Origin: Corynebacterium kalinowskii
GTDB lineage: Bacteria > Actinomycetota > Actinomycetes > Mycobacteriales > Mycobacteriaceae
Assembly (NCBI RefSeq): GCF_009734385.1
Contig: NZ_CP046452.1
Location: forward strand, 868,001-932,000
Direction: 5' to 3'
Length of the DNA: 64,000 nt
Under the pieces are notes generated by a model. That model was not told the origin of the DNA. It worked only from the letters and a program-made list of their open reading frames with translations, and did no database searches. The position numbers and the translations under genes are program-made. Below, in pieces: positions 1-64,000 of the stretch. Numbering within the stretch: the stretch's first letter is position 1; every line of letters starts with the position of its first letter.

Positions 1-515
1 TGGCCCACGTCCTGAAGTTCTATGGAGACGAGCGATTCGCGGGCAAAATTGCGTCCGCAGTGCTCCGGGAGCGGGAGAAAGAGCCGTTTACGACCTCGGC
101 GCGGCTCGTTGAGCTGCTCTACGCCACCATCCCTGCTGCTACCCGTCGTACCGGTGGACATCCCGCGAAGCGGACGTTCCAGGCGCTGCGCGTGGAAGTC
201 AATGGGGAGTTGGACGCGCTAAAAAATGTCATCCCGATGATTTGCGATCGGCTCGCAGTAAATGGGCGAGTGGTGTTCATGAGCTACCAGTCGTTGGAGG
301 ACAAGATCGTGAAGAAGGCGCTGGCAGACCTCACCACCTCGAAGACTCCTCCAGGCTTGCCCATGGATTTGCCGGGGACCGCACCACAATTCTCCCTCGT
401 TACGCGAGGGGCAGAAACAGCCACCGAAGCTGAAATTGCCGAAAACCCACGATCTGCACCCGTGCGGGTGCGGGCCGCTGAACGTATCGCTCTACCTGAT
501 GGAGGAGTTAACTAA
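1..515 (+). CDS. rsmH: 16S rRNA (cytosine1402-N4)-methyltransferase RsmH, C-terminal part only
   Basis: The gene runs in from the left edge; the reading frame is open from base 3. RsmH methylates C1402 of 16S rRNA using SAM. About 170 residues are visible. They include [12 protein letters not shown] near the start and [12 protein letters not shown], which match the conserved C-terminal blocks of the family (typically YGEERFARRIA and SxHSLEDRIVK). The SAM-binding N-terminus lies outside the window. The stop TAA shares one base with the ftsL start (TAATG), as expected for the dcw operon. Confidence 0.93.
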
Positions 516-1228
516 TGAGCATCATCACCCCGCCACAGGCATCAAAGCGCACTGCAAACACCACGGCGTTGCTGGATCGTCCCGACCGGACTCAGCGTAC
601 GCTGCGTCCGGAGCGTCGCACGGTTCCCCACGAGGTGCAACCGGACCGCACCCGTCGCTTCCAGCGCAAGCTGGGATCCCAGCAGGTGGTGTCCGTTCGC
701 GGTCGTCGCGTTGTCACTCAAAAGCCGAACCCACACCGGGTGAACTTGGCTATTGGCGTGCTGGTTCTGCTCTTCATCACTATCGCTACCGCCATGGTCC
801 TGTCAGGCAAGTCGACTGAGCAGGCATTTGAACTTCAAAAGCTCAATGCGCAGGAGCAGCAGCTGGATAACCAGCTGGAAACGCTCAACCGCGATGTTGA
901 ACAGGCCAAGGCTGCGGCGGAAGTGGCCCGAGTTGCTGCTGATAAGGGAATGGTTGTGGCAGACCTGCCAGGCATCCTTGTGGTTGAAAAAGATGGTGCC
1001 ATTACGGAGCAGCGTCCCAGTGATCCCGCTGCCGTACGGCCTATTATTGATGTCAATGGGGCGCCGATTCGCCCGGAACAGGCTTCCACGAACCCCAATG
1101 AAATCAAGGACGTAACCGACAATATTCAACCTATCCCGCAGAACAACTCTTCTGTGCCAGCTGTGGCACCGTACGCGCCTCGTGCACGTGGCGCTCACGT
1201 TGAAGGGATGGAGCAAGGAGCTCAATGA
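515..1228 (+). CDS. ftsL: Septum formation protein FtsL-like
   Basis: Small bitopic divisome protein that bridges FtsQ/FtsB-type proteins and the FtsW-FtsI synthase. The 237 residues show a basic, Arg-rich cytoplasmic N-terminus (about 1-75), one membrane span (about 76-97) and an extracytoplasmic coiled coil (about 103-142) with regular Leu/Gln heptads. A Pro/Asn-rich tail of about 95 residues follows. Sequence identity in FtsL is always poor, so the call rests mainly on topology and on its place between rsmH and ftsI. The start overlaps the rsmH stop by one base and its own stop overlaps the ftsI start (ATGA), indicating translational coupling. The long N- and C-terminal extensions are typical of actinobacteria. 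Confidence 0.85.
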   Translation: MSIITPPQASKRTANTTALLDRPDRTQRTLRPERRTVPHEVQPDRTRRFQRKLGSQQVVSVRGRRVVTQKPNPHRVNLAIGVLVLLFITIATAMVLSGKSTEQAFELQKLNAQEQQLDNQLETLNRDVEQAKAAAEVARVAADKGMVVADLPGILVVEKDGAITEQRPSDPAAVRPIIDVNGAPIRPEQASTNPNEIKDVTDNIQPIPQNNSSVPAVAPYAPRARGAHVEGMEQGAQ

Positions 1229-3291
1229 CCCCGCCCCGCAACGGCCGGTCTAACACGCGTCGCACCTCCCCGTCGGGGAGGGGCTATTCGTCTCGTGACC
1301 TGTCTTCAGATCGGATTGATGCTGAGGCGCGTCGTAAAGCTGCCGAGCTAGGTGATGAGGGCCAGGGGCGTCGCAAAGCATGGGGCGCCTCGTTTCGGCC
1401 CGGCAACAATTCAGAGAATCCGCCGACTCAGCGGCGAATGAAGGTCGCGCGTGGCGTCGCCATCGCGATGGCTGCGGTGCTGGTAGCGCGCCTGGGCTGG
1501 GTCCAGATCGTGTGGGGCCCAGAGTTTCAGGCGAAAGCGGAGGCACAGCGCACGCACGTGTATGTCGATCCGGCGCGCCGTGGCGCGATCACCGATCACG
1601 AAGGAAATCTTCTTGCATACACGATGCAGGCTCGTTCGCTGACGGTGTCGCCGCAACGTCTGCGCGGGGAAATCAAGGAACGGGCGAAGCAAACGCTGGC
1701 CACCGAGGGCCAGTGGTCCGGTATCCCGCAGGATCAGCGCGATTCGGTGCTTGAGCAAAAGCTCACGGAAGAAATCGATCGCATGGCCACGGAAATCCCG
1801 CGGATCATTAGCGAGTCCGGGGCTTCCGCCTCGAAGGTAAACTCCGACGACATCAAGAACAAGCTGCGCGCAGAAACTCATTACGAGGTCCTCGTGCGCA
1901 ACGTCGATCCGGACGTAGCCGCGCAGATTGCGCAGCAGTTCCAAGGCGTCGCAGCTGATCACCAGGACATTCGTCAGTACCCGAACGGTGCGATTGCGGA
2001 AAACGTCATCGGCAAGATTTCGATGGATGGTGAGGGCCAGTTTGGTCTGGAGGCGAGCTCAGACGCGCTGCTTGCGGGTGTCGATGGCCGCCTGACACAG
2101 GATTTTTCGAATGACGGTCAGGCAATCCCGGGTACCGCGCGCGATCAGATCCCGGCAGCTGACGGCTCAAAGGTGGAGCTCACGCTTGATCTGGATCTGC
2201 AGACCTATGTGCAGCAGCAGGTGGAACAGGCGAAGATCAACTCCAAGGCGAAGGAAGCTTCCGCTGTTGTGCTCGACGCCAAGACTGGCGAGATCCTTGC
2301 CATGGCGAACTCGGACACTATTGATCCGACCGGGGATATCGCGAAGCAGGTGGAAAAAGGCAAGAACTTTGACAATCCTGCCGTGACGCACCCGTTTGAG
2401 CCGGGTTCGGTGGCCAAGATCATCACCGCGGCTGCGGCGATTGAGCATGGCTTGACGACGCCCGATGAGGTCCTCACCGTTCCAGGCTCCATTCATATGT
2501 CCGGAGTGACGGTTCGTGACGCGTGGGACCACGGCGACGTGCAGTACACCACCACCGGAATCTTTGGTAAGTCTTCGAACGTAGGCACCTTGATGCTGGC
2601 CGAACGGGTTGGCGAAGATAGGTTTGCCGAGTACCTCGACAAGTTTGGGCTAGGACGCACGACGGGCGTCGAGCTCCCGAGTGAATCCGAGGGATTGCTG
2701 CCGGCTCGATCTCAGTGGTCGGGTGGTACGTTTGCCAACTTGCCGATCGGTCAGGGCATGTCCATGACCTTGCTTCAGATGTCGAGCATTTACCAGACGC
2801 TGGCCAATGGTGGCGAGCGCATCGAGCCTCGCATCATCAAGAACATTACGAATCCAGATGGCACTACCCAGCAACAGCCTGCACCGGCCAAGACCCGCGT
2901 GGTGAGCGAAGAGACCGCGCGCGTGGTTACCGACATGTTCCGTTCTGTAGTGCAAAAGGACCCGACGGGTGTCCAACAGGGCACGGGTGCTGGCGCGGCC
3001 ATCGAGGGATATCAGATTTCGGGAAAGACCGGAACCGCGCAGAAGGTGGACCCAACAACCCAGGCCTACTCCAACAGCAAGTACTGGATTACTTTTGCCG
3101 GTATCGCTCCGGCTGATGATCCGCGCTTTGTTATCGGCATCATGCTGGACGAGCCTGAACGGGGCGTCCACGGCGATGGCGGCCAGACAGCTGCGCCACT
3201 TTTCCACGATATCGCTTCCTGGCTGCTCAACCGCGACAACGTTCCACTGTCCACGCCGAGCGAAGGCCAACTGATTTTGCAAGCTAACTAA
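1225..3291 (+). CDS. ftsI: Penicillin-binding protein FtsI (PBP3-type septal transpeptidase)
   Basis: Class B PBP that cross-links septal peptidoglycan made by FtsW. The 688 residues have a basic cytoplasmic N-terminus, one span (about 74-97), a dimerisation/pedestal domain and a transpeptidase domain. All three penicillin-binding motifs are present: S395-V-A-K (nucleophile Ser395), S450-S-N and K601-T-G. The length is slightly above E. coli FtsI, mostly because of the N-terminal extension. I see no PASTA repeats at the C-terminus. The start overlaps ftsL by four bases. Confidence 0.96.
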   Translation: MTPPRNGRSNTRRTSPSGRGYSSRDLSSDRIDAEARRKAAELGDEGQGRRKAWGASFRPGNNSENPPTQRRMKVARGVAIAMAAVLVARLGWVQIVWGPEFQAKAEAQRTHVYVDPARRGAITDHEGNLLAYTMQARSLTVSPQRLRGEIKERAKQTLATEGQWSGIPQDQRDSVLEQKLTEEIDRMATEIPRIISESGASASKVNSDDIKNKLRAETHYEVLVRNVDPDVAAQIAQQFQGVAADHQDIRQYPNGAIAENVIGKISMDGEGQFGLEASSDALLAGVDGRLTQDFSNDGQAIPGTARDQIPAADGSKVELTLDLDLQTYVQQQVEQAKINSKAKEASAVVLDAKTGEILAMANSDTIDPTGDIAKQVEKGKNFDNPAVTHPFEPGSVAKIITAAAAIEHGLTTPDEVLTVPGSIHMSGVTVRDAWDHGDVQYTTTGIFGKSSNVGTLMLAERVGEDRFAEYLDKFGLGRTTGVELPSESEGLLPARSQWSGGTFANLPIGQGMSMTLLQMSSIYQTLANGGERIEPRIIKNITNPDGTTQQQPAPAKTRVVSEETARVVTDMFRSVVQKDPTGVQQGTGAGAAIEGYQISGKTGTAQKVDPTTQAYSNSKYWITFAGIAPADDPRFVIGIMLDEPERGVHGDGGQTAAPLFHDIASWLLNRDNVPLSTPSEGQLILQAN

Positions 3292-3316
3292 TAAATTATT
3301 GAAGGGATCAAGGGCT

Positions 3317-4837
3317 ATGTCCATCACAATTAACGAGTTGGTTTCGCTCAGTCAGGGACGTTTGTGTGGCGAGGCTGCTGCCGAGCAGAGCTTTGACCAC
3401 ATCACTCTCAATTCCGCCGAGCTGCGCGAAGGCTCTTTGTTTGCCGCGTTGCCAGGATTGCATGCGCATGGCGCTGAATACGCGGAGGGGACCCCAGCCG
3501 CTGCCATCCTCACCGATGCTGCCGGTCACAAGATCCTGCACGATAAGGGCGACAGTCGCCCGGTTATCGAGGTCGAGGATATCCGTGCAATCTTGGGTGT
3601 CGTGAGCGCTGCAATTTATGGCAACCCTTCCCACCAACTCACCATCCTGGGCGTTACTGGAACCTCCGGCAAGACCACCACGACCTACCTTCTGGAGGCA
3701 GGCCTGATGGCGGAGGGACACAAGGTCGGCTTGATCGGCACCACAGGTACCCGCATTGACGGCGTGGCTGTCCCCACCAAGCTCACCACCCCGGAGGCCC
3801 CTAAGCTCCAAGAGCTGTTTGCCATGATGCTCGCCGAAGGCTGCACCCACGTGGTCATGGAAGTTTCCAGTCACGCCATTTCCCTGGGGCGCATTGCCGG
3901 TACCCGCTTCGCAGTGGGCGGCTTCACCAACCTCTCTCAAGATCACCTGGACTTCCACAACACGATGGAGGAGTATTTCGAGGCCAAGGCTGGCTTCTTC
4001 CGCGCTGATTCTCCGCTGCGTGCGGAGAAGGCAGTAATCATGGTTGATGATGAGTGGGGTCGAACGATGTCCTCTGTCGCTGGTCAGCAGTGCCTCACGG
4101 TGAGCGCCAGTGGCGCCGCGGCGGATGTGCAGGTGGGCGAAGTTTCCACCACCTTGGCCGGAATGCAAGAATTCAGCTTGACTATCGACGGCCACTCCCA
4201 CCACATCGAGTTGGCCCTGCCAGGTCAGTTCAATGTTGCCAATGCCGCGTTGGCTGTTTCGATGGCATCTGCAGTAGGCAGCGACATGACTGCTTTTATT
4301 CACGGAATCGCTGGGGTCGGCGTTCCCGGTCGAATGGAGCGCATCGACGAAGGCCAAGACTTCCTGGCCGTGGTTGACTACGCACATAAGCCAGCGGCTG
4401 TAGTTGCCGTGCTGGAGAGCGTAAAAGCGCAAACCTCGGGTCGCCTTGGCGTTGTCCTTGGCGCTGGTGGCGACCGTGATGCGACCAAGCGTCCCCTGAT
4501 GGGTGGCGCCGCGGTGGCATTGGCAGATTTTGTGATCATCACCGACGATAACCCTCGTTCTGAGGATCCGGCGCTCATCCGTAACGCCGTGCTCGAGGGA
4601 GCCTACGGCGCTGCCGAGACTGCTGAACACAGCCCCGTGATCAAGGAGATCGGCGATCGGGCCGAAGCCATTATTGCGGCTGTCGAATGGGCGCAAACCG
4701 GAGATGCCATTATTGTTGCAGGTAAGGGTCATGAAAATGGCCAACTCGTCGGAAACATCAACCACCCATTCGATGATCGTGAGCACGTGCGCAACGCCTT
4801 GCATGCGCGTGCCAAGCGGAGCGGAGCAGACGCATGA
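3317..4837 (+). CDS. murE: UDP-MurNAc-L-Ala-D-Glu:meso-diaminopimelate ligase MurE
   Basis: Cytoplasmic Mur ligase that adds meso-DAP to UDP-MurNAc-dipeptide using ATP. I chose ATG 3317 (506 residues) over an in-frame TTG at 3299 because GAAGGG sits about 10 bases before it. The ATP loop GTSGKT has its lysine at residue 119. The D411-N-P-R motif is the established signature of meso-DAP specificity (lysine-adding enzymes differ here), which fits the DAP-type wall of corynebacteria. A 25-base gap separates it from ftsI, and its stop overlaps the murF start (ATGA). Confidence 0.96.
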   Translation: MSITINELVSLSQGRLCGEAAAEQSFDHITLNSAELREGSLFAALPGLHAHGAEYAEGTPAAAILTDAAGHKILHDKGDSRPVIEVEDIRAILGVVSAAIYGNPSHQLTILGVTGTSGKTTTTYLLEAGLMAEGHKVGLIGTTGTRIDGVAVPTKLTTPEAPKLQELFAMMLAEGCTHVVMEVSSHAISLGRIAGTRFAVGGFTNLSQDHLDFHNTMEEYFEAKAGFFRADSPLRAEKAVIMVDDEWGRTMSSVAGQQCLTVSASGAAADVQVGEVSTTLAGMQEFSLTIDGHSHHIELALPGQFNVANAALAVSMASAVGSDMTAFIHGIAGVGVPGRMERIDEGQDFLAVVDYAHKPAAVVAVLESVKAQTSGRLGVVLGAGGDRDATKRPLMGGAAVALADFVIITDDNPRSEDPALIRNAVLEGAYGAAETAEHSPVIKEIGDRAEAIIAAVEWAQTGDAIIVAGKGHENGQLVGNINHPFDDREHVRNALHARAKRSGADA

Positions 4838-6345
4838 TCACCTTGAGCCTTGCCCAGATCGCTGAAGCCACCGGTGGCATCCTTGCCGGTGGCGCCGACC
4901 CGAACGCACACATCACCTCCAGCGTGGAATTCGATTCGCGCAAGCTCACGCCAGGATCCTTGTTTGTAGCGCTCCCCGGCCAACGCGTAGATGGCCATGA
5001 TTTCGCCGCGGCTGCAATGGAAGCGGGAGCTGTTGCTGTGCTCGCTGCGCGCGAGGTAGACGCCCCAGCGGTCATCGTGCCAAAGACGGATGTTCCCGCA
5101 TCCAATGCGGATGCTTTCGCCATGGCAGGGGAGAAGGCCAATGACATGGCCGCTGTGCTTGCTGGAATGGGCGACTTGGCTCGCTATGTCATCGATCGCT
5201 GCGTGGACGAGCACGGGCTGACCGTCGTCGGGGTAACCGGCTCCGCAGGCAAGACCTCGACCAAGGATCTCATGGCTACCGTGCTCAGTTCTGCAGGCAC
5301 GACGGTCGCACCTCCGGGTTCCTTCAACAACGAGATCGGACACCCCTACACAGCGCTCCGGTGCTCGGAAGACACGAAGTTTTTAGTGGCAGAGATGTCT
5401 GCCCGCGGTATTGGACACATCGCGCATCTGGCGCAGATCGCCCCGCCGCGCATCGGTGTGGTACTTAACGTGGGCACCGCCCACCTGGGTGAATTCGGCA
5501 GTCGTGAAAACATTGCGCAAGCCAAGGGCGAGCTGGTCGAATCCTTGCCAGCCGACGGCCTAGCCGTGCTCAACGCCGATGATGATTTCGTCCGAAATAT
5601 GGCTTCCCGTACCAAGGCCCGGGTGGTCTTTACCTCGGTGAAAACTCGCGCGGACCTCTACGCCACAAATATCCGGCTTGATGAAGTCGCACGCGCGAGC
5701 TTCACCATGCGGATTAAGGGCGATCCCGTTTCTTACCCCGTCAAGCTGCAGGTATTCGGCGAACACCAAGTTTCTAATGCGTTGGCAGCAGCCGCAGTGG
5801 GGTTGGAAGCCGGCCTGAAGGCGATGGACGTCGCAAAGGCTCTGTCTAACCACCGCACGGCATCCGCGAACCGCATGGACGTGCAAACCCGCGCGGATGG
5901 CGTGACCATTATTAATGACTCATACAATGCGAACCCGGACTCCATGAAGGCCGGCATCGCTGCACTGTCGTACACCGCACACGGGCGCACTGGTGTCTCC
6001 AGCTGGGCTGTGTTGGGCCAGATGGGTGAGCTGGGGGAGAACGCTATTGCAGAGCATGAAGCGCTCGCTGCTGAGCTGGTAAAGATGCGGGTCGATCGCC
6101 TCGTGGTAGTTGGTGTAGATGTCAACAGCCACGCCTTGGCCACTTCCGCCGAGCAACAGGGTATAACTACCTTGACTGTCGACTCTGCCGACGCAGCCAT
6201 CAATGCGGTGGATCGGGAACTCAAGCCAGGCGACGTTGTCCTGGTGAAGGCTTCCAATGCTGCAGGACTGTGGCGCGTAGCAGAGGGGCTTCTGGGCAAG
6301 CAGGGGTCTGGTCAGCAAGGTACCGAAAGTGGTGCCGCCAACTAA
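4834..6345 (+). CDS. murF: UDP-MurNAc-tripeptide:D-Ala-D-Ala ligase MurF
   Basis: Last cytoplasmic Mur ligase; it joins D-Ala-D-Ala to the tripeptide and completes the UDP-MurNAc-pentapeptide used by MraY. The 503 residues carry the P-loop G136-S-A-G-K-T (Lys140) and the central Mur-ligase block NDSYNANPDSM near residue 360. N-terminal substrate, central ATPase and C-terminal domains are all of normal length. The start overlaps murE by four bases; a gap of about 30 bases with a GGATAAG-type leader separates it from mraY. Confidence 0.96.
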   Translation: MITLSLAQIAEATGGILAGGADPNAHITSSVEFDSRKLTPGSLFVALPGQRVDGHDFAAAAMEAGAVAVLAAREVDAPAVIVPKTDVPASNADAFAMAGEKANDMAAVLAGMGDLARYVIDRCVDEHGLTVVGVTGSAGKTSTKDLMATVLSSAGTTVAPPGSFNNEIGHPYTALRCSEDTKFLVAEMSARGIGHIAHLAQIAPPRIGVVLNVGTAHLGEFGSRENIAQAKGELVESLPADGLAVLNADDDFVRNMASRTKARVVFTSVKTRADLYATNIRLDEVARASFTMRIKGDPVSYPVKLQVFGEHQVSNALAAAAVGLEAGLKAMDVAKALSNHRTASANRMDVQTRADGVTIINDSYNANPDSMKAGIAALSYTAHGRTGVSSWAVLGQMGELGENAIAEHEALAAELVKMRVDRLVVVGVDVNSHALATSAEQQGITTLTVDSADAAINAVDRELKPGDVVLVKASNAAGLWRVAEGLLGKQGSGQQGTESGAAN

Positions 6346-6378
6346 GCGGCGGCAAAGATCAAGGATAAGTAGACAACC

Positions 6379-7479
6379 GTGACTCAGATCATCATCAGCG
6401 GCGCAGTGAGCTTTCTGGTAGCCATCTTTATGACTCCCTTGCTGATCCGATACTTCAGCGCCGAAGGCCTCGGCCAGGAAATCCGTGAGGACGGGCCACG
6501 CTCCCACATGCGTAAGCGAGGCACCCCAACGATGGGTGGCATCGCGATTCTCACCGGCATTGTGCTGGCCTATGTCGCCGCTAATCTTTACGCTCTGACT
6601 AGCGGAAAACAAGCTTTTACGGCTTCAGGACTCATCGTGCTGGGGCTGACGGTTGCGCTTGGGCTCCTGGGCTTTGCCGACGACTACATCAAGTTGGCGC
6701 AAGGCCGAAACCTTGGCTTGAACAAAACCGCCAAGTTGGTCGGTCAGTTGGTCATTGCGCTGGCGTTCGGCATTGCCGTCCTGCAGTTCCCAGATAACAA
6801 CGGCCTTACTCCTGGTTCCACACATCTTTCTTTCCTGCGCGATATCGACACCTTCGACATCGCCATCGGCGGCGGAATCATTGGCACCATCATCTTCCTG
6901 GTGTTCATGTACATTCTGATCTCCGCCTGGTCGAACGCAGTGAACCTTACCGACGGCCTCGATGGCCTTGCTGCTGGAACGACCGCCATGGTGATGGGTT
7001 CCTACACCGTGATTGGGTTCTGGCAATTCCGAAACTCGTGCGATGTTGCCGTCGAGCCTGGTTGCTTCGATGTCCGTGACCCACTCGACCTGGCGATTCT
7101 CGCGGTAGCTGGTCTTGGTTCCTGCCTCGGATTCCTGTGGTGGAATGCTGCTCCTGCCAAGATTTTCATGGGAGATACCGGTTCGCTCGCGCTCGGTGGT
7201 TTGGTCGCCGGTGTGTCCGTGACCACGCGCACTGAGTTGCTCATGGTCATCATCGGCGCTTTGTTCGTTATCGAGGCTGCTTCCGTGGTGATTCAGGTCG
7301 CGGTATTCCGCACCCGCGGTACCCGCTTCTTCCGGATGGCACCGTTCCACCACCACTTTGAAAACGGTGGCTGGGCCGAAACCACCGTCGTTATTCGTTT
7401 CTGGTTGCTCACGGCAATGGCCTCCCTGGTTGGTATGGCCTTGTTCTACAGTGACTGGCTTTCTATCGCAGGAGTGTAA
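6379..7479 (+). CDS. mraY: Phospho-MurNAc-pentapeptide transferase MraY
   Basis: Polytopic membrane enzyme that transfers phospho-MurNAc-pentapeptide to undecaprenyl phosphate, making lipid I. The 366 residues begin at a GTG. Signatures visible in order are ADDYIKL (the Mg/substrate Asp pair), [24 protein letters not shown] and the HHHFE motif near the C-terminus. About ten hydrophobic spans can be counted. It lies between murF and murD as in other dcw clusters. Confidence 0.97.
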
Positions 7480-7482
7480 AAA

Positions 7483-8922
7483 ATGAGTACTTTCACGCTT
7501 CCCGCTGAGCTTGACGGGCAGGTTCTTGTGACCGGAGCCGGCGTATCCGGTGCGGGCTGCGCGCGGATGCTGGCTGAGCTGGGCGTGAAAGTGACGGTGG
7601 CAGATGACAACGAGACTGCTCGCCTGCGCCTTGCCGAGGCTTGTCGCGTCGCCCATCTCAGCGTCGAAGAAGCCCGCGAGCGTCTCGGCGAGTTCAGCTT
7701 GGTGGTGACCTCCCCAGGGTGGAACCCCAAGACGCCGGTGCTTGTCGACGCCCATTTGGCGCACATTCCTGTCATCGGCGATGTCGAGTTGGCATGGCGG
7801 CTCGATCAAGCTGGCGCCTTTGGCCAGCCACACACATGGGTTGCGATCACCGGTACCAACGGCAAAACCACAACAACTGCGATGACCACGGCCATGTTGC
7901 AGAAGTCGGGGATGAAAGCGGCATCTGTTGGCAACATTGGTGTTGCCGTCGGCGATGCACTGCAGTCCAACGAGCGCATCGACATCTTGGTTGCCGAACT
8001 ATCCAGCTTTCAGCTGCACTGGTCGGACTCGTTGCGTCCCGCAGTTGGATGCTTGCTCAACGTTGCCGATGATCACATCGATTGGCACGGCAGCTTCCTG
8101 GAGTATGCGGCGGACAAGGCGAAAGCACTGCTGGCAAACGTGGCCGTGTACGGCGCCGATGACACCGCAGTGATCGAACAGGTCCAGCGACTAGAGGCCT
8201 CTCGCCAGTTTGCGGACACGAAGCTGGTCGGCTTCACCTTGGGCGAGCCAGCCGACGGACAGCTGGGCATTCGCGACGGCATGATCGTCGACCGAGCCTT
8301 TGGCGAGGACACCAACCTTGCCACCGCGGAAGGAATATCCCCAGCTGGCCCCGCCGGTCAGCTCGATGCTTTGGCTGCTGCAGCAATGTCCCGAGCACTC
8401 GGCGCATCCCCAGAAGCGATCGCTGCAGCCTTGGCCACTTTCGAAGTTTCGGGACACCGCGGTCAAGTGGTGCACGAACTGGCAGGTGTGCAGTTCGTTG
8501 ACAACTCCAAGGCTACGAATCCGCACGCAGCCGATGCTGCCATGCGCGGATTGGACAGCATCATTTGGGTCGCGGGTGGCCAGCTCAAGGACGCGGATGT
8601 GTCTGATCTGGTTCGGGCGCACGCGGCGCGCATCAAGCGTGCGGTGCTGCTCGGCGTCGATAAGCAGGTGCTTTCCGACGCCCTTCGCTCGGTTCGCCCG
8701 GATCTTCCGATCACCCTCATAGAGGCGACCGACCCTGAAGAAGCAATGACCGACGCTGTCTCCGCGGCCGCGGAAGCGATGGCGCCGGGTGATGTTGTGC
8801 TGCTCGCACCCGCTGCTGCTTCCCTGGACATGTACACCGGCATGGGGCAGCGCGGCGATATGTTTGCCGCTGCTGCGCGGAACCTCGAACCGGCAGGGGG
8901 TGAGAACAATGACGGCGCCTAA
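7483..8922 (+). CDS. murD: UDP-MurNAc-L-Ala:D-glutamate ligase MurD
   Basis: Cytoplasmic ligase adding D-Glu to UDP-MurNAc-L-Ala. The 479 residues start three bases after mraY. The ATP loop ITGTNGKTT has Lys128, and the central block HRGQVVHELAGVQFVDNSKATN matches the Mur-ligase His/Asn region. The C-terminal APAAASLDMY resembles the conserved MurD end (SPAxASxDxF). The last 14 bases overlap the start of ftsW. Confidence 0.95.
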   Translation: MSTFTLPAELDGQVLVTGAGVSGAGCARMLAELGVKVTVADDNETARLRLAEACRVAHLSVEEARERLGEFSLVVTSPGWNPKTPVLVDAHLAHIPVIGDVELAWRLDQAGAFGQPHTWVAITGTNGKTTTTAMTTAMLQKSGMKAASVGNIGVAVGDALQSNERIDILVAELSSFQLHWSDSLRPAVGCLLNVADDHIDWHGSFLEYAADKAKALLANVAVYGADDTAVIEQVQRLEASRQFADTKLVGFTLGEPADGQLGIRDGMIVDRAFGEDTNLATAEGISPAGPAGQLDALAAAAMSRALGASPEAIAAALATFEVSGHRGQVVHELAGVQFVDNSKATNPHAADAAMRGLDSIIWVAGGQLKDADVSDLVRAHAARIKRAVLLGVDKQVLSDALRSVRPDLPITLIEATDPEEAMTDAVSAAAEAMAPGDVVLLAPAAASLDMYTGMGQRGDMFAAAARNLEPAGGENNDGA

Positions 8923-10387
8923 AGCGACACCTCGAGAAGGGGTATGGCAGAAGATCACTGGAGTGATTGCTGATCTGCACTCGCGACCGCTGACCAATTA
9001 CACGATGATCATGATTTCCGTGTCCATGCTGACGGTACTTGGCGTTGTCATGGTGTTCAGCTCTTCAATGGCAACCTCCGTGGTTGACGGTAGTTCCGTG
9101 TGGTCGATCGCATCGAGGCAGGCCTTCATGGTGGTTGTCGGATTGGTTGCCATGTGGGTCGCGATGCGAATCCGCCCGGCCACCATCCGAAGATTCGCGC
9201 CTTGGTTCATGGCGGTTGCTATCGTGCTGCTCATCGCGGTTCTTATTCCAGGCATTGGTACCGGCCGCGAGGAAGTTGGCTCCCAGTCGTGGATTGCGTT
9301 CGGCCCTATTCGCTTCCAGCCATCGGAATTCGCCAAGGTCGCCATCGCGATCTGGGGCGCATCCTTCCTGGGCGTTTCCGATGAAATGATCAAGGCCAAT
9401 AAACGCTTTAGCATCTTTATCGTGGTGGCCGCCTTCATGACACTGTTGATCATCGCCGAAGGCGATGTCGGTATGGCCATGACCTTCCTCTTGATGGTCG
9501 CGGTGGTCCTATTCTTCGCAGGTGTGGACCTGAAAGTGATCATCGGTGCCGCTGGACTTGCGCTGCTTGGACTGGTGGCGATCATGTTGGGCAGCGGTTT
9601 CCGCTCCCAGCGTTTCACCGTTTACTTCGATGCTCTCTTCGGCAGGTTCCATGACACCCGAGCGAGTTCCTTCCAGTCCTACCAAGGCTTTCTTTCCCTC
9701 GCTGATGGTTCGGCCACTGGCGTTGGCCTGGGCCAGTCGCGTGCAAAATGGTTCTATTTGCCGGAAGCCAAGAACGACTTCATTTTCGCCATCATCGGCG
9801 AAGAACTGGGCCTGTGGGGTGGTGCCCTCGTTATCGCCACATTCCTTTGTTTGGCCTACTACGGCATTCGGTGCGCTTTGCAGTCGCACAACAAGTACAT
9901 GTCGCTGCTGGCGGCCAGCCTGACCATGGGCGTGATCGTGCAAGCATTCATCAACATCGGTTATGTGATCGGCCTGCTGCCAGTGACCGGCATTCAGCTG
10001 CCAATGCTCTCGGCAGGTGGCACCTCAGCGATTATCACTTTGGGTTCGATGGGGCTGCTGGCCAGCTGCGCTCGCTATGAACCAGAAGCGATCTCCGCGA
10101 TGCAGTCCTACGGCCGACCATTCGTAGACCAGGTGCTGAGGCTAAAGGAGCCGGATCTAGCGGATATTGAACAACCACGCCCGTCCCGTCCGCGTACCAA
10201 ACAGGCACCACGGCGCGAGCCTGTCGTAGGACGAAATGCGGAGCGCCGGGCTGAACCTCGAGACGGCGCCGATGGTAGCGTCGATCGCAGAAGTGAAAAG
10301 CGTCGACAGTCATTGCGGCAACAATCTCGCACCCGTCAGACCCCACCAACAGCCGGCGGGCGCCCTGAGCGCAGGAGGAATAGCTAA
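8909..10387 (+). CDS. ftsW: SEDS peptidoglycan polymerase FtsW
   Basis: Septal glycosyltransferase of the SEDS family that polymerises lipid II together with FtsI. I placed the start at ATG 8909 (492 residues), inside the end of murD, because it is preceded by GGGGGTGAG. The longer open frame upstream reads through murD out of phase. About ten membrane spans are visible. The conserved SEDS stretch SYQGFLSLADGSATGVGLGQS is followed by LPEAKNDFIFAIIGEELG, and GIQLPMLSAGGTS lies near the end. A basic cytoplasmic tail of about 110 residues (Arg/Pro-rich) follows the last span, typical of actinobacterial FtsW. Confidence 0.95.
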   Translation: MTAPKATPREGVWQKITGVIADLHSRPLTNYTMIMISVSMLTVLGVVMVFSSSMATSVVDGSSVWSIASRQAFMVVVGLVAMWVAMRIRPATIRRFAPWFMAVAIVLLIAVLIPGIGTGREEVGSQSWIAFGPIRFQPSEFAKVAIAIWGASFLGVSDEMIKANKRFSIFIVVAAFMTLLIIAEGDVGMAMTFLLMVAVVLFFAGVDLKVIIGAAGLALLGLVAIMLGSGFRSQRFTVYFDALFGRFHDTRASSFQSYQGFLSLADGSATGVGLGQSRAKWFYLPEAKNDFIFAIIGEELGLWGGALVIATFLCLAYYGIRCALQSHNKYMSLLAASLTMGVIVQAFINIGYVIGLLPVTGIQLPMLSAGGTSAIITLGSMGLLASCARYEPEAISAMQSYGRPFVDQVLRLKEPDLADIEQPRPSRPRTKQAPRREPVVGRNAERRAEPRDGADGSVDRRSEKRRQSLRQQSRTRQTPPTAGGRPERRRNS

Positions 10388-10389
10388 GC

Positions 10390-11466
10390 ATGACCCATTC
10401 TGGATTGTCAGTCCTCGTGGCCGGCGGAGGCACCGCAGGCCACATTGAACCGGCACTGGCAGTGGCGGACGCGCTCGTGGTCAACCATGGGGCGAAGGTG
10501 ACGGCTCTCGGTACGCCGAAGGGCCTGGAGCGGGAGCTCGTCCCTGCTCGCGGGTTCCCATTGGAGCTTATCGACCCAGTACCAGTACCACGCAAGCCGA
10601 GCATCGCATTGCTCAAGCTGCCGTTCCGCGTGGTCAAGGCTGTCAATCAAACCCGCGCCATCTTGGACAAGATCGAAGCCGACGTAGTGGTCGGCTTCGG
10701 AGGCTATGTTTCCGCGCCTGCCTACATCGCAGCGAAGCTCAACAAAATCCCGTTCGTCATCCACGAGGCTAACGCCCGAGCCGGCATGGCAAACAAGCTG
10801 GGAGTTCGTCTCGGAGGCATCGGCCTCAATGCCGTGGAAAATTCCGGCATGAAGGGCCAAGTTGTCGGCGTCCCTATTTCGTCTTCGCTCGCAGAGCAGC
10901 CATCGTGGGAAAAGCGTACCGCCGGGTTTGCCAAATGGGGGCTTGACTCCGCTAAGAAGACGCTGCTCGTCACTGGTGGTTCCCAGGGAGCGCGTTCGAT
11001 TAACAACGCTATGGCCGAGTGCGTGGAAGACATCGTCGGTGCCGGTTTCCAGGTGCTGCACGCCTACGGCAAGAAGAACAAAGAACCAAAGACGATGCCG
11101 GGTTATGTCGCGGTGCCTTACATTGAAACCATGGATCTGGCATACGCCGTCGCTGATCTTGTCGTTAGTCGCGCTGGTGCGATGACCGTGGCCGAAGTTA
11201 CCGCCTCCGGGATCCCAGCGCTGTACGTTCCGCTGCCGCACGGCAACGGCGAACAGGCTCTCAACGCGATGCCGGTGGTCGACGCTGGGGGAGCCCAGCT
11301 CATCGACGATGCCGAGCTGACCGGCGACCGACTCGGCGAAAGCGTCATCGCACTGCTTCGCGACGAAGATCTGCGCTCACACATGGTGCGCGCGGCCCAA
11401 GCAACCGGCTTCGGACACGCTGCCAACGAAATTGCCGACATCGTGGCCAAGCTCGCTCACAAGTAA
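10390..11466 (+). CDS. murG: UDP-GlcNAc:lipid I N-acetylglucosaminyltransferase MurG
   Basis: Peripheral membrane glycosyltransferase that converts lipid I to lipid II. The 358 residues open with the first glycine-rich loop G12-G-G-T-A-G-H18. A second loop, [11 protein letters not shown], follows, and the UDP-GlcNAc region [24 protein letters not shown] is clear. The start is two bases after the ftsW stop, with GGAGGAATAGC as an obvious ribosome site inside ftsW. Confidence 0.96.
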
Positions 11467-11498
11467 AAATTACGAACATCGAAGGAAATAGTCTTACC

Positions 11499-12932
11499 GT
11501 GAATGCACCTATTGACCTGTCTCGGGTTCACCTCATTGGCATCGGCGGCGCCGGCATGTCTGGCTTGGCTCGTATTCTGCTCGACCGCGGGATGACGGTG
11601 ACGGGGTCTGATGCGAAGGATTCACGGATCGTCTATGCCCTGACTGCGGCTGGTGCGAAGGTGGCCATCGGTCACGCTCGCGAGAACTTGGAGCTGGCGG
11701 GAGAGCTGCCAACTGTCGTGGTGACGTCATTTGCCGCGATTCCGCAGGACAACCCTGAGCTAGTCATGGCTCGAGAAGCTGGCATTCCGATTATTCGACG
11801 TTCCGACTTGCTTGCCGAGCTCATGGTCGGGTATCAGCAAGTGCTGCTCGCAGGTACGCACGGAAAGACCTCCACAACGTCGATGGCCGTCGTTGCGATG
11901 CAGGCAGCGGGCCTGGATCCGAGCTTTGCCATCGGTGGACAGTTGAGCAAGTCCGGCACGAACGCACACCACGGAACTGGTTCTGCTTTTGTTGCAGAAG
12001 CAGACGAATCGGATGCCTCTTTGCTGCGCTACGAGCCAACCGTTGCCGTGGTAACCAACATCGAGCCTGATCACTTGGACTATTTCAAGACCCCGGAAGC
12101 CTATTTCCAGGTATTCGATGATTTCGCCGATCGCATCTCCGATGAAGGCACATTAGTCGTGTGTTTGGATGACGACCATGCCGCCCGACTGGGCAAGCGC
12201 ACCGCAGCGCGTGGTATTCGTGTCCTGGGCTATGGCACCTCTGAGGCGATCGCCCGCCACCCTGAAGTTCCGGTGGGCGTGGAGATCGTGAGCCGCCAGT
12301 CGACTGATTTCGGCTCCGCCGTCATCATGCGGGTGGAAGACCAAGACTTTGACATTGACCTGCACATTCCTGGCGCACATATGGCGCTTAATGCCGCTGC
12401 TGCACTGCTTGCCGGCCGACTCGTCGGCGGTGAGCTGGACAAGCTGGCAGCAGGCCTTGGAGCCTTTACCGGCGTGCGCCGTCGCTTCGAGCACCGTGGC
12501 ACTATCACTGCCGGCGAGTTCGAAGGGGTACGCGTGTTCGATGACTATGCGCACCACCCAACTGAGGTTGAGGCAGTGCTCACCGCCGCCCAGCAGAAAG
12601 TCGCCGCCGAAGGCTCCGGCCGGGTAATCGTGGCGTTCCAGCCGCACCTGTACTCCCGAACCATCGAGTTCGCAGCAGAATTTGCCGAGGCGTTGTCCTT
12701 GGCTGACCAGGTGATCGTCCTGGAGATCTACGGTGCGCGTGAGGAACCAGTTGAGGGGGTCACGGGCGAAATCATCTCCGAGAAGGTGACTAAGCCAGTG
12801 ACCTATGTGGCAGATTTTGACAAGGTGGCTGCTGCCGTCAAGGACGTCGCAAAGCCAGGCGACCTCATTCTCACCATGGGTGCGGGCAGCGTCACCCACG
12901 CCGCGCCGGAAATTCTGCGCGAGCTGGCGTAA
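11499..12932 (+). CDS. murC: UDP-MurNAc:L-alanine ligase MurC
   Basis: First Mur ligase, adding L-Ala to UDP-MurNAc. The 477 residues start at GTG 11499 after GAAGGAAATAG. The N-terminal Rossmann motif [11 protein letters not shown], the P-loop GTHGKT (Lys123), EADESDAS and [11 protein letters not shown] are all classic MurC blocks. It ends four bases before ftsQ. Its position after murG instead of before murD follows the usual dcw layout. Confidence 0.96.
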
Positions 12933-12936
12933 GCCG

Positions 12937-13605
12937 ATGAAAGTTTCTCGCAAGGTGGGGTTCGGCGTTGCCGGGGCGGTAATTCTGCTCGCGCTGGTGA
13001 CAACTCTGGTGTTGCTGTTCGTGCCGCTATTCCAAGTGTCGAATTTCAAGGTCAACGGCAACGCCAATACCAGTCAGACCGATGTTGAGACCGCCACGGG
13101 CATCGCGATGGGGACACCCTTAGTTCGAGCGAACACTCATCAGGCTGCGCAGAATGTGGCGCAGCTGCCGTGGATCGCGAAGGTCAGCGTTGACCGGGCT
13201 TTTCCGAACTCCGTGCAGGTCAACATCGAAGAGCGCCAAGCGGTGTTGTTCGCGCAGCGTGGCGACGGGCCGCACCTTTTCGACGCCACCGGCCGTCCCT
13301 TCGTGATTGAAAATCCCCCAATCGGGTGCGTCGAAGTCACGGGAACCAAAGACGATGATCCGGCATTGTTCGCCGATATCGCCACTGCCGTCGAAGCTCT
13401 TGATCCGGGCGCCCGCGTGCAACTGGAGCGTGTGGACGCGCCCAGCAAGTACGAGTTGCGACTGTTTTTCGCGGGTGGCAAGGAAGTGTATTGGGGCTCT
13501 GTTACGCAGGCTCACGATAAGGCAAAAGCTACTTCTACGGTGATTCAGCGGGAGGGAAATCGCTGGAATGTCAGTGCGCCTGGCATGGTCACGCTGATTC
13601 CGTAG
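12937..13605 (+). CDS. ftsQ: Cell division protein FtsQ (POTRA domain)
   Basis: Bitopic divisome scaffold. I start at ATG 12937 (222 residues), four bases after murC; the longer open frame upstream overlaps murC and lacks homologous sequence. A short basic N-terminus is followed by one span (about 8-30), then a POTRA domain (about 35-103) with FKVNGNANTS and the WIAKVSVDRAFPNSVQVNIEER block. The rest is the FtsQ beta domain. It is the last gene of the tightly packed run; a gap of 225 bases follows before ftsZ. Confidence 0.92.
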   Translation: MKVSRKVGFGVAGAVILLALVTTLVLLFVPLFQVSNFKVNGNANTSQTDVETATGIAMGTPLVRANTHQAAQNVAQLPWIAKVSVDRAFPNSVQVNIEERQAVLFAQRGDGPHLFDATGRPFVIENPPIGCVEVTGTKDDDPALFADIATAVEALDPGARVQLERVDAPSKYELRLFFAGGKEVYWGSVTQAHDKAKATSTVIQREGNRWNVSAPGMVTLIP

Positions 13606-13830
13606 GATGGGTGCTGTGTCCGTGGGAAACAGCACGTCAAAACCCTAAACCTCTAGTTGAGGGTACCGACACGCGGGGTGAAATGTCCGAGCCTTTTCGC
13701 CCGTTGTGCATGAAGATGGAAACCACGAACGCACCCACCTTGTGGGCGGCGAATCGGTGGCCGTTTACTGCCCACACATCCTCAGCGAGCAAACCCTCAA
13801 GATAAAACTTCGAAAGGCGAGAGAAAACAC
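13606..13830 (+). promoter_or_regulatory. ftsQ-ftsZ intergenic region, presumed ftsZ promoter region
   Basis: This is the only gap of more than 100 bases between ftsL and ftsZ. ftsZ in corynebacteria is known to have promoters of its own in this interval, so a promoter here is expected. I could not pick a convincing -35/-10 pair by eye. The ribosome site AAAGGCGAGAG lies just before ATG 13831. No coding sequence is supported. Confidence 0.5.
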
Positions 13831-15111
13831 ATGACCTCACCGAACAACTACCTGGCCGTTATCAAGGTCGTCGGCGTCGGCGGCGGTGGCGTCAACGCTG
13901 TCAATCGCATGATCGAGGAAGGTCTGAAGGGCGTCGAGTTTATTGCCATCAACACCGACTCTCAGGCGCTGATGTTCTCCGACGCTGACGTGAAGCTAGA
14001 CATCGGCCGCGAGGCCACCCGCGGCCTGGGCGCAGGCGCGAACCCTGAGGTCGGTCGCGCATCCGCTGAGGATCACAAGTCTGAGATCGAAGAGACTCTC
14101 AAGGGTGCTGACATGGTCTTCGTCACCGCAGGTGAGGGTGGCGGCACGGGCACCGGCGCGGCCCCAGTAGTAGCCAACATCGCTAAGAAGCAGGGCGCGC
14201 TGACCGTGGGCGTAGTCACCCGACCATTCAAGTTTGAGGGCCAGCGCCGCACCAAGCAGGCCATCGAGGGTATTGAAGCTCTCCGCGAGGTGTGCGACAC
14301 TCTCATCGTCATCCCGAACGATCGCCTCTTGCAACTTGGCGACGCTTCCCTGTCCATGATGGACGCCTTCCGCTCCGCTGACGAAGTTCTCTACAACGGT
14401 GTGCAGGGTATTACCTCCCTGATCACCACCCCTGGCGTGATCAACGTGGACTTCGCCGATGTCCGCTCCGTCATGGCAGACGCTGGTTCCGCACTCATGG
14501 GCATCGGTTCCGCACGCGGCGAGAACCGCGCCGTTAACGCTGCTGAGCAGGCTATCAACTCGCCACTGCTCGAGTCCACCATGCAGGGCGCTAAGGGCGT
14601 GCTGCTGTCCTTCGCTGGTGGTTCCGACCTTGGTCTGCTGGAAGTCCACCAGGCCGCTGAGATGGTTCAGCAGCAGGCCGACCCAGAGGTCAACCTGATC
14701 TTCGGTACCATCATCGACGACAACCTCGGCGACGAAGTCCGCGTTACTGTTGTCGCAGCTGGCTTCGATGGCACTGCTAACAACACCGCCCAGATCAACG
14801 CCGCTGGCGCCAACGCTGCCGTTGCCGCCCCTGCTGCGCCTCAGGCCACCCCAGCTCCAGCTGCCGGTTCCGGTCTGTTCCACGAGGATGCAGCGGCTGC
14901 GCAAGAGCCAGCTCGTGAGGAATCCGACTACGATCGTCGCGCTGAGGCTGCACGTCACCGTCTGGACGCCGAGCGTGGTGGCCTGTACACCGATGCGCGT
15001 GACCGCGATCGTGATCGTGGCTACGAGCGCCGTGAGCGTCGTGGTGAGCGTCGCGACGACCGTCGTGATGATTTCGGCGACGATCTCGGAGTGCCAAGCT
15101 TCCTCCGCTAA
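13831..15111 (+). CDS. ftsZ: Cell division GTPase FtsZ
   Basis: Tubulin-like GTPase that forms the Z ring. The 426 residues contain the tubulin signature G103-G-G-T-G-T-G-A110, the N-terminal [14 protein letters not shown] loop and the T7 catalytic loop [11 protein letters not shown]. After residue about 320 comes an Ala/Pro-rich linker, then an Arg/Asp-rich stretch. The extreme C-terminal peptide [10 protein letters not shown] is the conserved docking tail for partners such as SepF, whose gene lies about 1.5 kb downstream. Confidence 0.98.
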
Positions 15112-15122
15112 AATTGTCAGGC

Positions 15123-15845
15123 ATGGCCCTGACTAAAGATTTCCGCCCCGTCCGCAAGGTGTTCACTAACCGTGCGGGCGGGGTTTCTGCTGCGCCCTAT
15201 GACTCCTTCAACCTTGGCGATCATGTCGGCGATGATCCGGCCGCAGTGGCCGCCAACCGCGCTCGACTCGCCTCGATCCTCGAATTGCCGGCCGAGCGGC
15301 TGGTCTGGATGGAGCAGATTCACTCCAACACAGTGACCGTGGTGGACGGGCCGGTCACTGAACCTGTAGAGGCTACCGACGCGATCGTGACCACTGTCCG
15401 CGAACTAGCGCTGGTGGTCCTGACCGCCGATTGCGTACCGCTGTTGCTTTCCGACGACCAAGCCGGCGTCATCGCTGCCGTCCATGCCGGGCGCATGAGT
15501 GCCCGCAATGGCATCGTGGCAAAGACTGTCTCTGCCATGGTGGAGCTCGGCGCGGAGCCAGCTCGAATTCATGCCTTGATGGGCGCAGCAGCCTCCGGAA
15601 AGAACTATGAGGTCCCGGAGCATATGGCTAACGACGTGGAATCCAAGCTGCCCGGATCCAAGGTACGCACCGCCAAAGGGACCTGGGGGCTAGATATTCG
15701 CGCAGGCCTGATCCGCCAGCTGCTGTCGCTGGGCGTGCAAGCGATCGATTCCGATCCGCGCTGCACCATCGACGAAGAATCCTTCTTCTCCTACCGCAGA
15801 GAAGGAGTCACCGGGCGTCAAGCAGGAATCGTGTGGTTGCCATGA
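15123..15845 (+). CDS. pgeF: PgeF/YfiH family purine nucleoside phosphorylase (polyphenol oxidase fold)
   Basis: Zn/Cu-binding enzyme family once annotated as multicopper polyphenol oxidase; members act on purine nucleosides or on cytoplasmic peptidoglycan intermediates (PgeF in E. coli). The 240 residues from ATG 15123 have the expected metal ligands His67 (EQIHSN), Cys104 (TADCVP) and His121 (VHAG). The usual HAGWRG reads HAGRMS here. An in-frame TTG at 15114 is an alternative start. It sits 11 bases after ftsZ, and its stop overlaps the next gene (ATGA). Confidence 0.9.
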   Translation: MALTKDFRPVRKVFTNRAGGVSAAPYDSFNLGDHVGDDPAAVAANRARLASILELPAERLVWMEQIHSNTVTVVDGPVTEPVEATDAIVTTVRELALVVLTADCVPLLLSDDQAGVIAAVHAGRMSARNGIVAKTVSAMVELGAEPARIHALMGAAASGKNYEVPEHMANDVESKLPGSKVRTAKGTWGLDIRAGLIRQLLSLGVQAIDSDPRCTIDEESFFSYRREGVTGRQAGIVWLP

Positions 15846-16546
15846 GTCGCGAAGAGGAACTTGCTGAGCGCCTCCAAGCCGTTCGTGAGCGCATCGCAGC
15901 TGCCGAGCAAGCAGCTGGGCGGGAAAGTGGTTCAGTTCGGCTGCTGCCCGTGACCAAATTTCACCCAGCGTCCGACATCGCTACGCTACGCGAGCTAGGG
16001 GTGACCGCGGTGGCTGAAAACCGCGAACAGGAAGCGCGCGACAAGGCAGCGGCAGTCCCTGATGTCGACATCCACATGATCGGCCAGATTCAAACCAAGA
16101 AGGCAAACTCCGTTGCTCGGTGGGCCGCGTGCGTGCACTCTGTAGATTCGGTACGGCTGGCCGAGGCACTCGATCGAGGCATGGCACTCGCGATCGAGCG
16201 GGGAGACCGTCCGGCCGATGAGCTACCGTGCCTCATCCAGCTCAGCCTGGACGGCGACACCAGTCGCGGGGGAGTGGCGGCCGATGGCGTCGATAAGCTG
16301 GCTGATTTCCTTGCCAACGCCGATCATCTCACCTTCGCTGGGCTGATGTGTGTGCCCCCGCGGGAGTGGGAGGCACGAGCGGCATTTTCGCAGGCAGCGG
16401 AGGTTCTGCACGGCTTGGAGAGTAGGTTTGGTCGCACGCTGGAATTCTCGGCGGGCATGTCAGGGGACTTGGCGGAGGCGATTGCGTGTGGATCGACAAT
16501 CGTGCGTGTCGGAACAGCAATCTTGGGGCCTCGGCCGCTACCGTAA
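15842..16546 (+). CDS. YggS/PROSC family pyridoxal 5'-phosphate homeostasis protein
   Basis: PLP-binding protein with an alanine-racemase-like barrel, which buffers PLP in the cytosol; it is not a racemase. The start ATG 15842 overlaps the pgeF stop (234 residues). The PLP lysine is Lys39 in LLPVTKFHPA. IGQIQTKKAN and SAGMSGDLAEAIACGSTIVRVGTAIL are the conserved phosphate-binding and C-terminal blocks. ftsZ-pgeF-yggS-sepF order is conserved in actinobacteria. Confidence 0.94.
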   Translation: MSREEELAERLQAVRERIAAAEQAAGRESGSVRLLPVTKFHPASDIATLRELGVTAVAENREQEARDKAAAVPDVDIHMIGQIQTKKANSVARWAACVHSVDSVRLAEALDRGMALAIERGDRPADELPCLIQLSLDGDTSRGGVAADGVDKLADFLANADHLTFAGLMCVPPREWEARAAFSQAAEVLHGLESRFGRTLEFSAGMSGDLAEAIACGSTIVRVGTAILGPRPLP

Positions 16547-16594
16547 AACACACAGCACGCTGCACAGCACACTCACTGCTCGAAAAGGAAAAAT

Positions 16595-17014
16595 ATGTCT
16601 GGTGTACAAAAGTTCAAGGAATTCTTCGGTCTCGCTCCATTCGAAGGCGAAGACGAGGCGTACTACTCTGATGAGCGCCGTTACGACGCTGCCCCTGCGT
16701 ACTCCGCAGAAGCTACCGCTCGCGCCTACGAGCCAGCTCCCCGAGCTTATGAACCAACCATCGTTCCAGTCGTGATCTCTGCTTACTCCGAGGCTACCCA
16801 GATTGGTGATCCTTTCCGCGATGGTGACGCAGTTGTCTTCGACATCGACCGGATGCCTACCGACGACGCACGCCGCATCGTCGACTTCGCCGCCGGCTTG
16901 TGCTTCGCGCTCCGCGGTCGCATGGAGAAGCTGGACACCCGCGTCTTCGCAATCGTCCCAGAGAACGCAGACATCACCGGCTACGAGCTGAAGCGAGCAG
17001 CACGCCTGGGCTAA
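16595..17014 (+). CDS. sepF: Cell division protein SepF
   Basis: FtsZ-membrane anchor. The 139 residues begin with the short amphipathic segment SGVQKFKEFFGL, then an acidic/Ala-Tyr-rich linker with AYEPAPRAYEP repeats. The globular SepF domain follows (about 57-139), with GDAVVFDIDRMPTDDARRIVDFAAGL. SepF binds the FtsZ tail. The ribosome site AAAAGGAAAAAT precedes the ATG. The gene is followed by a terminator-like hairpin and not directly by yggT, which is unusual. Confidence 0.95.
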   Translation: MSGVQKFKEFFGLAPFEGEDEAYYSDERRYDAAPAYSAEATARAYEPAPRAYEPTIVPVVISAYSEATQIGDPFRDGDAVVFDIDRMPTDDARRIVDFAAGLCFALRGRMEKLDTRVFAIVPENADITGYELKRAARLG

Positions 17015-17053
17015 TCCCGGTAGCTGTCGCAGTGCAGCGACTTTGTTTTTTGA

Positions 17054-17100
17054 GCGTCCATCTTGGCTTTTATTAAGCCGGGATGGACGTTTTGTTTCTT
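17054..17100 (+). terminator. Rho-independent terminator after sepF
   Basis: GCGTCCATCTTGGCTT pairs with AAGCCGGGATGGACGT (17054-17069 with 17075-17090; three G-U/wobble positions), followed by the T-rich TTTGTTTCTT. It lies 40 bases after the sepF stop and would separate sepF from downstream genes. Confidence 0.75.
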
Positions 17101-17114
17101 GATTTCCGTGATTT

Positions 17115-17363
17115 CGGCTATGTGGAACCGGCTATTCGGAGTAGAGAATGTGCTACCAGAGTGGCGACTTCGATGGAATAGACATAACAGCGCATAGCTT
17201 CCTCCCGGCCGCGGCCGGGGCAGGCCGCCCACGCCTCTGCGAAAAGTCCACAGTCCATTCCAGCTATATAGATCCAGCTATTGGGAGTAGTGGATCTGCT
17301 ATTTTTCCAATGAGGGTTGATGTAGCACAATTGCGACCCCGAATAGCCGGTTCCACATAGCCG
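17115..17363. repeat. Non-coding element bounded by a perfect 25-bp inverted repeat
   Basis: Bases 17115-17139 are the exact reverse complement of 17339-17363. The 199-base interior holds no convincing reading frame. It contains the motif CCAGCTATTGGGAGTAG (17274-17290) and a close relative in the left arm (17128-17144). Each is followed five bases later by [C/G]TGCTA. The same motif recurs at 53118. The structure suggests a small mobile or structured-RNA repeat element. It fills most of the 432-base gap between sepF (17014) and the next gene (17447); nothing else is recognisable there apart from the sepF terminator. Confidence 0.8.
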
Positions 17364-17446
17364 GTTTTGCTAAAGGCGTGGCTGGTCGAGTGGCAGCCGC
17401 GTGATACCCTCATTTGAACACTGTTCAAGAATCTAAAGGGGTAGTG

Positions 17447-19621
17447 ATGGAAACGCCACTTGACGTGCTTATTATCGGCGCAGGAATCTCTGGAATTGCC
17501 CTTGGCTGTGAGCTGGCGAAGCGGCCGGAGATTAACTTTAGGATCGTGGACAAGCGCGATCGAGTTGGTGGCACCTGGGACATTTTCACCTACCCGGGGG
17601 TCCGCAGCGACAGTGAAATGGACTCCTACCGATTCTCTTTCGCACCTTGGCGTGGGACTAGGCCGCTGGGCGCCGGCGCGGAAATCCGTGACTACCTGGA
17701 AGAAGTCGCACGCGATCATGGCTTGCTAGGGAAGACTCAATTCACAACGGAGGTGTTCAGCGCGCAGTGGAGCAGCTGCGACAACGCTTGGCAGGTGAAA
17801 ACGAATCGGGATACGCTCTGGGCGCGTCACCTCCATGTCGCCGGTGGTTACTTCAATCATGAACACGGCTACGTGCCAGACTTTGAGGGGCGAAACGAGT
17901 TCCGTGGGGACTTCGTCGAGCCACAGAACTGGCCGAAGGACCTTGACTGGGCAGGTAAGAACGTGGTGGTCATCGGTTCCGGCGCCACTGCCGCCAGCCT
18001 CATTCCCGAGTTGGCAAAGACGGCCAATGTCACCATGCTGCAGCGCACTCCGAGTCACATGGCACCTATGCCGAACCTTGCCTTCAAAGGTCCCGACAAA
18101 CTGCACAGGCTCCGCGCCATCGCTCTGAACCAACTCATCGTCGCACTTGCCGATAAAGCCCCCAGACTGCTGAATAAAGCGCTCGCGGCGCAGCGGGCGC
18201 GCATCCTGCCACCGCAACACCGGGCCGACTTCCAACCCGATTATCCTGTCTGGGATCAGCGCGTCTGTCGAATCCCCGACGGCGATCTCTTTCACCTCAT
18301 CGCGCGCGGCCAGGTGCAGGTGGTCACCGATGGCGTCGACAAGCTCACAGCCCACGGGGTGCGCACCCACGGCGGCCGCGAGCTACCCGCAGACATCATA
18401 GTCAGCGCCACCGGCCTGCAGTTGCAAGCGCTGGGCGGGATCTCGCTTGAGGTTGACGGGCGGGCGGTGGAGCTCGGGCAGACCCCGGCGTACCGGGGAT
18501 GCCTGCTTTTCGACGTCCCGAACCTCTCCTTCACCATGGGGTATGTCAACGAATCCTTCACTCTCCGTTCGGAGTTGGTGGCGGAGTTTGTCGCCAAGGT
18601 GATTGACCTTGCGAGGCAGGGCAGCGGGGTAGTGCGGCCAACTGCGCGACCAGGAGTGGGCCAGGTGCCCATCATTGATCTGAAATCCAGCTACGTGCAA
18701 CGAGGGATCGCAGCCTTTCCCTATGCGACCGAGCAGGAGCCGTACGCGCTGCACAACAACCACTTCCGTGAAGTTCAAGCATTTCGAGATTGTGATCTTG
18801 CCGGGCTCGACTTCGGTTTTACCTACCTGGCTGGAATCCGCGCGAAGATCACGGGCCCCATCGATGGCGAGCCGATTGTCTTGATCCACGGCATAGGTCG
18901 GTCATTGGAAGACTTCGACCTCATTTCCTTGCCTGGAAAACGGGTGATCGCGCTTGACATTCCGGGATTCGGTGCCACGCCGGGGTTAGAAAACCCCACT
19001 ATGTCAGGCATAGTTGAAGCGCTGTGGACAGCAGTGGACGCACTCGACGTGACAGGCAACGTCACGCTGGTCGGAAACTCGCTTGGCGGCGCGCTCGCGA
19101 TGCGGATGGCACTTGCTCGACCTGAAAGTGTCGGTCGCGTGGTACTGCTGGCACCCAGTGGATTTAGTGAAGACATCACTTCATCAGTCCGCATCGCGGC
19201 GTTGCCGGTGGGGCGAGCCTTTCTGGCGCTTGCTACCGGGCCACTGCTGGAAAAGGTCGAAGGCAAAGTGGTTAGCGATCCAGAGCTGGTGACCGTTGAC
19301 CGGCTGAGCATCGCACGCCGAACTGCCCGCAATTCGGACTACGCCAGAACCTTCATCGCGTTGTCGAAGGAGCTGGTCCGCGTGCCGCAAGCAGAGCGAA
19401 AGGCAACAGCGCGGGCTTTTGGGAAACTCGGTGTGCCAACCCACGTGCTGTGGGGTGACAGGGACGCCATTCTTCCCGTATCCCATTTAGATGCCGTGCG
19501 CGAAGCTATCCCGCACGCACAGATCACTGAACTAGCCGGGGTGGGGCACATCCTGCAGCGGGAATGCCCAGCACAAGTGTGTGATGCTGTGGTGGCAAGC
19601 GGTGATGACGTAGTGTCTTGA
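17447..19621 (+). CDS. Fused FAD-dependent monooxygenase / alpha-beta hydrolase
   Basis: A 724-residue two-domain protein. The N-terminal half (about 1-460) is a flavin monooxygenase with FAD loop G11-A-G-I-S-G16, VGGTWDIFTYPGVRSD and a second NAD(P)H loop G177-S-G-A-T-A182. The stretch F152-R-G-D-F-V-E158-P-Q-N-W162-P fits the Baeyer-Villiger/FMO fingerprint FxGxxxHxxxWP, except that its histidine is Glu158. The C-terminal half (about 465-724) is an alpha/beta hydrolase: oxyanion loop HG 481-482, G-N-S545-L-G-G, Asp673 (WGDRD) and His701 (GVGH) form a full triad. A natural guess is ketone oxidation to an ester followed by hydrolysis. Start ATG 17447 follows AAAGGGG. The gene sits between sepF and yggT, which are normally adjacent. 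Confidence 0.88.
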   Translation: METPLDVLIIGAGISGIALGCELAKRPEINFRIVDKRDRVGGTWDIFTYPGVRSDSEMDSYRFSFAPWRGTRPLGAGAEIRDYLEEVARDHGLLGKTQFTTEVFSAQWSSCDNAWQVKTNRDTLWARHLHVAGGYFNHEHGYVPDFEGRNEFRGDFVEPQNWPKDLDWAGKNVVVIGSGATAASLIPELAKTANVTMLQRTPSHMAPMPNLAFKGPDKLHRLRAIALNQLIVALADKAPRLLNKALAAQRARILPPQHRADFQPDYPVWDQRVCRIPDGDLFHLIARGQVQVVTDGVDKLTAHGVRTHGGRELPADIIVSATGLQLQALGGISLEVDGRAVELGQTPAYRGCLLFDVPNLSFTMGYVNESFTLRSELVAEFVAKVIDLARQGSGVVRPTARPGVGQVPIIDLKSSYVQRGIAAFPYATEQEPYALHNNHFREVQAFRDCDLAGLDFGFTYLAGIRAKITGPIDGEPIVLIHGIGRSLEDFDLISLPGKRVIALDIPGFGATPGLENPTMSGIVEALWTAVDALDVTGNVTLVGNSLGGALAMRMALARPESVGRVVLLAPSGFSEDITSSVRIAALPVGRAFLALATGPLLEKVEGKVVSDPELVTVDRLSIARRTARNSDYARTFIALSKELVRVPQAERKATARAFGKLGVPTHVLWGDRDAILPVSHLDAVREAIPHAQITELAGVGHILQRECPAQVCDAVVASGDDVVS

Positions 19622-19623
19622 GA

Positions 19624-19908
19624 GTGACCGCTATCGCTTCCGTTCTCGTCCTGATATTGACGATCTATCTGTACCTGCTGATCGCCCGCATCCTGATTGA
19701 GATGATTCAGTCCTTTTCCCGACAGTTCCGCCCGCCACAATGGTTCGCCGTGCTCGCTGAGCCGATCTTCGTCGTAACTGACCCTCCGGTGAAAGCATTG
19801 CGCCGCCTAATTCCGCCAGTTCGCATGGGAGGGGTAGCACTTGACGTGTCAATTTTAGTGCTATTTATTCTCATTCAATTGTTGATTTGGGTTCTTAGTT
19901 CAATCTAA
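19624..19908 (+). CDS. YggT family membrane protein
   Basis: Small membrane protein of 94 residues with two hydrophobic spans (about 3-25 and 72-92). Between them lies the FVVTDPPVKALRRLIPP segment, matching the YggT consensus (TDPxLxPxRRxIPP). I prefer GTG 19624; a TTG at 19618 is also in frame and overlaps the preceding stop. YggT genes lie between sepF and divIVA/wag31 in Gram-positives and are linked to division or osmotic tolerance. Here the gene is coupled to the monooxygenase-hydrolase gene instead of sepF. Confidence 0.88.
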   Translation: MTAIASVLVLILTIYLYLLIARILIEMIQSFSRQFRPPQWFAVLAEPIFVVTDPPVKALRRLIPPVRMGGVALDVSILVLFILIQLLIWVLSSI

Positions 19909-20122
19909 AAACGCAGTTCATCACGCGTCTTTGTGACGCAAATGCTAAATTATGAAGTAATTTCTATTTAAACTTGAAGTAGAAAACTCGGCGCTTAGTC
20001 GGGGTTTCGCTACCCTTGTTTGAAAGAATTAACTAGACTGTAAAGAAATTTGCTGTGGAATCGCCCGCAGCGTGCCTCCAAAACCTTTGGGGGCTGCAAA
20101 AGTATCGCGAAGGGAACCGTCA
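19909..20122 (+). promoter_or_regulatory. AT-rich region upstream of wag31
   Basis: 214 bases without a gene. The stretch around 19940-20045 is much richer in A/T than its surroundings, as expected of a strong promoter for an abundant polar protein. I could not assign one clear -35/-10 pair. GAAGGGA at about 20109 is the ribosome site for ATG 20123. Confidence 0.45.
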
Positions 20123-21124
20123 ATGCCGCTGACTCCAGCTGACGTGCACAATGTCGCCTTTAGCAAGCCTCCAATCGGTAAGCGTGGCTACAACGAGGAT
20201 GAAGTCGACCAGTTCCTCGACCTGGTCGAGGACACTCTCGCTCAACTCCAGGAGGAAAACGATGTCCTCCGCCAAAAGGTAGAGGCACTGGAAAAGGGTG
20301 GCGCAAAGCCGGCTGCAGCTGCAGCAGCCCCTTCCGTCAATACTGCAGAAGTTGAAGCTGCCAAGAAGAAGGCTGTTGCTGACGCTGAGGCAAAGGTTCG
20401 CTCCGAGTTTGAGAAGAAGCTTGCTGACGCCGAAGCTGCTAACAAGAAGCTTCAGGACGAGGCCAAGAAGGCTCGCGAAGAAGCACAGGCAGCCAAGGAA
20501 GAAGCCAAGAAGGCTGGCACCAAGTCCGCAGCCGTTGCTCCTGCAGCTGCTGCAGCCGTCGCAGGCGCTGGTGTTGGTGCAGCAGGTGTTGCCACCGCTG
20601 ACACCCACATGCAGGCAGCTCGCGTCCTGGGTCTGGCTCAGGAAATGTCTGACCGCCTCACTAGCGAAGCTCGCGCAGAGTCCAAGTCCATGCTGGACGA
20701 GGCACGCGCAGCTGCTGAGAAGACGATCAACGATGCAAACTCTGCTTCCGCAGCCACCCTCTCTGAGGCTCGCGCCAAGGCAGACAAGCTGACCGCTGAG
20801 GCTGATGAGAAGGCTAAGACGATGATCGCCGATGCCACTCAGCGCTCCGAAAAGATGGTCGCCGACGCCACCGCAAAGTCCGAGACTCAGGTCAAGCAGG
20901 CAGAAGACAAGGCCAACGCACTGCAGGCCGATGCGGAGCGCAAGCACACCGAGATCATGGCTACCGTCAAGCAGCAGCAGACTGTGCTTGAGGGCCGTAT
21001 CTCCGAGCTGCGCACCTTCGAGCGTGAGTACCGCACCCGCATGAAGACCCTTCTCGAGACCCAGCTGGAAGAGCTCGTCTCCCGTGGTCCTGCCGCTCCG
21101 AACGGCAACCCAGACCAGAAGTAA
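20123..21124 (+). CDS. wag31: Polar growth protein Wag31 (DivIVA)
   Basis: DivIVA-family protein that marks cell poles and directs apical wall growth in actinobacteria. The start at ATG 20123 (333 residues) gives [23 protein letters not shown], the conserved membrane-binding N-terminal block. An N-terminal coiled coil, an Ala/Lys/Glu-rich linker (about 75-150) and a long C-terminal coiled coil (about 170-315) follow. The reading frame lacks Cys and Trp, normal for this family. It is longer than mycobacterial Wag31, through the Ala-rich linker. Confidence 0.95.
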
Positions 21125-21134
21125 TTGATACATC

Positions 21135-21177
21135 AACTCCCTCTTGCTCTACACTTGTGGAAGAGCAAGAGGGAGTT
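21135..21177 (+). terminator. Stem-loop after wag31
   Basis: Perfect 16-bp inverted repeat: 21135-21150 with 21162-21177, 11-base loop, starting 10 bases after the wag31 stop. There is no long T-run after it, common for actinobacterial terminators. It would isolate wag31 from the small gene downstream. Confidence 0.75.
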
Positions 21178-21214
21178 CTTGCATGTCTACCCACTTTTGA
21201 AAGGTGCCCGCACG

Positions 21215-21367
21215 ATGACCGTGATTACACTGTTGCTGTCGTTGGCAGCGTTTGCATCCTTTGTCGCCGCCGTCGTCACCGGCGACGTCATGTGGTACAT
21301 GCTCGTCATCCTCTTCGCCATTTTCGGGTTGATCGTATGGGTCATGGACATTCGAAAAAAGCGGTGA
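21215..21367 (+). CDS. Small two-span membrane protein
   Basis: A 50-residue protein with two hydrophobic spans (about 3-22 and 26-44) and a basic end DIRKKR, suggesting a cytoplasmic C-terminus. ATG 21215 is preceded by GAAAGG at a normal distance, which is the main evidence for a real gene. Function unknown. It lies between the wag31 terminator and the ileS T-box. In-frame sequence upstream of 21215 overlaps the terminator stem and is unlikely to be translated. Confidence 0.65.
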   Translation: MTVITLLLSLAAFASFVAAVVTGDVMWYMLVILFAIFGLIVWVMDIRKKR

Positions 21368-21405
21368 AAACTCTCCTCACGGAGAATCGCGAATTCGACC
21401 CCTGC

Positions 21406-21411
21406 TATACT
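21406..21411 (+). promoter_or_regulatory. Probable -10 box (TATACT) for the ileS leader
   Basis: TATACT lies about seven bases before the start of the conserved T-box leader and matches the corynebacterial extended -10 well. No good -35 is visible, which is common in this genus. Confidence 0.5.
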
Positions 21412-21417
21412 TGTGTT

Positions 21418-21625
21418 CACATAAGCACTGATCCGGCTATCACCGGGGAGCTTTCCGGAAGAACAGCCCAGCTCAGCAGGCTAAGTAGAACCGGACGGGT
21501 GGGATCGTCAACTTCCTTCTAGACCAAAAGAAGTGGGCCTTGAGTTTTCAAAGCCAAGCGGGGTGGTACCGCGTCCGCATTGGGCGTCCCGGCAGCCAAA
21601 TAAAACGAGCTGCTAGGAGCCTTTG
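21418..21625 (+). promoter_or_regulatory. tRNA-Ile T-box riboswitch (ultrashort stem I, translational type)
   Basis: Leader RNA that senses uncharged tRNA-Ile and controls ileS. The T-box core GGGTGGTACCGCG is at 21561-21573, with the TGG that pairs with the tRNA 3' end at 21564-21566. The reduced stem I region carries the isoleucine specifier ATC at 21439-21441 within GGCTATCACCGGGGAGC. At the 3' end the AGGAG ribosome site (21615-21619) can pair with the preceding GAGCTGCT-type segment instead of a terminator forming. That is the actinobacterial translational design known from ileS of Mycobacterium and Nocardia. Confidence 0.92.
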
Positions 21626-24600
21626 ATGAACGAGACCGGTCGGGTGTACCCGCGTGAAGACCTGTCAGGCGGGTCCAACAAATTCCCTGAGATGGAACGC
21701 AACGTCCTGGATTTTTGGACGAAGGACAAGACTTTCCAGGCATCCCTGGATAACCGCGACGCTGCCGAAGAATACGTCTTCTACGACGGCCCTCCGTTCG
21801 CAAACGGTCTGCCACACTATGGTCACCTGCTGACCGGCTATGTCAAGGACATCATCCCGCGCTACCAGACCATGCGTGGCAAGAAGGTCGCTCGCGTCTT
21901 CGGTTGGGACTGCCACGGTCTACCTGCTGAGCTTGAGGCAGAAAAGCAGCTGGGCATCAAGACCGGCGAGATCGAGGGCATGGGCCTGGCCAAGTTCAAC
22001 GAATACTGCGCTACTAGCGTGCTCAAGTACACCGAGGAGTGGAAAGAGTACGTCACCCGCCAGGCACGCTGGGTGGACTTCGATAACGGTTACAAGACCA
22101 TGGACATGGATTTCATGGAATCCGTCATGTGGGCATTCAAGGAGCTGTACGACAAGGGACTGATCTACCAGGGCTTCCGCGTCCTGCCTTACTCCTGGGC
22201 CGAGCAGACTCCGCTGTCGAACCAGGAAACCCGCCTGGATGACTCCTACAAGATGCGCCAGGACCCAACGCTTACGGTGACCTTCCCGGTCGTCGGTAAG
22301 CGTGGCGGCGAGCTTGACGACGCACTCAAGGGCGCTAACTTCCTGGCCTGGACCACCACGCCGTGGACCCTGCCATCCAACCTCGCCTTGGCCGTGCATC
22401 CTGAGGTGGATTACGCGCTGGTTGAGGTGGGGGAGGACGGCCTGGCTGAATTCCAAGGCCAGAAGATGCTGCTCGCTGAGGCTCTCACCGGAGCTTATGC
22501 CAAGGAACTCGGCGAATTTACGGTCGTGAACACCTACAAGGGCGCTGAGCTCGAAGGGCTGGAGTACACCCCACTGTTCGAGTTCTTCCTCGATGCCCCG
22601 AATGCGTTCCAGGTGATCGTAGCTGACTACGTCACCACCGAGGACGGCACCGGCATCGTCCACCAGGCACCTGCCTTCGGTGAGGACGATATGTTCGCCT
22701 GTGCAAAGTACGGCATCGACCCAGTGATCCCAGTCGGCATGGACGGCAAGTTCACCTCGCTGGCGAAGCCGTATGAAGGTCAGCTGATCTTCGATGCGAA
22801 CAAGCAGATCATCAAGGACCTGAAGGCTGCGCAGCGCGTGGTACGCCAGCAGACCATCGAGCACTCCTACCCACACTCCTGGCGCTCTGGCGAGCCGCTG
22901 ATCTACATGGCACTGCCATCGTGGTTCGTGGCAGTGACCAAGTTCCGCGACCGCATGGTAGAGCTGAACAAGGAAGGCATCCAGTGGATGCCGGAACACA
23001 TCCGCGACGGACAGTTCGGCAAGTGGCTAGAGGGCGCGCGCGACTGGAACATCTCCCGCAACCGCTACTGGGGCTCACCAATCCCAGTGTGGATGTCCGA
23101 TGACGAGAATTACCCGCGCGTGGATGTTTATGGTTCTTTGGATGAGCTGGAGCGCGACTTCGGCGTGCGCCCAGAGTCGTTGCACCGCCCTTACATCGAC
23201 GAGCTCACCCGTCCGAACCCGGACGATCCCACTGGCAAGTCCATGATGCGCCGCGTCCCAGAGGTGCTGGACTGCTGGTTCGAATCTGGCTCCATGCCGT
23301 TTGCACAGAAGCACTACCCATTTGAGAACAAGGAGTGGTTCGATACCCACTCTCCAGCGGACTTCATCGTGGAGTACTCCGGCCAGTCCCGCGGCTGGTT
23401 CTACACCATGCACGTGCTCTCCACCGCGTTGTTCGACCGCCCGGCCTACTCCAAGGTCGTGGCGCACGGCATCGTGCTTGGCGATGACGGACTGAAGATG
23501 TCCAAGTCCAAGGGCAACTACCCGAACGTCAACGAGGTCTTCGACCGTGACGGCTCCGACGCCATGCGCTGGTTCCTGATGTCCTCGCCAATCCTGCGCG
23601 GTGGCAACTTGATCGTGACCGAACAGGGCATCCGCGAAGGCGTGCGCCAGGCGTTGCTGCCGATGTGGAATGCGTACAGCTTCCTGCAGCTCTACGCATC
23701 CAAGCCAGCTACCTGGAGCGTTGACTCCGAGGACGTGTTGGATCGCTACATCCTGGCCAAGACCCACGACCTCGTGGCCGGCATGCAGGAGGCGCTCGAC
23801 AACACCGATATCGCTTCCGCTTGCGACCAGGTCCGCGTTTTCTGTGATGTGCTGACCAACTGGTACGTGCGCCGTTCCCGTGATCGGTTCTGGGCGGGCG
23901 ATGAAGCGCATCCAGAGGCATTCAACACCCTGTACACGGTGCTGGAGACTCTGACCCGCGCTGCTGCGCCACTGCTGCCAATGGCCACCGAAGTGATCTA
24001 CAAGGGGCTCACGGGCGAGCGCTCGGTGCACCTTGCAGACTTCCCCTCCGCAGCCGATTTCCCAGCGAACGCTGAGCTGGTGGAGGCTATGGACGGCGTG
24101 CGTGGCGTCTGCTCCGCGGCATCCTCGGTGCGCAAGGCCAACAAGCTGCGTAACCGTCTGCCACTGCCATCCCTGACCGTGGCGCTGCCAGGTTCTGAGC
24201 GCCTCGCGGACTTCGCTGCGATCATTCGCGACGAAGTGAACGTTAAGGACGTGCTGCTGTCCGACGACGTAGATTCGGTAGGTAGGTTCGAGGTCGTCGT
24301 TAATGCCAAGGCCGCCGGTCCACGTCTGGGCAAGGACGTTCAGCGTGCTATCAAGGCCGTCAAGTCGGGCAACTACACCCGCTCCGGCGACGTGGTGCTG
24401 GCCGACGGCATCGAGCTTCACGACGGCGAGTTCTCCGAACGACTCGTTGCGGCGAACCCAGAGTCCACCGCCCAGGTGGATGGCTTTGGCGGTCTGGTTT
24501 CGCTGGACATGACTGTCACTGAGGAACTCGAGGCTGAGGGTTGGGCTGCTGACATTATCCGTGGGCTACAGGATGCTCGTAAGGCCGCGGGCTTTGATGT

Positions 24601-24775
24601 CTCTGACCGAATCTCTGTTGTGCTGTCTGTTTCTTCGGACAAGGAAGAGTGGGCGAGCCGTCACGCGGAGCACATCGCCGCCGAAGTGCTCGCAACTTCC
24701 TTCGAGATCACCATTGAGCCTGTCGAAGGCGTTGAGGTGCTCAAGGGTGTTAATGCCCAGGTAGCGAAGGCCTAG
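21626..24775 (+). CDS. ileS: Isoleucyl-tRNA synthetase
   Basis: Class I aminoacyl-tRNA synthetase charging tRNA-Ile, with an editing domain against valine. The 1049 residues contain the HIGH-type motif H64-Y-G-H67 and K624-M-S-K-S628. The intervening CP1 editing domain includes [11 protein letters not shown] and [17 protein letters not shown]. The length is that of the long IleS class found in actinobacteria. ATG 21626 lies six bases after the AGGAG controlled by the T-box; a TTG three bases earlier is less likely. The stop overlaps the stop of the convergent gene by four bases (CTAG). Confidence 0.97.
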
Positions 24776-25419
24776 TACGTCGCTACACCCGAACCGGAAA
24801 GCCCCTTTAACAGTGAGGGGCTTTCCGGTTCGGCCATTCTGCTCAATCGCAAGCCTGCCCGGACAAAATAGAAGCCGGTGAGAACTTCGATGATGAGGGA
24901 TGGTCCCCAAGCAAGAATCTCAAAGATGAGATAAGCAAAATTGTTGACCGAAGCCCAGTAGTATGCGATCCAGAAAACTGCGTCAAGGGTCAAAGCAAGG
25001 GCCAACCACTTGGGGAATAGTGGATGGTTCTTCAAGCAGTAGGCGAACGGAAAGACCGCCAACGCATAAATCAACTGTGCGATGTAGAAAGTGGCCTCAA
25101 ACTCACCAAAGTTTGGCACGCGTTGGAAGAGTTTCAATACGCCGGATAACTGAACCACCGCTCCGATCAGGGCGATGACGACGGTCAGCCTGGTTGGAAC
25201 CCGAAGATACCGTGGCATGGCGCCGAGAAAGATGAGACATGCTGAGACGAAGAACCAGAGGCTGGCGAATCGGGTGAGGGCTGAGACCATGGAACTCGAC
25301 CAGCTCGCGTCAGCGATGGAAACCCAAACGATATAGAGAAACCATGCGCTCGATGCCAGGATCATCGAGCGCCCCTGATCGCGACCTTCGTAAACGGTGC
25401 CCAGGACACGTTCTGTCAT
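24772..25419 (-). CDS. Multi-span membrane protein, paralogue of the next gene
   Basis: A 215-residue protein of unknown function with about six hydrophobic spans. It starts at ATG 25419 after a strong GGGAGGT ribosome site. It shares GTVY-x3-DQG near the N-terminus, [25 protein letters not shown] and [15 protein letters not shown] with the neighbour at 25684-26286, so the two arose by tandem duplication. The last 15 or so residues are encoded by the ileS terminator stem and are not shared with the paralogue. I do not recognise the family. Confidence 0.8.
24790..24832. terminator. Bidirectional terminator stem inside the 3' end of the convergent gene
   Basis: Perfect 16-bp inverted repeat, 24790-24805 with 24817-24832, 11-base loop, 15 bases after the ileS stop. 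It lies inside the last codons of the - strand membrane protein, encoding its tail [13 protein letters not shown]. Confidence 0.8.
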
Positions 25420-25683
25420 GGCACCTCCCTGAGTCCCAACTAAATCGTGTTCTTACCAAAATGTAGATATGAATGAAAGCGTGATTCATTGTGGAGGCAA
25501 TTTGAGCCATCAATCTTTCGTGCTCATCTTATTCAACCTGGGAAAACTTGTTTAGGTTGCCTCGTTCATTAAGAAACTATAAACATCAAGTCTATTCGCT
25601 TACCTGTACTGGAGATTAGATTTAGCTGCCTATTTTGCAACATCCAACTAAAAGGCAGATAAGGTTCCTGAGAATAGGCAAGG
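25420..25683. other. AT-rich gap between the two membrane-protein paralogues
   Basis: 264 bases with no supported gene, clearly richer in A/T than the flanking housekeeping genes. A weak stem, CTGCC...GGCAG with T/A runs (25628-25659), could end transcription of the 25684-26286 gene. Otherwise I see nothing. Confidence 0.4.
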
Positions 25684-26286
25684 TCAATCTATTGGATCTG
25701 AACTGCGACGCAGCTTCAGGCCGACTCGTACGAGGTAGACGCCGAATAGGACCTCGATCATCAGAGATGGCCCCCATGCCAAGATTTCAAAGAAGGCGTA
25801 CCACTCATGGCCAATGTTAGCCAAGGAGTAGCAAATCCAGAACACACCATCTAACGCGATACCAATAGCGAGCCAGCGGGGGAAAAGGGGATGGTAGTAA
25901 AGGCAACCCGCGCACGGAAACAGTGCTATTGCAAAGACAAACTGAGCAATGAGGAAAGAGGTCTCAAAACTACCAAGATTGGGGACACGCTGGATTAGTT
26001 CCAATGTGCCGTAGAGCTGAATCAACCCCGAGATGGCGCCAATTCTGAATGTCAGCAATTTTAGGGTGCGAAGATAGGCCGGCATGGCGCTCAAAAAAGC
26101 GATGAGGACACCGAAAAGGCACAGTATGCCACCAAAACGAATCAGTGCCAGGGGAATTGAAGTGGACCAGTTTGCGTCCGCGATCACGACCAAAATCAGA
26201 TAACCAGCCCACCCGATGGCTGTGATGAGCATTGCTAGACCTTGATCACGAAGGTCATAAACGGTCCCGAGATTTTGATTTGCCAC
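25684..26286 (-). CDS. Multi-span membrane protein, paralogue of the previous gene
   Basis: A 200-residue protein with about six hydrophobic spans and unknown function. The start is a GTG at 26286, chosen because it aligns N-terminal GTVYDLRDQG with [10 protein letters not shown] of the neighbour; the ribosome site is weak. Shared blocks include MPAYLR, QRVPNLGSFE, HPLFPRWLA and [15 protein letters not shown]. Conserved polar residues in the spans (for example Asp in ALDGVFW / TLDAVFW) hint at more than structural similarity. Confidence 0.78.
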   Translation of the reverse strand: MANQNLGTVYDLRDQGLAMLITAIGWAGYLILVVIADANWSTSIPLALIRFGGILCLFGVLIAFLSAMPAYLRTLKLLTFRIGAISGLIQLYGTLELIQRVPNLGSFETSFLIAQFVFAIALFPCAGCLYYHPLFPRWLAIGIALDGVFWICYSLANIGHEWYAFFEILAWGPSLMIEVLFGVYLVRVGLKLRRSSDPID

Positions 26287-26580
26287 GCCTGCACCGTACT
26301 TGCGAATTGGATTGCTGTAAGACAGACAACTTTATCAAATTACTGTAATAAGCGAACAATCATCGCAACCAATTCTGAAAAAGTACCTTATGTACGATCA
26401 ACAAAACATACTTTCGCTGGAGCCCACCTTCATTGTGGGACTACGCCGCACAAACGTAGCAAGGTGATTCCGACTCGGCAGTGGCAAGGCAGTCGGCCCG
26501 TATTCTTCGATGCTGCGAAGAAAAGCCACTACCCGGCCCGCTGGATTGCGGACCGGGTAGTATCATGCGCGCCTAGAGTA
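26287..26580. other. Gap upstream of the paralogues and downstream of odhA
   Basis: 294 bases without a supported gene. The left 150 bases are AT-rich and probably hold the promoter for the - strand membrane genes. A small perfect hairpin TTCTTCG-x6-CGAAGAA lies at 26502-26521, and the odhA terminator at 26528-26561. Confidence 0.45.
26528..26561 (-). terminator. Terminator stem for odhA
   Basis: ACTACCCGGCCCGC (26528-26541) pairs with GCGGACCGGGTAGT (26548-26561) with one mismatch and a six-base loop, 20 bases past the odhA stop on the - strand. Confidence 0.75.
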
Positions 26581-29500
26581 TCAGGCGAATGCTTCGTCGA
26601 TAAGCGCTGCCTGCTCGAGCTGGTGCACCTTGTTGATGCCCGTCGAGGTGGAAGACTGGGCGCGGCGGGAGACGCGCTTCATCTTTGGCATGTTAGGCAG
26701 CAGTTCTGGCAGGTTGAGTGCGTAGAACGGCCATGGGCCCTGGTTTGCTGGCTCGTCCTGGCAGAAGCGGACATCTTCCAGGTTCGGGAACATCTCGAAG
26801 ATCTCGCGAAGACGGTTGTGCGGGATCGGGTGCAGCTGCTCGAGGCGAACAATTGCAACGTCCTCGCGGCCGTCCTTCTTCTTACGCTTCTCAAGGTCGT
26901 AGTACAGCTTGCCGGAGACCAGCAGAACCGACTTGATCTTGGCAGCATCGCCAATCACGTTGCCGAATGCGTCCTGGATCGTAGGATCGTTGATCACGGA
27001 GCGGAACTTCTTCACCTGAGTGAACTCCTCCACGGAGGAGGACGCAGCCTTCATGCGCAGCATGGACTTCGGGGTGAAGACAACCAGTGGACGCTTCAGC
27101 TCGCCAAGAGCGTGGCGACGCAGCAGGTGGAAGTAGTTCGCAGGGGACGTTGGCTGAGCAACAGTCATGGAACCTTCTGCACATAGCTGCAGGAAGCGCT
27201 CGATACGCGCGGAGGAGTGGTCCGGGCCCTGGCCTTCGTAGCCGTGTGGCAGCAGCAGGATCACGCCGGACTCCTGGCCCCACTTAGCCTCACCGGAGGA
27301 GACGTACTCGTCGATGATGGTCTGCGCGCCGTTGGCAAAGTCACCGAACTGAGCTTCCCAAGCAACCACAGCGTCTGGGTTACCCACGGAGTAGCCGTAT
27401 TCGAAGCCCATGGCAGCGTATTCGGTCAGTGCGGAGTTGTAGATCATGAACTTGCCGCCGTTGCCCTTAGCCTGAGCCAGCTCGTGAACCGGGTTGTACT
27501 CAGCAGCGGTCTCTGGGTCGACCATGACAGCGTGGCGCTGGGTGAAGGTACCGCGTCGTACGTCCTCACCAGCGAGGCGAACAACCTTGCCGGAGTTAGC
27601 CAGGGAAGAGAAGGCGATGAGCTCAGCCCAACCCCAGTCAATGCCACCTTCGATGGCGGACTTGGCGCGCTTCTCGGCGATTGGAGCAACACGGGTGTGT
27701 GCCTTGAAGCCCGCTGGAATGTTGTGCCATGCGCCACCGATTTCAGCGAGATCTGCCTCGGAGATGTTGGTCTCCAGGCCGTGTGGCAAACGCTGGGAAC
27801 CGGTGATGCCTTCCTGGTGAGCAGGACCTGTCTTCTCCTCGGCCTTGACCTCGTTGAAGACTGCTTCCATCTGGTCGTGGAAGTCGCGAGCAACTGCCTC
27901 TGCTTCAGCATCGGTGAGGTCACCGCGGCCCAGGAGGTTGTCTGCGTACTGAGCACGCACGCCTGGCTTGTCATCGATGACGTCGTACATCTTTGGCTGG
28001 GTCATCGATGGGTCGTCGGCCTCATTGTGGCCACGGCGACGGTAGCAGATGAGGTCAATGAAGACGTCCTTGCCAAAGCGACGACGGTACTCGGTGGCCA
28101 GCTGGCCTACCCAGACGACAGCCTCTGGGTCATCGCCGTTGACGTGGAAGACTGGGCAGCCGTAAGCCTTAGCCAGGTCAGTGGCGTAGTGGCTGGAGCG
28201 ACCGGAGTCTGGGGTGGTGGTGAAGCCGATCTGGTTGTTGACCACGATGTGGATCGTGCCGCCGACGTTGTAGCCGCGGAGCTGGGACAGGTTGATCGTC
28301 TCTGGGACGATGCCGAGACCTGCGAAAGCTGCGTCGCCGTGGAGCAGGATTGGGACGACGGTGTAGCCGTCTGGGCCCTTGTCCAGGATGTCCTGCTTAG
28401 CGCGGGCGATGCCCTCCATGACTGGGTTAACAGCTTCGAGGTGGGATGGGTTGGCGGTCAGCGTAACCTTGATCTCGCCGTCGCCAAACATCTGAATGTG
28501 CTTGCCCTCAGCGCCGAGGTGGTACTTCACGTCGCCAGATGCGCCAGCGGTGTCGATGGACATGTTGCCCTCGAACTCGTTGAAGATCTGGCCAAATGGC
28601 TTACCGACGATGTTGGCAAGCACGTTCAGGCGACCACGGTGTGGCATACCGATGACAACCTCGTCCAGGCCCTGGCCGGCGGCGGTGTCGATCGCAGCAT
28701 CCATCAGCGGGATGAGAGATTCTGCACCCTCCAAGGAGAAGCGCTTCTGGCCGACGAACTTGGTCTGCAGGAAGTTCTCGAAAGCCTCAGCAGCGTTCAG
28801 CTTCTGCAGGATGTACTTCTGCTCGGAGTGAGTTGGCTTAGGCATGCCCGCCTCCAGGCGGTCCTGCAGCCAAAGACGCTCGTCGCGGTCGAAGATGTGG
28901 GTGTACTCGGAGCCGACCTTGAGGGTGTAAGCAGCGCGGAGGGTCTTGACAACCTCGCGCAGGGTCATCTTCTCGCGGCCAGCGAAGCCACCAACGTGGA
29001 AGGTACGGTCCAGATCCCACAGGGTGAGGCCGTGAGCCTGAATATCCAGGTCGCGCAGATCTGGAACCGGCATGCCCTCCTGCGTGTACTGCAGTGGGTT
29101 GGTGTCAGCGATGAGGTGACCGCGGGAGCGGTAAGCCTCGATGAGCTGCATGACGCGGGTGTTCTTGTCCACGCCCGTATTTGGCACGTCCTGAGCCCAA
29201 CGGATTGGGGTGTAAGGGACGTACATGGTCTCGAAGATGTGATCCCAGAAGACGTCGTCGATAAGCAGCTGCGACATGGTGCGCAGGAACTCGCCGGACT
29301 CAGCGCCCTGGATGACGCGGTGGTCGTAGGTGGAGGTGATGGTGACGAGCTTGCCGACGCCCAGCTCAGCCAGACGGTCCTCGGACGCGCCCTGGAACTC
29401 GGCAGGGTAATCCATCGAACCGACGCCGATGATCAGGCCCTGGCCCTTGGTCAGGCGTGGGACGGAGTGGCGGGTACCGATGCCACCTGGGTTGGTCAGG

Positions 29501-30315
29501 GAGACGGTGATGCCCTGGTAATCATCCATCGTGAGCTTGCCTTCGCGGCCGCGCTTAACGATGTCTTCGTAAGCGTCGATGAACTGGGAGAAGTTCATCG
29601 TTTCGCAAGCCTTGATGGCTGCGACGACGAGGGCGCGGGAGCCGTCCTTCTGAGGAAGGTCGATGGCCAGGCCCAGGTTGATGTGCTCAGGGGTAATAAG
29701 GGATGGCTTGCCGTCGATAACGTCGTAAGCGCTATTCATGTCTGGGTGGGCCATGAGGGCCTTGACCAGGGCGTAACCGATGATGTGGGTGAAGGAAATC
29801 TTGCCACCCTTGGTGCGCTTGAGATGGTCATTGACCATCGCGCGGTTTTCAAACATCAGGCGAGCCGGCATGTCGCGCACGGAGGTCGCGGTTGGAATCT
29901 CGAGTGAGATGTCCATGTTCTTAGCGATCGCCTTGTAAATGCCCTTCAGCGGGGTCTTCGCAGCCTCTGGGAGTTCGCTTGCGCGACCCATCGGAGACTT
30001 AGCGAGCTTAGCCTCCTTCTCGCGACGCAGCTGCGCCTCCAGGGAATTGGAGGCAGGGCCGGAAGTGCGTGGCGCCTTGGCCGCTGGGGTAGGTTCCGCC
30101 GCGCGGGCAACAGTTGCTGCTGGAGCAGAAGCCTGGGTCTGAGCAGGTGCAGATTGTGCGGGGGTAGCTGGGGTAGCTTCGGTGCCAGACGGTGCACCTT
30201 GCTTTTCAAAAAGCTCTCGCCACTCGGGATCTACCGACTGAGGATCTTTCTGGAATTGCTGGAACATCTCATCAACCAGCCACTGGTTCTGGCCGAAGTT
30301 ACTAGCGCTGCTCAC
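26581..30315 (-). CDS. odhA: 2-oxoglutarate dehydrogenase OdhA (fused E2 catalytic domain and E1)
   Basis: TCA-cycle enzyme decarboxylating 2-oxoglutarate with TPP. The 1244 residues from GTG 30315 begin [21 protein letters not shown], matching the start of corynebacterial OdhA; an ATG at 30333 is an alternative. Residues about 35-110 are a Pro/Ala linker. About 110-350 is a succinyltransferase (E2) catalytic domain without a lipoyl domain, ending in [16 protein letters not shown]. The remainder is E1, with [10 protein letters not shown], the TPP region around FGDGEIKV / [11 protein letters not shown], and TFTQRHAV. In this genus OdhA joins pyruvate dehydrogenase components in a hybrid supercomplex and is inhibited by unphosphorylated OdhI. 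The gene is well expressed by its codon choice. Confidence 0.97.
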
Positions 30316-30493
30316 GGCAGGGTCTCGCCTCATTTCCGTTTTAAGAATGTACGTCAGTTTCAACTGTAGTAGTTCACTACAGGCTAACGTGTTTTAGCCC
30401 ATAAAGTCACGAAGTTTTCCCCCGTTTCCCTCAGGGACAGTTACCTACCCCTATTGCGGTGGTAAACACGGTGATTGCCACCATTGATGGCAG

Positions 30494-33400
30494 CTACACC
30501 GCGTTCCACATGTCTGCGTACCTGCCACCTCGTGCCAGGAGCTCCGTGTGGCTGCCGTCTTCCACAATCGCGCCGTCCACGATCACCACGATCCGGTCAG
30601 CCCGCGCAGCGGTAGCCAGGCGGTGCGCCACGATCACCGAGGTGCGGGTGGAGGTCACCCGGTCGGAAGCGTTGAGGATTGTCGCCTCGGTGGCTGGATC
30701 GAGGGTAGCTGTAGCCTCGTCAAGGAGCATGATGTCTGGTTCGCTCATCTCGGCGCGCGCCAGGGCGATGAGTTGCCGCTGACCAGAGGACAGGCCTCGG
30801 CCACGTTCACCCACCGGGTGGTTGAATCCGCCGGGGATAGAAGCAATAGCGGAGAGAGCGCCCACTCGGCGTGCCGCCGCTGTGATGGCTTCCTGCGGGG
30901 AGCCCGGGCGACCGTAGGCGATGTTGTCGGCCACAGTGCCGCTGAACAGGTGGGCTTCCTGCGGGACCAGCCCAATGGTGCGCCGCCAGTCGTGCAGCGG
31001 GAACTGACGAATATCAGTCCCGGATGCGGTCACCGTTCCGGACAGTGGGTCGTAGAAGCGGCTGAGCAGCTTGATGGTGGTCGATTTGCCCGCGCCGGTT
31101 GGTCCCACCAGCGCGATGGTGCTGCCTGGGGCGATGGAGAGGGAAAAATCCTTGGTGACAGTCGGTAGGTCTGGCGCATATGCGAAAGAGACGTCGTTAA
31201 GCGCGAGCTCCCCGCGCGCCGCACTGCCCACCGCGCGCTGGCCCTTATCGACGACACTGGCCCGCGTACCCAGCAGTTCGGAAATTCGGGTGAGGCCGAC
31301 GGCTGCTTGTTGATAGCCGTCGAAGAGCTGGGAGAGCTGCTGAATCGGGCCGAACAACAAACCCATGTACATGATGAAGGCGACCAGGATGCCGGGTGAG
31401 AGCTCGCCGCGTTGGACTTGCAGCGCGCCGACACCGAGGACAGCGACGGAAGCCAGTTCGTTCAACGCGCCGATACCGGGGAAATACACGGCAACCGCGG
31501 TTTGGGAGGCGACGCGGGTGCGTCGATACTTGTCAGCCTGGTTTTCAAACGCGTGCAGCGAATGATCCGCCATCCCGTGCATCTGGGAAATGCGCAGTCC
31601 GGAGATGTTTTCTTGGAACATGGCGTTGACCTGGCTGATTTCCTCGCGGGCCTGGGTGTATAGCCGGGCGGAAATGCGCCGGAAAATCCAGGTGGCAACG
31701 ACGAGGATCGGTAAGGCAGCTAGGGCAACCAAGGCTAGACGCATGTTGGTGGCCAGCAGCATGCCGGAGATCCCCAGGAGCGTGGCCAGGGAAACGATCG
31801 CCTGGGCGACGCCGGTTTGGAGGAAGGAAGACAGCGCGTCGATGTCTGTGGTCATGCGGGTCATGATCTTGCCGGACATGGTGCGCTCGAAGTAGTCGAG
31901 ACTCAGGCGGTTCAAATGCGCGTAGGTCCGGAGGCGCAGGCCGAAGAGGAGGCGTTCGCCGGTGCGGGCGGTGAGCACTGTTTGGACGATGGCGGTCACC
32001 CAGCCGATGAGCACAATCGCGGTGCCGGCCAGGCTGATGATCCACAGGGTTCCCGGTTCCTGCTTTACGACGCCGTGGTCGATGGCGAAGCGCACGAGGG
32101 TAGGGAAGGTGAGGTCGACGGCCACACCGATCACCAGGCACACCATGACTGCGAGGATGAGCCAGCGTACTTGCCGGAACAGCGGTAGCAGCCGGAAGGG
32201 CTCCTGCGTGGTGCGTGCGTGGTGAATATCTACCTTGGGCTGCTCGGTGGCAGGTGGCAGCTTGGCCACCTGTGCGAGAAGCTCTGGTGTCGCTGGCATC
32301 GCAGCAGCCATGCCGGCGCCCATGCCGCCACGGCCTCCGCCACCTCCGCCGCCACGACCCATCGGCCCGGCGACCATGGACGCTGCGGCCTTGACCGCAG
32401 CTGAATTCATGCCCATGGATTCTTTAGAGGTTACATCCGGCCACAACTCGTCCCACGCTGGTTCGCGGGTGCCGTCGTCGAAAGGCAAGCCTTCCTCGTT
32501 AACAACCTTGAAGCCTAAGTCCATGAGGTGAGAGAACCGAGCGTTGTGGCGCATCTCGGCAAAGGTTCCACTAGCGGTGACGTGGCCTTCCTCGATGAGG
32601 GCGACTCGGTCGGCCAGGTCTAGCGTGGACTGGCGGTGCGCCACGGCAATGATGGTGACATCGGCGAAGTCATCACGCAGAGCCTGGTAGATGCGCGCCT
32701 CGGTAGTGGCGTCGATCGCAGAGGTGGCATCGTCCAGCACGAGGATACGGGGGCGGGCCAGCAGTGCGCGGGCCAGGGCAATGCGCTGGCGTTGACCGCC
32801 GGAGAGGGTGAGTCCGCGCTCGCCGACGACCTCCTCGTAGCCGTTAGCGAGCCCGGAAATGAATTCGTGTGCCTGGGCAGCCTTAGCAGCGTGTTCGATT
32901 TCCTCCTGGGTGTAGCTGCCACCCATCGTGATGTTCTGGCGAATCGTGTCGCTATAGAGGAAGGAATCGTCGAAGACGCAGATCAGGGCGCGGCGTAGGT
33001 CCGCGTCCGTGACATCCTTTAGATTCAAGCGGCCCTCGTGAGAAATAAGCGCAACCCGGCCGGTGTCTGGGGCGTAGAACTTGCCCATGAGCTGCACCGC
33101 CATGGTCTTGCCCGAGCCTGGCGGGCCCACCAATGCCAGGGTCTCGCCAGGCTGAGCGGCTAACTTCATGTCGCGCAGAATTTCGCGACCACCGTCGCTG
33201 AACGTGACCCCTTCAAAGGCCAACCCCAGTGGCCCGTCGGGAACGGGCAGTGGGTCTACCGGATCCTCATGCGCGGGCCTGAGATCCAGCACATCAAAGA
33301 CGCGGGAGACCGAGGAAGATGCCATGTTGATGCGCAGCACCAGGCCCGAAAGCATGCGGGCCACGCCCGTGAGACCGGACAAGTAGGCAGCAAAGGCAAC

Positions 33401-34261
33401 AAAGGTACCAATGGTGATGTGCCCAGTCATCGCCAGCCAACCACCGAGGGCAATGTTGGCTACCAGCGCGAGCTGCGGCAGCTGATCAACCAGTGGCTGG
33501 AACTTGGCGTTGAGCCGCGCAGAGCGCATGCGGTCGGCATAGACCTTGCGCCCGGCTTCCTCGAGGCGATCAATCTCACGATCTTCCTGCGCAAAAGCTT
33601 TCACTACTCGGATGCCCGTGACCGTTTCTTCCACGTGCGTCGCGAGATCAGCCGCGGACTGCTGCGCAGCCCAGGTCGCGGCAAACATCGGTTTGCGAGA
33701 TGCCAACGCTCCGAAGAAAATCAGCGGCAGCGAAGTGAGCGCGACCAATGCCAGCATCGGGGAGAGCGTCAGCATGACGACCACGGTAAAGACGAGCTTA
33801 AGGACGTGCCCCACGGCCAGCGGGAACATGGCCACCAAGCCCTGGATCATATTGATATCAGAGATGGAGCGACTGACCACTTGGCCCACCCGAATCCGAT
33901 CCTGACCGGGTCCGTCAAGCTTTTGGAGAGTATCGAGCAAGGCAACGCGAATGCGGTGCTGCACGTTGATGGAAAGCAAACCCGCGGTGTAGCGCCGACC
34001 AAACTGGGAGGCAAAACGGGCCAACGCCACCGCCACCATGACAATGATGATGGCGGTGAGTTCGGAGTAACCCGTCAGGAGACGCGAGGCCGCGCTGCCA
34101 TGGGCCTGGCCGGTGGCAACGTCCACTGCGTCCCTGGTGAGCAGTGGAATAAAAAGCTCAAAGCCGACCACGCCGACGGTGGCAAGCGTAGCCAGGAAAG
34201 CGGTGAGCGGGTAGGAGGCGATGAGGTGCCACAATCGCCTCATCGGTGAGGAAGTCGGCAT
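30494..34261 (-). CDS. Double ABC exporter (TMD-NBD-TMD-NBD in one chain)
   Basis: A 1255-residue fusion of two type-IV (ABCB-like) half-transporters. NBD1 has the Walker A GPPGSGKT (Lys385), LSGGQRQ and the Walker B ILVLDDATSA, where Asp511 replaces the catalytic Glu. NBD2 has GPTGAGKS, LSSGQRQ and a normal LLDEATATLD. A Gly-rich linker (GRGGGGGGGRGG) joins the halves. Each half has about six spans. ATG 34261 follows the upstream stop by one base, so it is coupled to the EcsC-like gene. Substrate is unknown; drug or lipid export is the usual guess. The asymmetry resembles heterodimeric exporters with one degenerate ATP site. Confidence 0.92.
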   Translation of the reverse strand: MPTSSPMRRLWHLIASYPLTAFLATLATVGVVGFELFIPLLTRDAVDVATGQAHGSAASRLLTGYSELTAIIIVMVAVALARFASQFGRRYTAGLLSINVQHRIRVALLDTLQKLDGPGQDRIRVGQVVSRSISDINMIQGLVAMFPLAVGHVLKLVFTVVVMLTLSPMLALVALTSLPLIFFGALASRKPMFAATWAAQQSAADLATHVEETVTGIRVVKAFAQEDREIDRLEEAGRKVYADRMRSARLNAKFQPLVDQLPQLALVANIALGGWLAMTGHITIGTFVAFAAYLSGLTGVARMLSGLVLRINMASSSVSRVFDVLDLRPAHEDPVDPLPVPDGPLGLAFEGVTFSDGGREILRDMKLAAQPGETLALVGPPGSGKTMAVQLMGKFYAPDTGRVALISHEGRLNLKDVTDADLRRALICVFDDSFLYSDTIRQNITMGGSYTQEEIEHAAKAAQAHEFISGLANGYEEVVGERGLTLSGGQRQRIALARALLARPRILVLDDATSAIDATTEARIYQALRDDFADVTIIAVAHRQSTLDLADRVALIEEGHVTASGTFAEMRHNARFSHLMDLGFKVVNEEGLPFDDGTREPAWDELWPDVTSKESMGMNSAAVKAAASMVAGPMGRGGGGGGGRGGMGAGMAAAMPATPELLAQVAKLPPATEQPKVDIHHARTTQEPFRLLPLFRQVRWLILAVMVCLVIGVAVDLTFPTLVRFAIDHGVVKQEPGTLWIISLAGTAIVLIGWVTAIVQTVLTARTGERLLFGLRLRTYAHLNRLSLDYFERTMSGKIMTRMTTDIDALSSFLQTGVAQAIVSLATLLGISGMLLATNMRLALVALAALPILVVATWIFRRISARLYTQAREEISQVNAMFQENISGLRISQMHGMADHSLHAFENQADKYRRTRVASQTAVAVYFPGIGALNELASVAVLGVGALQVQRGELSPGILVAFIMYMGLLFGPIQQLSQLFDGYQQAAVGLTRISELLGTRASVVDKGQRAVGSAARGELALNDVSFAYAPDLPTVTKDFSLSIAPGSTIALVGPTGAGKSTTIKLLSRFYDPLSGTVTASGTDIRQFPLHDWRRTIGLVPQEAHLFSGTVADNIAYGRPGSPQEAITAAARRVGALSAIASIPGGFNHPVGERGRGLSSGQRQLIALARAEMSEPDIMLLDEATATLDPATEATILNASDRVTSTRTSVIVAHRLATAARADRIVVIVDGAIVEDGSHTELLARGGRYADMWNAV

Positions 34262-34262
34262 A

Positions 34263-35045
34263 TTAGAAACGGAACAAACCCTTGCGCTTTTGCTTCTTAT
34301 CATTCTTGTCCGGAAGCGGATAAGCGTACTGGGTTGGAATTGGTCCCATGGACTTGCGGGTATTCTCAATAACCTGGTCAGCCAGCTTACGGTTCGCAAC
34401 GGTGCCGATCACCAGGCCAACGCCCAGCGGCAGCAGCTTACCGATCCACATATTGCGCAGCTTCTTAGTCAGACGCGCTCGTGCCATCTTCATCAACTGA
34501 GAGTTGATGGTGTTCAGGGTTGGCATACTCATCTTATTCAGGGTCGAGGCGACGTTCTTGTCCGCGCCGTCCTGCTTCTGAGCATCGCCGAGGAACATAT
34601 CAACGAGAGCAGTGCCAGGGGCGCCCAACACTACGACCAGGATCAGTGCGCGACGACGCTCCGGATCACGGATATCTACGCCGCGAAGGTATGCGGAGGC
34701 AGTGGTGTACAACGCAGCAGCGTCGAGAAACACGAGTGACTCTGCGCCAACGGCAGCTGCGCCAGTGACAAAGCCGACGCCTGGAACAGCAGCGGCCAAT
34801 CCTGCAGCACCGCCGGAACCCGTGGCCAGGCGCTTGAAGTGCTTATCCATCTCGCGCTGCAGGTCCGCAGGGGAAGCCTGCGGATTGTTGCGACGCAACC
34901 GGTTTACGTAGTTCTCCACAGCGCTGGTCTGGATGCGGACGGCGTGGTCGAGGCCGTCGATAAGCACGCGGCCGGTGAGGCCAGCCTTGTCATCGAGATG
35001 GGCTGCATCGGAGCCGAGGACGTCAGTGATCACAGGGTTATTCAT
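34263..35045 (-). CDS. EcsC-like membrane-associated protein
   Basis: 260 residues. The N-terminal third is soluble and helical, followed by a Gly/Ala-rich hydrophobic stretch (about 75-115: GGAAGLAAAVPGVGF...VFLDAAALYTTASAY) typical of the EcsC family. A second hydrophobic segment (about 200-220) and a Lys-rich end DKNDKKQKRKGLF follow. EcsC is named for a gene beside an ABC transporter in Bacillus, and this gene is likewise coupled to an ABC exporter (one-base gap). Function unknown. Confidence 0.7.
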   Translation of the reverse strand: MNNPVITDVLGSDAAHLDDKAGLTGRVLIDGLDHAVRIQTSAVENYVNRLRRNNPQASPADLQREMDKHFKRLATGSGGAAGLAAAVPGVGFVTGAAAVGAESLVFLDAAALYTTASAYLRGVDIRDPERRRALILVVVLGAPGTALVDMFLGDAQKQDGADKNVASTLNKMSMPTLNTINSQLMKMARARLTKKLRNMWIGKLLPLGVGLVIGTVANRKLADQVIENTRKSMGPIPTQYAYPLPDKNDKKQKRKGLFRF

Positions 35046-35098
35046 GGTGCTGCCTTTCGTTTGTTGGGTCCTGGCAGTTGACCAGGATTAGTCCAACA

Positions 35099-35911
35099 TC
35101 AATTCTGCTGAGAATATTCCTCGGCTGCCATCACCTGAGCGTCAGTTGGGCGAATACCGGTGTACAACGCGAATTGTTCGGCTGCTTGCAGGGCCACGAC
35201 TTCGCCTCCGTTGATCGTCGGCTTGCCCAGACGCTCCGCAGCCTTCATTAGCGGAGTTTCTACTGGATAGGCCACTACATCGAAGATCACGTCGGCGGCC
35301 TGGATCTGCTCGTCGGTGAAGGCTTGCGCGTCCTCGGCATCGCCGTACATACCCATTGGGGTGACATTGACTAACAATTTCGCATCGGTCGGTACTTCGC
35401 CGGAAAAATCCCAGCCGTAGCGGCTTGCCAGGGCGCTGCCGGTGACGTGGTTGCGGGCGACGACGGTGCCTTTCATACCGAAGTCGTCGAGAGCGGCGAC
35501 CACAGCGTTAGCCATGCCACCGGAGCCCTTGATTGCGACCTTCAGGTTTGGGTTCACGTTGTGGCTCTGCAGCAACTGGGCCACAGCAATGTAATCGGTG
35601 TTGTAGCCCTTCAGATGGCCATCGGTGTTGACGATCGTATTGACCGACTGGATGCGTTCTGCGGAGGGATCGAGCTCGTCAATGAGTGCAATGACATCGC
35701 CCTTGTAAGGCATGGACACACCAGCGCCGCGGATGTTAAGGCCGCGCATGCCAGCAATCGCTGCCACGATGTCAGCGGGTGCGACTGCCTTGTACAGGTA
35801 ATTCAGACCCAGTTCGGCGTACAGCCAGTTGTGAAAGCGCACTCCATGATTGGAGGGACGTGCTGCCAGAGAAATGCACAAAGTGGTGTCGCGATCGACG
35901 ATATTAACCAT
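35099..35911 (-). CDS. aroE: Shikimate dehydrogenase-like protein (AroE family)
   Basis: NADP-dependent shikimate/quinate dehydrogenase family, 270 residues from ATG 35911 (MVNIVDRD). The catalytic Lys/Asp region is seen as SMPYKGDV and GYNTDYIA, and the nucleotide loop as GSGGMANAV. The N-terminal shikimate-binding block reads SLAARPSNHGVRFHN, not the usual xSxSPxxHN, so it belongs to a divergent branch. Corynebacteria carry several aroE paralogues, and this one may not be the housekeeping enzyme. Only 40 bases separate its start from the divergent FhuF-like gene. Confidence 0.82.
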   Translation of the reverse strand: MVNIVDRDTTLCISLAARPSNHGVRFHNWLYAELGLNYLYKAVAPADIVAAIAGMRGLNIRGAGVSMPYKGDVIALIDELDPSAERIQSVNTIVNTDGHLKGYNTDYIAVAQLLQSHNVNPNLKVAIKGSGGMANAVVAALDDFGMKGTVVARNHVTGSALASRYGWDFSGEVPTDAKLLVNVTPMGMYGDAEDAQAFTDEQIQAADVIFDVVAYPVETPLMKAAERLGKPTINGGEVVALQAAEQFALYTGIRPTDAQVMAAEEYSQQN

Positions 35912-35951
35912 AATGATAAGGGTAGTGCTTTCCTGCCGTAGAAGGAGAAAC

Positions 35952-36671
35952 ATGTCGTTGCCCTGGGCGTCTTTGGTCGCCGACAGTCCCCGCTTTGAGC
36001 AGTTCGTCTTCGGCGGCAGCGAGGTGACGGGCACGGATTGGGTTCCGGAGTCTGTGCGCGCCGGGGCTGAGCAGTTTCGGCTTCCGGAAAGACAGCTGGC
36101 CCAATTGTGGTGGTACAGCTTCGGCAACTCGGTGATCGCGCCCGCCGTCCACCTGATGGTGGGGTACGAAGCGATACCATCGCTCGACTTTTCGGCCGGG
36201 CGCGTGACCCGCGAAGGCTTTTGGTGTGGTTTCCACACCGAGCAGTCTGCTGAGTCTGCGAAAGCGGCGGGCGCTGAGCTGGCGGAGTCGGTAGCACCGC
36301 TTATCGACGTCCTCGGCTCCACCTTCGAATTGCGCCCCGCCCCGCTGTGGGCGCTGACTGCTGATGCGCTGCGGCAATCTGCTCTGGAAGCGGGGAATGA
36401 GAACTTTGACCCGGTGCTCGGGGTGGAGGTAGCTCGTGATCTCATCGCAGGGCTTGGCAAGGGCGCTGAGGTGGACTTTTCCGCCGTGGTTGACGGAGAG
36501 ATCATGGCGTTTGATCCTTCCTTGGGGGATGGCTGTTTTGTGTTCGCGCGACGGATGTCGTGCTGCATGGTCTACCGCAGTCCGGGGTCGGGCCTATGTA
36601 CTTCTTGCCCGAAGCGTCCGGACGCGCGCCGGGAGGCGGACATGATCGCGCTGGCGGATTCTGCCTACTAG
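35952..36671 (+). CDS. FhuF-like (2Fe-2S) ferric-siderophore reductase family protein
   Basis: 239 residues from ATG 35952 after AGAAGGAG. The C-terminus has C204-C205-x10-C216-x2-C219, the unusual CCx10CxxC iron-sulphur motif that defines FhuF-type siderophore reductases. The N-terminal region (FGNSVIAPAVHLMVGYEAIP) matches the family's hydrophobic core. It would release iron from ferric siderophores in the cytosol. No siderophore transporter is nearby. I could not see a complete DtxR box in the short divergent promoter. Confidence 0.82.
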   Translation: MSLPWASLVADSPRFEQFVFGGSEVTGTDWVPESVRAGAEQFRLPERQLAQLWWYSFGNSVIAPAVHLMVGYEAIPSLDFSAGRVTREGFWCGFHTEQSAESAKAAGAELAESVAPLIDVLGSTFELRPAPLWALTADALRQSALEAGNENFDPVLGVEVARDLIAGLGKGAEVDFSAVVDGEIMAFDPSLGDGCFVFARRMSCCMVYRSPGSGLCTSCPKRPDARREADMIALADSAY

Positions 36672-36765
36672 GCGTTGTTTCCCAGCGGGTCACAGAGTGT
36701 GCGACTAGGCTAAAGCGAGTTGGACTCCTGCCAGCAATGTTCTGACGAAGGGAACGTGTCACGTT

Positions 36766-37659
36766 ATGAGCTTTTTCGAAGATATCGCCGCCGCCCTCGA
36801 TGCAGAGGGAATCGAGTCACGCGTCAACGATGACACGATGTTTGTTCCTATTACCGCGGAGCTGGAGATCCAGTTCGTGGAGATCGACCCGATTCTTCCT
36901 GCAGCCAATGTGTACATTGCTGCCGCAGATGTGGATGAAGACGATGAGGACTTTGAGGCTGTGTTGGTGTCCGTCGTGTTCTCCGTGGAGGACGCACTGA
37001 CCACGGTGAACCGCCACGTGGCAACCGACCAGATTGTGACTCTGCTCAGCGACCTGCTGCTCGGCACTGACGAGCGCATCGCGGACTTGGACTTCTACCA
37101 GAGCACGGATGACCCTAACCTGGTCATCGCCGATGTTGCCGAGAACTCCGAGGTACGCGTGTTGGTGGACGTGCACGAGGACGTTCCGACCGCGTTCGTT
37201 GCTTTCGTTTCCGTGGACACCTCCTACGAGGACTTGGTAGACGAGGCTATCTCTGAGGTCTGGGAGACCGATGACGATGCGGAGCTTTCCGAAGATGATC
37301 GCGCCCGCCTGTTTGAAAGCATCCAAGAGGATGTGGCCTCCCAGGTGAGCGAAATCCTGGATCTCGGTAGCTTTGCCGACTTTGATCGCCTCTTCGATGT
37401 TCTTTCCCTCGCTGCGGATCAGGCCGAAGACTGGGAAGCTCAGCTCACTGCCTTCGATGAGGACGAGTTCGAACCAGAGGTCTACGACATCTTTGCTGAA
37501 GAATTGGCAGAGGATGACTTCGATGAGGACGAACTCGATGAGGATGACGACTTCGAAGAAGACGACCTTGAAGAAGATGAACTAGAAGACGACGAACTCG
37601 ACGAAGACGAGTTGGACATCGAGGTCGAGGAACTGGGCGACGAGGACACCAAGCGTTAA
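36766..37659 (+). CDS. Highly acidic protein with Asp/Glu-rich tail
   Basis: 297 residues, unknown function. The N-terminal part (about 1-160) looks like a folded alpha/beta domain of the YbjN / secretion-chaperone-like type (FFEDIAAALDAEGIESRVNDDTMFVP, then ANVYIAA...VNRHVATDQIVTLLSDLL). The last 65 residues are almost pure Asp/Glu/Leu/Phe with repeats such as EDDLEEDELEDDELDEDELD. Start ATG 36766 follows GAAGGGAACG. The stop overlaps the stop of the convergent gene by four bases (TTAA). The tail could act as a charged tether, histone/RNA mimic or metal binder. Confidence 0.75.
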   Translation: MSFFEDIAAALDAEGIESRVNDDTMFVPITAELEIQFVEIDPILPAANVYIAAADVDEDDEDFEAVLVSVVFSVEDALTTVNRHVATDQIVTLLSDLLLGTDERIADLDFYQSTDDPNLVIADVAENSEVRVLVDVHEDVPTAFVAFVSVDTSYEDLVDEAISEVWETDDDAELSEDDRARLFESIQEDVASQVSEILDLGSFADFDRLFDVLSLAADQAEDWEAQLTAFDEDEFEPEVYDIFAEELAEDDFDEDELDEDDDFEEDDLEEDELEDDELDEDELDIEVEELGDEDTKR

Positions 37660-38156
37660 GCTGCCGATTTCTCCGTCTTGAACAATGAGGCGGGGGATTC
37701 GATCGGTGTGAAGTGCTGGTCCACAACCCAGCAATAAGTTGGGGCGCCGAGTCCGTCGATCCCGTGTAAGGAAAAGCTGCCGGTATCGGGCAAGATGGCG
37801 CGCATCCACGTTCGCGCCTCATGGCCTTCGATGGCGCGGCCATCGGGTGCCGTGAGGCGAACCATGATCATGTATGCCGGCGTACGGGTTTCGCCGTACC
37901 CTCGAATGCGCGCCCTCGCGAGGTGCCCGACTCTGTGCCGTGTGATGGTGAAGTTGATGGGGGAGAGTTCGCCCTGAGCGCTCACGCGAATTGTTGGTGG
38001 ACGCCACGCCGCGGTGCTACGCGCTAGTGAGCGTGGGTGTTTGATGGTCATGCCGACGGTGGCAAGCGATGTGAAATGCACCCGACGCAGGAAATCGACG
38101 GTGGCGGTGAATGCTGAGGTCTGCGTGTTATTGATCATGGCGTCACTGTAAAACAT
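37656..38156 (-). CDS. Conserved-looking protein of unknown function
   Basis: 166 residues, no clear signal peptide or membrane span. It has a basic first half (AAWRPPTIRVSAQGELSPINFTITRHRVGHLARARIRGYGE) and regular beta-strand periodicity, as in small barrel folds. ATG 38156 or ATG 38138 (MINNTQ) could be the start. It converges on the acidic protein gene with a four-base stop overlap. I do not recognise the family. Confidence 0.6.
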   Translation of the reverse strand: MFYSDAMINNTQTSAFTATVDFLRRVHFTSLATVGMTIKHPRSLARSTAAWRPPTIRVSAQGELSPINFTITRHRVGHLARARIRGYGETRTPAYMIMVRLTAPDGRAIEGHEARTWMRAILPDTGSFSLHGIDGLGAPTYCWVVDQHFTPIESPASLFKTEKSAA

Positions 38157-38238
38157 GGCTCGGACAACTCACGCCTAAATTGGAACGAATGTTCGAATTC
38201 TGTTGCTATTTGTCCAGCCTGCTAGCCTATAGGGTGCC

Positions 38239-39462
38239 ATGACAACTAAAGCTGCTGCTTCCAAAACTGCCATCCCTTATGAAATCTGGGTGCTCGTCGC
38301 CGGAGCCTTCATCATCGCCTTGGGATTCGGCATCATCGCGCCGATCCTCCCGCAGTTTGCGCGTAGCTTCGACGTGACGGTGGCTGCAGCCAGCGCAGTT
38401 GTCTCTGTGTTTGCCCTCTCGCGGTTGCTCTTTGCGCCTAGCTCGGGATGGGCCGTCGATAAGCTCGGCAGCCGTCGGGTCTACATGCTTGGGCTTATCA
38501 TTGTCGCGCTGACCACCGGCGGTATCGCATTTGCGCAGGAGTTTTGGCACATTCTGGCCATGCGTTTGATCGGTGGTGTGGGGTCGACCATGTTCACGGT
38601 GTCTGCCATGGGATTCATCGTGCAGCACACCCCGCCACAGATGCGCGGTCGGGCGTCCTCGGCCTACGCCAGCGCGTTTCTGATCGGTAATGTGCTCGGT
38701 CCAGTCCTAGGCGCTCTACTTGAGCCGCTCGGCATGCGGATCCCATTTTTGATTTACGGCGCGGCGTTGCTCGTGGTCACGGTCATGGTCGGCTTCCTGC
38801 TGCGACCGAAGCAGACCAAGGAGCAGGTGAAGGTGGTGGCACCTGCGATGATGGTCAGCGAGGTCATCCATCACCCGTCGTACCAGTCGGCGCTGCTGTC
38901 AGGTTTTGTCAATGGCTGGGTGAATTTCGGCGTGCGCGTGGCCATCTTGCCTCTGTTTGCGGCCTCCGTATTCCACCAGGGTGGTGCCATCGCAGGCTTT
39001 GCCATGGCCGCGTTCGCGCTCGGCAGCGCGCTCTCCATTCAGGTGTCAGGACGGTTGGCAGACAGTAACGGTCGCAAGCCGATGATCGTCGCCGGGTTGC
39101 TGCTGAACTTGCTGTTCACCGGCGTTCTCGGCTTTGCCACCACCCCGGTCATGGTGATTGGGTTTAGCTTCCTCGCCGGCATCGGTGGTGGACTGCTGAA
39201 TCCGGCGCAGCAAGCCACCCTCGCGGACCTGATCGGCAATGATCGTTCCGGCGGTAAGGTCCTGGCCAACTTCCAAATGGCGCAGGACCTGGGCGCGATC
39301 ACCGGCCCGATCCTCGTGGGCATGCTTGCCGACGCCTACGGCTACCGAATCGCCTTCCTCGCGTGCTCACTAGTCGCGCTGGTCTCGGCGCTCGTGTGGA
39401 TGTTCCACGGTCGGGAAACACTGCCAACTAGAGCACGCACGCTAAAGAAGGTTCAGGCTTGA
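38239..39462 (+). CDS. MFS transporter, drug-efflux type (DHA1-like)
   Basis: 407 residues with twelve spans. Motif A between spans 2 and 3 reads GWAVDKLGSRRV, and the span-5 antiporter motif region is FLIGNVLGPVLGALL, both pointing to a proton-driven exporter. The second-half motif A copy is GRLADSNGRKPM. The start ATG has AGGGTG five bases before it. Substrate not predictable. It converges with the tandem paralogue cluster. Confidence 0.88.
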   Translation: MTTKAAASKTAIPYEIWVLVAGAFIIALGFGIIAPILPQFARSFDVTVAAASAVVSVFALSRLLFAPSSGWAVDKLGSRRVYMLGLIIVALTTGGIAFAQEFWHILAMRLIGGVGSTMFTVSAMGFIVQHTPPQMRGRASSAYASAFLIGNVLGPVLGALLEPLGMRIPFLIYGAALLVVTVMVGFLLRPKQTKEQVKVVAPAMMVSEVIHHPSYQSALLSGFVNGWVNFGVRVAILPLFAASVFHQGGAIAGFAMAAFALGSALSIQVSGRLADSNGRKPMIVAGLLLNLLFTGVLGFATTPVMVIGFSFLAGIGGGLLNPAQQATLADLIGNDRSGGKVLANFQMAQDLGAITGPILVGMLADAYGYRIAFLACSLVALVSALVWMFHGRETLPTRARTLKKVQA

Positions 39463-39463
39463 T

Positions 39464-39486
39464 CCTGCTTGCTGCGCGCAAGCAGG
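39464..39486. terminator. Short stem between convergent genes
   Basis: CCTGCTTG (39464-39471) pairs with CAAGCAGG (39479-39486) with a seven-base loop, in the 28-base gap between the MFS gene and the lipoprotein gene; it could serve both directions. Confidence 0.5.
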
Positions 39487-39490
39487 CTAA

Positions 39491-40444
39491 CTACATGTTG
39501 GAGACGATGACCTCTCCCTGGTGCCATTCCTTGTCCAGCTTTTCCTTCAGGCCTGGGTCGAGGGCTCCTGGGGTAACTACTTCGAGGTCAGCGTTGTACT
39601 GGACGCGCACCTTGGAGCCTTCTGGCACGAGGTTTGGCACGGCAAGGAGGTTGGCCAAATTCTCGATCTTGTCTTGCATGACGCCTGGGTCGCCGTGGAT
39701 AACGACGAACTTGCCGCCACATCCTTCTTGCTTGAGCAGCAGCTCGCGGTCCCCAAGCTTGAGCTTTTCGTCTTCAAATGCGCCGTGGAGGTAGCGCAGG
39801 TTGTCTACGCAAGTTTCGTTGGTGTGCTCGGTGAAGTCGGCCGCGATCAGCCACAAGGCGGTTAGGCGGGAGTACTCGTACTTGCCTTCCATGATTGGAA
39901 CGGTGCCCATGACCATGTCCCATTCCTTCTTCAGATCCAGCAGCTGACTCTCGTAGGAGACGGCTTCGGCGGTGGCAAGCACTGGCCCAACTTGGTCACC
40001 CACGTGTGTAGTAATGCCGTGGGTTTGCTGGGCATCAGCGGCTAGGGGTTGGACGGCGTCGAGAATGCGCTTGATTTCGTCGTCTGGCAGGGTATGCGGG
40101 ATTTTGACGGCGACGAGCTTGTCCATTCCCTTAGGGTCGGCGTTGACCCGCACCTCTGGGGTGACTACGCCGCGGAGTTGAGCGACGTACTCTTCGACGA
40201 AGCGGAAGTCGTCAGGGCCGGTGGCGAGTGCTCCGCCGGATCCGCCGAGTGCCTTCTCGAGGTCGGCAGCGCTGCCCTTGGATTCAGCCTTGGTAGTGGG
40301 CGTCGCGGACTCGGTTGCAGCCTCGGTTGCAGGCTGGGTGGCAGTTTCGGTGTCGGAACCGGCAGGTGAAGTTCCGGACAGTGGGTTATCGCAGCCAACG
40401 AGCAAGGCTGCGGCGACGATCAGGGCTGGGATGTGGAGTTTCAT
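39491..40444 (-). CDS. Secreted lipoprotein, tandem paralogue 4 of 4
   Basis: 317 residues. Signal peptide with lipobox LLVGC (Cys19), then a Ser/Thr/Glu/Ala-rich linker to about residue 65. The ectodomain shares DPKG-x5-V-x-I-P near its start, two cysteines (ETCVDNL and EGCGGKFVVI) and a C-terminal W-x2-G-x-V-x-V block (EWHQGEVIV) with the two genes upstream. Likely anchored outside the membrane. Function unknown. It is the last gene of a four-gene - strand run with gaps of 57-81 bases. Confidence 0.78.
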   Translation of the reverse strand: MKLHIPALIVAAALLVGCDNPLSGTSPAGSDTETATQPATEAATESATPTTKAESKGSAADLEKALGGSGGALATGPDDFRFVEEYVAQLRGVVTPEVRVNADPKGMDKLVAVKIPHTLPDDEIKRILDAVQPLAADAQQTHGITTHVGDQVGPVLATAEAVSYESQLLDLKKEWDMVMGTVPIMEGKYEYSRLTALWLIAADFTEHTNETCVDNLRYLHGAFEDEKLKLGDRELLLKQEGCGGKFVVIHGDPGVMQDKIENLANLLAVPNLVPEGSKVRVQYNADLEVVTPGALDPGLKEKLDKEWHQGEVIVSNM

Positions 40445-40501
40445 TGGAGATCCTTGTGTGTTGAGGGCGCACAGGGGCGCAATGAGGTGGGGAAATGGCG
40501 G

Positions 40502-41440
40502 CTATTTGGCTTGCTGGACGATGACAGCTCCAAGATCCCAGATCTTGCCGAGCTCGCCTTCGAGACTTGGATTTGGAGGGCCTGCGGTTTCGACGACCAG
40601 AGTGCCGTCATTTTCAACCACCACGACAGAGTCCACTGGGACGAGGTCTGGGGTTTGTACGACATTGGCGATGGTGTCCAGCTTCAGTTCGAACTTGCCT
40701 GGCTTGCCATAGATCACGACGTGTCGGTTGTCGCAGCCGGGAAAGCGCATAACCATGCCGAGGTCATTCACGCCCAGCTCATCTTCCTGGAAAGAGGAGT
40801 TGATCTTGCGGATCTTTTCGCCGCAGGTGTTCCTGTCATAGTTTTCAAAGGCTTGGAGAGCCGTGCCTTCAGGGCTGACAATGCCGAACTCAAAGTAGTC
40901 CTTCATTTTCGGGGCAGCGGCGTTAATGAGGTCCCACTGTTCGGTTAGCTTCATCACCGGCAGGAAAGGTGCGGTGGGCTGCGCAGCGATGGCGATATTG
41001 CCTTCAGTGCGTCGGCCTACTTCGGTGATGATGCCCTTGTTTTGGTAGGTCTGTTCCGCGATGGGCTGGATTTTCTCCAGGGATGCCTTCACGTCCTCGT
41101 CCGGGATAGACGTGGGAAAGTTGATCGTGACGGCCTTGCGCTCGCCCTTCGGGTCAACGTTGACGGTGGCGCCGTGGGGGACAAGTGGGATGAGGTCGCC
41201 GGCAAGGCGCTCAGCGAAGACGAACTTAATATCGTCTTTCGGTGGTGGGGCAATGGTGGTGCCGAATGTCAGGGTGGATGGTGGCGCCACGGTGGTGTTG
41301 GCTGCAGCTGACGGGTCCGCGTTGGTGGTTGTGGATTCTTTGTCCTTGCCTTGATACAGGACGAAGGCAAGTGTGCCCGCGATGATTACCGCGACGGCGA
41401 TGATTGCGGTGGTCACAATCATGCGACTCGAGTTATTCAT
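40502..41440 (-). CDS. Membrane-anchored extracellular protein, tandem paralogue 3 of 4
   Basis: 312 residues from ATG 41440, preceded by GAGGA; an in-frame TTG at 41452 is less likely. An N-terminal span (about 5-27, IVTTAIIAVAVIIAGTLAFVLY) is followed by a Thr/Ala linker and the shared ectodomain. That domain has VDPKGERKAVTINFP, cysteines in NTCGEKI and PGCDNRHVVI, and the end IWDLGAVIV. It is clearly homologous to the lipoprotein downstream and more weakly to the gene upstream. Anchored, not lipidated. Confidence 0.78.
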   Translation of the reverse strand: MNNSSRMIVTTAIIAVAVIIAGTLAFVLYQGKDKESTTTNADPSAAANTTVAPPSTLTFGTTIAPPPKDDIKFVFAERLAGDLIPLVPHGATVNVDPKGERKAVTINFPTSIPDEDVKASLEKIQPIAEQTYQNKGIITEVGRRTEGNIAIAAQPTAPFLPVMKLTEQWDLINAAAPKMKDYFEFGIVSPEGTALQAFENYDRNTCGEKIRKINSSFQEDELGVNDLGMVMRFPGCDNRHVVIYGKPGKFELKLDTIANVVQTPDLVPVDSVVVVENDGTLVVETAGPPNPSLEGELGKIWDLGAVIVQQAK

Positions 41441-41521
41441 TAGTCCTCGCAATGGGTTTGATTTTGCTAATTAAGCTACCAACACCGAGGAAGTTTGGCG
41501 CGCGGAATCTGGGAATTGTTT

Positions 41522-42340
41522 CTATTTACCCTGAATCCTCACTGCGCCGAATTCCCAGTTTTGGAAGGCATTCCGTTCAACGACGGGGTCGGTAGATGAA
41601 TTGGTGATGGTCAAATCACCGCTTTCATCCACTGTGATGCTCGTATCGGGGTGGAATGTTCCCGCGTCCTCTAGCGCAGCCTCTATTCGGGTGAGGCTTT
41701 CCGTCATAGGTCCGTCATGATCGTCAAAAGTGACCCGTGCGCGGTTGCAGTTGTAGAAATCAACATCATCGACCAGTGGTTGCTTGTCCTCGGGAAGGGC
41801 GCTCAATGTGGTGCGCAGCTCGCGCAAGAGGCTGGCGCAGGACTGGGCGTCGGGAAGCTCCTGGTCGTAGGTGACCGAGGTGCCGGAGTATCCGAGAGCT
41901 ACCCGCGAGAAGCCTTCGGGCAGGTTCTGGGTGGCAAATCTGGTTTTCTCGTAGCGCTTTTGCAAGCCGGGGTGATCGGGGCTCACGACGAGGGTGAAGT
42001 ATCCCCAGTTTGTATATCGAGTGAGATCAGCATTGCCATCATGTTGGGTGATGAGATCGTTGGTGATGGAGTCGAGGTCGGTGATCACTTCGGTAACGGC
42101 TTCGTCACTGGTGGTAGCAGGCACACTGATGTAGGCCCAGATGTCCCCGCCTTTGGGGGATTGACTCACCCTGACGTGTGCGCCATCCGGTAGGGCCTGC
42201 TCGTACCTTGCCTGGAAGCTCTGAGCCAATTCGGATTCTTCGAAAGACTTGCGGGCGACCTTGGCGTTGAAGAGCACAAGGCCGGCAATTAGCAGAACTA
42301 TGAGACCGAGCGGAACGAGCCAGGAGGGTGGCTTTTTCAT
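41522..42340 (-). CDS. Membrane-anchored extracellular protein, tandem paralogue 2 of 4
   Basis: 272 residues with an N-terminal span (about 8-26) directly after MKKPPSW and an extracellular domain. Shared family marks are SPKGGDIWAYISVP, cysteines in AQSCASLL and YNCNRARVTF, and the end NWEFGAVRI. Shorter linker than the two downstream genes. No enzyme motif recognised. Confidence 0.75.
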   Translation of the reverse strand: MKKPPSWLVPLGLIVLLIAGLVLFNAKVARKSFEESELAQSFQARYEQALPDGAHVRVSQSPKGGDIWAYISVPATTSDEAVTEVITDLDSITNDLITQHDGNADLTRYTNWGYFTLVVSPDHPGLQKRYEKTRFATQNLPEGFSRVALGYSGTSVTYDQELPDAQSCASLLRELRTTLSALPEDKQPLVDDVDFYNCNRARVTFDDHDGPMTESLTRIEAALEDAGTFHPDTSITVDESGDLTITNSSTDPVVERNAFQNWEFGAVRIQGK

Positions 42341-42400
42341 GAGACCCCATCGATGTCAGGAGTAGGCATAATTCCATAGTCGCACCTAATTGCGCATTTC

Positions 42401-43162
42401 TCAGTGCTTTGAAGGCAGGGTCACCCACACGTTGCCGTGTGGCCAACGCTCGCGGAGAGGCTCTGGGCTTATCGACGCCCCCGTCTCATCAATACGAATA
42501 GTGCCGTCTTCCATGTGGAGAGTTGCCTTGTAACCCGCGCCGAGTTCCGGGGAGCTGTCGATGAAGGCGGCAAGGTCGCCCAGTATGCCGGGACGGTCGG
42601 CGAAGACGATGGTCCAAGAATCGCTCACGAAAGTGGTGCGCAGGGGCGAGGAGAAGTTCTCCAATTCCGAGTTCAACGCTCTGACATCGTCCGAAGTGTC
42701 CAGGTTTGGGTGGGTGAGGATGGCGGAGCGGGACCTGGTGTGGAGGCTGATGTGGGTGATGTTCAGGGCGAAATAGGGGCCGGTGTCCGACCATGCGGAG
42801 GCTTTGGTGTCATTGATCGTCACCGTTTTGTAGTCGACGGTGGTGTTTAGGCGGAATTGGATTCCCCAGAAGCCATCTGGCTGTAGGTTGTCGGCCCAAT
42901 CGAGTACCTGGCTGACCTGCTCAAACGTCATGGATTCTGCGGAGGCGGTAACTTCCAGTATCGGCTGCACGCCACAGCCGGGGTTGAAGTCTTCGAGTTC
43001 GATATGGACGCTGTCTGGGGCGGAGTTCAGGACCGCAGCTTTAAGCGGAGGGAGTTTATCGGTCTGGTAGGGGCGGCAGGGATCGGCGATTTCCCAGATG
43101 GGCGGGAGGAGCGCGAGCAGGAGGACTGCTGCCAGGATGGCGAGCAAAATACGACGTTGCAT
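42401..43162 (-). CDS. Membrane-anchored extracellular protein, tandem paralogue 1 of 4 (divergent)
   Basis: 253 residues from ATG 43162 after GGGAGAACA, with one N-terminal hydrophobic segment (about 4-22) that may be an anchor or a signal peptide. The C-terminal block RWPHGNVWV matches the family. Both family cysteines are absent (the positions read SDDVRAL and SDSWTIVF); two others, in ADPC and PGCG near the N-terminus, could form a different disulfide. First gene of the run. Function unknown. Confidence 0.68.
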   Translation of the reverse strand: MQRRILLAILAAVLLLALLPPIWEIADPCRPYQTDKLPPLKAAVLNSAPDSVHIELEDFNPGCGVQPILEVTASAESMTFEQVSQVLDWADNLQPDGFWGIQFRLNTTVDYKTVTINDTKASAWSDTGPYFALNITHISLHTRSRSAILTHPNLDTSDDVRALNSELENFSSPLRTTFVSDSWTIVFADRPGILGDLAAFIDSSPELGAGYKATLHMEDGTIRIDETGASISPEPLRERWPHGNVWVTLPSKH

Positions 43163-43461
43163 TGTTCTCCCGCTTAAGAGTTATGGACTACCAGCAGTGG
43201 TGTGATGCGGCGGTAGTCAAAATTGTTTCCGGGGGTGCTTGTGAATACACCTCTTAGCAACATTTTCAAAGGCCGTGACTGTGGGGCATTTTCGTCATAT
43301 ACCCCCAGCATGGGGAGTGTTTAACTTGATTAATGGCCGTTAACTGAAATTTCATTCACGCTTTCCCGTCGCCTGGCCCCGTGCTACAACCAGTGCATGT
43401 GATTCACATCACCCACATGGGGGTCACGTATCACGAATTGATCCTTTGAGAAGGGAAGAGC
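43163..43461 (+). promoter_or_regulatory. Divergent promoter region upstream of the AAHS-type transporter
   Basis: 299 bases between the tandem paralogue run (- strand) and the MFS gene (+ strand), AT-rich in the middle. It holds the GlxR-like site at 43398-43413, and GAGAAGGGAAGAGC just before ATG 43462. No gene is supported. Confidence 0.55.
43398..43413 (+). promoter_or_regulatory. CRP/GlxR-like binding site
   Basis: TGTGATTCACATCACC fits the GlxR consensus TGTGA-N6-TCACA except at the last base(s). GlxR is the cAMP-responsive global regulator of corynebacteria and controls several aromatic-compound transporters. The site is 49 bases before the transporter start. Confidence 0.6.
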
Positions 43462-44799
43462 ATGACCGTTACCACCACCGCACCTTCACGTGCACACGAG
43501 ACAACTTCTGATTGGCGTTCGCCCAAGCACCGGCTTTCGGTTTACGGTGTTGTCGCCATTATGTTCACTGCCATGATCTTCGACGGTTATGACATCGTCG
43601 TTTATGGCGCTATCCTTCCGACGCTGCTTTCCGAGCCACACCACATTGGCCAGCTCAGCGCCGCCGTGGCCGGCAGTCTCGGTTCGTACACCATGATCGG
43701 CATCATGTTCGGTGCGCTGGGAGCAGGTGCGATTGGTGACCGCATTGGCCGCCGACGCATGATGCTGGTTGCTTTCGTGTGGTTCTCAGTGGGCATGGCT
43801 GCGGGCGCCTTTTCGACGTCCATTGCTATGTTCGGCGCTACGCGCTTCTTCACTGGCCTTGCCCTGGGTGTTATTACTGCCGGTGGTGGTGCCGTTATCG
43901 CGGAATTTGCTCCCGCTTCCCGCAAGAACATGTTCAATGCGATCGGCTACGCAGGTATTCCGGTAGGCGGCGTCGTCGCCTCGATGTTCGCGATCTGGTT
44001 CGAGGACATGATCGGCTGGCGCGGGCTCTTCTTGATCGGTGCCTCCCCAATTCTGTTCCTGTTCCCGATGGCACTGTTCATGCTTCCCGAGTCCCCGAAG
44101 TGGCTGACCGCCATGGGCCGTGGTGACCGCGCCCGCGCGATCTGTGAGAAGTTCGATTTCCCAGAGTCTCAGTTCACCTCAGAAAAAGTCGTGGTCACCG
44201 AGAGTGGTGAAAAGGAAAAGATTGGATTCGGCGCCATCTTCTCCCGCCAGTACGTGGTGTCCACGCTGCTGATTGGCGTCATGAGCTTCATGGCCATCAT
44301 GGCCGTGTACGGCCTGAACACCTGGCTGCCACAGATCATGAAGGAAGCAGGCGTTTCCGCCACCTCCGGCCTCTACACCCTGGTCGCCCTGAACTTCGGC
44401 GCGGCTGCTGGCGCGTTGGCTGCCTCCAAGGTTGCTGACGTGATCGGACCGAAGCCCGTCATCATCTTCACCTTCTCCGCCGCCGCGATCTGCATGTTCG
44501 CCATGCCATACCTGGCCTCACCGTGGCTCATGTTCCCAGCCATCGCCATTACGGGCATGGGTGTGACCGGCACCCAGATCCTGATCTACGGCATGACGTC
44601 CCACCACTACCCAACGAGGGCCCGCCAGGCAGGCATGTCCTGGTCCTCCGGCTTCGGCCGACTCGGCGGCATCGTTGGACCGATGCTCGGCGGTATCCTG
44701 ATCACCATGGGCCTCGGAGCTGCCGACGCCTTCATGTTCTTCGCCATCGCCACCGTCATCGGTGCTATCTGTACCGTATTGGTGCCGGTTCGGAAGTAG
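43462..44799 (+). CDS. MFS transporter of the aromatic acid:H+ symporter (AAHS) type
   Basis: 445 residues, twelve spans. FDGYDIVVYGAILPTLL in span 1 is the hallmark of AAHS permeases (DGxD motif), and GDRIGRRRMM is motif A in the first half. Relatives include BenK, PcaK and GenK, which import benzoate, protocatechuate or gentisate; I cannot choose between them. No aromatic degradation genes are in the window. The strong ribosome site and GlxR-like site suggest carbon-source control. A terminator follows. Confidence 0.88.
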   Translation: MTVTTTAPSRAHETTSDWRSPKHRLSVYGVVAIMFTAMIFDGYDIVVYGAILPTLLSEPHHIGQLSAAVAGSLGSYTMIGIMFGALGAGAIGDRIGRRRMMLVAFVWFSVGMAAGAFSTSIAMFGATRFFTGLALGVITAGGGAVIAEFAPASRKNMFNAIGYAGIPVGGVVASMFAIWFEDMIGWRGLFLIGASPILFLFPMALFMLPESPKWLTAMGRGDRARAICEKFDFPESQFTSEKVVVTESGEKEKIGFGAIFSRQYVVSTLLIGVMSFMAIMAVYGLNTWLPQIMKEAGVSATSGLYTLVALNFGAAAGALAASKVADVIGPKPVIIFTFSAAAICMFAMPYLASPWLMFPAIAITGMGVTGTQILIYGMTSHHYPTRARQAGMSWSSGFGRLGGIVGPMLGGILITMGLGAADAFMFFAIATVIGAICTVLVPVRK

Positions 44800-44812
44800 T
44801 TTCTGAAGCTCC

Positions 44813-44843
44813 AAAGCCCCTAGCCGTGCGCTGGGGGCTTTTG
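44813..44843. terminator. Terminator between the MFS gene and the convergent helicase gene
   Basis: AAAGCCCCTAGC (44813-44824) pairs with GCTGGGGGCTTT (44830-44841) with one wobble, loop CGTGC, followed by more T on the + strand and A-rich sequence on the other side. Confidence 0.8.
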
Positions 44844-44873
44844 CCTGCTTATCGACGCGCCGGAGTCAGGAAT

Positions 44874-47777
44874 TCACTTGCCCGTTAGGTTGGATGACGT
44901 CTCAAAATAGTTGAAAAGATCGGGCTCGACCTCGTGCTCCAGAATGAGATCCATATTGACGACGTTGAGCATTTCCCCTTTATTTCCCGGCATCGTGGTC
45001 TGCGCAGCATTCGTGGAAACTGCCTGGCCCAGGTAAAAGAAGTCAGTTCCTTCGGCGTCGTCTTTTTTAACGAAGACATGTATTTCGACTGAATTGGTAA
45101 CTATGTCTACGACTTCGTCTGAAGAAAGCGTGCGACGACTTCTAGTGAACCAATGAAGGGTGCGCGGGTCCTTAAACTTATCCCCGTAGCTGACGCTCGC
45201 ATCGACATTTTCGTCTTTATGGTAGGTAACGAAAATCGGACAGGAGGCGGTGGCCCGATCTCGTTTGTATCCGTAAATGGTGCTTTCGTTGTTACCTTGC
45301 CAATTAAGGAGACGGCACACATCTTTTCGAGAGTATCGCTCGCCCACGACCAGGCTTCCATTCCATGAATAACGGTGTCTGGCGAGGAACAAACCTGTTT
45401 CTATGATGTCGTCTACATGGGTGCGGAATTCCGAGGAGTTTGCGTAATCTTCTGCAAATTCCTTGTTGAGAGGGTTATTTTCTCCCTCAGAAATGACAAT
45501 CGGGTTTTCCCCAAACCGTTTCCTTTGGGCTCCTGTGATGAATTTGTAGCTAAGTACCCTCAAAGCAGATTCGACCACGGATTCATCGTCGCTTGTATCA
45601 AAATCAGACAAGGTATTACGCAAATCGCTTCTGCTTGAATCGTTTTCTACAAGTAGTCGCTTTAACACCAGCAACTCATGCGGTCTTTTGCCGTTGAGTA
45701 GTTCAGAGGATAGGAAATCCAAGAAATGCTTTTGACGAGGTGATGGCGTAGATTCAACAAACTTCAATGAGGAGAGCAGCGACCAGTAGTTGTGATAGCT
45801 ACTTCCGATGAGAACTGGATCTACTAAATCAAATCGTGCGAAGTCGATAAGTCTCGGTAACGTGCCATGCCTGTGCAGGTATGTAAGGATGTCAGTTTTG
45901 AATTGAAACTTCCCATTCAAGGTAGCCTTCGCTAGTGACATCAAAATTCGTGATTCGGCAATTTCATCGAAATTGACACTGGATACGCCGGAAATCGCTT
46001 TCCGGTCCCTGCCATCCGTGCCGATAATCTTCTTCCGAATGTTGTCTTTATTGCGTGAATTATCCCCAAATAAAGCGATCGGAATGAGGAAGTTATTTGA
46101 GTAATTTCCGATGAAATCGATTACGCGAAGATGATCTTTTCCTTCAAACTTTCTCAAGCCTCTGCCGAGCTGTTGGGTGAAAATAATGCTGGATTGAGTA
46201 GCGCGCAGCATGACGATCTGGTTCAAGCAGGGAATATCGATCCCCTCGTTGAAAATGTCAACAGTAATGATGTAGTCAAGCTCGCCATTCTCTAACAGAG
46301 CCACAGCCCGTTCTCGATCTTCGCGTGAATCGTCGCCAGTTAGGGCTAGCGTACGTAGCGGTTTTCCAAATACATTGGATTGATTGAACAATCGGGAGAG
46401 CTCGTGAGCTTCTTCCTTTCGGCTACAGAACATAAGTCCTCGGACATCTTGCGGGAGTCCATACATTTCGAGCTTTTCAATCACGAATCGCACTCGTTCA
46501 TCGCAGACGAGGAATGCGAGATTCGAGGTTTCGGTAATTGTGGTTGAGTTATTTACGGTGTAATCCGCGACTCCAAAGTAATGGAATGGCACCAGCATCT
46601 TTTCTTCAAGTGCACGTTGCAGTCTGATTTCGTAGGCAACGTTATAGTCGTACAACTCAAAGATATTGAACTTGTCTGTGCGCTCGGGAGTGGCAGTCAA
46701 ACCGAGCAAGAACTCGGGATCAAAATGATCGATGATTTTTCGAAAGGATTCTGCGGCGGAGTGGTGAGATTCGTCGATAATGATGTAGTCGAAATAATCT
46801 CGAGGTAGGGATTCAAGGACTGCTGGCTGTGTGAGCGTTTGAATAGTTGCGAAAACAAATCGTCTGTCGATTTCTCGTCGAGCCCCACTAAAGCGGCCAA
46901 ACTCACTGTCCGGAAGCTGAAAGACCTTTTGGAATTCCTCCAACGCCTTAGAAGCAATTTGTTCTCGGTGAACTACGAAGAGCAGTTTCTTCGGATTCGC
47001 TTCTTTGGCGGCCAGGGCTGCGAGAATAGTTTTTCCTGTGCCAGTTGCGGACACGATGATTGCTTTTCGAGCACCCAGTTCACACAGTTCTGCTAGGGAA
47101 TTCAATGCCTCCTTTTGCATGCTATTAGGCGTGATCGTGTCTTCAAGCGGCAGCACTTCGCCTGCGAAACTTGCCACAGATGGGCGTACTTGAGGTCGAC
47201 GCGTGGCCTCGTACTGCCGAATCCATGATTCAGTGAGCGGAACAGAAAAATCGAGCTGACGAGCAATCGCCGATTCGAGTTGAATTGCGATGTTTCCTGA
47301 TGTCTGTGTGGAGAACCGGAGATTCCATTCCTGGTTTGAAACCAAAGCTTGGTCAGTGAGATTTGAACTGCCCACTATCGCGGTGAGCATTGGGGACTTC
47401 TCAAAAACGTAACCCTTGGCATGGAAACCAACGTTCGGGTGTTGGTAAATATGCACGTCGATGTTCTTGAAGTTCAAAAGCTCACGAAACATTGACGGTT
47501 CATTGAAGTCCAAATATCGGGAAGTAATGATGGTTCCCCGGCCCTTGAACTTCAAAAATTCGTTTTTCAATAACGCAAGGCCACTAGGGGTGATGAAGGC
47601 TATCGAAAACTGGAAAGAATTGCAGGTCCGCAGTTCGTTGGTAATTGCGGCCAGCATCGTCCGTTCATCTTCAAAATTCGCAATCAAACGCGGATCATGA
47701 ATCTCAAGTGCAGGATGTGCGTTGTTAATGAATCCGAACTCAAGATCTGCACGGAAGCTCGTCGGCGAGCTGCTCAA
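44874..47777 (-). CDS. PLD-nuclease / SF2 helicase / DUF3427-like protein
   Basis: A 967-residue fusion. Residues about 30-180 form a phospholipase-D-like nuclease domain: H119-A-K121 and GSSN about 16 residues later, with Glu126 where HKD enzymes have Asp. An SF2 helicase core follows: Walker A SATGTGK249T, DEAH-type box D335-E-S-H338, TATPERTD at 361, and motif VI QQLGRGLRK. The last third matches the DUF3427 pattern (SRKDVCRLLNW...YGYKRD...TLHWFTRSRRT...FYLGQA). This architecture occurs in scattered bacteria and is associated with DNA repair or defence. The gene is AT-richer than its neighbours (28 of 60 G/C at 45841-45900 against 35 of 60 at 44461-44520), suggesting transfer. It starts three bases after the NUDIX gene. 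Confidence 0.9.
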   Translation of the reverse strand: MSSSPTSFRADLEFGFINNAHPALEIHDPRLIANFEDERTMLAAITNELRTCNSFQFSIAFITPSGLALLKNEFLKFKGRGTIITSRYLDFNEPSMFRELLNFKNIDVHIYQHPNVGFHAKGYVFEKSPMLTAIVGSSNLTDQALVSNQEWNLRFSTQTSGNIAIQLESAIARQLDFSVPLTESWIRQYEATRRPQVRPSVASFAGEVLPLEDTITPNSMQKEALNSLAELCELGARKAIIVSATGTGKTILAALAAKEANPKKLLFVVHREQIASKALEEFQKVFQLPDSEFGRFSGARREIDRRFVFATIQTLTQPAVLESLPRDYFDYIIIDESHHSAAESFRKIIDHFDPEFLLGLTATPERTDKFNIFELYDYNVAYEIRLQRALEEKMLVPFHYFGVADYTVNNSTTITETSNLAFLVCDERVRFVIEKLEMYGLPQDVRGLMFCSRKEEAHELSRLFNQSNVFGKPLRTLALTGDDSREDRERAVALLENGELDYIITVDIFNEGIDIPCLNQIVMLRATQSSIIFTQQLGRGLRKFEGKDHLRVIDFIGNYSNNFLIPIALFGDNSRNKDNIRKKIIGTDGRDRKAISGVSSVNFDEIAESRILMSLAKATLNGKFQFKTDILTYLHRHGTLPRLIDFARFDLVDPVLIGSSYHNYWSLLSSLKFVESTPSPRQKHFLDFLSSELLNGKRPHELLVLKRLLVENDSSRSDLRNTLSDFDTSDDESVVESALRVLSYKFITGAQRKRFGENPIVISEGENNPLNKEFAEDYANSSEFRTHVDDIIETGLFLARHRYSWNGSLVVGERYSRKDVCRLLNWQGNNESTIYGYKRDRATASCPIFVTYHKDENVDASVSYGDKFKDPRTLHWFTRSRRTLSSDEVVDIVTNSVEIHVFVKKDDAEGTDFFYLGQAVSTNAAQTTMPGNKGEMLNVVNMDLILEHEVEPDLFNYFETSSNLTGK

Positions 47778-47780
47778 TTC

Positions 47781-48173
47781 TTAATACTCCTTGGCGATGA
47801 GCTCTACGGCTGGAACATCTGCCGGAGCCCACTCTAATTCGAGCATTTCAGTGCCGGTCAGCCAACGGATTTCCGCGTGCTCGGTAAGAACAGGCTCGCC
47901 CTTCACAAGCGTGCAGTAATAGGTGGAAAGCACGATGATCGCGAAATCGTATTCGTGTTCGGTAGTTGTGATGTGGCTGCCCACTTCTGCATCACACAGC
48001 AGTTCTTCCTTAAGCTCGCGCGCCAGAGATTCTTCTGGAGTTTCACCTGGCTCGATCTTGCCTCCTGGAAACTCCCAGTAGCCAGCGAGAGACTTGCCCT
48101 CGCCACGGCGTGCGCACAAAACTTTGCCGTCACGAACGATGACAGCGCCAGTAACTTCGATTCGCTTTTTCAT
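47781..48173 (-). CDS. NUDIX (deoxy)nucleoside triphosphate pyrophosphohydrolase (MutT/NudG-like)
   Basis: 130 residues with an intact Nudix box G38-x5-E44-x7-R52-E53-L-K-E56-E57. FPGGKIEPGE and the N-terminal VTGAVIVRDGKVLCARRGEGKSLAGYWEF match the MutT/CTP-pyrophosphohydrolase group that cleaves unusual or damaged (d)NTPs to monophosphates. It is first in an operon with the helicase (three-base gap), so the two proteins probably work together, one on nucleotides and one on nucleic acid. Confidence 0.9.
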   Translation of the reverse strand: MKKRIEVTGAVIVRDGKVLCARRGEGKSLAGYWEFPGGKIEPGETPEESLARELKEELLCDAEVGSHITTTEHEYDFAIIVLSTYYCTLVKGEPVLTEHAEIRWLTGTEMLELEWAPADVPAVELIAKEY

Positions 48174-48227
48174 GTGCGCATCTCCTCCGCTCGATTGCTA
48201 ACTCCAACGACTTTAACACCGCCGGCT

Positions 48228-48491
48228 ATGCTGCGTGCCGTGACTGTATTCGAATGCAATTTCACGGTGCCGACTCAAGAAGACCTGGCCAATGGGTATT
48301 TCTTGGCGGACCATTTAGAGATGCTCAGCCTTGAGGAGCTTTCCTTCTTCCTAGAGTCAGTGGTTGGGGATCGAGCAGGCATTGTACGCAAATGGGCTGA
48401 GCTGGATGAGGAAGTGGTAGTCGTTGAGGACGAGTCAGGCATTGAAGTCCGAACCCCGCTTGGCCAATGGTTGCGGGTGCCGTGCAAGTAA
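48228..48491 (+). CDS. Small acidic protein of unknown function
   Basis: 87 residues from ATG 48228, or 83 from GTG 48240. It contains EDLANGYFLADHLEMLSLEELSFFLES and EEVVVVEDESGIEVRTPLGQWLRVP, so it is acidic with helix then strand character and no membrane span. It diverges from the NUDIX-helicase operon, with 54 bases between starts, and is followed by a terminator. I do not recognise it. No strong ribosome site is visible, so expression could be leaderless. Confidence 0.55.
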   Translation: MLRAVTVFECNFTVPTQEDLANGYFLADHLEMLSLEELSFFLESVVGDRAGIVRKWAELDEEVVVVEDESGIEVRTPLGQWLRVPCK

Positions 48492-48506
48492 CGGACAGTA
48501 ACTAAA

Positions 48507-48539
48507 AGCACCCGTGGAAATTACGTATCCACGGGTGCT
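48507..48539. terminator. Terminator between convergent genes
   Basis: AGCACCCGTGG (48507-48517) pairs perfectly with CCACGGGTGCT (48529-48539), 11-base loop, preceded by AAA; it can serve the small gene and the permease gene from opposite sides. Confidence 0.8.
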
Positions 48540-48568
48540 GAGGGGCTAGGAGCGTCGAAAAGCCTTGA

Positions 48569-49921
48569 TTAAGCCTCGGTGCGGGAGCGACGCACAAAGT
48601 ACAGCCCCGTCATCACCACGGTGAACACAATGCCGGCGATCAGTGCCATGTGGAAGTCTGGCTGCCATACCATGATGCCGAAGGTGAAGATGATGAACGC
48701 GATGGCGAAGTACTGTCCATAAGGCCAGAACGGTACTGGGAACTTCAGCTCGGCCGCCTGGGTGGCGGTCATGTGGCGTCGGGAAGCTACCTGCGCGAGG
48801 AGGATCATCAGCCAGACGAAGATCGTGGCAAAGGTGGCGAGCTCTGCGATCGTGGCAAAGATTGAATCCGGCATCAAGTAGTTCGCAACAACGCCAACAA
48901 TGAGGACGACCAGCAAACAGATGGTGGTCATGACTGGAACGCCGCGCTTAGTCACCCCCATGAACGCAGGGGCCTGGCCGGAGCGCGCCATGCCGGTGAT
49001 AACGCGGCCAGCGCCGAACAAGTCAGAGTTGATAGCGGACAGCGCAGCAGAGATAACCACGACGTTGAGCAGGGCAGCGGCCCAGTTCACGCCGAGGGTG
49101 CTGAAGATCTGGACGAATGGCGACTGCTCGCCGGTGATTGTGCGCCATGGGTTGATGGAGACAATGAAGAAGATCGCCAAGACGTAGAACAGCAGGATAC
49201 GAACCGGGACGGTGTTGACGGCCTTTGGGATGGTCTTTTCTGGATCTTCCGCTTCGGACGCGGTCACGCCGATAATTTCCGTGCCACCGAAGGCGAACAG
49301 GACCAGGATGAAGGCGGAAATCATTCCGGTTGGGCCATTAGGCATGAAGCCACCGTCGTTCCACAGGTTGTCGATGCCCACGTGCTGGTTGCCGTCGCCC
49401 AGGTTGAAGATCAGGATGGCGGCGCCACCGAGGATCATGGCAATAACGGCGGAGACCTTGATGATGGTCATGCCGAACTCAAGCTCGCCGAACCAGCGCG
49501 CAGACGCCAGGTTTGCCGCGCCGACGATCAGCAGCGTGATGGCCACCCACACCCACTGCGGCGTGTCCGGGAACCAAAATTTCATGTAAATGGCGATGGC
49601 GGTGAGGTCCGCGAGGCAGACGATGATCATCTCGAAGGCGTACATCCAGCCAGTGATGTAACCCGACCAGCCACCGAGGTGCTCGCGCACGTATTCGGCG
49701 AACGAGCCGGCGACAGGCATTTGAACTGCCATTTCACCCAGCGCGCGGAGCATGAAGTACACCACGGCGCCGCCGAGCAGGTAGACCAACAGCACGGATG
49801 GGCCGGCTGCTTGGATGGCGCCGGCCGAGCCGTAGAACAGGCCCGTGCCGATGGCCGAGCCCAACGCGATGAAGTGGATGTGGCGAGCTTTTAGCCCGGC
49901 ACCCTTGGCAATAGTGGACAT
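48569..49921 (-). CDS. Amino acid permease, AAT family (APC superfamily)
   Basis: 450 residues with twelve spans. The N-terminal ARHIHFIALGSAIGTGLFYGSAGAIQAAGPS is the AAT-family signature, and GEMAVQMPVAGSFAEYV is the conserved loop after span 2. Relatives import proline, GABA, histidine or aromatic amino acids (ProY, PheP, AroP types); specificity cannot be read from the sequence. It is monocistronic, ending at the shared terminator. putP, a proline symporter, lies about 4.5 kb away. Confidence 0.88.
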   Translation of the reverse strand: MSTIAKGAGLKARHIHFIALGSAIGTGLFYGSAGAIQAAGPSVLLVYLLGGAVVYFMLRALGEMAVQMPVAGSFAEYVREHLGGWSGYITGWMYAFEMIIVCLADLTAIAIYMKFWFPDTPQWVWVAITLLIVGAANLASARWFGELEFGMTIIKVSAVIAMILGGAAILIFNLGDGNQHVGIDNLWNDGGFMPNGPTGMISAFILVLFAFGGTEIIGVTASEAEDPEKTIPKAVNTVPVRILLFYVLAIFFIVSINPWRTITGEQSPFVQIFSTLGVNWAAALLNVVVISAALSAINSDLFGAGRVITGMARSGQAPAFMGVTKRGVPVMTTICLLVVLIVGVVANYLMPDSIFATIAELATFATIFVWLMILLAQVASRRHMTATQAAELKFPVPFWPYGQYFAIAFIIFTFGIMVWQPDFHMALIAGIVFTVVMTGLYFVRRSRTEA

Positions 49922-50027
49922 GGGGTTGCCTTGTCTCTGTCGGAAGTTTAAGTGTCAGACTAACTGTACATTTCTTCCGACCCTGCGCATAATATGCAAC
50001 TAGGAACGGGCGTCGAGAAGCGTGCTG

Positions 50028-50858
50028 TTATTGCGCCAGCTCAGGGTACTTGTCCATAACCTCGCGGAACTTAGAGTCATCGTCGCTTTGTCCCTCGAAC
50101 GCGGTCACGCTCAGCTCGCCGGTCGCGCCGTCGAAGTAGACCTCCTCAAACGTCTCAGGACCGTTGGTCTCGCCGTACACCGCAGCCAAATCCTTTGCGA
50201 GCTCAGCCTGTGGGCGGGAGATGTCAAAGATGACGTGCGCTTCCTTCTCTCCGCAAGACTTCGCTCCGATGTTGGCCGAGTACTCCTTATCTAGGGCGGG
50301 ATCCAGCTTGCCGATGGTCGCTGCCATGTCCTGAATGTTCTTCACACATTGATCCACTGGTACCTGCGCTGAAAGAGAAGAGATGTCATTTTCGATGGAA
50401 GAATCCTGACCCTTGAAGTGGTGCACGGTCTCCGGAAGATCCTTTAACTTCACGCTTTCCTTCGCAAACTTCTCCCACGGCCCGGCCAAATCGATTGCCG
50501 GATCGGTGAACAGAAACTCGGTGGAGGTGCCGTCGATGGTCACGTGGATTGCGGTCGGAGTGCTCGGATTCGCGCGGTATTCCTCCTGGTACTTCTTGAC
50601 CAGCTCGACAGACTCCGCGGCGGTCATTTCGACGCTCCAATCGTCCGGGTTCGCCCCGCCGATCAGTCGTACCAGCTGGCCGTCGAGGTACATTTCAGAA
50701 TCCTCAACCTTCGGCCCCTTGCCATCGCTTTTCGACGCCCTTGAATCCTTCATGTCAGATGTTTGAGGGGCGTTGCCTGATTCATTTGTGCCGGTACAGC
50801 CGGTCAGAAGCGTGGCGGCCACAACGGACGCAGCAAAGAAAGAAGTACTTTTTTTCAT
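50028..50858 (-). CDS. Secreted lipoprotein, distantly like the 39491-43162 family
   Basis: 276 residues with signal peptide and lipobox LLTGC (Cys21), then a Gly/Asn/Ser/Lys linker. The ectodomain contains PVDQCVKNIQDM and KSCGEKEAHVIFDI, the same C-x2-N-[I/L] ... C-G-x3-[H/V]-V-I pattern seen in the lipoprotein at 39491-40444. It lacks the C-terminal W-x2-G-x-V-x-V block. Function unknown. It diverges from the DEAD-box helicase gene. Confidence 0.75.
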   Translation of the reverse strand: MKKSTSFFAASVVAATLLTGCTGTNESGNAPQTSDMKDSRASKSDGKGPKVEDSEMYLDGQLVRLIGGANPDDWSVEMTAAESVELVKKYQEEYRANPSTPTAIHVTIDGTSTEFLFTDPAIDLAGPWEKFAKESVKLKDLPETVHHFKGQDSSIENDISSLSAQVPVDQCVKNIQDMAATIGKLDPALDKEYSANIGAKSCGEKEAHVIFDISRPQAELAKDLAAVYGETNGPETFEEVYFDGATGELSVTAFEGQSDDDSKFREVMDKYPELAQ

Positions 50859-50978
50859 AGTGTTTACTATAAATTTCCTTAATGAATCCAGCTATGAAAG
50901 TGCATGAATCGTTATCTTCCGAGACCAAAAAGTGGCGCGCTTCGCATTATTGGGGAAAGTGGCGTACGGTTGGGTGCG

Positions 50979-53021
50979 ATGAGTAACACCGATAACGTTG
51001 CCAGCGGCGTAGAAGAGCTGGAAAATGTCACAACGTCGGAAACTCAGGATACTTCGCAGGACGTCAATAATGACGTCAGGGATGCGAACACTTCTGAGGA
51101 CGACACCACGCAAGGTTTCGAAAACTTGGGGCTGCCTGCAGAAGTGCTGAAGGCCATCGCCAAGGTTGGCTATGAGACCCCATCCCCAATTCAGTCCGAG
51201 ACTATCCCAGTCTTAATGGAAGGCCGCGACGTCGTCGGCCTCGCGCAGACCGGTACCGGTAAGACTGCAGCTTTCGCGCTGCCAGTGCTTTCCCGCATCG
51301 ACAAGTCCGTGCGCGCACCACAAGCCCTCGTGCTTGCCCCAACCCGCGAGCTCGCGCTCCAGGTAGCAGACGCATTCCAAGAATTCGCCGATCACCTCGG
51401 TGGCATCAATGTGCTGCCGATCTACGGTGGCCAGGCCTACGGCATTCAGCTGTCCGGTCTGCGCCGTGGCGCTCAGATCGTCGTGGGTACCCCAGGTCGC
51501 GTCATCGACCACCTGAAGAAGGGCACCCTGGACATCTCCGGTCTGCGCTTCCTCGTCCTCGACGAAGCCGACGAGATGCTCAACATGGGCTTCCAAGAAG
51601 ACGTCGAAAGAATTCTGGAAGACACCCCTGAGGACAAGCAGGTTGCTCTGTTCTCCGCAACCATGCCAAACGGCATCCGCCGCCTGTCCAAGCAGTACCT
51701 GAACAACCCAGCCGAGATCACGGTCAAGTCCGAGACTCGCACCAACACCAACATCACGCAGCGATTCCTCAACGTCTCGCACCGCAACAAGCTCGACGCG
51801 CTGACCCGCATCCTCGAGGTCACCGAGTTCGAAGCAATGATCCTGTTCGTGCGCACCAAGCACGAGACCGAAGAAGTTGCAGAAAAGCTCCGCGCTCGCG
51901 GTTTCTCCGCAGCAGCCATCAACGGCGACATCGCCCAGGCTCAGCGTGAGCGCACCGTGGACCAGCTCAAGGATGGCCGCCTGGACATCCTCGTAGCTAC
52001 CGACGTCGCAGCTCGTGGCCTCGACGTGGAACGTATTACCCACGTCTTCAACTACGACATTCCTCATGACACCGAGTCCTACGTGCACCGCATCGGCCGT
52101 ACCGGCCGTGCAGGCCGCTCCGGCGAGGCAATCCTGTTCGTGACCCCTCGCGAGCGTCGCATGCTGCGCTCCATCGAGCGCGCCACCAACGCGACCCTCG
52201 TAGAGATGGAACTGCCGACTGTCGACGAGGTCAACGAGTCCCGCAAGTCCAAGTTCGCTGACTCCATTACCTCTTCTTTGGAAGATTCCCAGATCGCGCT
52301 GTTCCGCAGCCTGGTCAAGGAATACTCCGAGGAGCACGACGTGCCTCTCGAAGACATTGCTGCAGCCCTGGCTACCCAGGCGCAGGCTGGCAACGACTTC
52401 CTGCTCAAGGAGCTCCCACCAGAGCGTCGTGAGCGTCGCGAGCGCTTTGATCGTGATGACCGTGGCGGCGACCGCTTCGAGCGTCGTGACCGTTTCGATC
52501 GTGGTGACCGTGGAGATCGCGGCGATCGCGGTGCTCGCTTTGAGCGCAACGACGACATGGATGTCTACCGCCTTGCAGTGGGCAAGCGCCAGCACGTGCG
52601 CCCAGGTGCCATCGTGGGCGCTCTCGCCAACGAAGGTGGCCTGTCCTCCAAGGACTTCGGACGCATCACCATCTCTGTCGATCACACCCTGGTCGAGCTG
52701 CCAAAGAACATGCCAGCCTCCGTCCTGGAGCGTCTCGCAGACACCCGCATCTCTGGCCAGCTGATTCACATCGAAGCAGCCCCAGGCGCTGACATGGGTC
52801 CACGTGGCGGTTTCCGCGAGCGTGACTCCGATGGTCGACGCAGCCGTGATGATCGACGCGGATACCGTGGCGATCGCGACGACCGCGGTGGCGACCGTGG
52901 CGGCCGTGGTGGAGATCGCGGTGGCGACCGTGGTGGCCGTGGCGGCTACCGTGGTGGACGCGATCGTGATGACCGTGGTGGAGAACGTGGCGGTTTCCGC
53001 GGTGGATTCCGCGACCGCTAG
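50979..53021 (+). CDS. deaD: DEAD-box ATP-dependent RNA helicase (DeaD/CsdA type)
   Basis: 680 residues from ATG 50979. A short acidic N-terminus precedes the Q motif (FENLGLPAEVLKAIAKVGYETPSPIQ). The core has Walker A AQTGTGK95T, D195-E-A-D198, SAT and HRIGRTGRAGRSG. The DbpA-type RNA-binding domain (about 525-600: VYRLAVGKRQHVRPGAIVGALANEGGLS) comes next. The tail is Arg/Gly/Asp-rich with RGG and RGGDRGG repeats. Members unwind structured RNA during ribosome assembly and at low temperature. Tandem-looking DNA at about 52840-53000 is simply the repeat-coding tail. Confidence 0.95.
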   Translation: MSNTDNVASGVEELENVTTSETQDTSQDVNNDVRDANTSEDDTTQGFENLGLPAEVLKAIAKVGYETPSPIQSETIPVLMEGRDVVGLAQTGTGKTAAFALPVLSRIDKSVRAPQALVLAPTRELALQVADAFQEFADHLGGINVLPIYGGQAYGIQLSGLRRGAQIVVGTPGRVIDHLKKGTLDISGLRFLVLDEADEMLNMGFQEDVERILEDTPEDKQVALFSATMPNGIRRLSKQYLNNPAEITVKSETRTNTNITQRFLNVSHRNKLDALTRILEVTEFEAMILFVRTKHETEEVAEKLRARGFSAAAINGDIAQAQRERTVDQLKDGRLDILVATDVAARGLDVERITHVFNYDIPHDTESYVHRIGRTGRAGRSGEAILFVTPRERRMLRSIERATNATLVEMELPTVDEVNESRKSKFADSITSSLEDSQIALFRSLVKEYSEEHDVPLEDIAAALATQAQAGNDFLLKELPPERRERRERFDRDDRGGDRFERRDRFDRGDRGDRGDRGARFERNDDMDVYRLAVGKRQHVRPGAIVGALANEGGLSSKDFGRITISVDHTLVELPKNMPASVLERLADTRISGQLIHIEAAPGADMGPRGGFRERDSDGRRSRDDRRGYRGDRDDRGGDRGGRGGDRGGDRGGRGGYRGGRDRDDRGGERGGFRGGFRDR

Positions 53022-53035
53022 TACCTAGCACTGCT

Positions 53036-53072
53036 AAAGCCCGTCAAGAGTTGATTCTCTTGGCGGGCTTTG
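53036..53072 (+). terminator. Terminator after deaD
   Basis: AAAGCCCGTCAAGAG (53036-53050) pairs with CTCTTGGCGGGCTTT (about 53058-53072) with a near-perfect stem and a short loop, followed by TGTTGTTTG. Confidence 0.82.
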
Positions 53073-53111
53073 TTGTTTGTGGGAGCCTCGTGCTTTGGTG
53101 AAACCAGCTAC

Positions 53112-53199
53112 GTAAAACCAGCTATTGGGAGTAGGACAACTGCTATTTGGCAATATTTCCCTAGAAAGCAGACTCCATACTCCCAATAGCCGGTTTCAC
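53112..53199. repeat. Hairpin element, second copy of the GCTATTGGGAGTAG family
   Basis: Arms 53112-53133 and 53178-53199 are inverted copies with 20 of 22 bases matching and a 44-base loop. The left arm contains CCAGCTATTGGGAGTAG (53118-53134), identical to 17274-17290, followed at the same five-base spacing by CTGCTATTT. It lies in the gap between the deaD terminator and the convergent membrane gene; no gene is supported there. Confidence 0.78.
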
Positions 53200-53204
53200 A
53201 AAGC

Positions 53205-53252
53205 TGGAATTGCGCCCAGATGGAATTGCAGATAGCTGGAATTGCGCTAAGC
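53205..53252. repeat. Three tandem 16-bp units starting TGGAATTGC
   Basis: TGGAATTGC begins at 53205, 53221 and 53237, an exact period of 16 bases; the remaining seven bases of each unit differ. It starts immediately after the right arm of the hairpin element. Confidence 0.7.
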
Positions 53253-53293
53253 GAGAGGGAGAGCCCCAGGGAAGGGCCCTCAAATCTTGGCTA

Positions 53294-53737
53294 CTAGATG
53301 AACATCAGGCCTGCGGTGACGAGCCACAGCAGGTTGAAGATGCCGGCGAACATAGAGAGCTGGCCCTTGGCCTTCTTCCAGTCGGCGATTTCGGTGGCTC
53401 CGGCTTCAGCATCCAGGCCGAGAGCAGCGATCATCTTGCGCTGGCGAGGCAGGATCAGGAAGAAGAGCACCGCCCAGGCTACGACGGACAAGCCGATGGC
53501 AGCGTGGAACTGGCCCTCGGAGAACAGGCCCTCTGCGATGAACTCGGCAATGCCCAGCAGCGGAACCAGCAGGGACAGCATGCCGTAGGTAGAGCTGATC
53601 TTATGTAGCAGTGCAGCGGCGCCACGGGCATCGGTGTCCCTATTGTGGGCGGCGAGTGCCTTGACGTGGAAAGTCGAGGTCGCCACGGTTACGGGGCCGA
53701 GGAAAAGGATGGCGGTCAGGATGTGCAGAATAAGCAT
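53294..53737 (-). CDS. Four-span membrane protein, DUF2269-like
   Basis: 147 residues with about four hydrophobic spans. HILTAILFLGPVTVATSTFHVKAL at the N-terminus and the conserved spacing of charged residues between spans resemble the DUF2269 family of small integral membrane proteins. Function unknown. Its ATG is directly adjacent to the stop of the HNH gene upstream, so the two form an operon. Confidence 0.7.
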   Translation of the reverse strand: MLILHILTAILFLGPVTVATSTFHVKALAAHNRDTDARGAAALLHKISSTYGMLSLLVPLLGIAEFIAEGLFSEGQFHAAIGLSVVAWAVLFFLILPRQRKMIAALGLDAEAGATEIADWKKAKGQLSMFAGIFNLLWLVTAGLMFI

Positions 53738-54376
53738 TTATCGCTCCAAAGTTAGCGGTCGAAACAAGTGTTCACCATAGCAGGCCAGGCGCATGGCAGC
53801 GATGTCATCCCGGGGGAGTGGCAACCCATATATTGCAGCCACATGCGCCAAACGACGCGCGTACCAACATCTGGTGCGCAATGCAGGCTGCCACTGACTA
53901 GGTAGCGCATCGGATTTTTCCTGATTAGCGGCAGCTGAGACGGCCACCAGGTTGAGGGGATCGTTGGCAAAGCGATGACGTTGTTCAGCACTCCAGGAGT
54001 GCGCCCCCAAATCCCAGGCAGCGCGAAGCGGGAAAATGTGGTCGATCTGCACCTCCTCGGTTAAAGGAGAGCCTGTGTAGGGGTCGGTTACCGGGGTCGG
54101 GGATACCTCACACGAGCGATCGACTGGGGTTTGATACGTGTGGGAAAGGATGAGGTCCCGGGTGGTGCAAGAATGGCCGTCGATAAGCGTGGGGGCCCAA
54201 TCACCGAAGGCGGCGCGGTCGTAGCCGTGGACCGATTGGCGCTGGGGGACGGCGGGGATCAAATGGAGCGTGTTGTTGAGCGAAGCGGCGGGCGTGGGGA
54301 AGACGGGGCGATCGAGGAAGAGGAGAAAAGCCGTGGTCAGGGTCAGGAGAAGCAAGAAAAAGCGGGTAGCAGTCAC
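53738..54376 (-). CDS. Secreted HNH-family nuclease (DUF1524/GmrSD C-terminal-like)
   Basis: 212 residues. An N-terminal hydrophobic signal (about 5-21) suggests export. The nuclease core reads EVQID112-H113-IFPL, then FANDPLN142-LVAVSAAANQEKSDALPSQW, the D-H...N...N-x2-K pattern of beta-beta-alpha metal nucleases such as DUF1524. Cys70 and Cys89 may form a disulfide. Likely an extracellular DNase for nutrient use or competition. The start is a GTG at 54376 with no ribosome site. It lies in the loop of the putP terminator, so the true start and mode of expression are uncertain. Confidence 0.8.
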   Translation of the reverse strand: MTATRFFLLLLTLTTAFLLFLDRPVFPTPAASLNNTLHLIPAVPQRQSVHGYDRAAFGDWAPTLIDGHSCTTRDLILSHTYQTPVDRSCEVSPTPVTDPYTGSPLTEEVQIDHIFPLRAAWDLGAHSWSAEQRHRFANDPLNLVAVSAAANQEKSDALPSQWQPALRTRCWYARRLAHVAAIYGLPLPRDDIAAMRLACYGEHLFRPLTLER

Positions 54377-54400
54377 ACTTAGTTAGACTGGCTACCCGCT
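54361..54400 (-). terminator. putP terminator overlapping the HNH gene start
   Basis: On the - strand AGCGGGTAGC (54400-54391) pairs perfectly with GCTACCCGCT (54370-54361), with a possible inner AGTC/GACT stem, and is followed by TTTTTC. It lies just past the putP stop, yet includes the GTG assigned to the HNH gene. Confidence 0.8.
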
Positions 54401-54420
54401 CCAAAAGGTTCCCTTGAAGT

Positions 54421-55965
54421 CTATGCGAGCATCTCCGGGGTGAGCATGCCCTTCTCGCGGGAGAGCCTAGAAGCCTTGTCGAACTGCTCGGTGATGTGAG
54501 GCGCAGGAGCCTTGGTCATCAGCGAGACGGCAACCATGAACACGACGTTGGCGAGGAAGCCCGGCACAATTTCGTACATAGTGCTCGACAGCGCGCTCTG
54601 GCCCCAGGCGAAGGACACCACGGCGCCGGCGATCATGCCCGCGATCGCGCCCGGGGTGTTTAGACGCTTCCAGAACAGCGCCGCGATCACGATCGGGCCA
54701 AAGGCGGAACCGAAGCCTGCCCAGGCGAAACCAACCAGGCCCAGGATCGAATCCGAAGGATTCACAGCAAGCACGCCCGCCACCACAGCGACCAGCAAGA
54801 CCGAAAGGCGAGACAGCCACATCAGGTTCTTCTGGCGTGGCTGGCGCTTGACGGTGATCATGTAGAGATCCTCGATGAGGGCGGAGGAGGTCACCAGCAG
54901 CTGGGAAGAGATGGTGGACATGATGGCCGCGAGCACTGCGGTCAGTACCAGGCCGGCGATGAGTGGGTGGAAGAGGATCCGGCCCATGTCCAGGAATACG
55001 GTCTCATACGCCTTGGTGTCGGTGACGTCGATGTTGGGATTCTGGGCAAAGAACACGGTGCCGATCATCGCGGTGAACAGGGCGCCGACAATGCACAGGA
55101 GCATCCAGAAGATGCCGATGCGACGGCCCGCGACAGCATCGGCAGGCTTACGCATGGCCATAAAACGCACGATGATGTGGGGCTGACCAAAGTAGCCGAG
55201 GCCCCAGGCCATGTTGCCGATGATCGCGGCGATGGACACACCAGAAATCATGTTGAAGTAATTCGGGTTGCCTTCGCCACCGGTGTACGGGCCGTAGTCA
55301 TTCGTCGTCTGCCAGCCGAAAATATCCATCGGGTTGTCCAGGGCGATCACCGCCATGACGGGCACGATGATGAGCGAGGCGAACATGATCAGGCCCTGCA
55401 CGGCGTCGGTGTAGGACACCGCGAGGAAGCCGCCGACGAAGGTGTACGCCACGGTGATGGCAGCCACGATCAGCATTCCCGTCAGGTAGTCCCCGCCGAA
55501 TGTCGATTCAAAGTACTTGCCACCAGAGACCATGCCGGAGGAGACGTAGAAGGTGAAGAACACCAGGATGACCACTGCGGACGTGATGCGCAGGACGTGG
55601 GAGGTATCGTGCAGGCGGTTTTCGATGAAGCTAGGAACAGTGATCGAGTTCCGCGCCACCTCCGTATAGGAACGCAGGCGCGGCGCAATCCACTTCCAGT
55701 TAGCCCAGCAGCCAATGAGCAGGCCGATCGCGATCCACAGCTCTGAGAAACCAGCCACGAACAGCGCGCCCGGCAGACCCATCAGCAGCCAACCGGACAT
55801 GTCCGACGCGCCCGCCGAGAGAGCAGCAACCACCGGGCCGAGGCCACGGCCGCCGAGCATGTACTCGTCGTACTTCTTGGTTTGTGTGTAGCTCCAATAC
55901 CCAATGCCCAGCATCACGGCCATGTAGATCACGATCGCGATGATGAACCAGCTGTGTTCGCTCAC
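54421..55965 (-). CDS. putP: Sodium/proline symporter PutP
   Basis: 514 residues, about thirteen spans, sodium:solute symporter family. The N-terminal KYDEYMLGGRGLGPVVAALSAGASDMSGWLLMGLPGALF is the PutP signature including the Na+/proline binding span, and GFAWAGFGSAFGPIVIAALFW is the conserved block near span 11. It takes up proline as nutrient or osmoprotectant. Start is GTG 55965 with GAGGGG upstream. It is divergent from the SNF2 gene (150 bases). Confidence 0.94.
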   Translation of the reverse strand: MSEHSWFIIAIVIYMAVMLGIGYWSYTQTKKYDEYMLGGRGLGPVVAALSAGASDMSGWLLMGLPGALFVAGFSELWIAIGLLIGCWANWKWIAPRLRSYTEVARNSITVPSFIENRLHDTSHVLRITSAVVILVFFTFYVSSGMVSGGKYFESTFGGDYLTGMLIVAAITVAYTFVGGFLAVSYTDAVQGLIMFASLIIVPVMAVIALDNPMDIFGWQTTNDYGPYTGGEGNPNYFNMISGVSIAAIIGNMAWGLGYFGQPHIIVRFMAMRKPADAVAGRRIGIFWMLLCIVGALFTAMIGTVFFAQNPNIDVTDTKAYETVFLDMGRILFHPLIAGLVLTAVLAAIMSTISSQLLVTSSALIEDLYMITVKRQPRQKNLMWLSRLSVLLVAVVAGVLAVNPSDSILGLVGFAWAGFGSAFGPIVIAALFWKRLNTPGAIAGMIAGAVVSFAWGQSALSSTMYEIVPGFLANVVFMVAVSLMTKAPAPHITEQFDKASRLSREKGMLTPEMLA

Positions 55966-56115
55966 TTAATGAGTTCCCCTCTAGATAACCGGGCGCCTGT
56001 GGCCCGCGCAACTTTTAATAATCGTATCGTGGTGCCAGGCTCCCGTGGCCCACTTGGTCCAGGTAGATGTGCCCTGGAATCCGATAATTGAAGCAGAGCT
56101 GGTACAAACTTAAGT

Positions 56116-59100
56116 ATGCCTTCGTACCTGCTTCATGGATTCTGGACTAAATCGTCCGGGCTTCATCTATGGATTGAGCAGGTAGAAGGCCACCGCATCA
56201 TGCTGCCGGAGAATCTTCCCGAGGATGCACTCCCGCCGCTGCTCCGCGGGCTTCTCGACGGCAAAAGCTTCCGGCACCTCCATCGAACAACGTTGCGCAC
56301 CCCCAAGGGGAGGGAAGTCACCCTCGATATCCCCACCGCTGCCTACACCCCACAACAAGCAGTGCAGCTCTTGGCACAATTGGCGATCTTCGATCTAGAA
56401 ACTCCAGCGACCCCAACCGCTGAGCGCGACTACCTGGCCCCGGATTTGTTGTGGCTCATTCACGCCTACCTTGGCCTCGATCGGTTCGTCCGGGCCGGAC
56501 GCCTGGTGTTGCGCACCCGGTGGGAGGATTCGAAGTGGTGGCCGCAGTGGCAGCTGGTGACCGGGCTGGGGGAGCTCGGGTGGATCGCCGAGATGACGGC
56601 AGCCGCGCCGGGTGTGCTCATCGCCAATGGCGGTTCGGGCGTTATGGAAGACATGGCCGACGAGCTGCCACACTGGATCGCCAACGCCTACCTCAAGGCG
56701 CTCTACGAGCTGCCACGGCCGTACCCTTGGCATGACTTCACCGAGTCCCTGCTCAGCTCGACTCCAATCCGCCGTGGCGGCCCGCAACTGGTGACGCAGC
56801 TCAAGGCGTGGAAAGAGTCCCTCACCAGCTCGGATGTCTCGCTGGTGGTGATCGTCGAGGAGCCTGTCTCGGAAGAAACCCCTGCCGACGATCGCGGTTG
56901 GTTCGTCCGCCTCCAAGTACGCCTGGATGCCGATTCGCCGAGCCCGGTGCGCTTCACCCAGCTTGATGGTGCGACGAAGAAGCTGGTGGAGCGTGGGTAT
57001 CAGCGGATCACAGACATCGCCCCCGTGCTTGCCGACGACGCCGGCCTTTCCCACGCCCGCGCCGCAGCATTCCACCAGCCAGGTGAGAACTCGGGCGACT
57101 TGGATGTTTCCCTGACCACTGACCAGATGGTGTCTTTCATTACCAAGGATGTTGCGCGCATTCGCGCCACGGGCTTTGTGGTGATGCTGCCCAAGGCCTG
57201 GTCGACCTATGAGCCAAAGATGCGCCTGGACCTGTCGGAACCCTGCGACCGCGCGATCGCCCCCACCAAGTCCACCATCGGCCTGGACCAGTTGGTGCAG
57301 TACGACTGGAAAATCAGCATCGGCGACGTCGAGCTCACCGACGCTGAAATGGCAGAGATCGTTTCAGCCAAGGCGGGCCTGATCAATCTGCGCGGCCGGT
57401 GGGTCATGGCTGACACCGATGCGCTGAACAAGATCGCTTCGTATGTGGAAGAGCTGTCCAAGAGCTCCCGCAAGAACGTGAAAAAGCGCATGGAAACGGC
57501 CATGATGGAGGCCCAACTCGCCCGCGCAAACAACGATCCTCGGGCCGATCAGCTGGAGGAGAAAGCCCAGGAACTACTAGAGCAGTTCAATAAGGGACTG
57601 GAAAACACCGCCCAAGTCACCCTTGCCCAGCTGCGCGAGCTCGCCCTGAAACTATCCGACGATTACCCCGTGGAATTCACCGGCACCGGCTGGCAGAATT
57701 CACTGCTAGGTGGCACCAACACCCCCGCCCCCGAGCGCCTCCCAGTTCCCGACACCGTGCGCGCTCACCTGCGCGAATACCAGCGACGCGGCGTGGATTG
57801 GCTGGCCTGGATGAGCGAAAACAACCTGGGCGCCGTGCTTGCCGACGACATGGGCCTCGGAAAAACCATCCAGCTCCTCACCCTGCTGGCCATTGAAAAA
57901 GAAAAGCACCCCGACCGCGGACCCACCCTTGTGGTGTGCCCGACATCCGTCGTCGGCAACTGGATCGCCGAAGCCACCAAATTCGTGCCGAGCCTGAAAA
58001 CCATGACCCACCACGGCTCCGACCGCTACGCCGGCGAAGAATTCCTAGCGAAGGCCCGCGCGATGGACCTCGTGGTGACTAGTTATGGCGTGGTCACCCG
58101 CGACTTCAAACTCCTCGGAAAGCTCGAATGGGATCGCGTAGTACTAGATGAGGCGCAGGCGATTAAGAATTCGGGGACGAGGGCGTCGCAAAGCGTGCGG
58201 TCCCTGCCCTCCCGGCATCGCGTCGCACTCACCGGCACCCCGGTGGAGAATCGCTTGTCTGAGATGCGCTCTATCCTGGACTTTTGCAACCCGGGTGTGC
58301 TGGGTTCGGCATCCTTCTTCCGCAACCACTTTGCCAAAGCCATCGAACGTGAAAATGATGAAGCGATGACGCAGCGGCTGCGTGATCTTACTGCTCCTTT
58401 CATTTTGCGCAGGCTCAAGACCGACCCCGCCGTGATCGACGATCTGCCGGAAAAGAGCGAGGAGATTTTGACCGTCGACATGACGACGGAGCAGGCCGGG
58501 CTCTATACGGCGCTGGTGGAGGACATTCAGCAGAAGCTGGCGAGCGCGGAAGGGATGGCCAAGCGCGGGCTGGTGCTGTCCACCATCACCCGCATCAAAC
58601 AGATCTGCAACCACCCCGCGCACTATTTGCAGGACGGCTCGCTGATCACCAGACGCGGCAAGCACCGTTCGGGCAAGGTCAAGGCCCTCATGGAGCTGGT
58701 GAAGACCTGCACCGAAAACGACGAGAAGATGCTCATCTTCACCCAATACAAAGCCTTCGGTGACCTGCTCGTGCCGTACCTCAGCGGGCGTCTCAGCCGC
58801 GACATTCCGTTCCTACACGGCGGGGTGAGCAAGACCGGTCGCGACAAAATGGTGGCCGAATTCCAATCCCCGGACGGCCCGCCCGCCATGGTGCTCTCGC
58901 TCAAAGCAGGCGGCACCGGGCTGAACCTCACCGCGGCAAACGTCGTGGTGCACATGGATCGCTGGTGGAACCCAGCCGTGGAAAACCAGGCCACCGACCG
59001 AGCATTCCGAATCGGGCAGCTTCGCGAAGTTCGGGTGTACAAAATGATTACCCGTGGCACCATGGAGGAATCGATCCAAGACATCCTCGACGGAAAAATG

Positions 59101-59202
59101 CACCTGGCCAGCGCCATCGTCGGGGAAGGTGAAGGTTGGATCACCGAGCTGTCGCCGGACGATCTGGCGCTGCTCATGAGCTACCGAGGCAGGGATACCT
59201 AA
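56116..59202 (+). CDS. SNF2-family ATPase (SWI/SNF helicase-like)
   Basis: 1028 residues. The N-terminal half (about 1-540) is the bacterial SNF2-associated region. The motor begins with LREYQRRGVDWLAWM, Walker A D577-D-M-G-L-G-K583-T and D678-E-A-Q681. The second RecA lobe has LMELVKTCTENDEKMLIFTQYKAFGDLL, LKAGGTGLNLTAANVVVHMDRWWNPAVENQATDRAFRIGQ, the standard SNF2 motifs V and VI. It probably translocates on double-stranded DNA. It is directly joined (stop then ATG) to a SWIM zinc-finger gene, a frequent bacterial pairing. Confidence 0.94.
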   Translation: MPSYLLHGFWTKSSGLHLWIEQVEGHRIMLPENLPEDALPPLLRGLLDGKSFRHLHRTTLRTPKGREVTLDIPTAAYTPQQAVQLLAQLAIFDLETPATPTAERDYLAPDLLWLIHAYLGLDRFVRAGRLVLRTRWEDSKWWPQWQLVTGLGELGWIAEMTAAAPGVLIANGGSGVMEDMADELPHWIANAYLKALYELPRPYPWHDFTESLLSSTPIRRGGPQLVTQLKAWKESLTSSDVSLVVIVEEPVSEETPADDRGWFVRLQVRLDADSPSPVRFTQLDGATKKLVERGYQRITDIAPVLADDAGLSHARAAAFHQPGENSGDLDVSLTTDQMVSFITKDVARIRATGFVVMLPKAWSTYEPKMRLDLSEPCDRAIAPTKSTIGLDQLVQYDWKISIGDVELTDAEMAEIVSAKAGLINLRGRWVMADTDALNKIASYVEELSKSSRKNVKKRMETAMMEAQLARANNDPRADQLEEKAQELLEQFNKGLENTAQVTLAQLRELALKLSDDYPVEFTGTGWQNSLLGGTNTPAPERLPVPDTVRAHLREYQRRGVDWLAWMSENNLGAVLADDMGLGKTIQLLTLLAIEKEKHPDRGPTLVVCPTSVVGNWIAEATKFVPSLKTMTHHGSDRYAGEEFLAKARAMDLVVTSYGVVTRDFKLLGKLEWDRVVLDEAQAIKNSGTRASQSVRSLPSRHRVALTGTPVENRLSEMRSILDFCNPGVLGSASFFRNHFAKAIERENDEAMTQRLRDLTAPFILRRLKTDPAVIDDLPEKSEEILTVDMTTEQAGLYTALVEDIQQKLASAEGMAKRGLVLSTITRIKQICNHPAHYLQDGSLITRRGKHRSGKVKALMELVKTCTENDEKMLIFTQYKAFGDLLVPYLSGRLSRDIPFLHGGVSKTGRDKMVAEFQSPDGPPAMVLSLKAGGTGLNLTAANVVVHMDRWWNPAVENQATDRAFRIGQLREVRVYKMITRGTMEESIQDILDGKMHLASAIVGEGEGWITELSPDDLALLMSYRGRDT

Positions 59203-60018
59203 ATGAACGTGCGCGCTAGAAAAGACAACGTCATCTACGCCAACTTCGGCAACACAACGCGCGTAGACACCCCGCCGCCTGCTCGGAAGCGTCGAGAGGT
59301 AGCCGAATCCCACCAGCAAGCCTTCATTCGCGACATCTTCCACGACGCCGCCGACGAAGGCCGCATCTCCCGTGGCAAGGCATACGCACGCAATGGCAAC
59401 GTGGTCGCCTTCGACGTCCAGCGCGACCGCGTGATCGGAGCAGTCGCCGGATCGCAATTGGAACCGTTTCACGTTGAGGTGGTTTTCCCACATCGAGACA
59501 GCTCCGACATCGGCACTGTCACCTCGGCTTTGTTGGGCGCGCCGGGTCGCCTCGAAGGGGCGCGGCACGGGCGACTTACTCCGGACATGGTGACGACGTT
59601 GCTTGCCGACGCCCCTTCCGATGTACGCATGATGTGCGACTGCCCAGACCGGTCGCTGTGTTGCAAGCATGCAGTTGCGGTCCTGGACACGTTCGCGGAC
59701 AAGGTCGCCGCGAACCCTGCTTTGCTCTTCGAGTTACGTGGACTGAATTTTGCGCAGCTGGAACAGTCCATGCAAGAAGAGGCTCGGACGAAATCCGAAG
59801 CCGCTGCTAGTCCTACTGCTACTGCAACAGCGTTTTGGGATGGCGGCTCGCTGCCTGCGTTGCCGAACCCTAAGATCGCGCCGGCCATTGACGATGCCGA
59901 TGGCGATGCCCTGCACAAGGCGATGCGCACTGTGTCATACACTTCGGCCGATGAGCTGCGCGCTATCAGCGATTTGGAGGACTTGTATGACTTTCTCGTT
60001 CGACCGGAATGGAACTAG
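59203..60018 (+). CDS. SWIM zinc-finger protein, partner of the SNF2 ATPase
   Basis: 271 residues. The SWIM motif C145-x-C147-x6-C154-x-H156 is intact (MMCDCPDRSLCCKHAVAVL). The N-terminal part (RGKAYARNGNVVAFDVQRDRVIGAVAGSQLEPFHVEVVF) is the usual beta-rich segment before SWIM. The C-terminal 100 residues are Ala/Thr/Glu-rich. SWIM proteins bind DNA or other proteins and are commonly encoded next to SNF2 ATPases. Zero-base junction with the SNF2 gene. Confidence 0.92.
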   Translation: MNVRARKDNVIYANFGNTTRVDTPPPARKRREVAESHQQAFIRDIFHDAADEGRISRGKAYARNGNVVAFDVQRDRVIGAVAGSQLEPFHVEVVFPHRDSSDIGTVTSALLGAPGRLEGARHGRLTPDMVTTLLADAPSDVRMMCDCPDRSLCCKHAVAVLDTFADKVAANPALLFELRGLNFAQLEQSMQEEARTKSEAAASPTATATAFWDGGSLPALPNPKIAPAIDDADGDALHKAMRTVSYTSADELRAISDLEDLYDFLVRPEWN

Positions 60019-60067
60019 TGTTCGAATTTCGTTTGTCGTGTCCGCAGCGTCTGTTAAGAGTTGAGTC

Positions 60068-61216
60068 ATGAAACAAATTAGCTTTCTTCATACCTCCGAC
60101 TGGCAAATCGGAATGACCCGATGGTTCCTTTCTGCGGAAGCACAAGCGCGTTTCGACGCCGCCCGTTTAGCGGCGATCACACGATTAGGTGCCCTCGCAG
60201 TTGAGCACGATTGCGCATTTATAGTGGTCGCGGGCGATGTCTTCGAAACCAACTCCTTAAATAAGCAAACCACGGGCCGCGTGCGCGAGGCCTTAGCAGC
60301 GCTCCCCGTGCCGGTGTACCTATTGCCCGGCAACCACGACCCGCTGACACCAGACAGCATTTTCTTCAGCTCTGCCGTAGCGGACGGCGTGCACGTTATC
60401 GCAGATAGTAAGCCCATTGCGGTAGCTGATGGAGTGGAGCTGGTCGGGGCCCCGCTGACCTCGAAGCACACCGTTGACGATCCAGTCCGCTTGGCGTTAG
60501 AAACCCTCGAACCGGTAGCTCCAGGTACGATCCGCATCGCAGTAGGGCACGGTCAGGTGCAATCGCGTTCCTCCGAGCCTGCTGCCGATGCCATTGATCT
60601 AGAATTCGTTGAATCTTGCCTGGCTGACGGGGAGATTTCCTACCTTGCGCTTGGCGATACCCACTCCGCTGGACCTGTCGGCGCCAGTGGCAAAGTCTGG
60701 TTTTCTGGTGCGCCAGAAGTAACCGACTACCTGGAGCTCAGCACCGGTGGCGGTGAGAATAACTCTGGCCATGCGCTGGTGGTGCGCGTTTCCGACTCGC
60801 ACGAGGTAGACGTCACCGAAGTGCAGGTTGGAACCTGGCGCTTCGAGGCGATCACTCGTGACATCAACTCTTGGGAGGATGCTCTTGCCTTCATCCGAGA
60901 GCTGGAAGCCTATGAGAATAAGTCCGAAGTAGCCATCAAGTATGCCCTGCGGGGCAGCATGGACTTAACGACCATGCGGTTCCTCGAAACCGAACTTGAC
61001 CGGTTGGAGCCGATCTTCGCCGCTCTTTATGCGCGCGAACGACTCATGGACTTGCATTTGGATCCAGGGGAAGAGGATCTAGAGGCGATGAACGTGACTG
61101 GCTACCAGGCTGATGCGCTGACCGAATTGATAGCGAAGGCTCAGGCCGGCCCAGAGCAGCAAGCTGCGAGCGACGCGCTCCGACTCATGTTTCGGCTGAG
61201 TGGGGAAGGGAAGTAA
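60068..61216 (+). CDS. SbcD/Mre11-like metallophosphoesterase
   Basis: 382 residues. Phosphoesterase motifs are HTSD11-W-Q13-IG, AGD57-V-F-E, PGNH90-D, VGHGQ and LGDTHS. In classic SbcD/Mre11 motif I is D-x-H; here the histidine is Gln13. The predicted partner is the ATPase encoded two bases downstream, making a Mre11-Rad50-like nuclease for DNA ends or hairpins. It starts 49 bases after the SWIM gene and may be co-transcribed with it. Confidence 0.9.
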   Translation: MKQISFLHTSDWQIGMTRWFLSAEAQARFDAARLAAITRLGALAVEHDCAFIVVAGDVFETNSLNKQTTGRVREALAALPVPVYLLPGNHDPLTPDSIFFSSAVADGVHVIADSKPIAVADGVELVGAPLTSKHTVDDPVRLALETLEPVAPGTIRIAVGHGQVQSRSSEPAADAIDLEFVESCLADGEISYLALGDTHSAGPVGASGKVWFSGAPEVTDYLELSTGGGENNSGHALVVRVSDSHEVDVTEVQVGTWRFEAITRDINSWEDALAFIRELEAYENKSEVAIKYALRGSMDLTTMRFLETELDRLEPIFAALYARERLMDLHLDPGEEDLEAMNVTGYQADALTELIAKAQAGPEQQAASDALRLMFRLSGEGK

Positions 61217-61218
61217 CC

Positions 61219-63855
61219 ATGCAGATACACGAGCTTTCGTTCAGCAATGTTCGCGGTGTGACGAACTTTCACCTCGCTGACCTCCCAGAACGCGGCGTAG
61301 TAGTCATCTCCGGCGAGAACGAGGCCGGCAAGTCAACGATGATGGAAGCCCTGTGGACGGTGCTATTCCAGAAGTACTCCACTAACCACAAGGACGTCCG
61401 CGCGATGCAGCCTGCGGGCCGCGATGTCCCCATGCGTATCTGCCTGACTGCGACCGTTGGGCCAGTACGTTTCCGCTTGGTCAAGCAATACCTCAAATCG
61501 AAAAAGGCTGAGCTCACGGTCCTTGCACCTCACCGCGCTACCTACACCGGTGGCGATGCAGAGACACAATTGGACCGTATCCTTGGTGAACACCTCGACC
61601 GTGACCTACTGGAAACACTTTTCGTACGTCAGGGCAATGTCAACGCAGCCTTCGCAGCCGCGGGTATTCCATCGCTGGCTCATGCCTTGGATGGCTCCGA
61701 TGCCAGTGACACACCGAAGGGCCCAGAGGATACGGGGCTTATCGACGCCGCAGCCAAGGAATACGACCGCTACTACACGCCTAGTGGCAAACCGAAGGGT
61801 GAACTGAAGCAAGCGCTGTCTACTTTTGATTCCTCTGAGACTGCCTTGGTGGCTGTTCAATCTAGGAAGTCCGAGCTCGAGACTGATGTCTTGGCCTTTT
61901 CTCGAGACGAAGCGCTTTTGAGCGAACACACCGCTAAGATTCCTGCGGCGCGGGTGGAGGTTGCCGATCGCAAGGCAGCGCTCGCAGCGGCAATCGAACT
62001 AGCAGCTAAGGTTTCTGCGGCGAAGAACGACCTTGAACACGCCCGAACTCTGGCTGTTGCTGCCGAGAAAGCACTCGAGCAACGCAATGAACAACGGTCG
62101 GCGGTGGCGAGTGCAAAGGCTCAACTTGCTGATCTCATCCAGTCCCGGGATCCACTAGCTGCGGAGGTGGAGGAGCACAAGGCTAGTTTGGCCAAGGCGA
62201 AGGAGCAGCTTGCCGATGCCGAAGAACGCGAGCGGTCCACTCGCGGTTTGCTCAACGATGCCCGCCGTGACATCGACATCCATCAACGGCACGCTCGCAT
62301 TGTGGAGTTGCGAGAGCTGTTAGACAGCATCGAAGCTAAAGACAATGCCATTTCTGCATTGCGCCACGATCTTCCGGCGCGAGTCATCTCAGCTGCCACG
62401 GTCAAGCAAGCTGATGATTTGAGTTCCGCGGTCGCGGTGGCGCAGGCGAAGGTCGAAGCGCTCTCGGCGAAGTTGCGACTCAGCGCACCTGATTCGACTG
62501 CGGTCAAGATCAATGGCGAGACAGTTGCCGTAGGTACCGACGCTCAAGTGCGCGTCTTGCACAGCGCGACCACCATCGTCATCGGAGAAGTGACTGCCGA
62601 GTTTCTTCCGGACGGATCGAATGAAGAGGCCGTAGGCGAGCTGGAAGCTTGTCAATCCAAACTCACCCAGCTGCTTGGAGATTGGGAGGTACGTGAAGTT
62701 GAAGAACTCCGTCGCCTGTCCGCAGACCATGCCCGGCAGGAAGCGGAAATCGCCAAGCTAGAAACTGAACGGGCCGCCCTCGTGGGGAAGAAAGATCTTC
62801 GGGAGCTGCGTCGCGAGTTGGAAGACCTCGAGCGTGCGTTGGAAGGCTTAATTGTTCCGGAATCTGACGTGGCTCAGCTTCGTTCCCGAGAATCCGAGCT
62901 AAAAGAGGGGTTGTCTGCTCGGGAAGATTCGGTCCGCTCTTGCCGCGTCGAAGTCAAGTCGCTGGAAGCAGCCGACAAGCAGGTCGAACTTTCCATGGCG
63001 GACACCCGCATTGAAATCGCGACCACACAGTTAGCAAATCTAGAAACCGAGCTGACCAGAGGTGAAGAAGAAGCGTCGACAACTGAGCTCGAAGAAGACG
63101 TTTCGTCCCGGCGTGAGACCGTTCAGAAGTTGGAGAAGTCCACTACACAATTGCTCGAATCTGCTGCGGGAATCGATGTTGAAGAGGCTCGTGATCTGTT
63201 GGAAGGGGCCGAGAGCCTGCTTGAAGGTCTCAAGAAATCTGTTGCCGATACTGAGTTACGCATGGCAGAGCGAAAAGGAAACATCGGGCGGGCGGAAGGC
63301 GTGGCTGAAGAGCTCCTTCAAGCAGAAGCGCAACATGAAGCGGCGGAGCAGCAGCTTATTCGGGTGCAGCGCCGCGCAGACGCAGCTGCGCTGTTGCTGA
63401 TCACCCTGCGACAACATCTCGATGCCGCCCGGCGACGCTACTCCGCACCCTTTGTCGCCAAACTCAGTGCGCTATCGCGGTCCCTGTTCGGCGCTGACCT
63501 TGACTTCATCCTCGATGACCAGCTGAGCATTTCCCAAAGGGTTATTGCAGACACCCCCATTGACCTCAAGGCTTTGTCTGGAGGAGCGCAAGAACAATTG
63601 GCTTTGCTGGCCCGCTGCGCCGTCGCGGAATTGGTCGATGAAGGCCATGGTGTGCCGCTGTTCATTGACGACGCTCTGGGCAACACTGACAAGCAACGCT
63701 TGGTGATGATGAACCGAGTGCTCACCAACCTTGGCAAGCAGCGCCAAGTGTTTGTGCTGACGTCCATGCCGGAGCGATTCGAACGCGTTGTAGGCAAAAC
63801 GGCGTTGACGATGGATGAACTCAAGCGACTACGCGGGATCGATCCGGCAGACTAG
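61219..63855 (+). CDS. SbcC/Rad50-like ATPase without zinc hook
   Basis: 878 residues. The N-terminal P-loop is G32-E-N-E-A-G-K38-S, the C-terminal ABC signature LSGGAQEQ is near 786-793 and Walker B is LFID817-D818-A. In between lie two long coiled-coil arms. No CxxC hook is present anywhere. The middle instead holds a compact, strand-rich segment of about 60 residues (around 430-480: KINGETVAVGTDAQVRVL...EVTAEFLPDG). Together with the Asp-Asp Walker B, this is closer to the YhaN type of SMC-like ATPases than to E. coli SbcC. Two bases after the phosphoesterase gene. Confidence 0.9.
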   Translation: MQIHELSFSNVRGVTNFHLADLPERGVVVISGENEAGKSTMMEALWTVLFQKYSTNHKDVRAMQPAGRDVPMRICLTATVGPVRFRLVKQYLKSKKAELTVLAPHRATYTGGDAETQLDRILGEHLDRDLLETLFVRQGNVNAAFAAAGIPSLAHALDGSDASDTPKGPEDTGLIDAAAKEYDRYYTPSGKPKGELKQALSTFDSSETALVAVQSRKSELETDVLAFSRDEALLSEHTAKIPAARVEVADRKAALAAAIELAAKVSAAKNDLEHARTLAVAAEKALEQRNEQRSAVASAKAQLADLIQSRDPLAAEVEEHKASLAKAKEQLADAEERERSTRGLLNDARRDIDIHQRHARIVELRELLDSIEAKDNAISALRHDLPARVISAATVKQADDLSSAVAVAQAKVEALSAKLRLSAPDSTAVKINGETVAVGTDAQVRVLHSATTIVIGEVTAEFLPDGSNEEAVGELEACQSKLTQLLGDWEVREVEELRRLSADHARQEAEIAKLETERAALVGKKDLRELRRELEDLERALEGLIVPESDVAQLRSRESELKEGLSAREDSVRSCRVEVKSLEAADKQVELSMADTRIEIATTQLANLETELTRGEEEASTTELEEDVSSRRETVQKLEKSTTQLLESAAGIDVEEARDLLEGAESLLEGLKKSVADTELRMAERKGNIGRAEGVAEELLQAEAQHEAAEQQLIRVQRRADAAALLLITLRQHLDAARRRYSAPFVAKLSALSRSLFGADLDFILDDQLSISQRVIADTPIDLKALSGGAQEQLALLARCAVAELVDEGHGVPLFIDDALGNTDKQRLVMMNRVLTNLGKQRQVFVLTSMPERFERVVGKTALTMDELKRLRGIDPAD

Positions 63856-63886
63856 TAGATTCTGTCAGCGCAAGTTGCAACGCAAA

Positions 63887-63928
63887 ACCCGGTGTGGGAG
63901 ACAGTACGAACTGTCTCCCACACCGGGT
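63887..63928. terminator. Terminator between convergent genes at the right end
   Basis: Perfect 19-bp inverted repeat, 63887-63905 with 63910-63928, four-base loop ACGA, between the SbcC-like gene and the - strand gene entering from the right. Confidence 0.88.
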
Positions 63929-63947
63929 AATGGAGAATTCTGAAGGT

Positions 63948-64000
63948 TTAGCCCTGACGGATGGCAGAACCCTCGATCTCGATGTTGATGTCCTCGGAGA
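63948..64000 (-). CDS. 3' end of a - strand gene (17 residues)
   Basis: The frame reads ...SEDINIEIEGSAIRQG followed by TAA at 63950-63948. Alternating hydrophobic/acidic residues suggest a final beta strand, as in YceI-type lipocalin-like proteins, but this is too short to identify. The only support is the open frame and its terminator. Confidence 0.55.
   Translation of the reverse strand, partial: SEDINIEIEGSAIRQG

Follow-up and report, generated by a model that had tools for sequence, protein, structure and literature searches.

In Corynebacterium kalinowskii, a stretch of 64,000 nucleotides (the window) carries a two-gene operon on its reverse strand. The first gene (47781-48173, -) encodes a 130-residue Nudix protein from an ATG and the second (44874-47777, -) a 967-residue protein of SauUSI type from a TTG; the gap is only three bases (47778-47780), just as the original prediction had read it. 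By inspection, a Shine-Dalgarno-like GGAGGAG (48182-48188, -) lies 8 nt before the ATG of the Nudix gene, and an AAGGAG (47787-47792, -) lies 9 nt before the TTG, inside the 3′ end of the Nudix gene, a placement that would be consistent with the TTG start and with translational coupling. The lower GC content claimed for the pair holds (0.470 for the SauUSI-type gene and 0.537 for the Nudix gene, vs. 0.600 for each flanking gene and 0.585 for the window), as does its position between a permease and a transporter gene, namely an amino-acid permease gene (48569-49921, -) and a convergent MFS transporter gene (43462-44799, +). A hairpin found by inspection between the convergent genes, AAAGCCCC...GGGGCTTT (44813-44841, no strand assigned), is a possible shared terminator; it is absent from the terminator scan list because its loop exceeds the length permitted by the scan. 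Promoter and terminator scans gave a yield no higher than for shuffled sequence. A tRNA-borne island was rejected, as the 64-kb window holds zero tRNA genes, and so was an RNA element, as there was no Rfam match at gathering score within 43000-51000.

The 967-residue protein matches the PADLOC model mREase_IV with 727.7 bits (residues 7-958) in a profile search, and the sequence of the SauUSI crystal structure (PDB 7clg) with 713 bits (residues 6-958). Full-length matches at such scores are not chance, and the protein is firmly predicted to be a full-length Type IV restriction enzyme of the SauUSI family. The PLD/SF2/DUF3427 fusion described earlier was correct in its parts, all Pfam domains lying above their cut-offs (PLDc_2, 33.2 bits; ResIII, 137.1; Helicase_C, 47.5; DUF3427, 297.8), although this family had gone unrecognized. 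The PLD nuclease domain (approximately residues 1-191; 47205-47777, -; boundary from alignment to SauUSI) contains the HxK(x)4E motif as H119, K121, and E126, of which the H and K are kept in 35/35 alignment rows and E126 in 15. The SF2 translocase motifs are present, GTGKT at 246-250 with the Walker A Lys249, DESH at 335-338, TATPER at 361-366, and QQLGRGLRK at 535-543 with R542, in a helicase-like ATPase/translocase domain (approximately residues 215-611; 45945-47135, -). A helical coupler (approximately residues 612-812; 45342-45944, -), the later part of which falls inside DUF3427, and a C-terminal SRA-like target recognition domain (approximately residues 813-967; 44877-45341, -) with a 5-methylcytosine pocket are indicated jointly by the DUF3427 score, the fold of 7clg, and conserved pocket residues in the predicted SRA domain (Y837, F849, V850, D866, W876).

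As a barrier to gene transfer, SauUSI has been studied extensively. This Type IV restriction enzyme of Staphylococcus aureus shares its four domains and its catalytic and m5C-pocket residues with the window enzyme (PDB 7clg; PMC7913695), and it is the best match to the predicted structure over the whole length (TM 0.58; model mean pLDDT 77.5), with 36% identity in the fold alignment; Met829 and Ser142 of SauUSI are replaced by Tyr and Asp. Staphylococci likewise have a Nudix gene immediately upstream of the restriction gene. The motor domain also resembles RadD and XPB, which would suit a DNA repair module in which a helicase-nuclease acts on damaged DNA while the Nudix enzyme cleans up damaged nucleotides. 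However, both models score far under their cut-offs (RadD, 93.5 vs. 720 bits; XPB, 45.9 vs. 610 bits), the match to SauUSI is full-length and includes the SRA domain, and the genes are patchily distributed with high turnover. A repair helicase identity was rejected, and a repair module is extremely improbable; the original prediction of a transferable anti-phage or DNA-damage module survives as a mobile two-gene defence system and loses its DNA-damage half.

The 130-residue protein matches NUDIX PF00293 above cut-off (67.8 bits), and its Nudix box is intact, with Glu56 and Glu57 correctly assigned beforehand, as judged by alignment; G38, E44, R52, E53, E56, and E57 are kept in 58/58 restriction-linked rows. 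By sequence and modelled structure, it is NudG/MutT2-like. The closest fold to the predicted structure is MutT2 with 5-methyl-dCTP, and the protein has 35-38% identity to NudG/Orf135 and mycobacterial MutT2, which are CTP/5-methyl-dCTP pyrophosphohydrolases and have the Nudix box and whole fold in common with it; unlike these two, it is tied to a restriction gene. Its Glu34 and Asp119 correspond to Glu33 and Asp118 of NudG, which we take to matter for substrate. Its score against the NudG equivalog PRK10546 (110.9 bits) lies below the cut-off of 156, and it is therefore not classed as NudG itself.

The same protein scores 184.4 bits against PADLOC PDC-S07 (residues 1-128 of 130; model positions 3-130 of 135), a label without a mechanism, presumably standing for "phage defence candidate." The model proved unspecific and defines no restriction-linked group: NudG itself scores 145 bits, and 9/9 other relatives tried score 119-156 bits. 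A single dedicated PDC-S07 clade was dropped in view of the NudG score and of the Nudix tree, which comprises 54 of the 63 Corynebacterium Nudix genes. These relatives favour an ordinary MutT/NudG-like enzyme that acts on damaged nucleotides and was merely co-transferred, or that eases damage-linked stress while restriction is under way, as do the few Z units that separate MutT, RppH, and MutT2 as fold matches and a score of 89.7 bits for the mutt model. A phylum-wide Nudix search at 1e-20 recovered chiefly house-keeping relatives, and 26 of the 29 neighbourhoods had no match within 5 kb to a panel of 12 restriction proteins, a SauUSI-type gene being present in only three. Against this, linkage to restriction genes has been retained between phyla and in differing gene orders, NudG-like enzymes are repeatedly associated or fused with enzymes of modified cytosine, and a second, unrelated dCTPase-like family occurs in some of these loci. 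We consider plain house-cleaning quite unlikely.

Among 121 Corynebacterium genomes, this Nudix gene lies upstream, on the same strand, of 28/28 intact SauUSI-type genes and of 24/24 genes of a second PLD-helicase family (203-283 bits to PDLC03658; that of genome G006 is split into two adjoining pieces, and the PDLC03659 scan covered a single member), so that pairing with modification readers is near-obligate (52/52). The same arrangement holds at 6/6 named Bacillota loci; the adjacency is thus not confined to one strain. A DUF3427 match also turns up in a genome of Corynebacterium glutamicum. In genome G096, the SauUSI-type gene is fragmented (best piece, 310 bits) with a Nudix gene elsewhere, and it is counted in the 69 and outside the 28. 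NudG-like Nudix genes are also neighbours of C5-methyltransferase restriction-modification genes and of genes of the EVE-HNH and MrcB-like kinds, and they form fusions with McrA-type HNH nucleases. The McrA-type HNH and EVE-HNH (VcaM4I) endonucleases, whose relatives carry the Nudix as neighbour or fusion, differ from the SauUSI type in having unrelated nuclease and reader domains and no motor, and their Nudix partners branch separately on the tree. NudG-like Nudix enzymes have apparently been recruited to modified-cytosine systems repeatedly. In a plasmid collection with 21 Nudix-match records, 10 were examined via the Nudix match and five via the helicase match.

Nudix domains also occur in NAD/ADP-ribose conflict systems, according to an excerpt of one study (PMC7159879), and the Nudix enzyme could conceivably degrade a nucleotide signal (ADP-ribose, an NAD-like molecule, or a cyclic product) by which the activity of the restriction enzyme is turned on or off. 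However, this Nudix family belongs with the NTP pyrophosphohydrolases, and reading of the pair's loci, without a dedicated search, brought no recurring signal-making gene to notice; signal control is very improbable. Of the two roles originally proposed for the Nudix enzyme, removal of a signal nucleotide thus finds no support and removal of modified nucleotides is the best-supported reading.

We propose, with about even confidence, that the locus is a two-part Type IV restriction operon in which the SauUSI-like enzyme would cut C5-modified DNA and the Nudix enzyme would clear C5-modified dCTP for self-protection. As in SauUSI, the predicted SRA domain may flip 5-methyl- or 5-hydroxymethyl-cytosine out of DNA, upon which the SF2 motor would translocate and a dimeric PLD nuclease would shred the DNA. 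The mark would be foreign to this host because no PF00145 (C5-cytosine methyltransferase) gene was detected in its genome at E 1e-20. The Nudix enzyme would convert C5-modified dCTP (5-methyl-dCTP, perhaps 5-hydroxymethyl-dCTP), which may arise from breakdown of modified phage DNA and rephosphorylation or from phage synthesis, to the monophosphate; with the modified dCTP removed, DNA polymerase could not write the mark into host DNA and the restriction enzyme would spare its owner. The analysis shows that the enzyme belongs to the SauUSI family and keeps the active-site and pocket residues, that the two genes are almost always linked, that NudG-like Nudix genes are linked time and again to other modified-cytosine systems, and that the predicted Nudix fold matches MutT2 with 5-methyl-dCTP; cleavage, the Nudix substrate, the source of the modified dCTP, and the protective purpose are inferred. 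An identical substrate would serve an attack on the phage, in which the Nudix enzyme destroys the 5-methyl- or 5-hydroxymethyl-dCTP pool and leaves the phage starved or undisguised, while the restriction enzyme cuts phages that are still modified. NudG-like Nudix genes do adjoin many defence types, and four Corynebacterium genomes have such a gene on its own. Yet a free-standing weapon would not need to be paired with modification readers so consistently, and stripping the modification would remove the restriction enzyme's target, which makes such a weapon unlikely.

The operon does not descend vertically at one locus in all relatives: the two families occur in 28 and 24 of the 121 genomes, with at least 24 changes on a DEAD-box tree of 75 genomes (75 of the 80 regions retrieved). 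In one hotspot inventory, a DEAD match was missing in 9/80 regions; the counts used here come from other searches. This locus is a hotspot of gene turnover that tends not to carry Type IV and C5-methyltransferase genes together; a PF00145 gene occurs in 7/52 Corynebacterium Type IV genomes. More tentatively, and with somewhat less than even confidence, NudG-like Nudix enzymes may have been recruited repeatedly into modified-cytosine restriction, where they would destroy C5-modified dCTP in the nucleotide pool and prevent forged m5C whether the mark means foreign (SauUSI, McrA-type HNH, EVE-HNH, MrcB-like) or self (C5-methyltransferase restriction-modification). In Corynebacterium, the hotspot precedes a gene for a DEAD-box RNA helicase and is often occupied by one of two kinds of gene, an m5C killer or an m5C writer, and close species may in this way flip the meaning of the mark. 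If true, this suggests a route by which a lineage could swap m5C writing and m5C killing.

The role of the other gene of SauUSI operons is not explained in searchable papers, and no printed explanation of the adjacency was found in the literature searched. The 2021 SauUSI paper (PMC7913695) does not contain the word "nudix" in its text and is absent among papers with "SauUSI" and "mutT"; the link is made in one figure legend (PMC7641849). Should the Nudix enzyme prove to be a pyrophosphohydrolase of modified dCTP, restriction systems reading cytosine marks would bring their own guard against forged marks, a safeguard principle that would be general and directly testable, and part of the PDC-S07-labelled genes in defence scans would gain a mechanism. 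Adjacency of Nudix and SauUSI-type genes has been recorded in streptococci in earlier papers, and in S. suis, PDC-S07 co-localises with RM type IV in 23/23 cases, as given in an excerpt of PMC12813430.

The two genes of the operon lie on the minus strand, where the original prediction had placed them, with the Nudix gene first (47781–48173) and the gene for the 967-aa protein second (44874–47777), separated by 3 bases. Good Shine-Dalgarno-like sequences precede both, that of the second gene lying within the 3′ end of the Nudix gene. The low GC content described earlier (0.470 for the second gene and 0.537 for the Nudix gene vs. 0.585 for the window and 0.600 for the flanks) was recovered, as were the flanking genes, a convergent MFS transporter gene and an amino-acid permease gene. 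A 204-aa plus-strand ORF (47877–48491) is mostly antisense to the Nudix gene, its end extending upstream of that gene, and may be due to chance or be a small divergent gene; in the nearest relative, an ORF of 117 aa (L079:8077–8430) is found at a similar place.

The 967-aa restriction enzyme is a member of the known SauUSI family. It was matched over residues 7–958 by the PADLOC profile mREase_IV (727.7 bits) and over residues 6–958 by crystallised SauUSI (7clg; 713 bits), and a protein of C. epidermidicanis is 70% identical to it. A fold search with a structure prediction of moderate confidence (mean pLDDT 77.5) placed 7clg first (E 3.3e-67), followed by the RadD family (6e-15). According to its published description, SauUSI is composed of a PLD nuclease with H119/K121, an SF2 motor, a coupler and an SRA domain, in which Y831, F841, I842, D858, and W868 form a modelled 5mC pocket and M829 inserts into DNA (PMC7913695). 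In an alignment of 35 rows, with a 953-aa staphylococcal SauUSI as reference and one row duplicating the window's protein, H119, K121, K255, T256, R544, F841, and D858 (SauUSI numbering) are identical throughout. Y831 is kept in 34 rows and W868 in 32, and the I842 position is V or I; the M829 position is variable, with Y in the window's protein, which is also among the 15 rows that keep E126.

Co-occurrence of the two genes and their presence or absence in relatives, both proposed as checks on the original prediction, gave supportive results. An intact full-length SauUSI-type gene (>640 bits) is found in 28 of 121 Corynebacterium genomes, and in 28/28 a Nudix gene lies upstream on the same strand, 14–188 bp from the profile match. 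A second PLD-helicase family, matched by the same profile (PDLC03658) at 203–283 bits, occurs in 24 of the 121 (one member scanned with PDLC03659 reached 859.7 bits). Its genes likewise have an upstream, same-strand Nudix in 24/24, at 356–1,736 bp from the profile match, whose start is inside the gene; among the four loci read, the two genes adjoin, overlap or are at most 45 bp apart in three, and an interval of ~530–550 bp separates them in two others. Nudix was found in 11 of the 69 genomes with neither an intact SauUSI-type nor a second-family gene, including one (G096, locus L073) where the SauUSI-type gene is in pieces and Nudix is preserved away from it, close to the DEAD-box RNA helicase gene. 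Distances between SauUSI-type proteins correlate with those between Nudix proteins (0.70; 19 genomes), also once the DEAD-box distance is removed (0.61; permutation p 0.0002). In genome G118, a Nudix match falls within the 3′ portion of an ORF for an MFS transporter of 517 aa (L072:6087–7640), possibly a transporter-Nudix fusion or the effect of one long frame.

Outside Corynebacterium, Nudix is beside the SauUSI-type gene at 6/6 named Bacillota loci (Staphylococcus schweitzeri, S. simiae, S. petrasii, S. croceilyticus, Psychrobacillus, and Lysinibacillus). Across 296 Actinomycetota genomes, all three SauUSI-type genes besides the window's own have a Nudix, arranged tail to tail in two cases. 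In a plasmid collection, five of six records with SauUSI-type matches carry one, including a Hymenobacter (Bacteroidota) and a broken S. aureus copy (L180, a plasmid-labelled record with the SauUSI-type gene in pieces); the exception is Fusobacterium. Among helicase records labelled as phage, a set that may include bacterial DNA, 6/9 have Nudix no more than 1.2 kb from the matched part, in four cases downstream rather than upstream. Counting against the linkage, the second family had no Nudix at any of 15 loci outside Corynebacterium, three of them on contigs <9 kb, and no annotated Nudix at the four plasmid-collection loci opened. A MazG-like gene lies near Nudix at SauUSI or MrcB_N loci L274, L275, and L277, followed in L274 by a Schlafen-group-3 helicase with GIY-YIG and in L277 by a DUF2075 gene; these genes perhaps form a larger module.

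The window's operon is 2.7 kb upstream of the DEAD-box gene, a region that in Corynebacterium is a defence hotspot with alternative Type IV, C5-methyltransferase R-M, MZA-like and EVE-like systems. Nudix lies ≤20 kb upstream of this gene in 46/63 genomes (7 of the 63 have it on another contig): 18/28 with SauUSI-type partners, 20/24 with the second family, and 8/11 others. C5-methyltransferases lie upstream of it within 26 kb in 28/49 genomes (25 within 20 kb). They are present in 7/52 Type IV genomes vs. 42/69 others (one-sided Fisher test without correction for relatedness, p 7.6e-8). In a 75-genome DEAD-box tree, where the Type IV state changed at least 24 times, there were 18 independent pairs, of which an average of 9.8 pointed in the opposite direction and 2.0 in the same direction, while 6.2 showed no difference. 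Because this test gave a median p of 0.039 (range 0.013–0.18), the exclusion between Type IV and C5-methyltransferase genes is suggestive, not strong, and part of it may stem from competition for a single site.

Family membership, the conserved residues, the linkage and the linked partners are established here, and a mechanism can be proposed. The 967-aa enzyme would, like SauUSI, shred DNA carrying C5-modified cytosine, and the Nudix would remove C5-modified dCTP. Host DNA made from a pool containing this nucleotide would appear foreign, which would explain Nudix accompanying readers of the mark. An offensive role, with Nudix starving phages of modified dCTP, is a less probable alternative. 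Cleansing of the host's own pool would have a matching reading for C5-methyltransferase R-M systems, where stray marks would protect invading DNA from the endonuclease.

The Nudix and restriction gene pair is usual for the SauUSI family. In Streptococcus, a figure legend describes small proteins beside SauUSI homologs as MutT pyrophosphohydrolase homologs (PMC7641849), and an S. suis survey reports PDC-S07 co-localised with RM type IV in 23/23 cases (PMC12813430). The pair is noteworthy because its Nudix gene is without explanation in the literature searched, which covered few subscription papers and yielded no account of the pairing. Its interest lies in the recurring link of NudG-like Nudix enzymes with modified-cytosine systems. 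The PDC-S07 model (PDLC04899) also matches ordinary NudG (145 bits), as well as nine further relatives that lack a restriction partner (119–156 bits), so defence scans listing PDC-S07 may count house-keeping enzymes.

Elsewhere in the window, four tandem minus-strand ORFs (39491–43162; 317, 316, 272, and 253 aa) look, by eye, like paralogous lipoprotein or membrane proteins, and a 276-aa lipoprotein beside the DEAD-box gene (50028–50858, minus strand) may belong with them.
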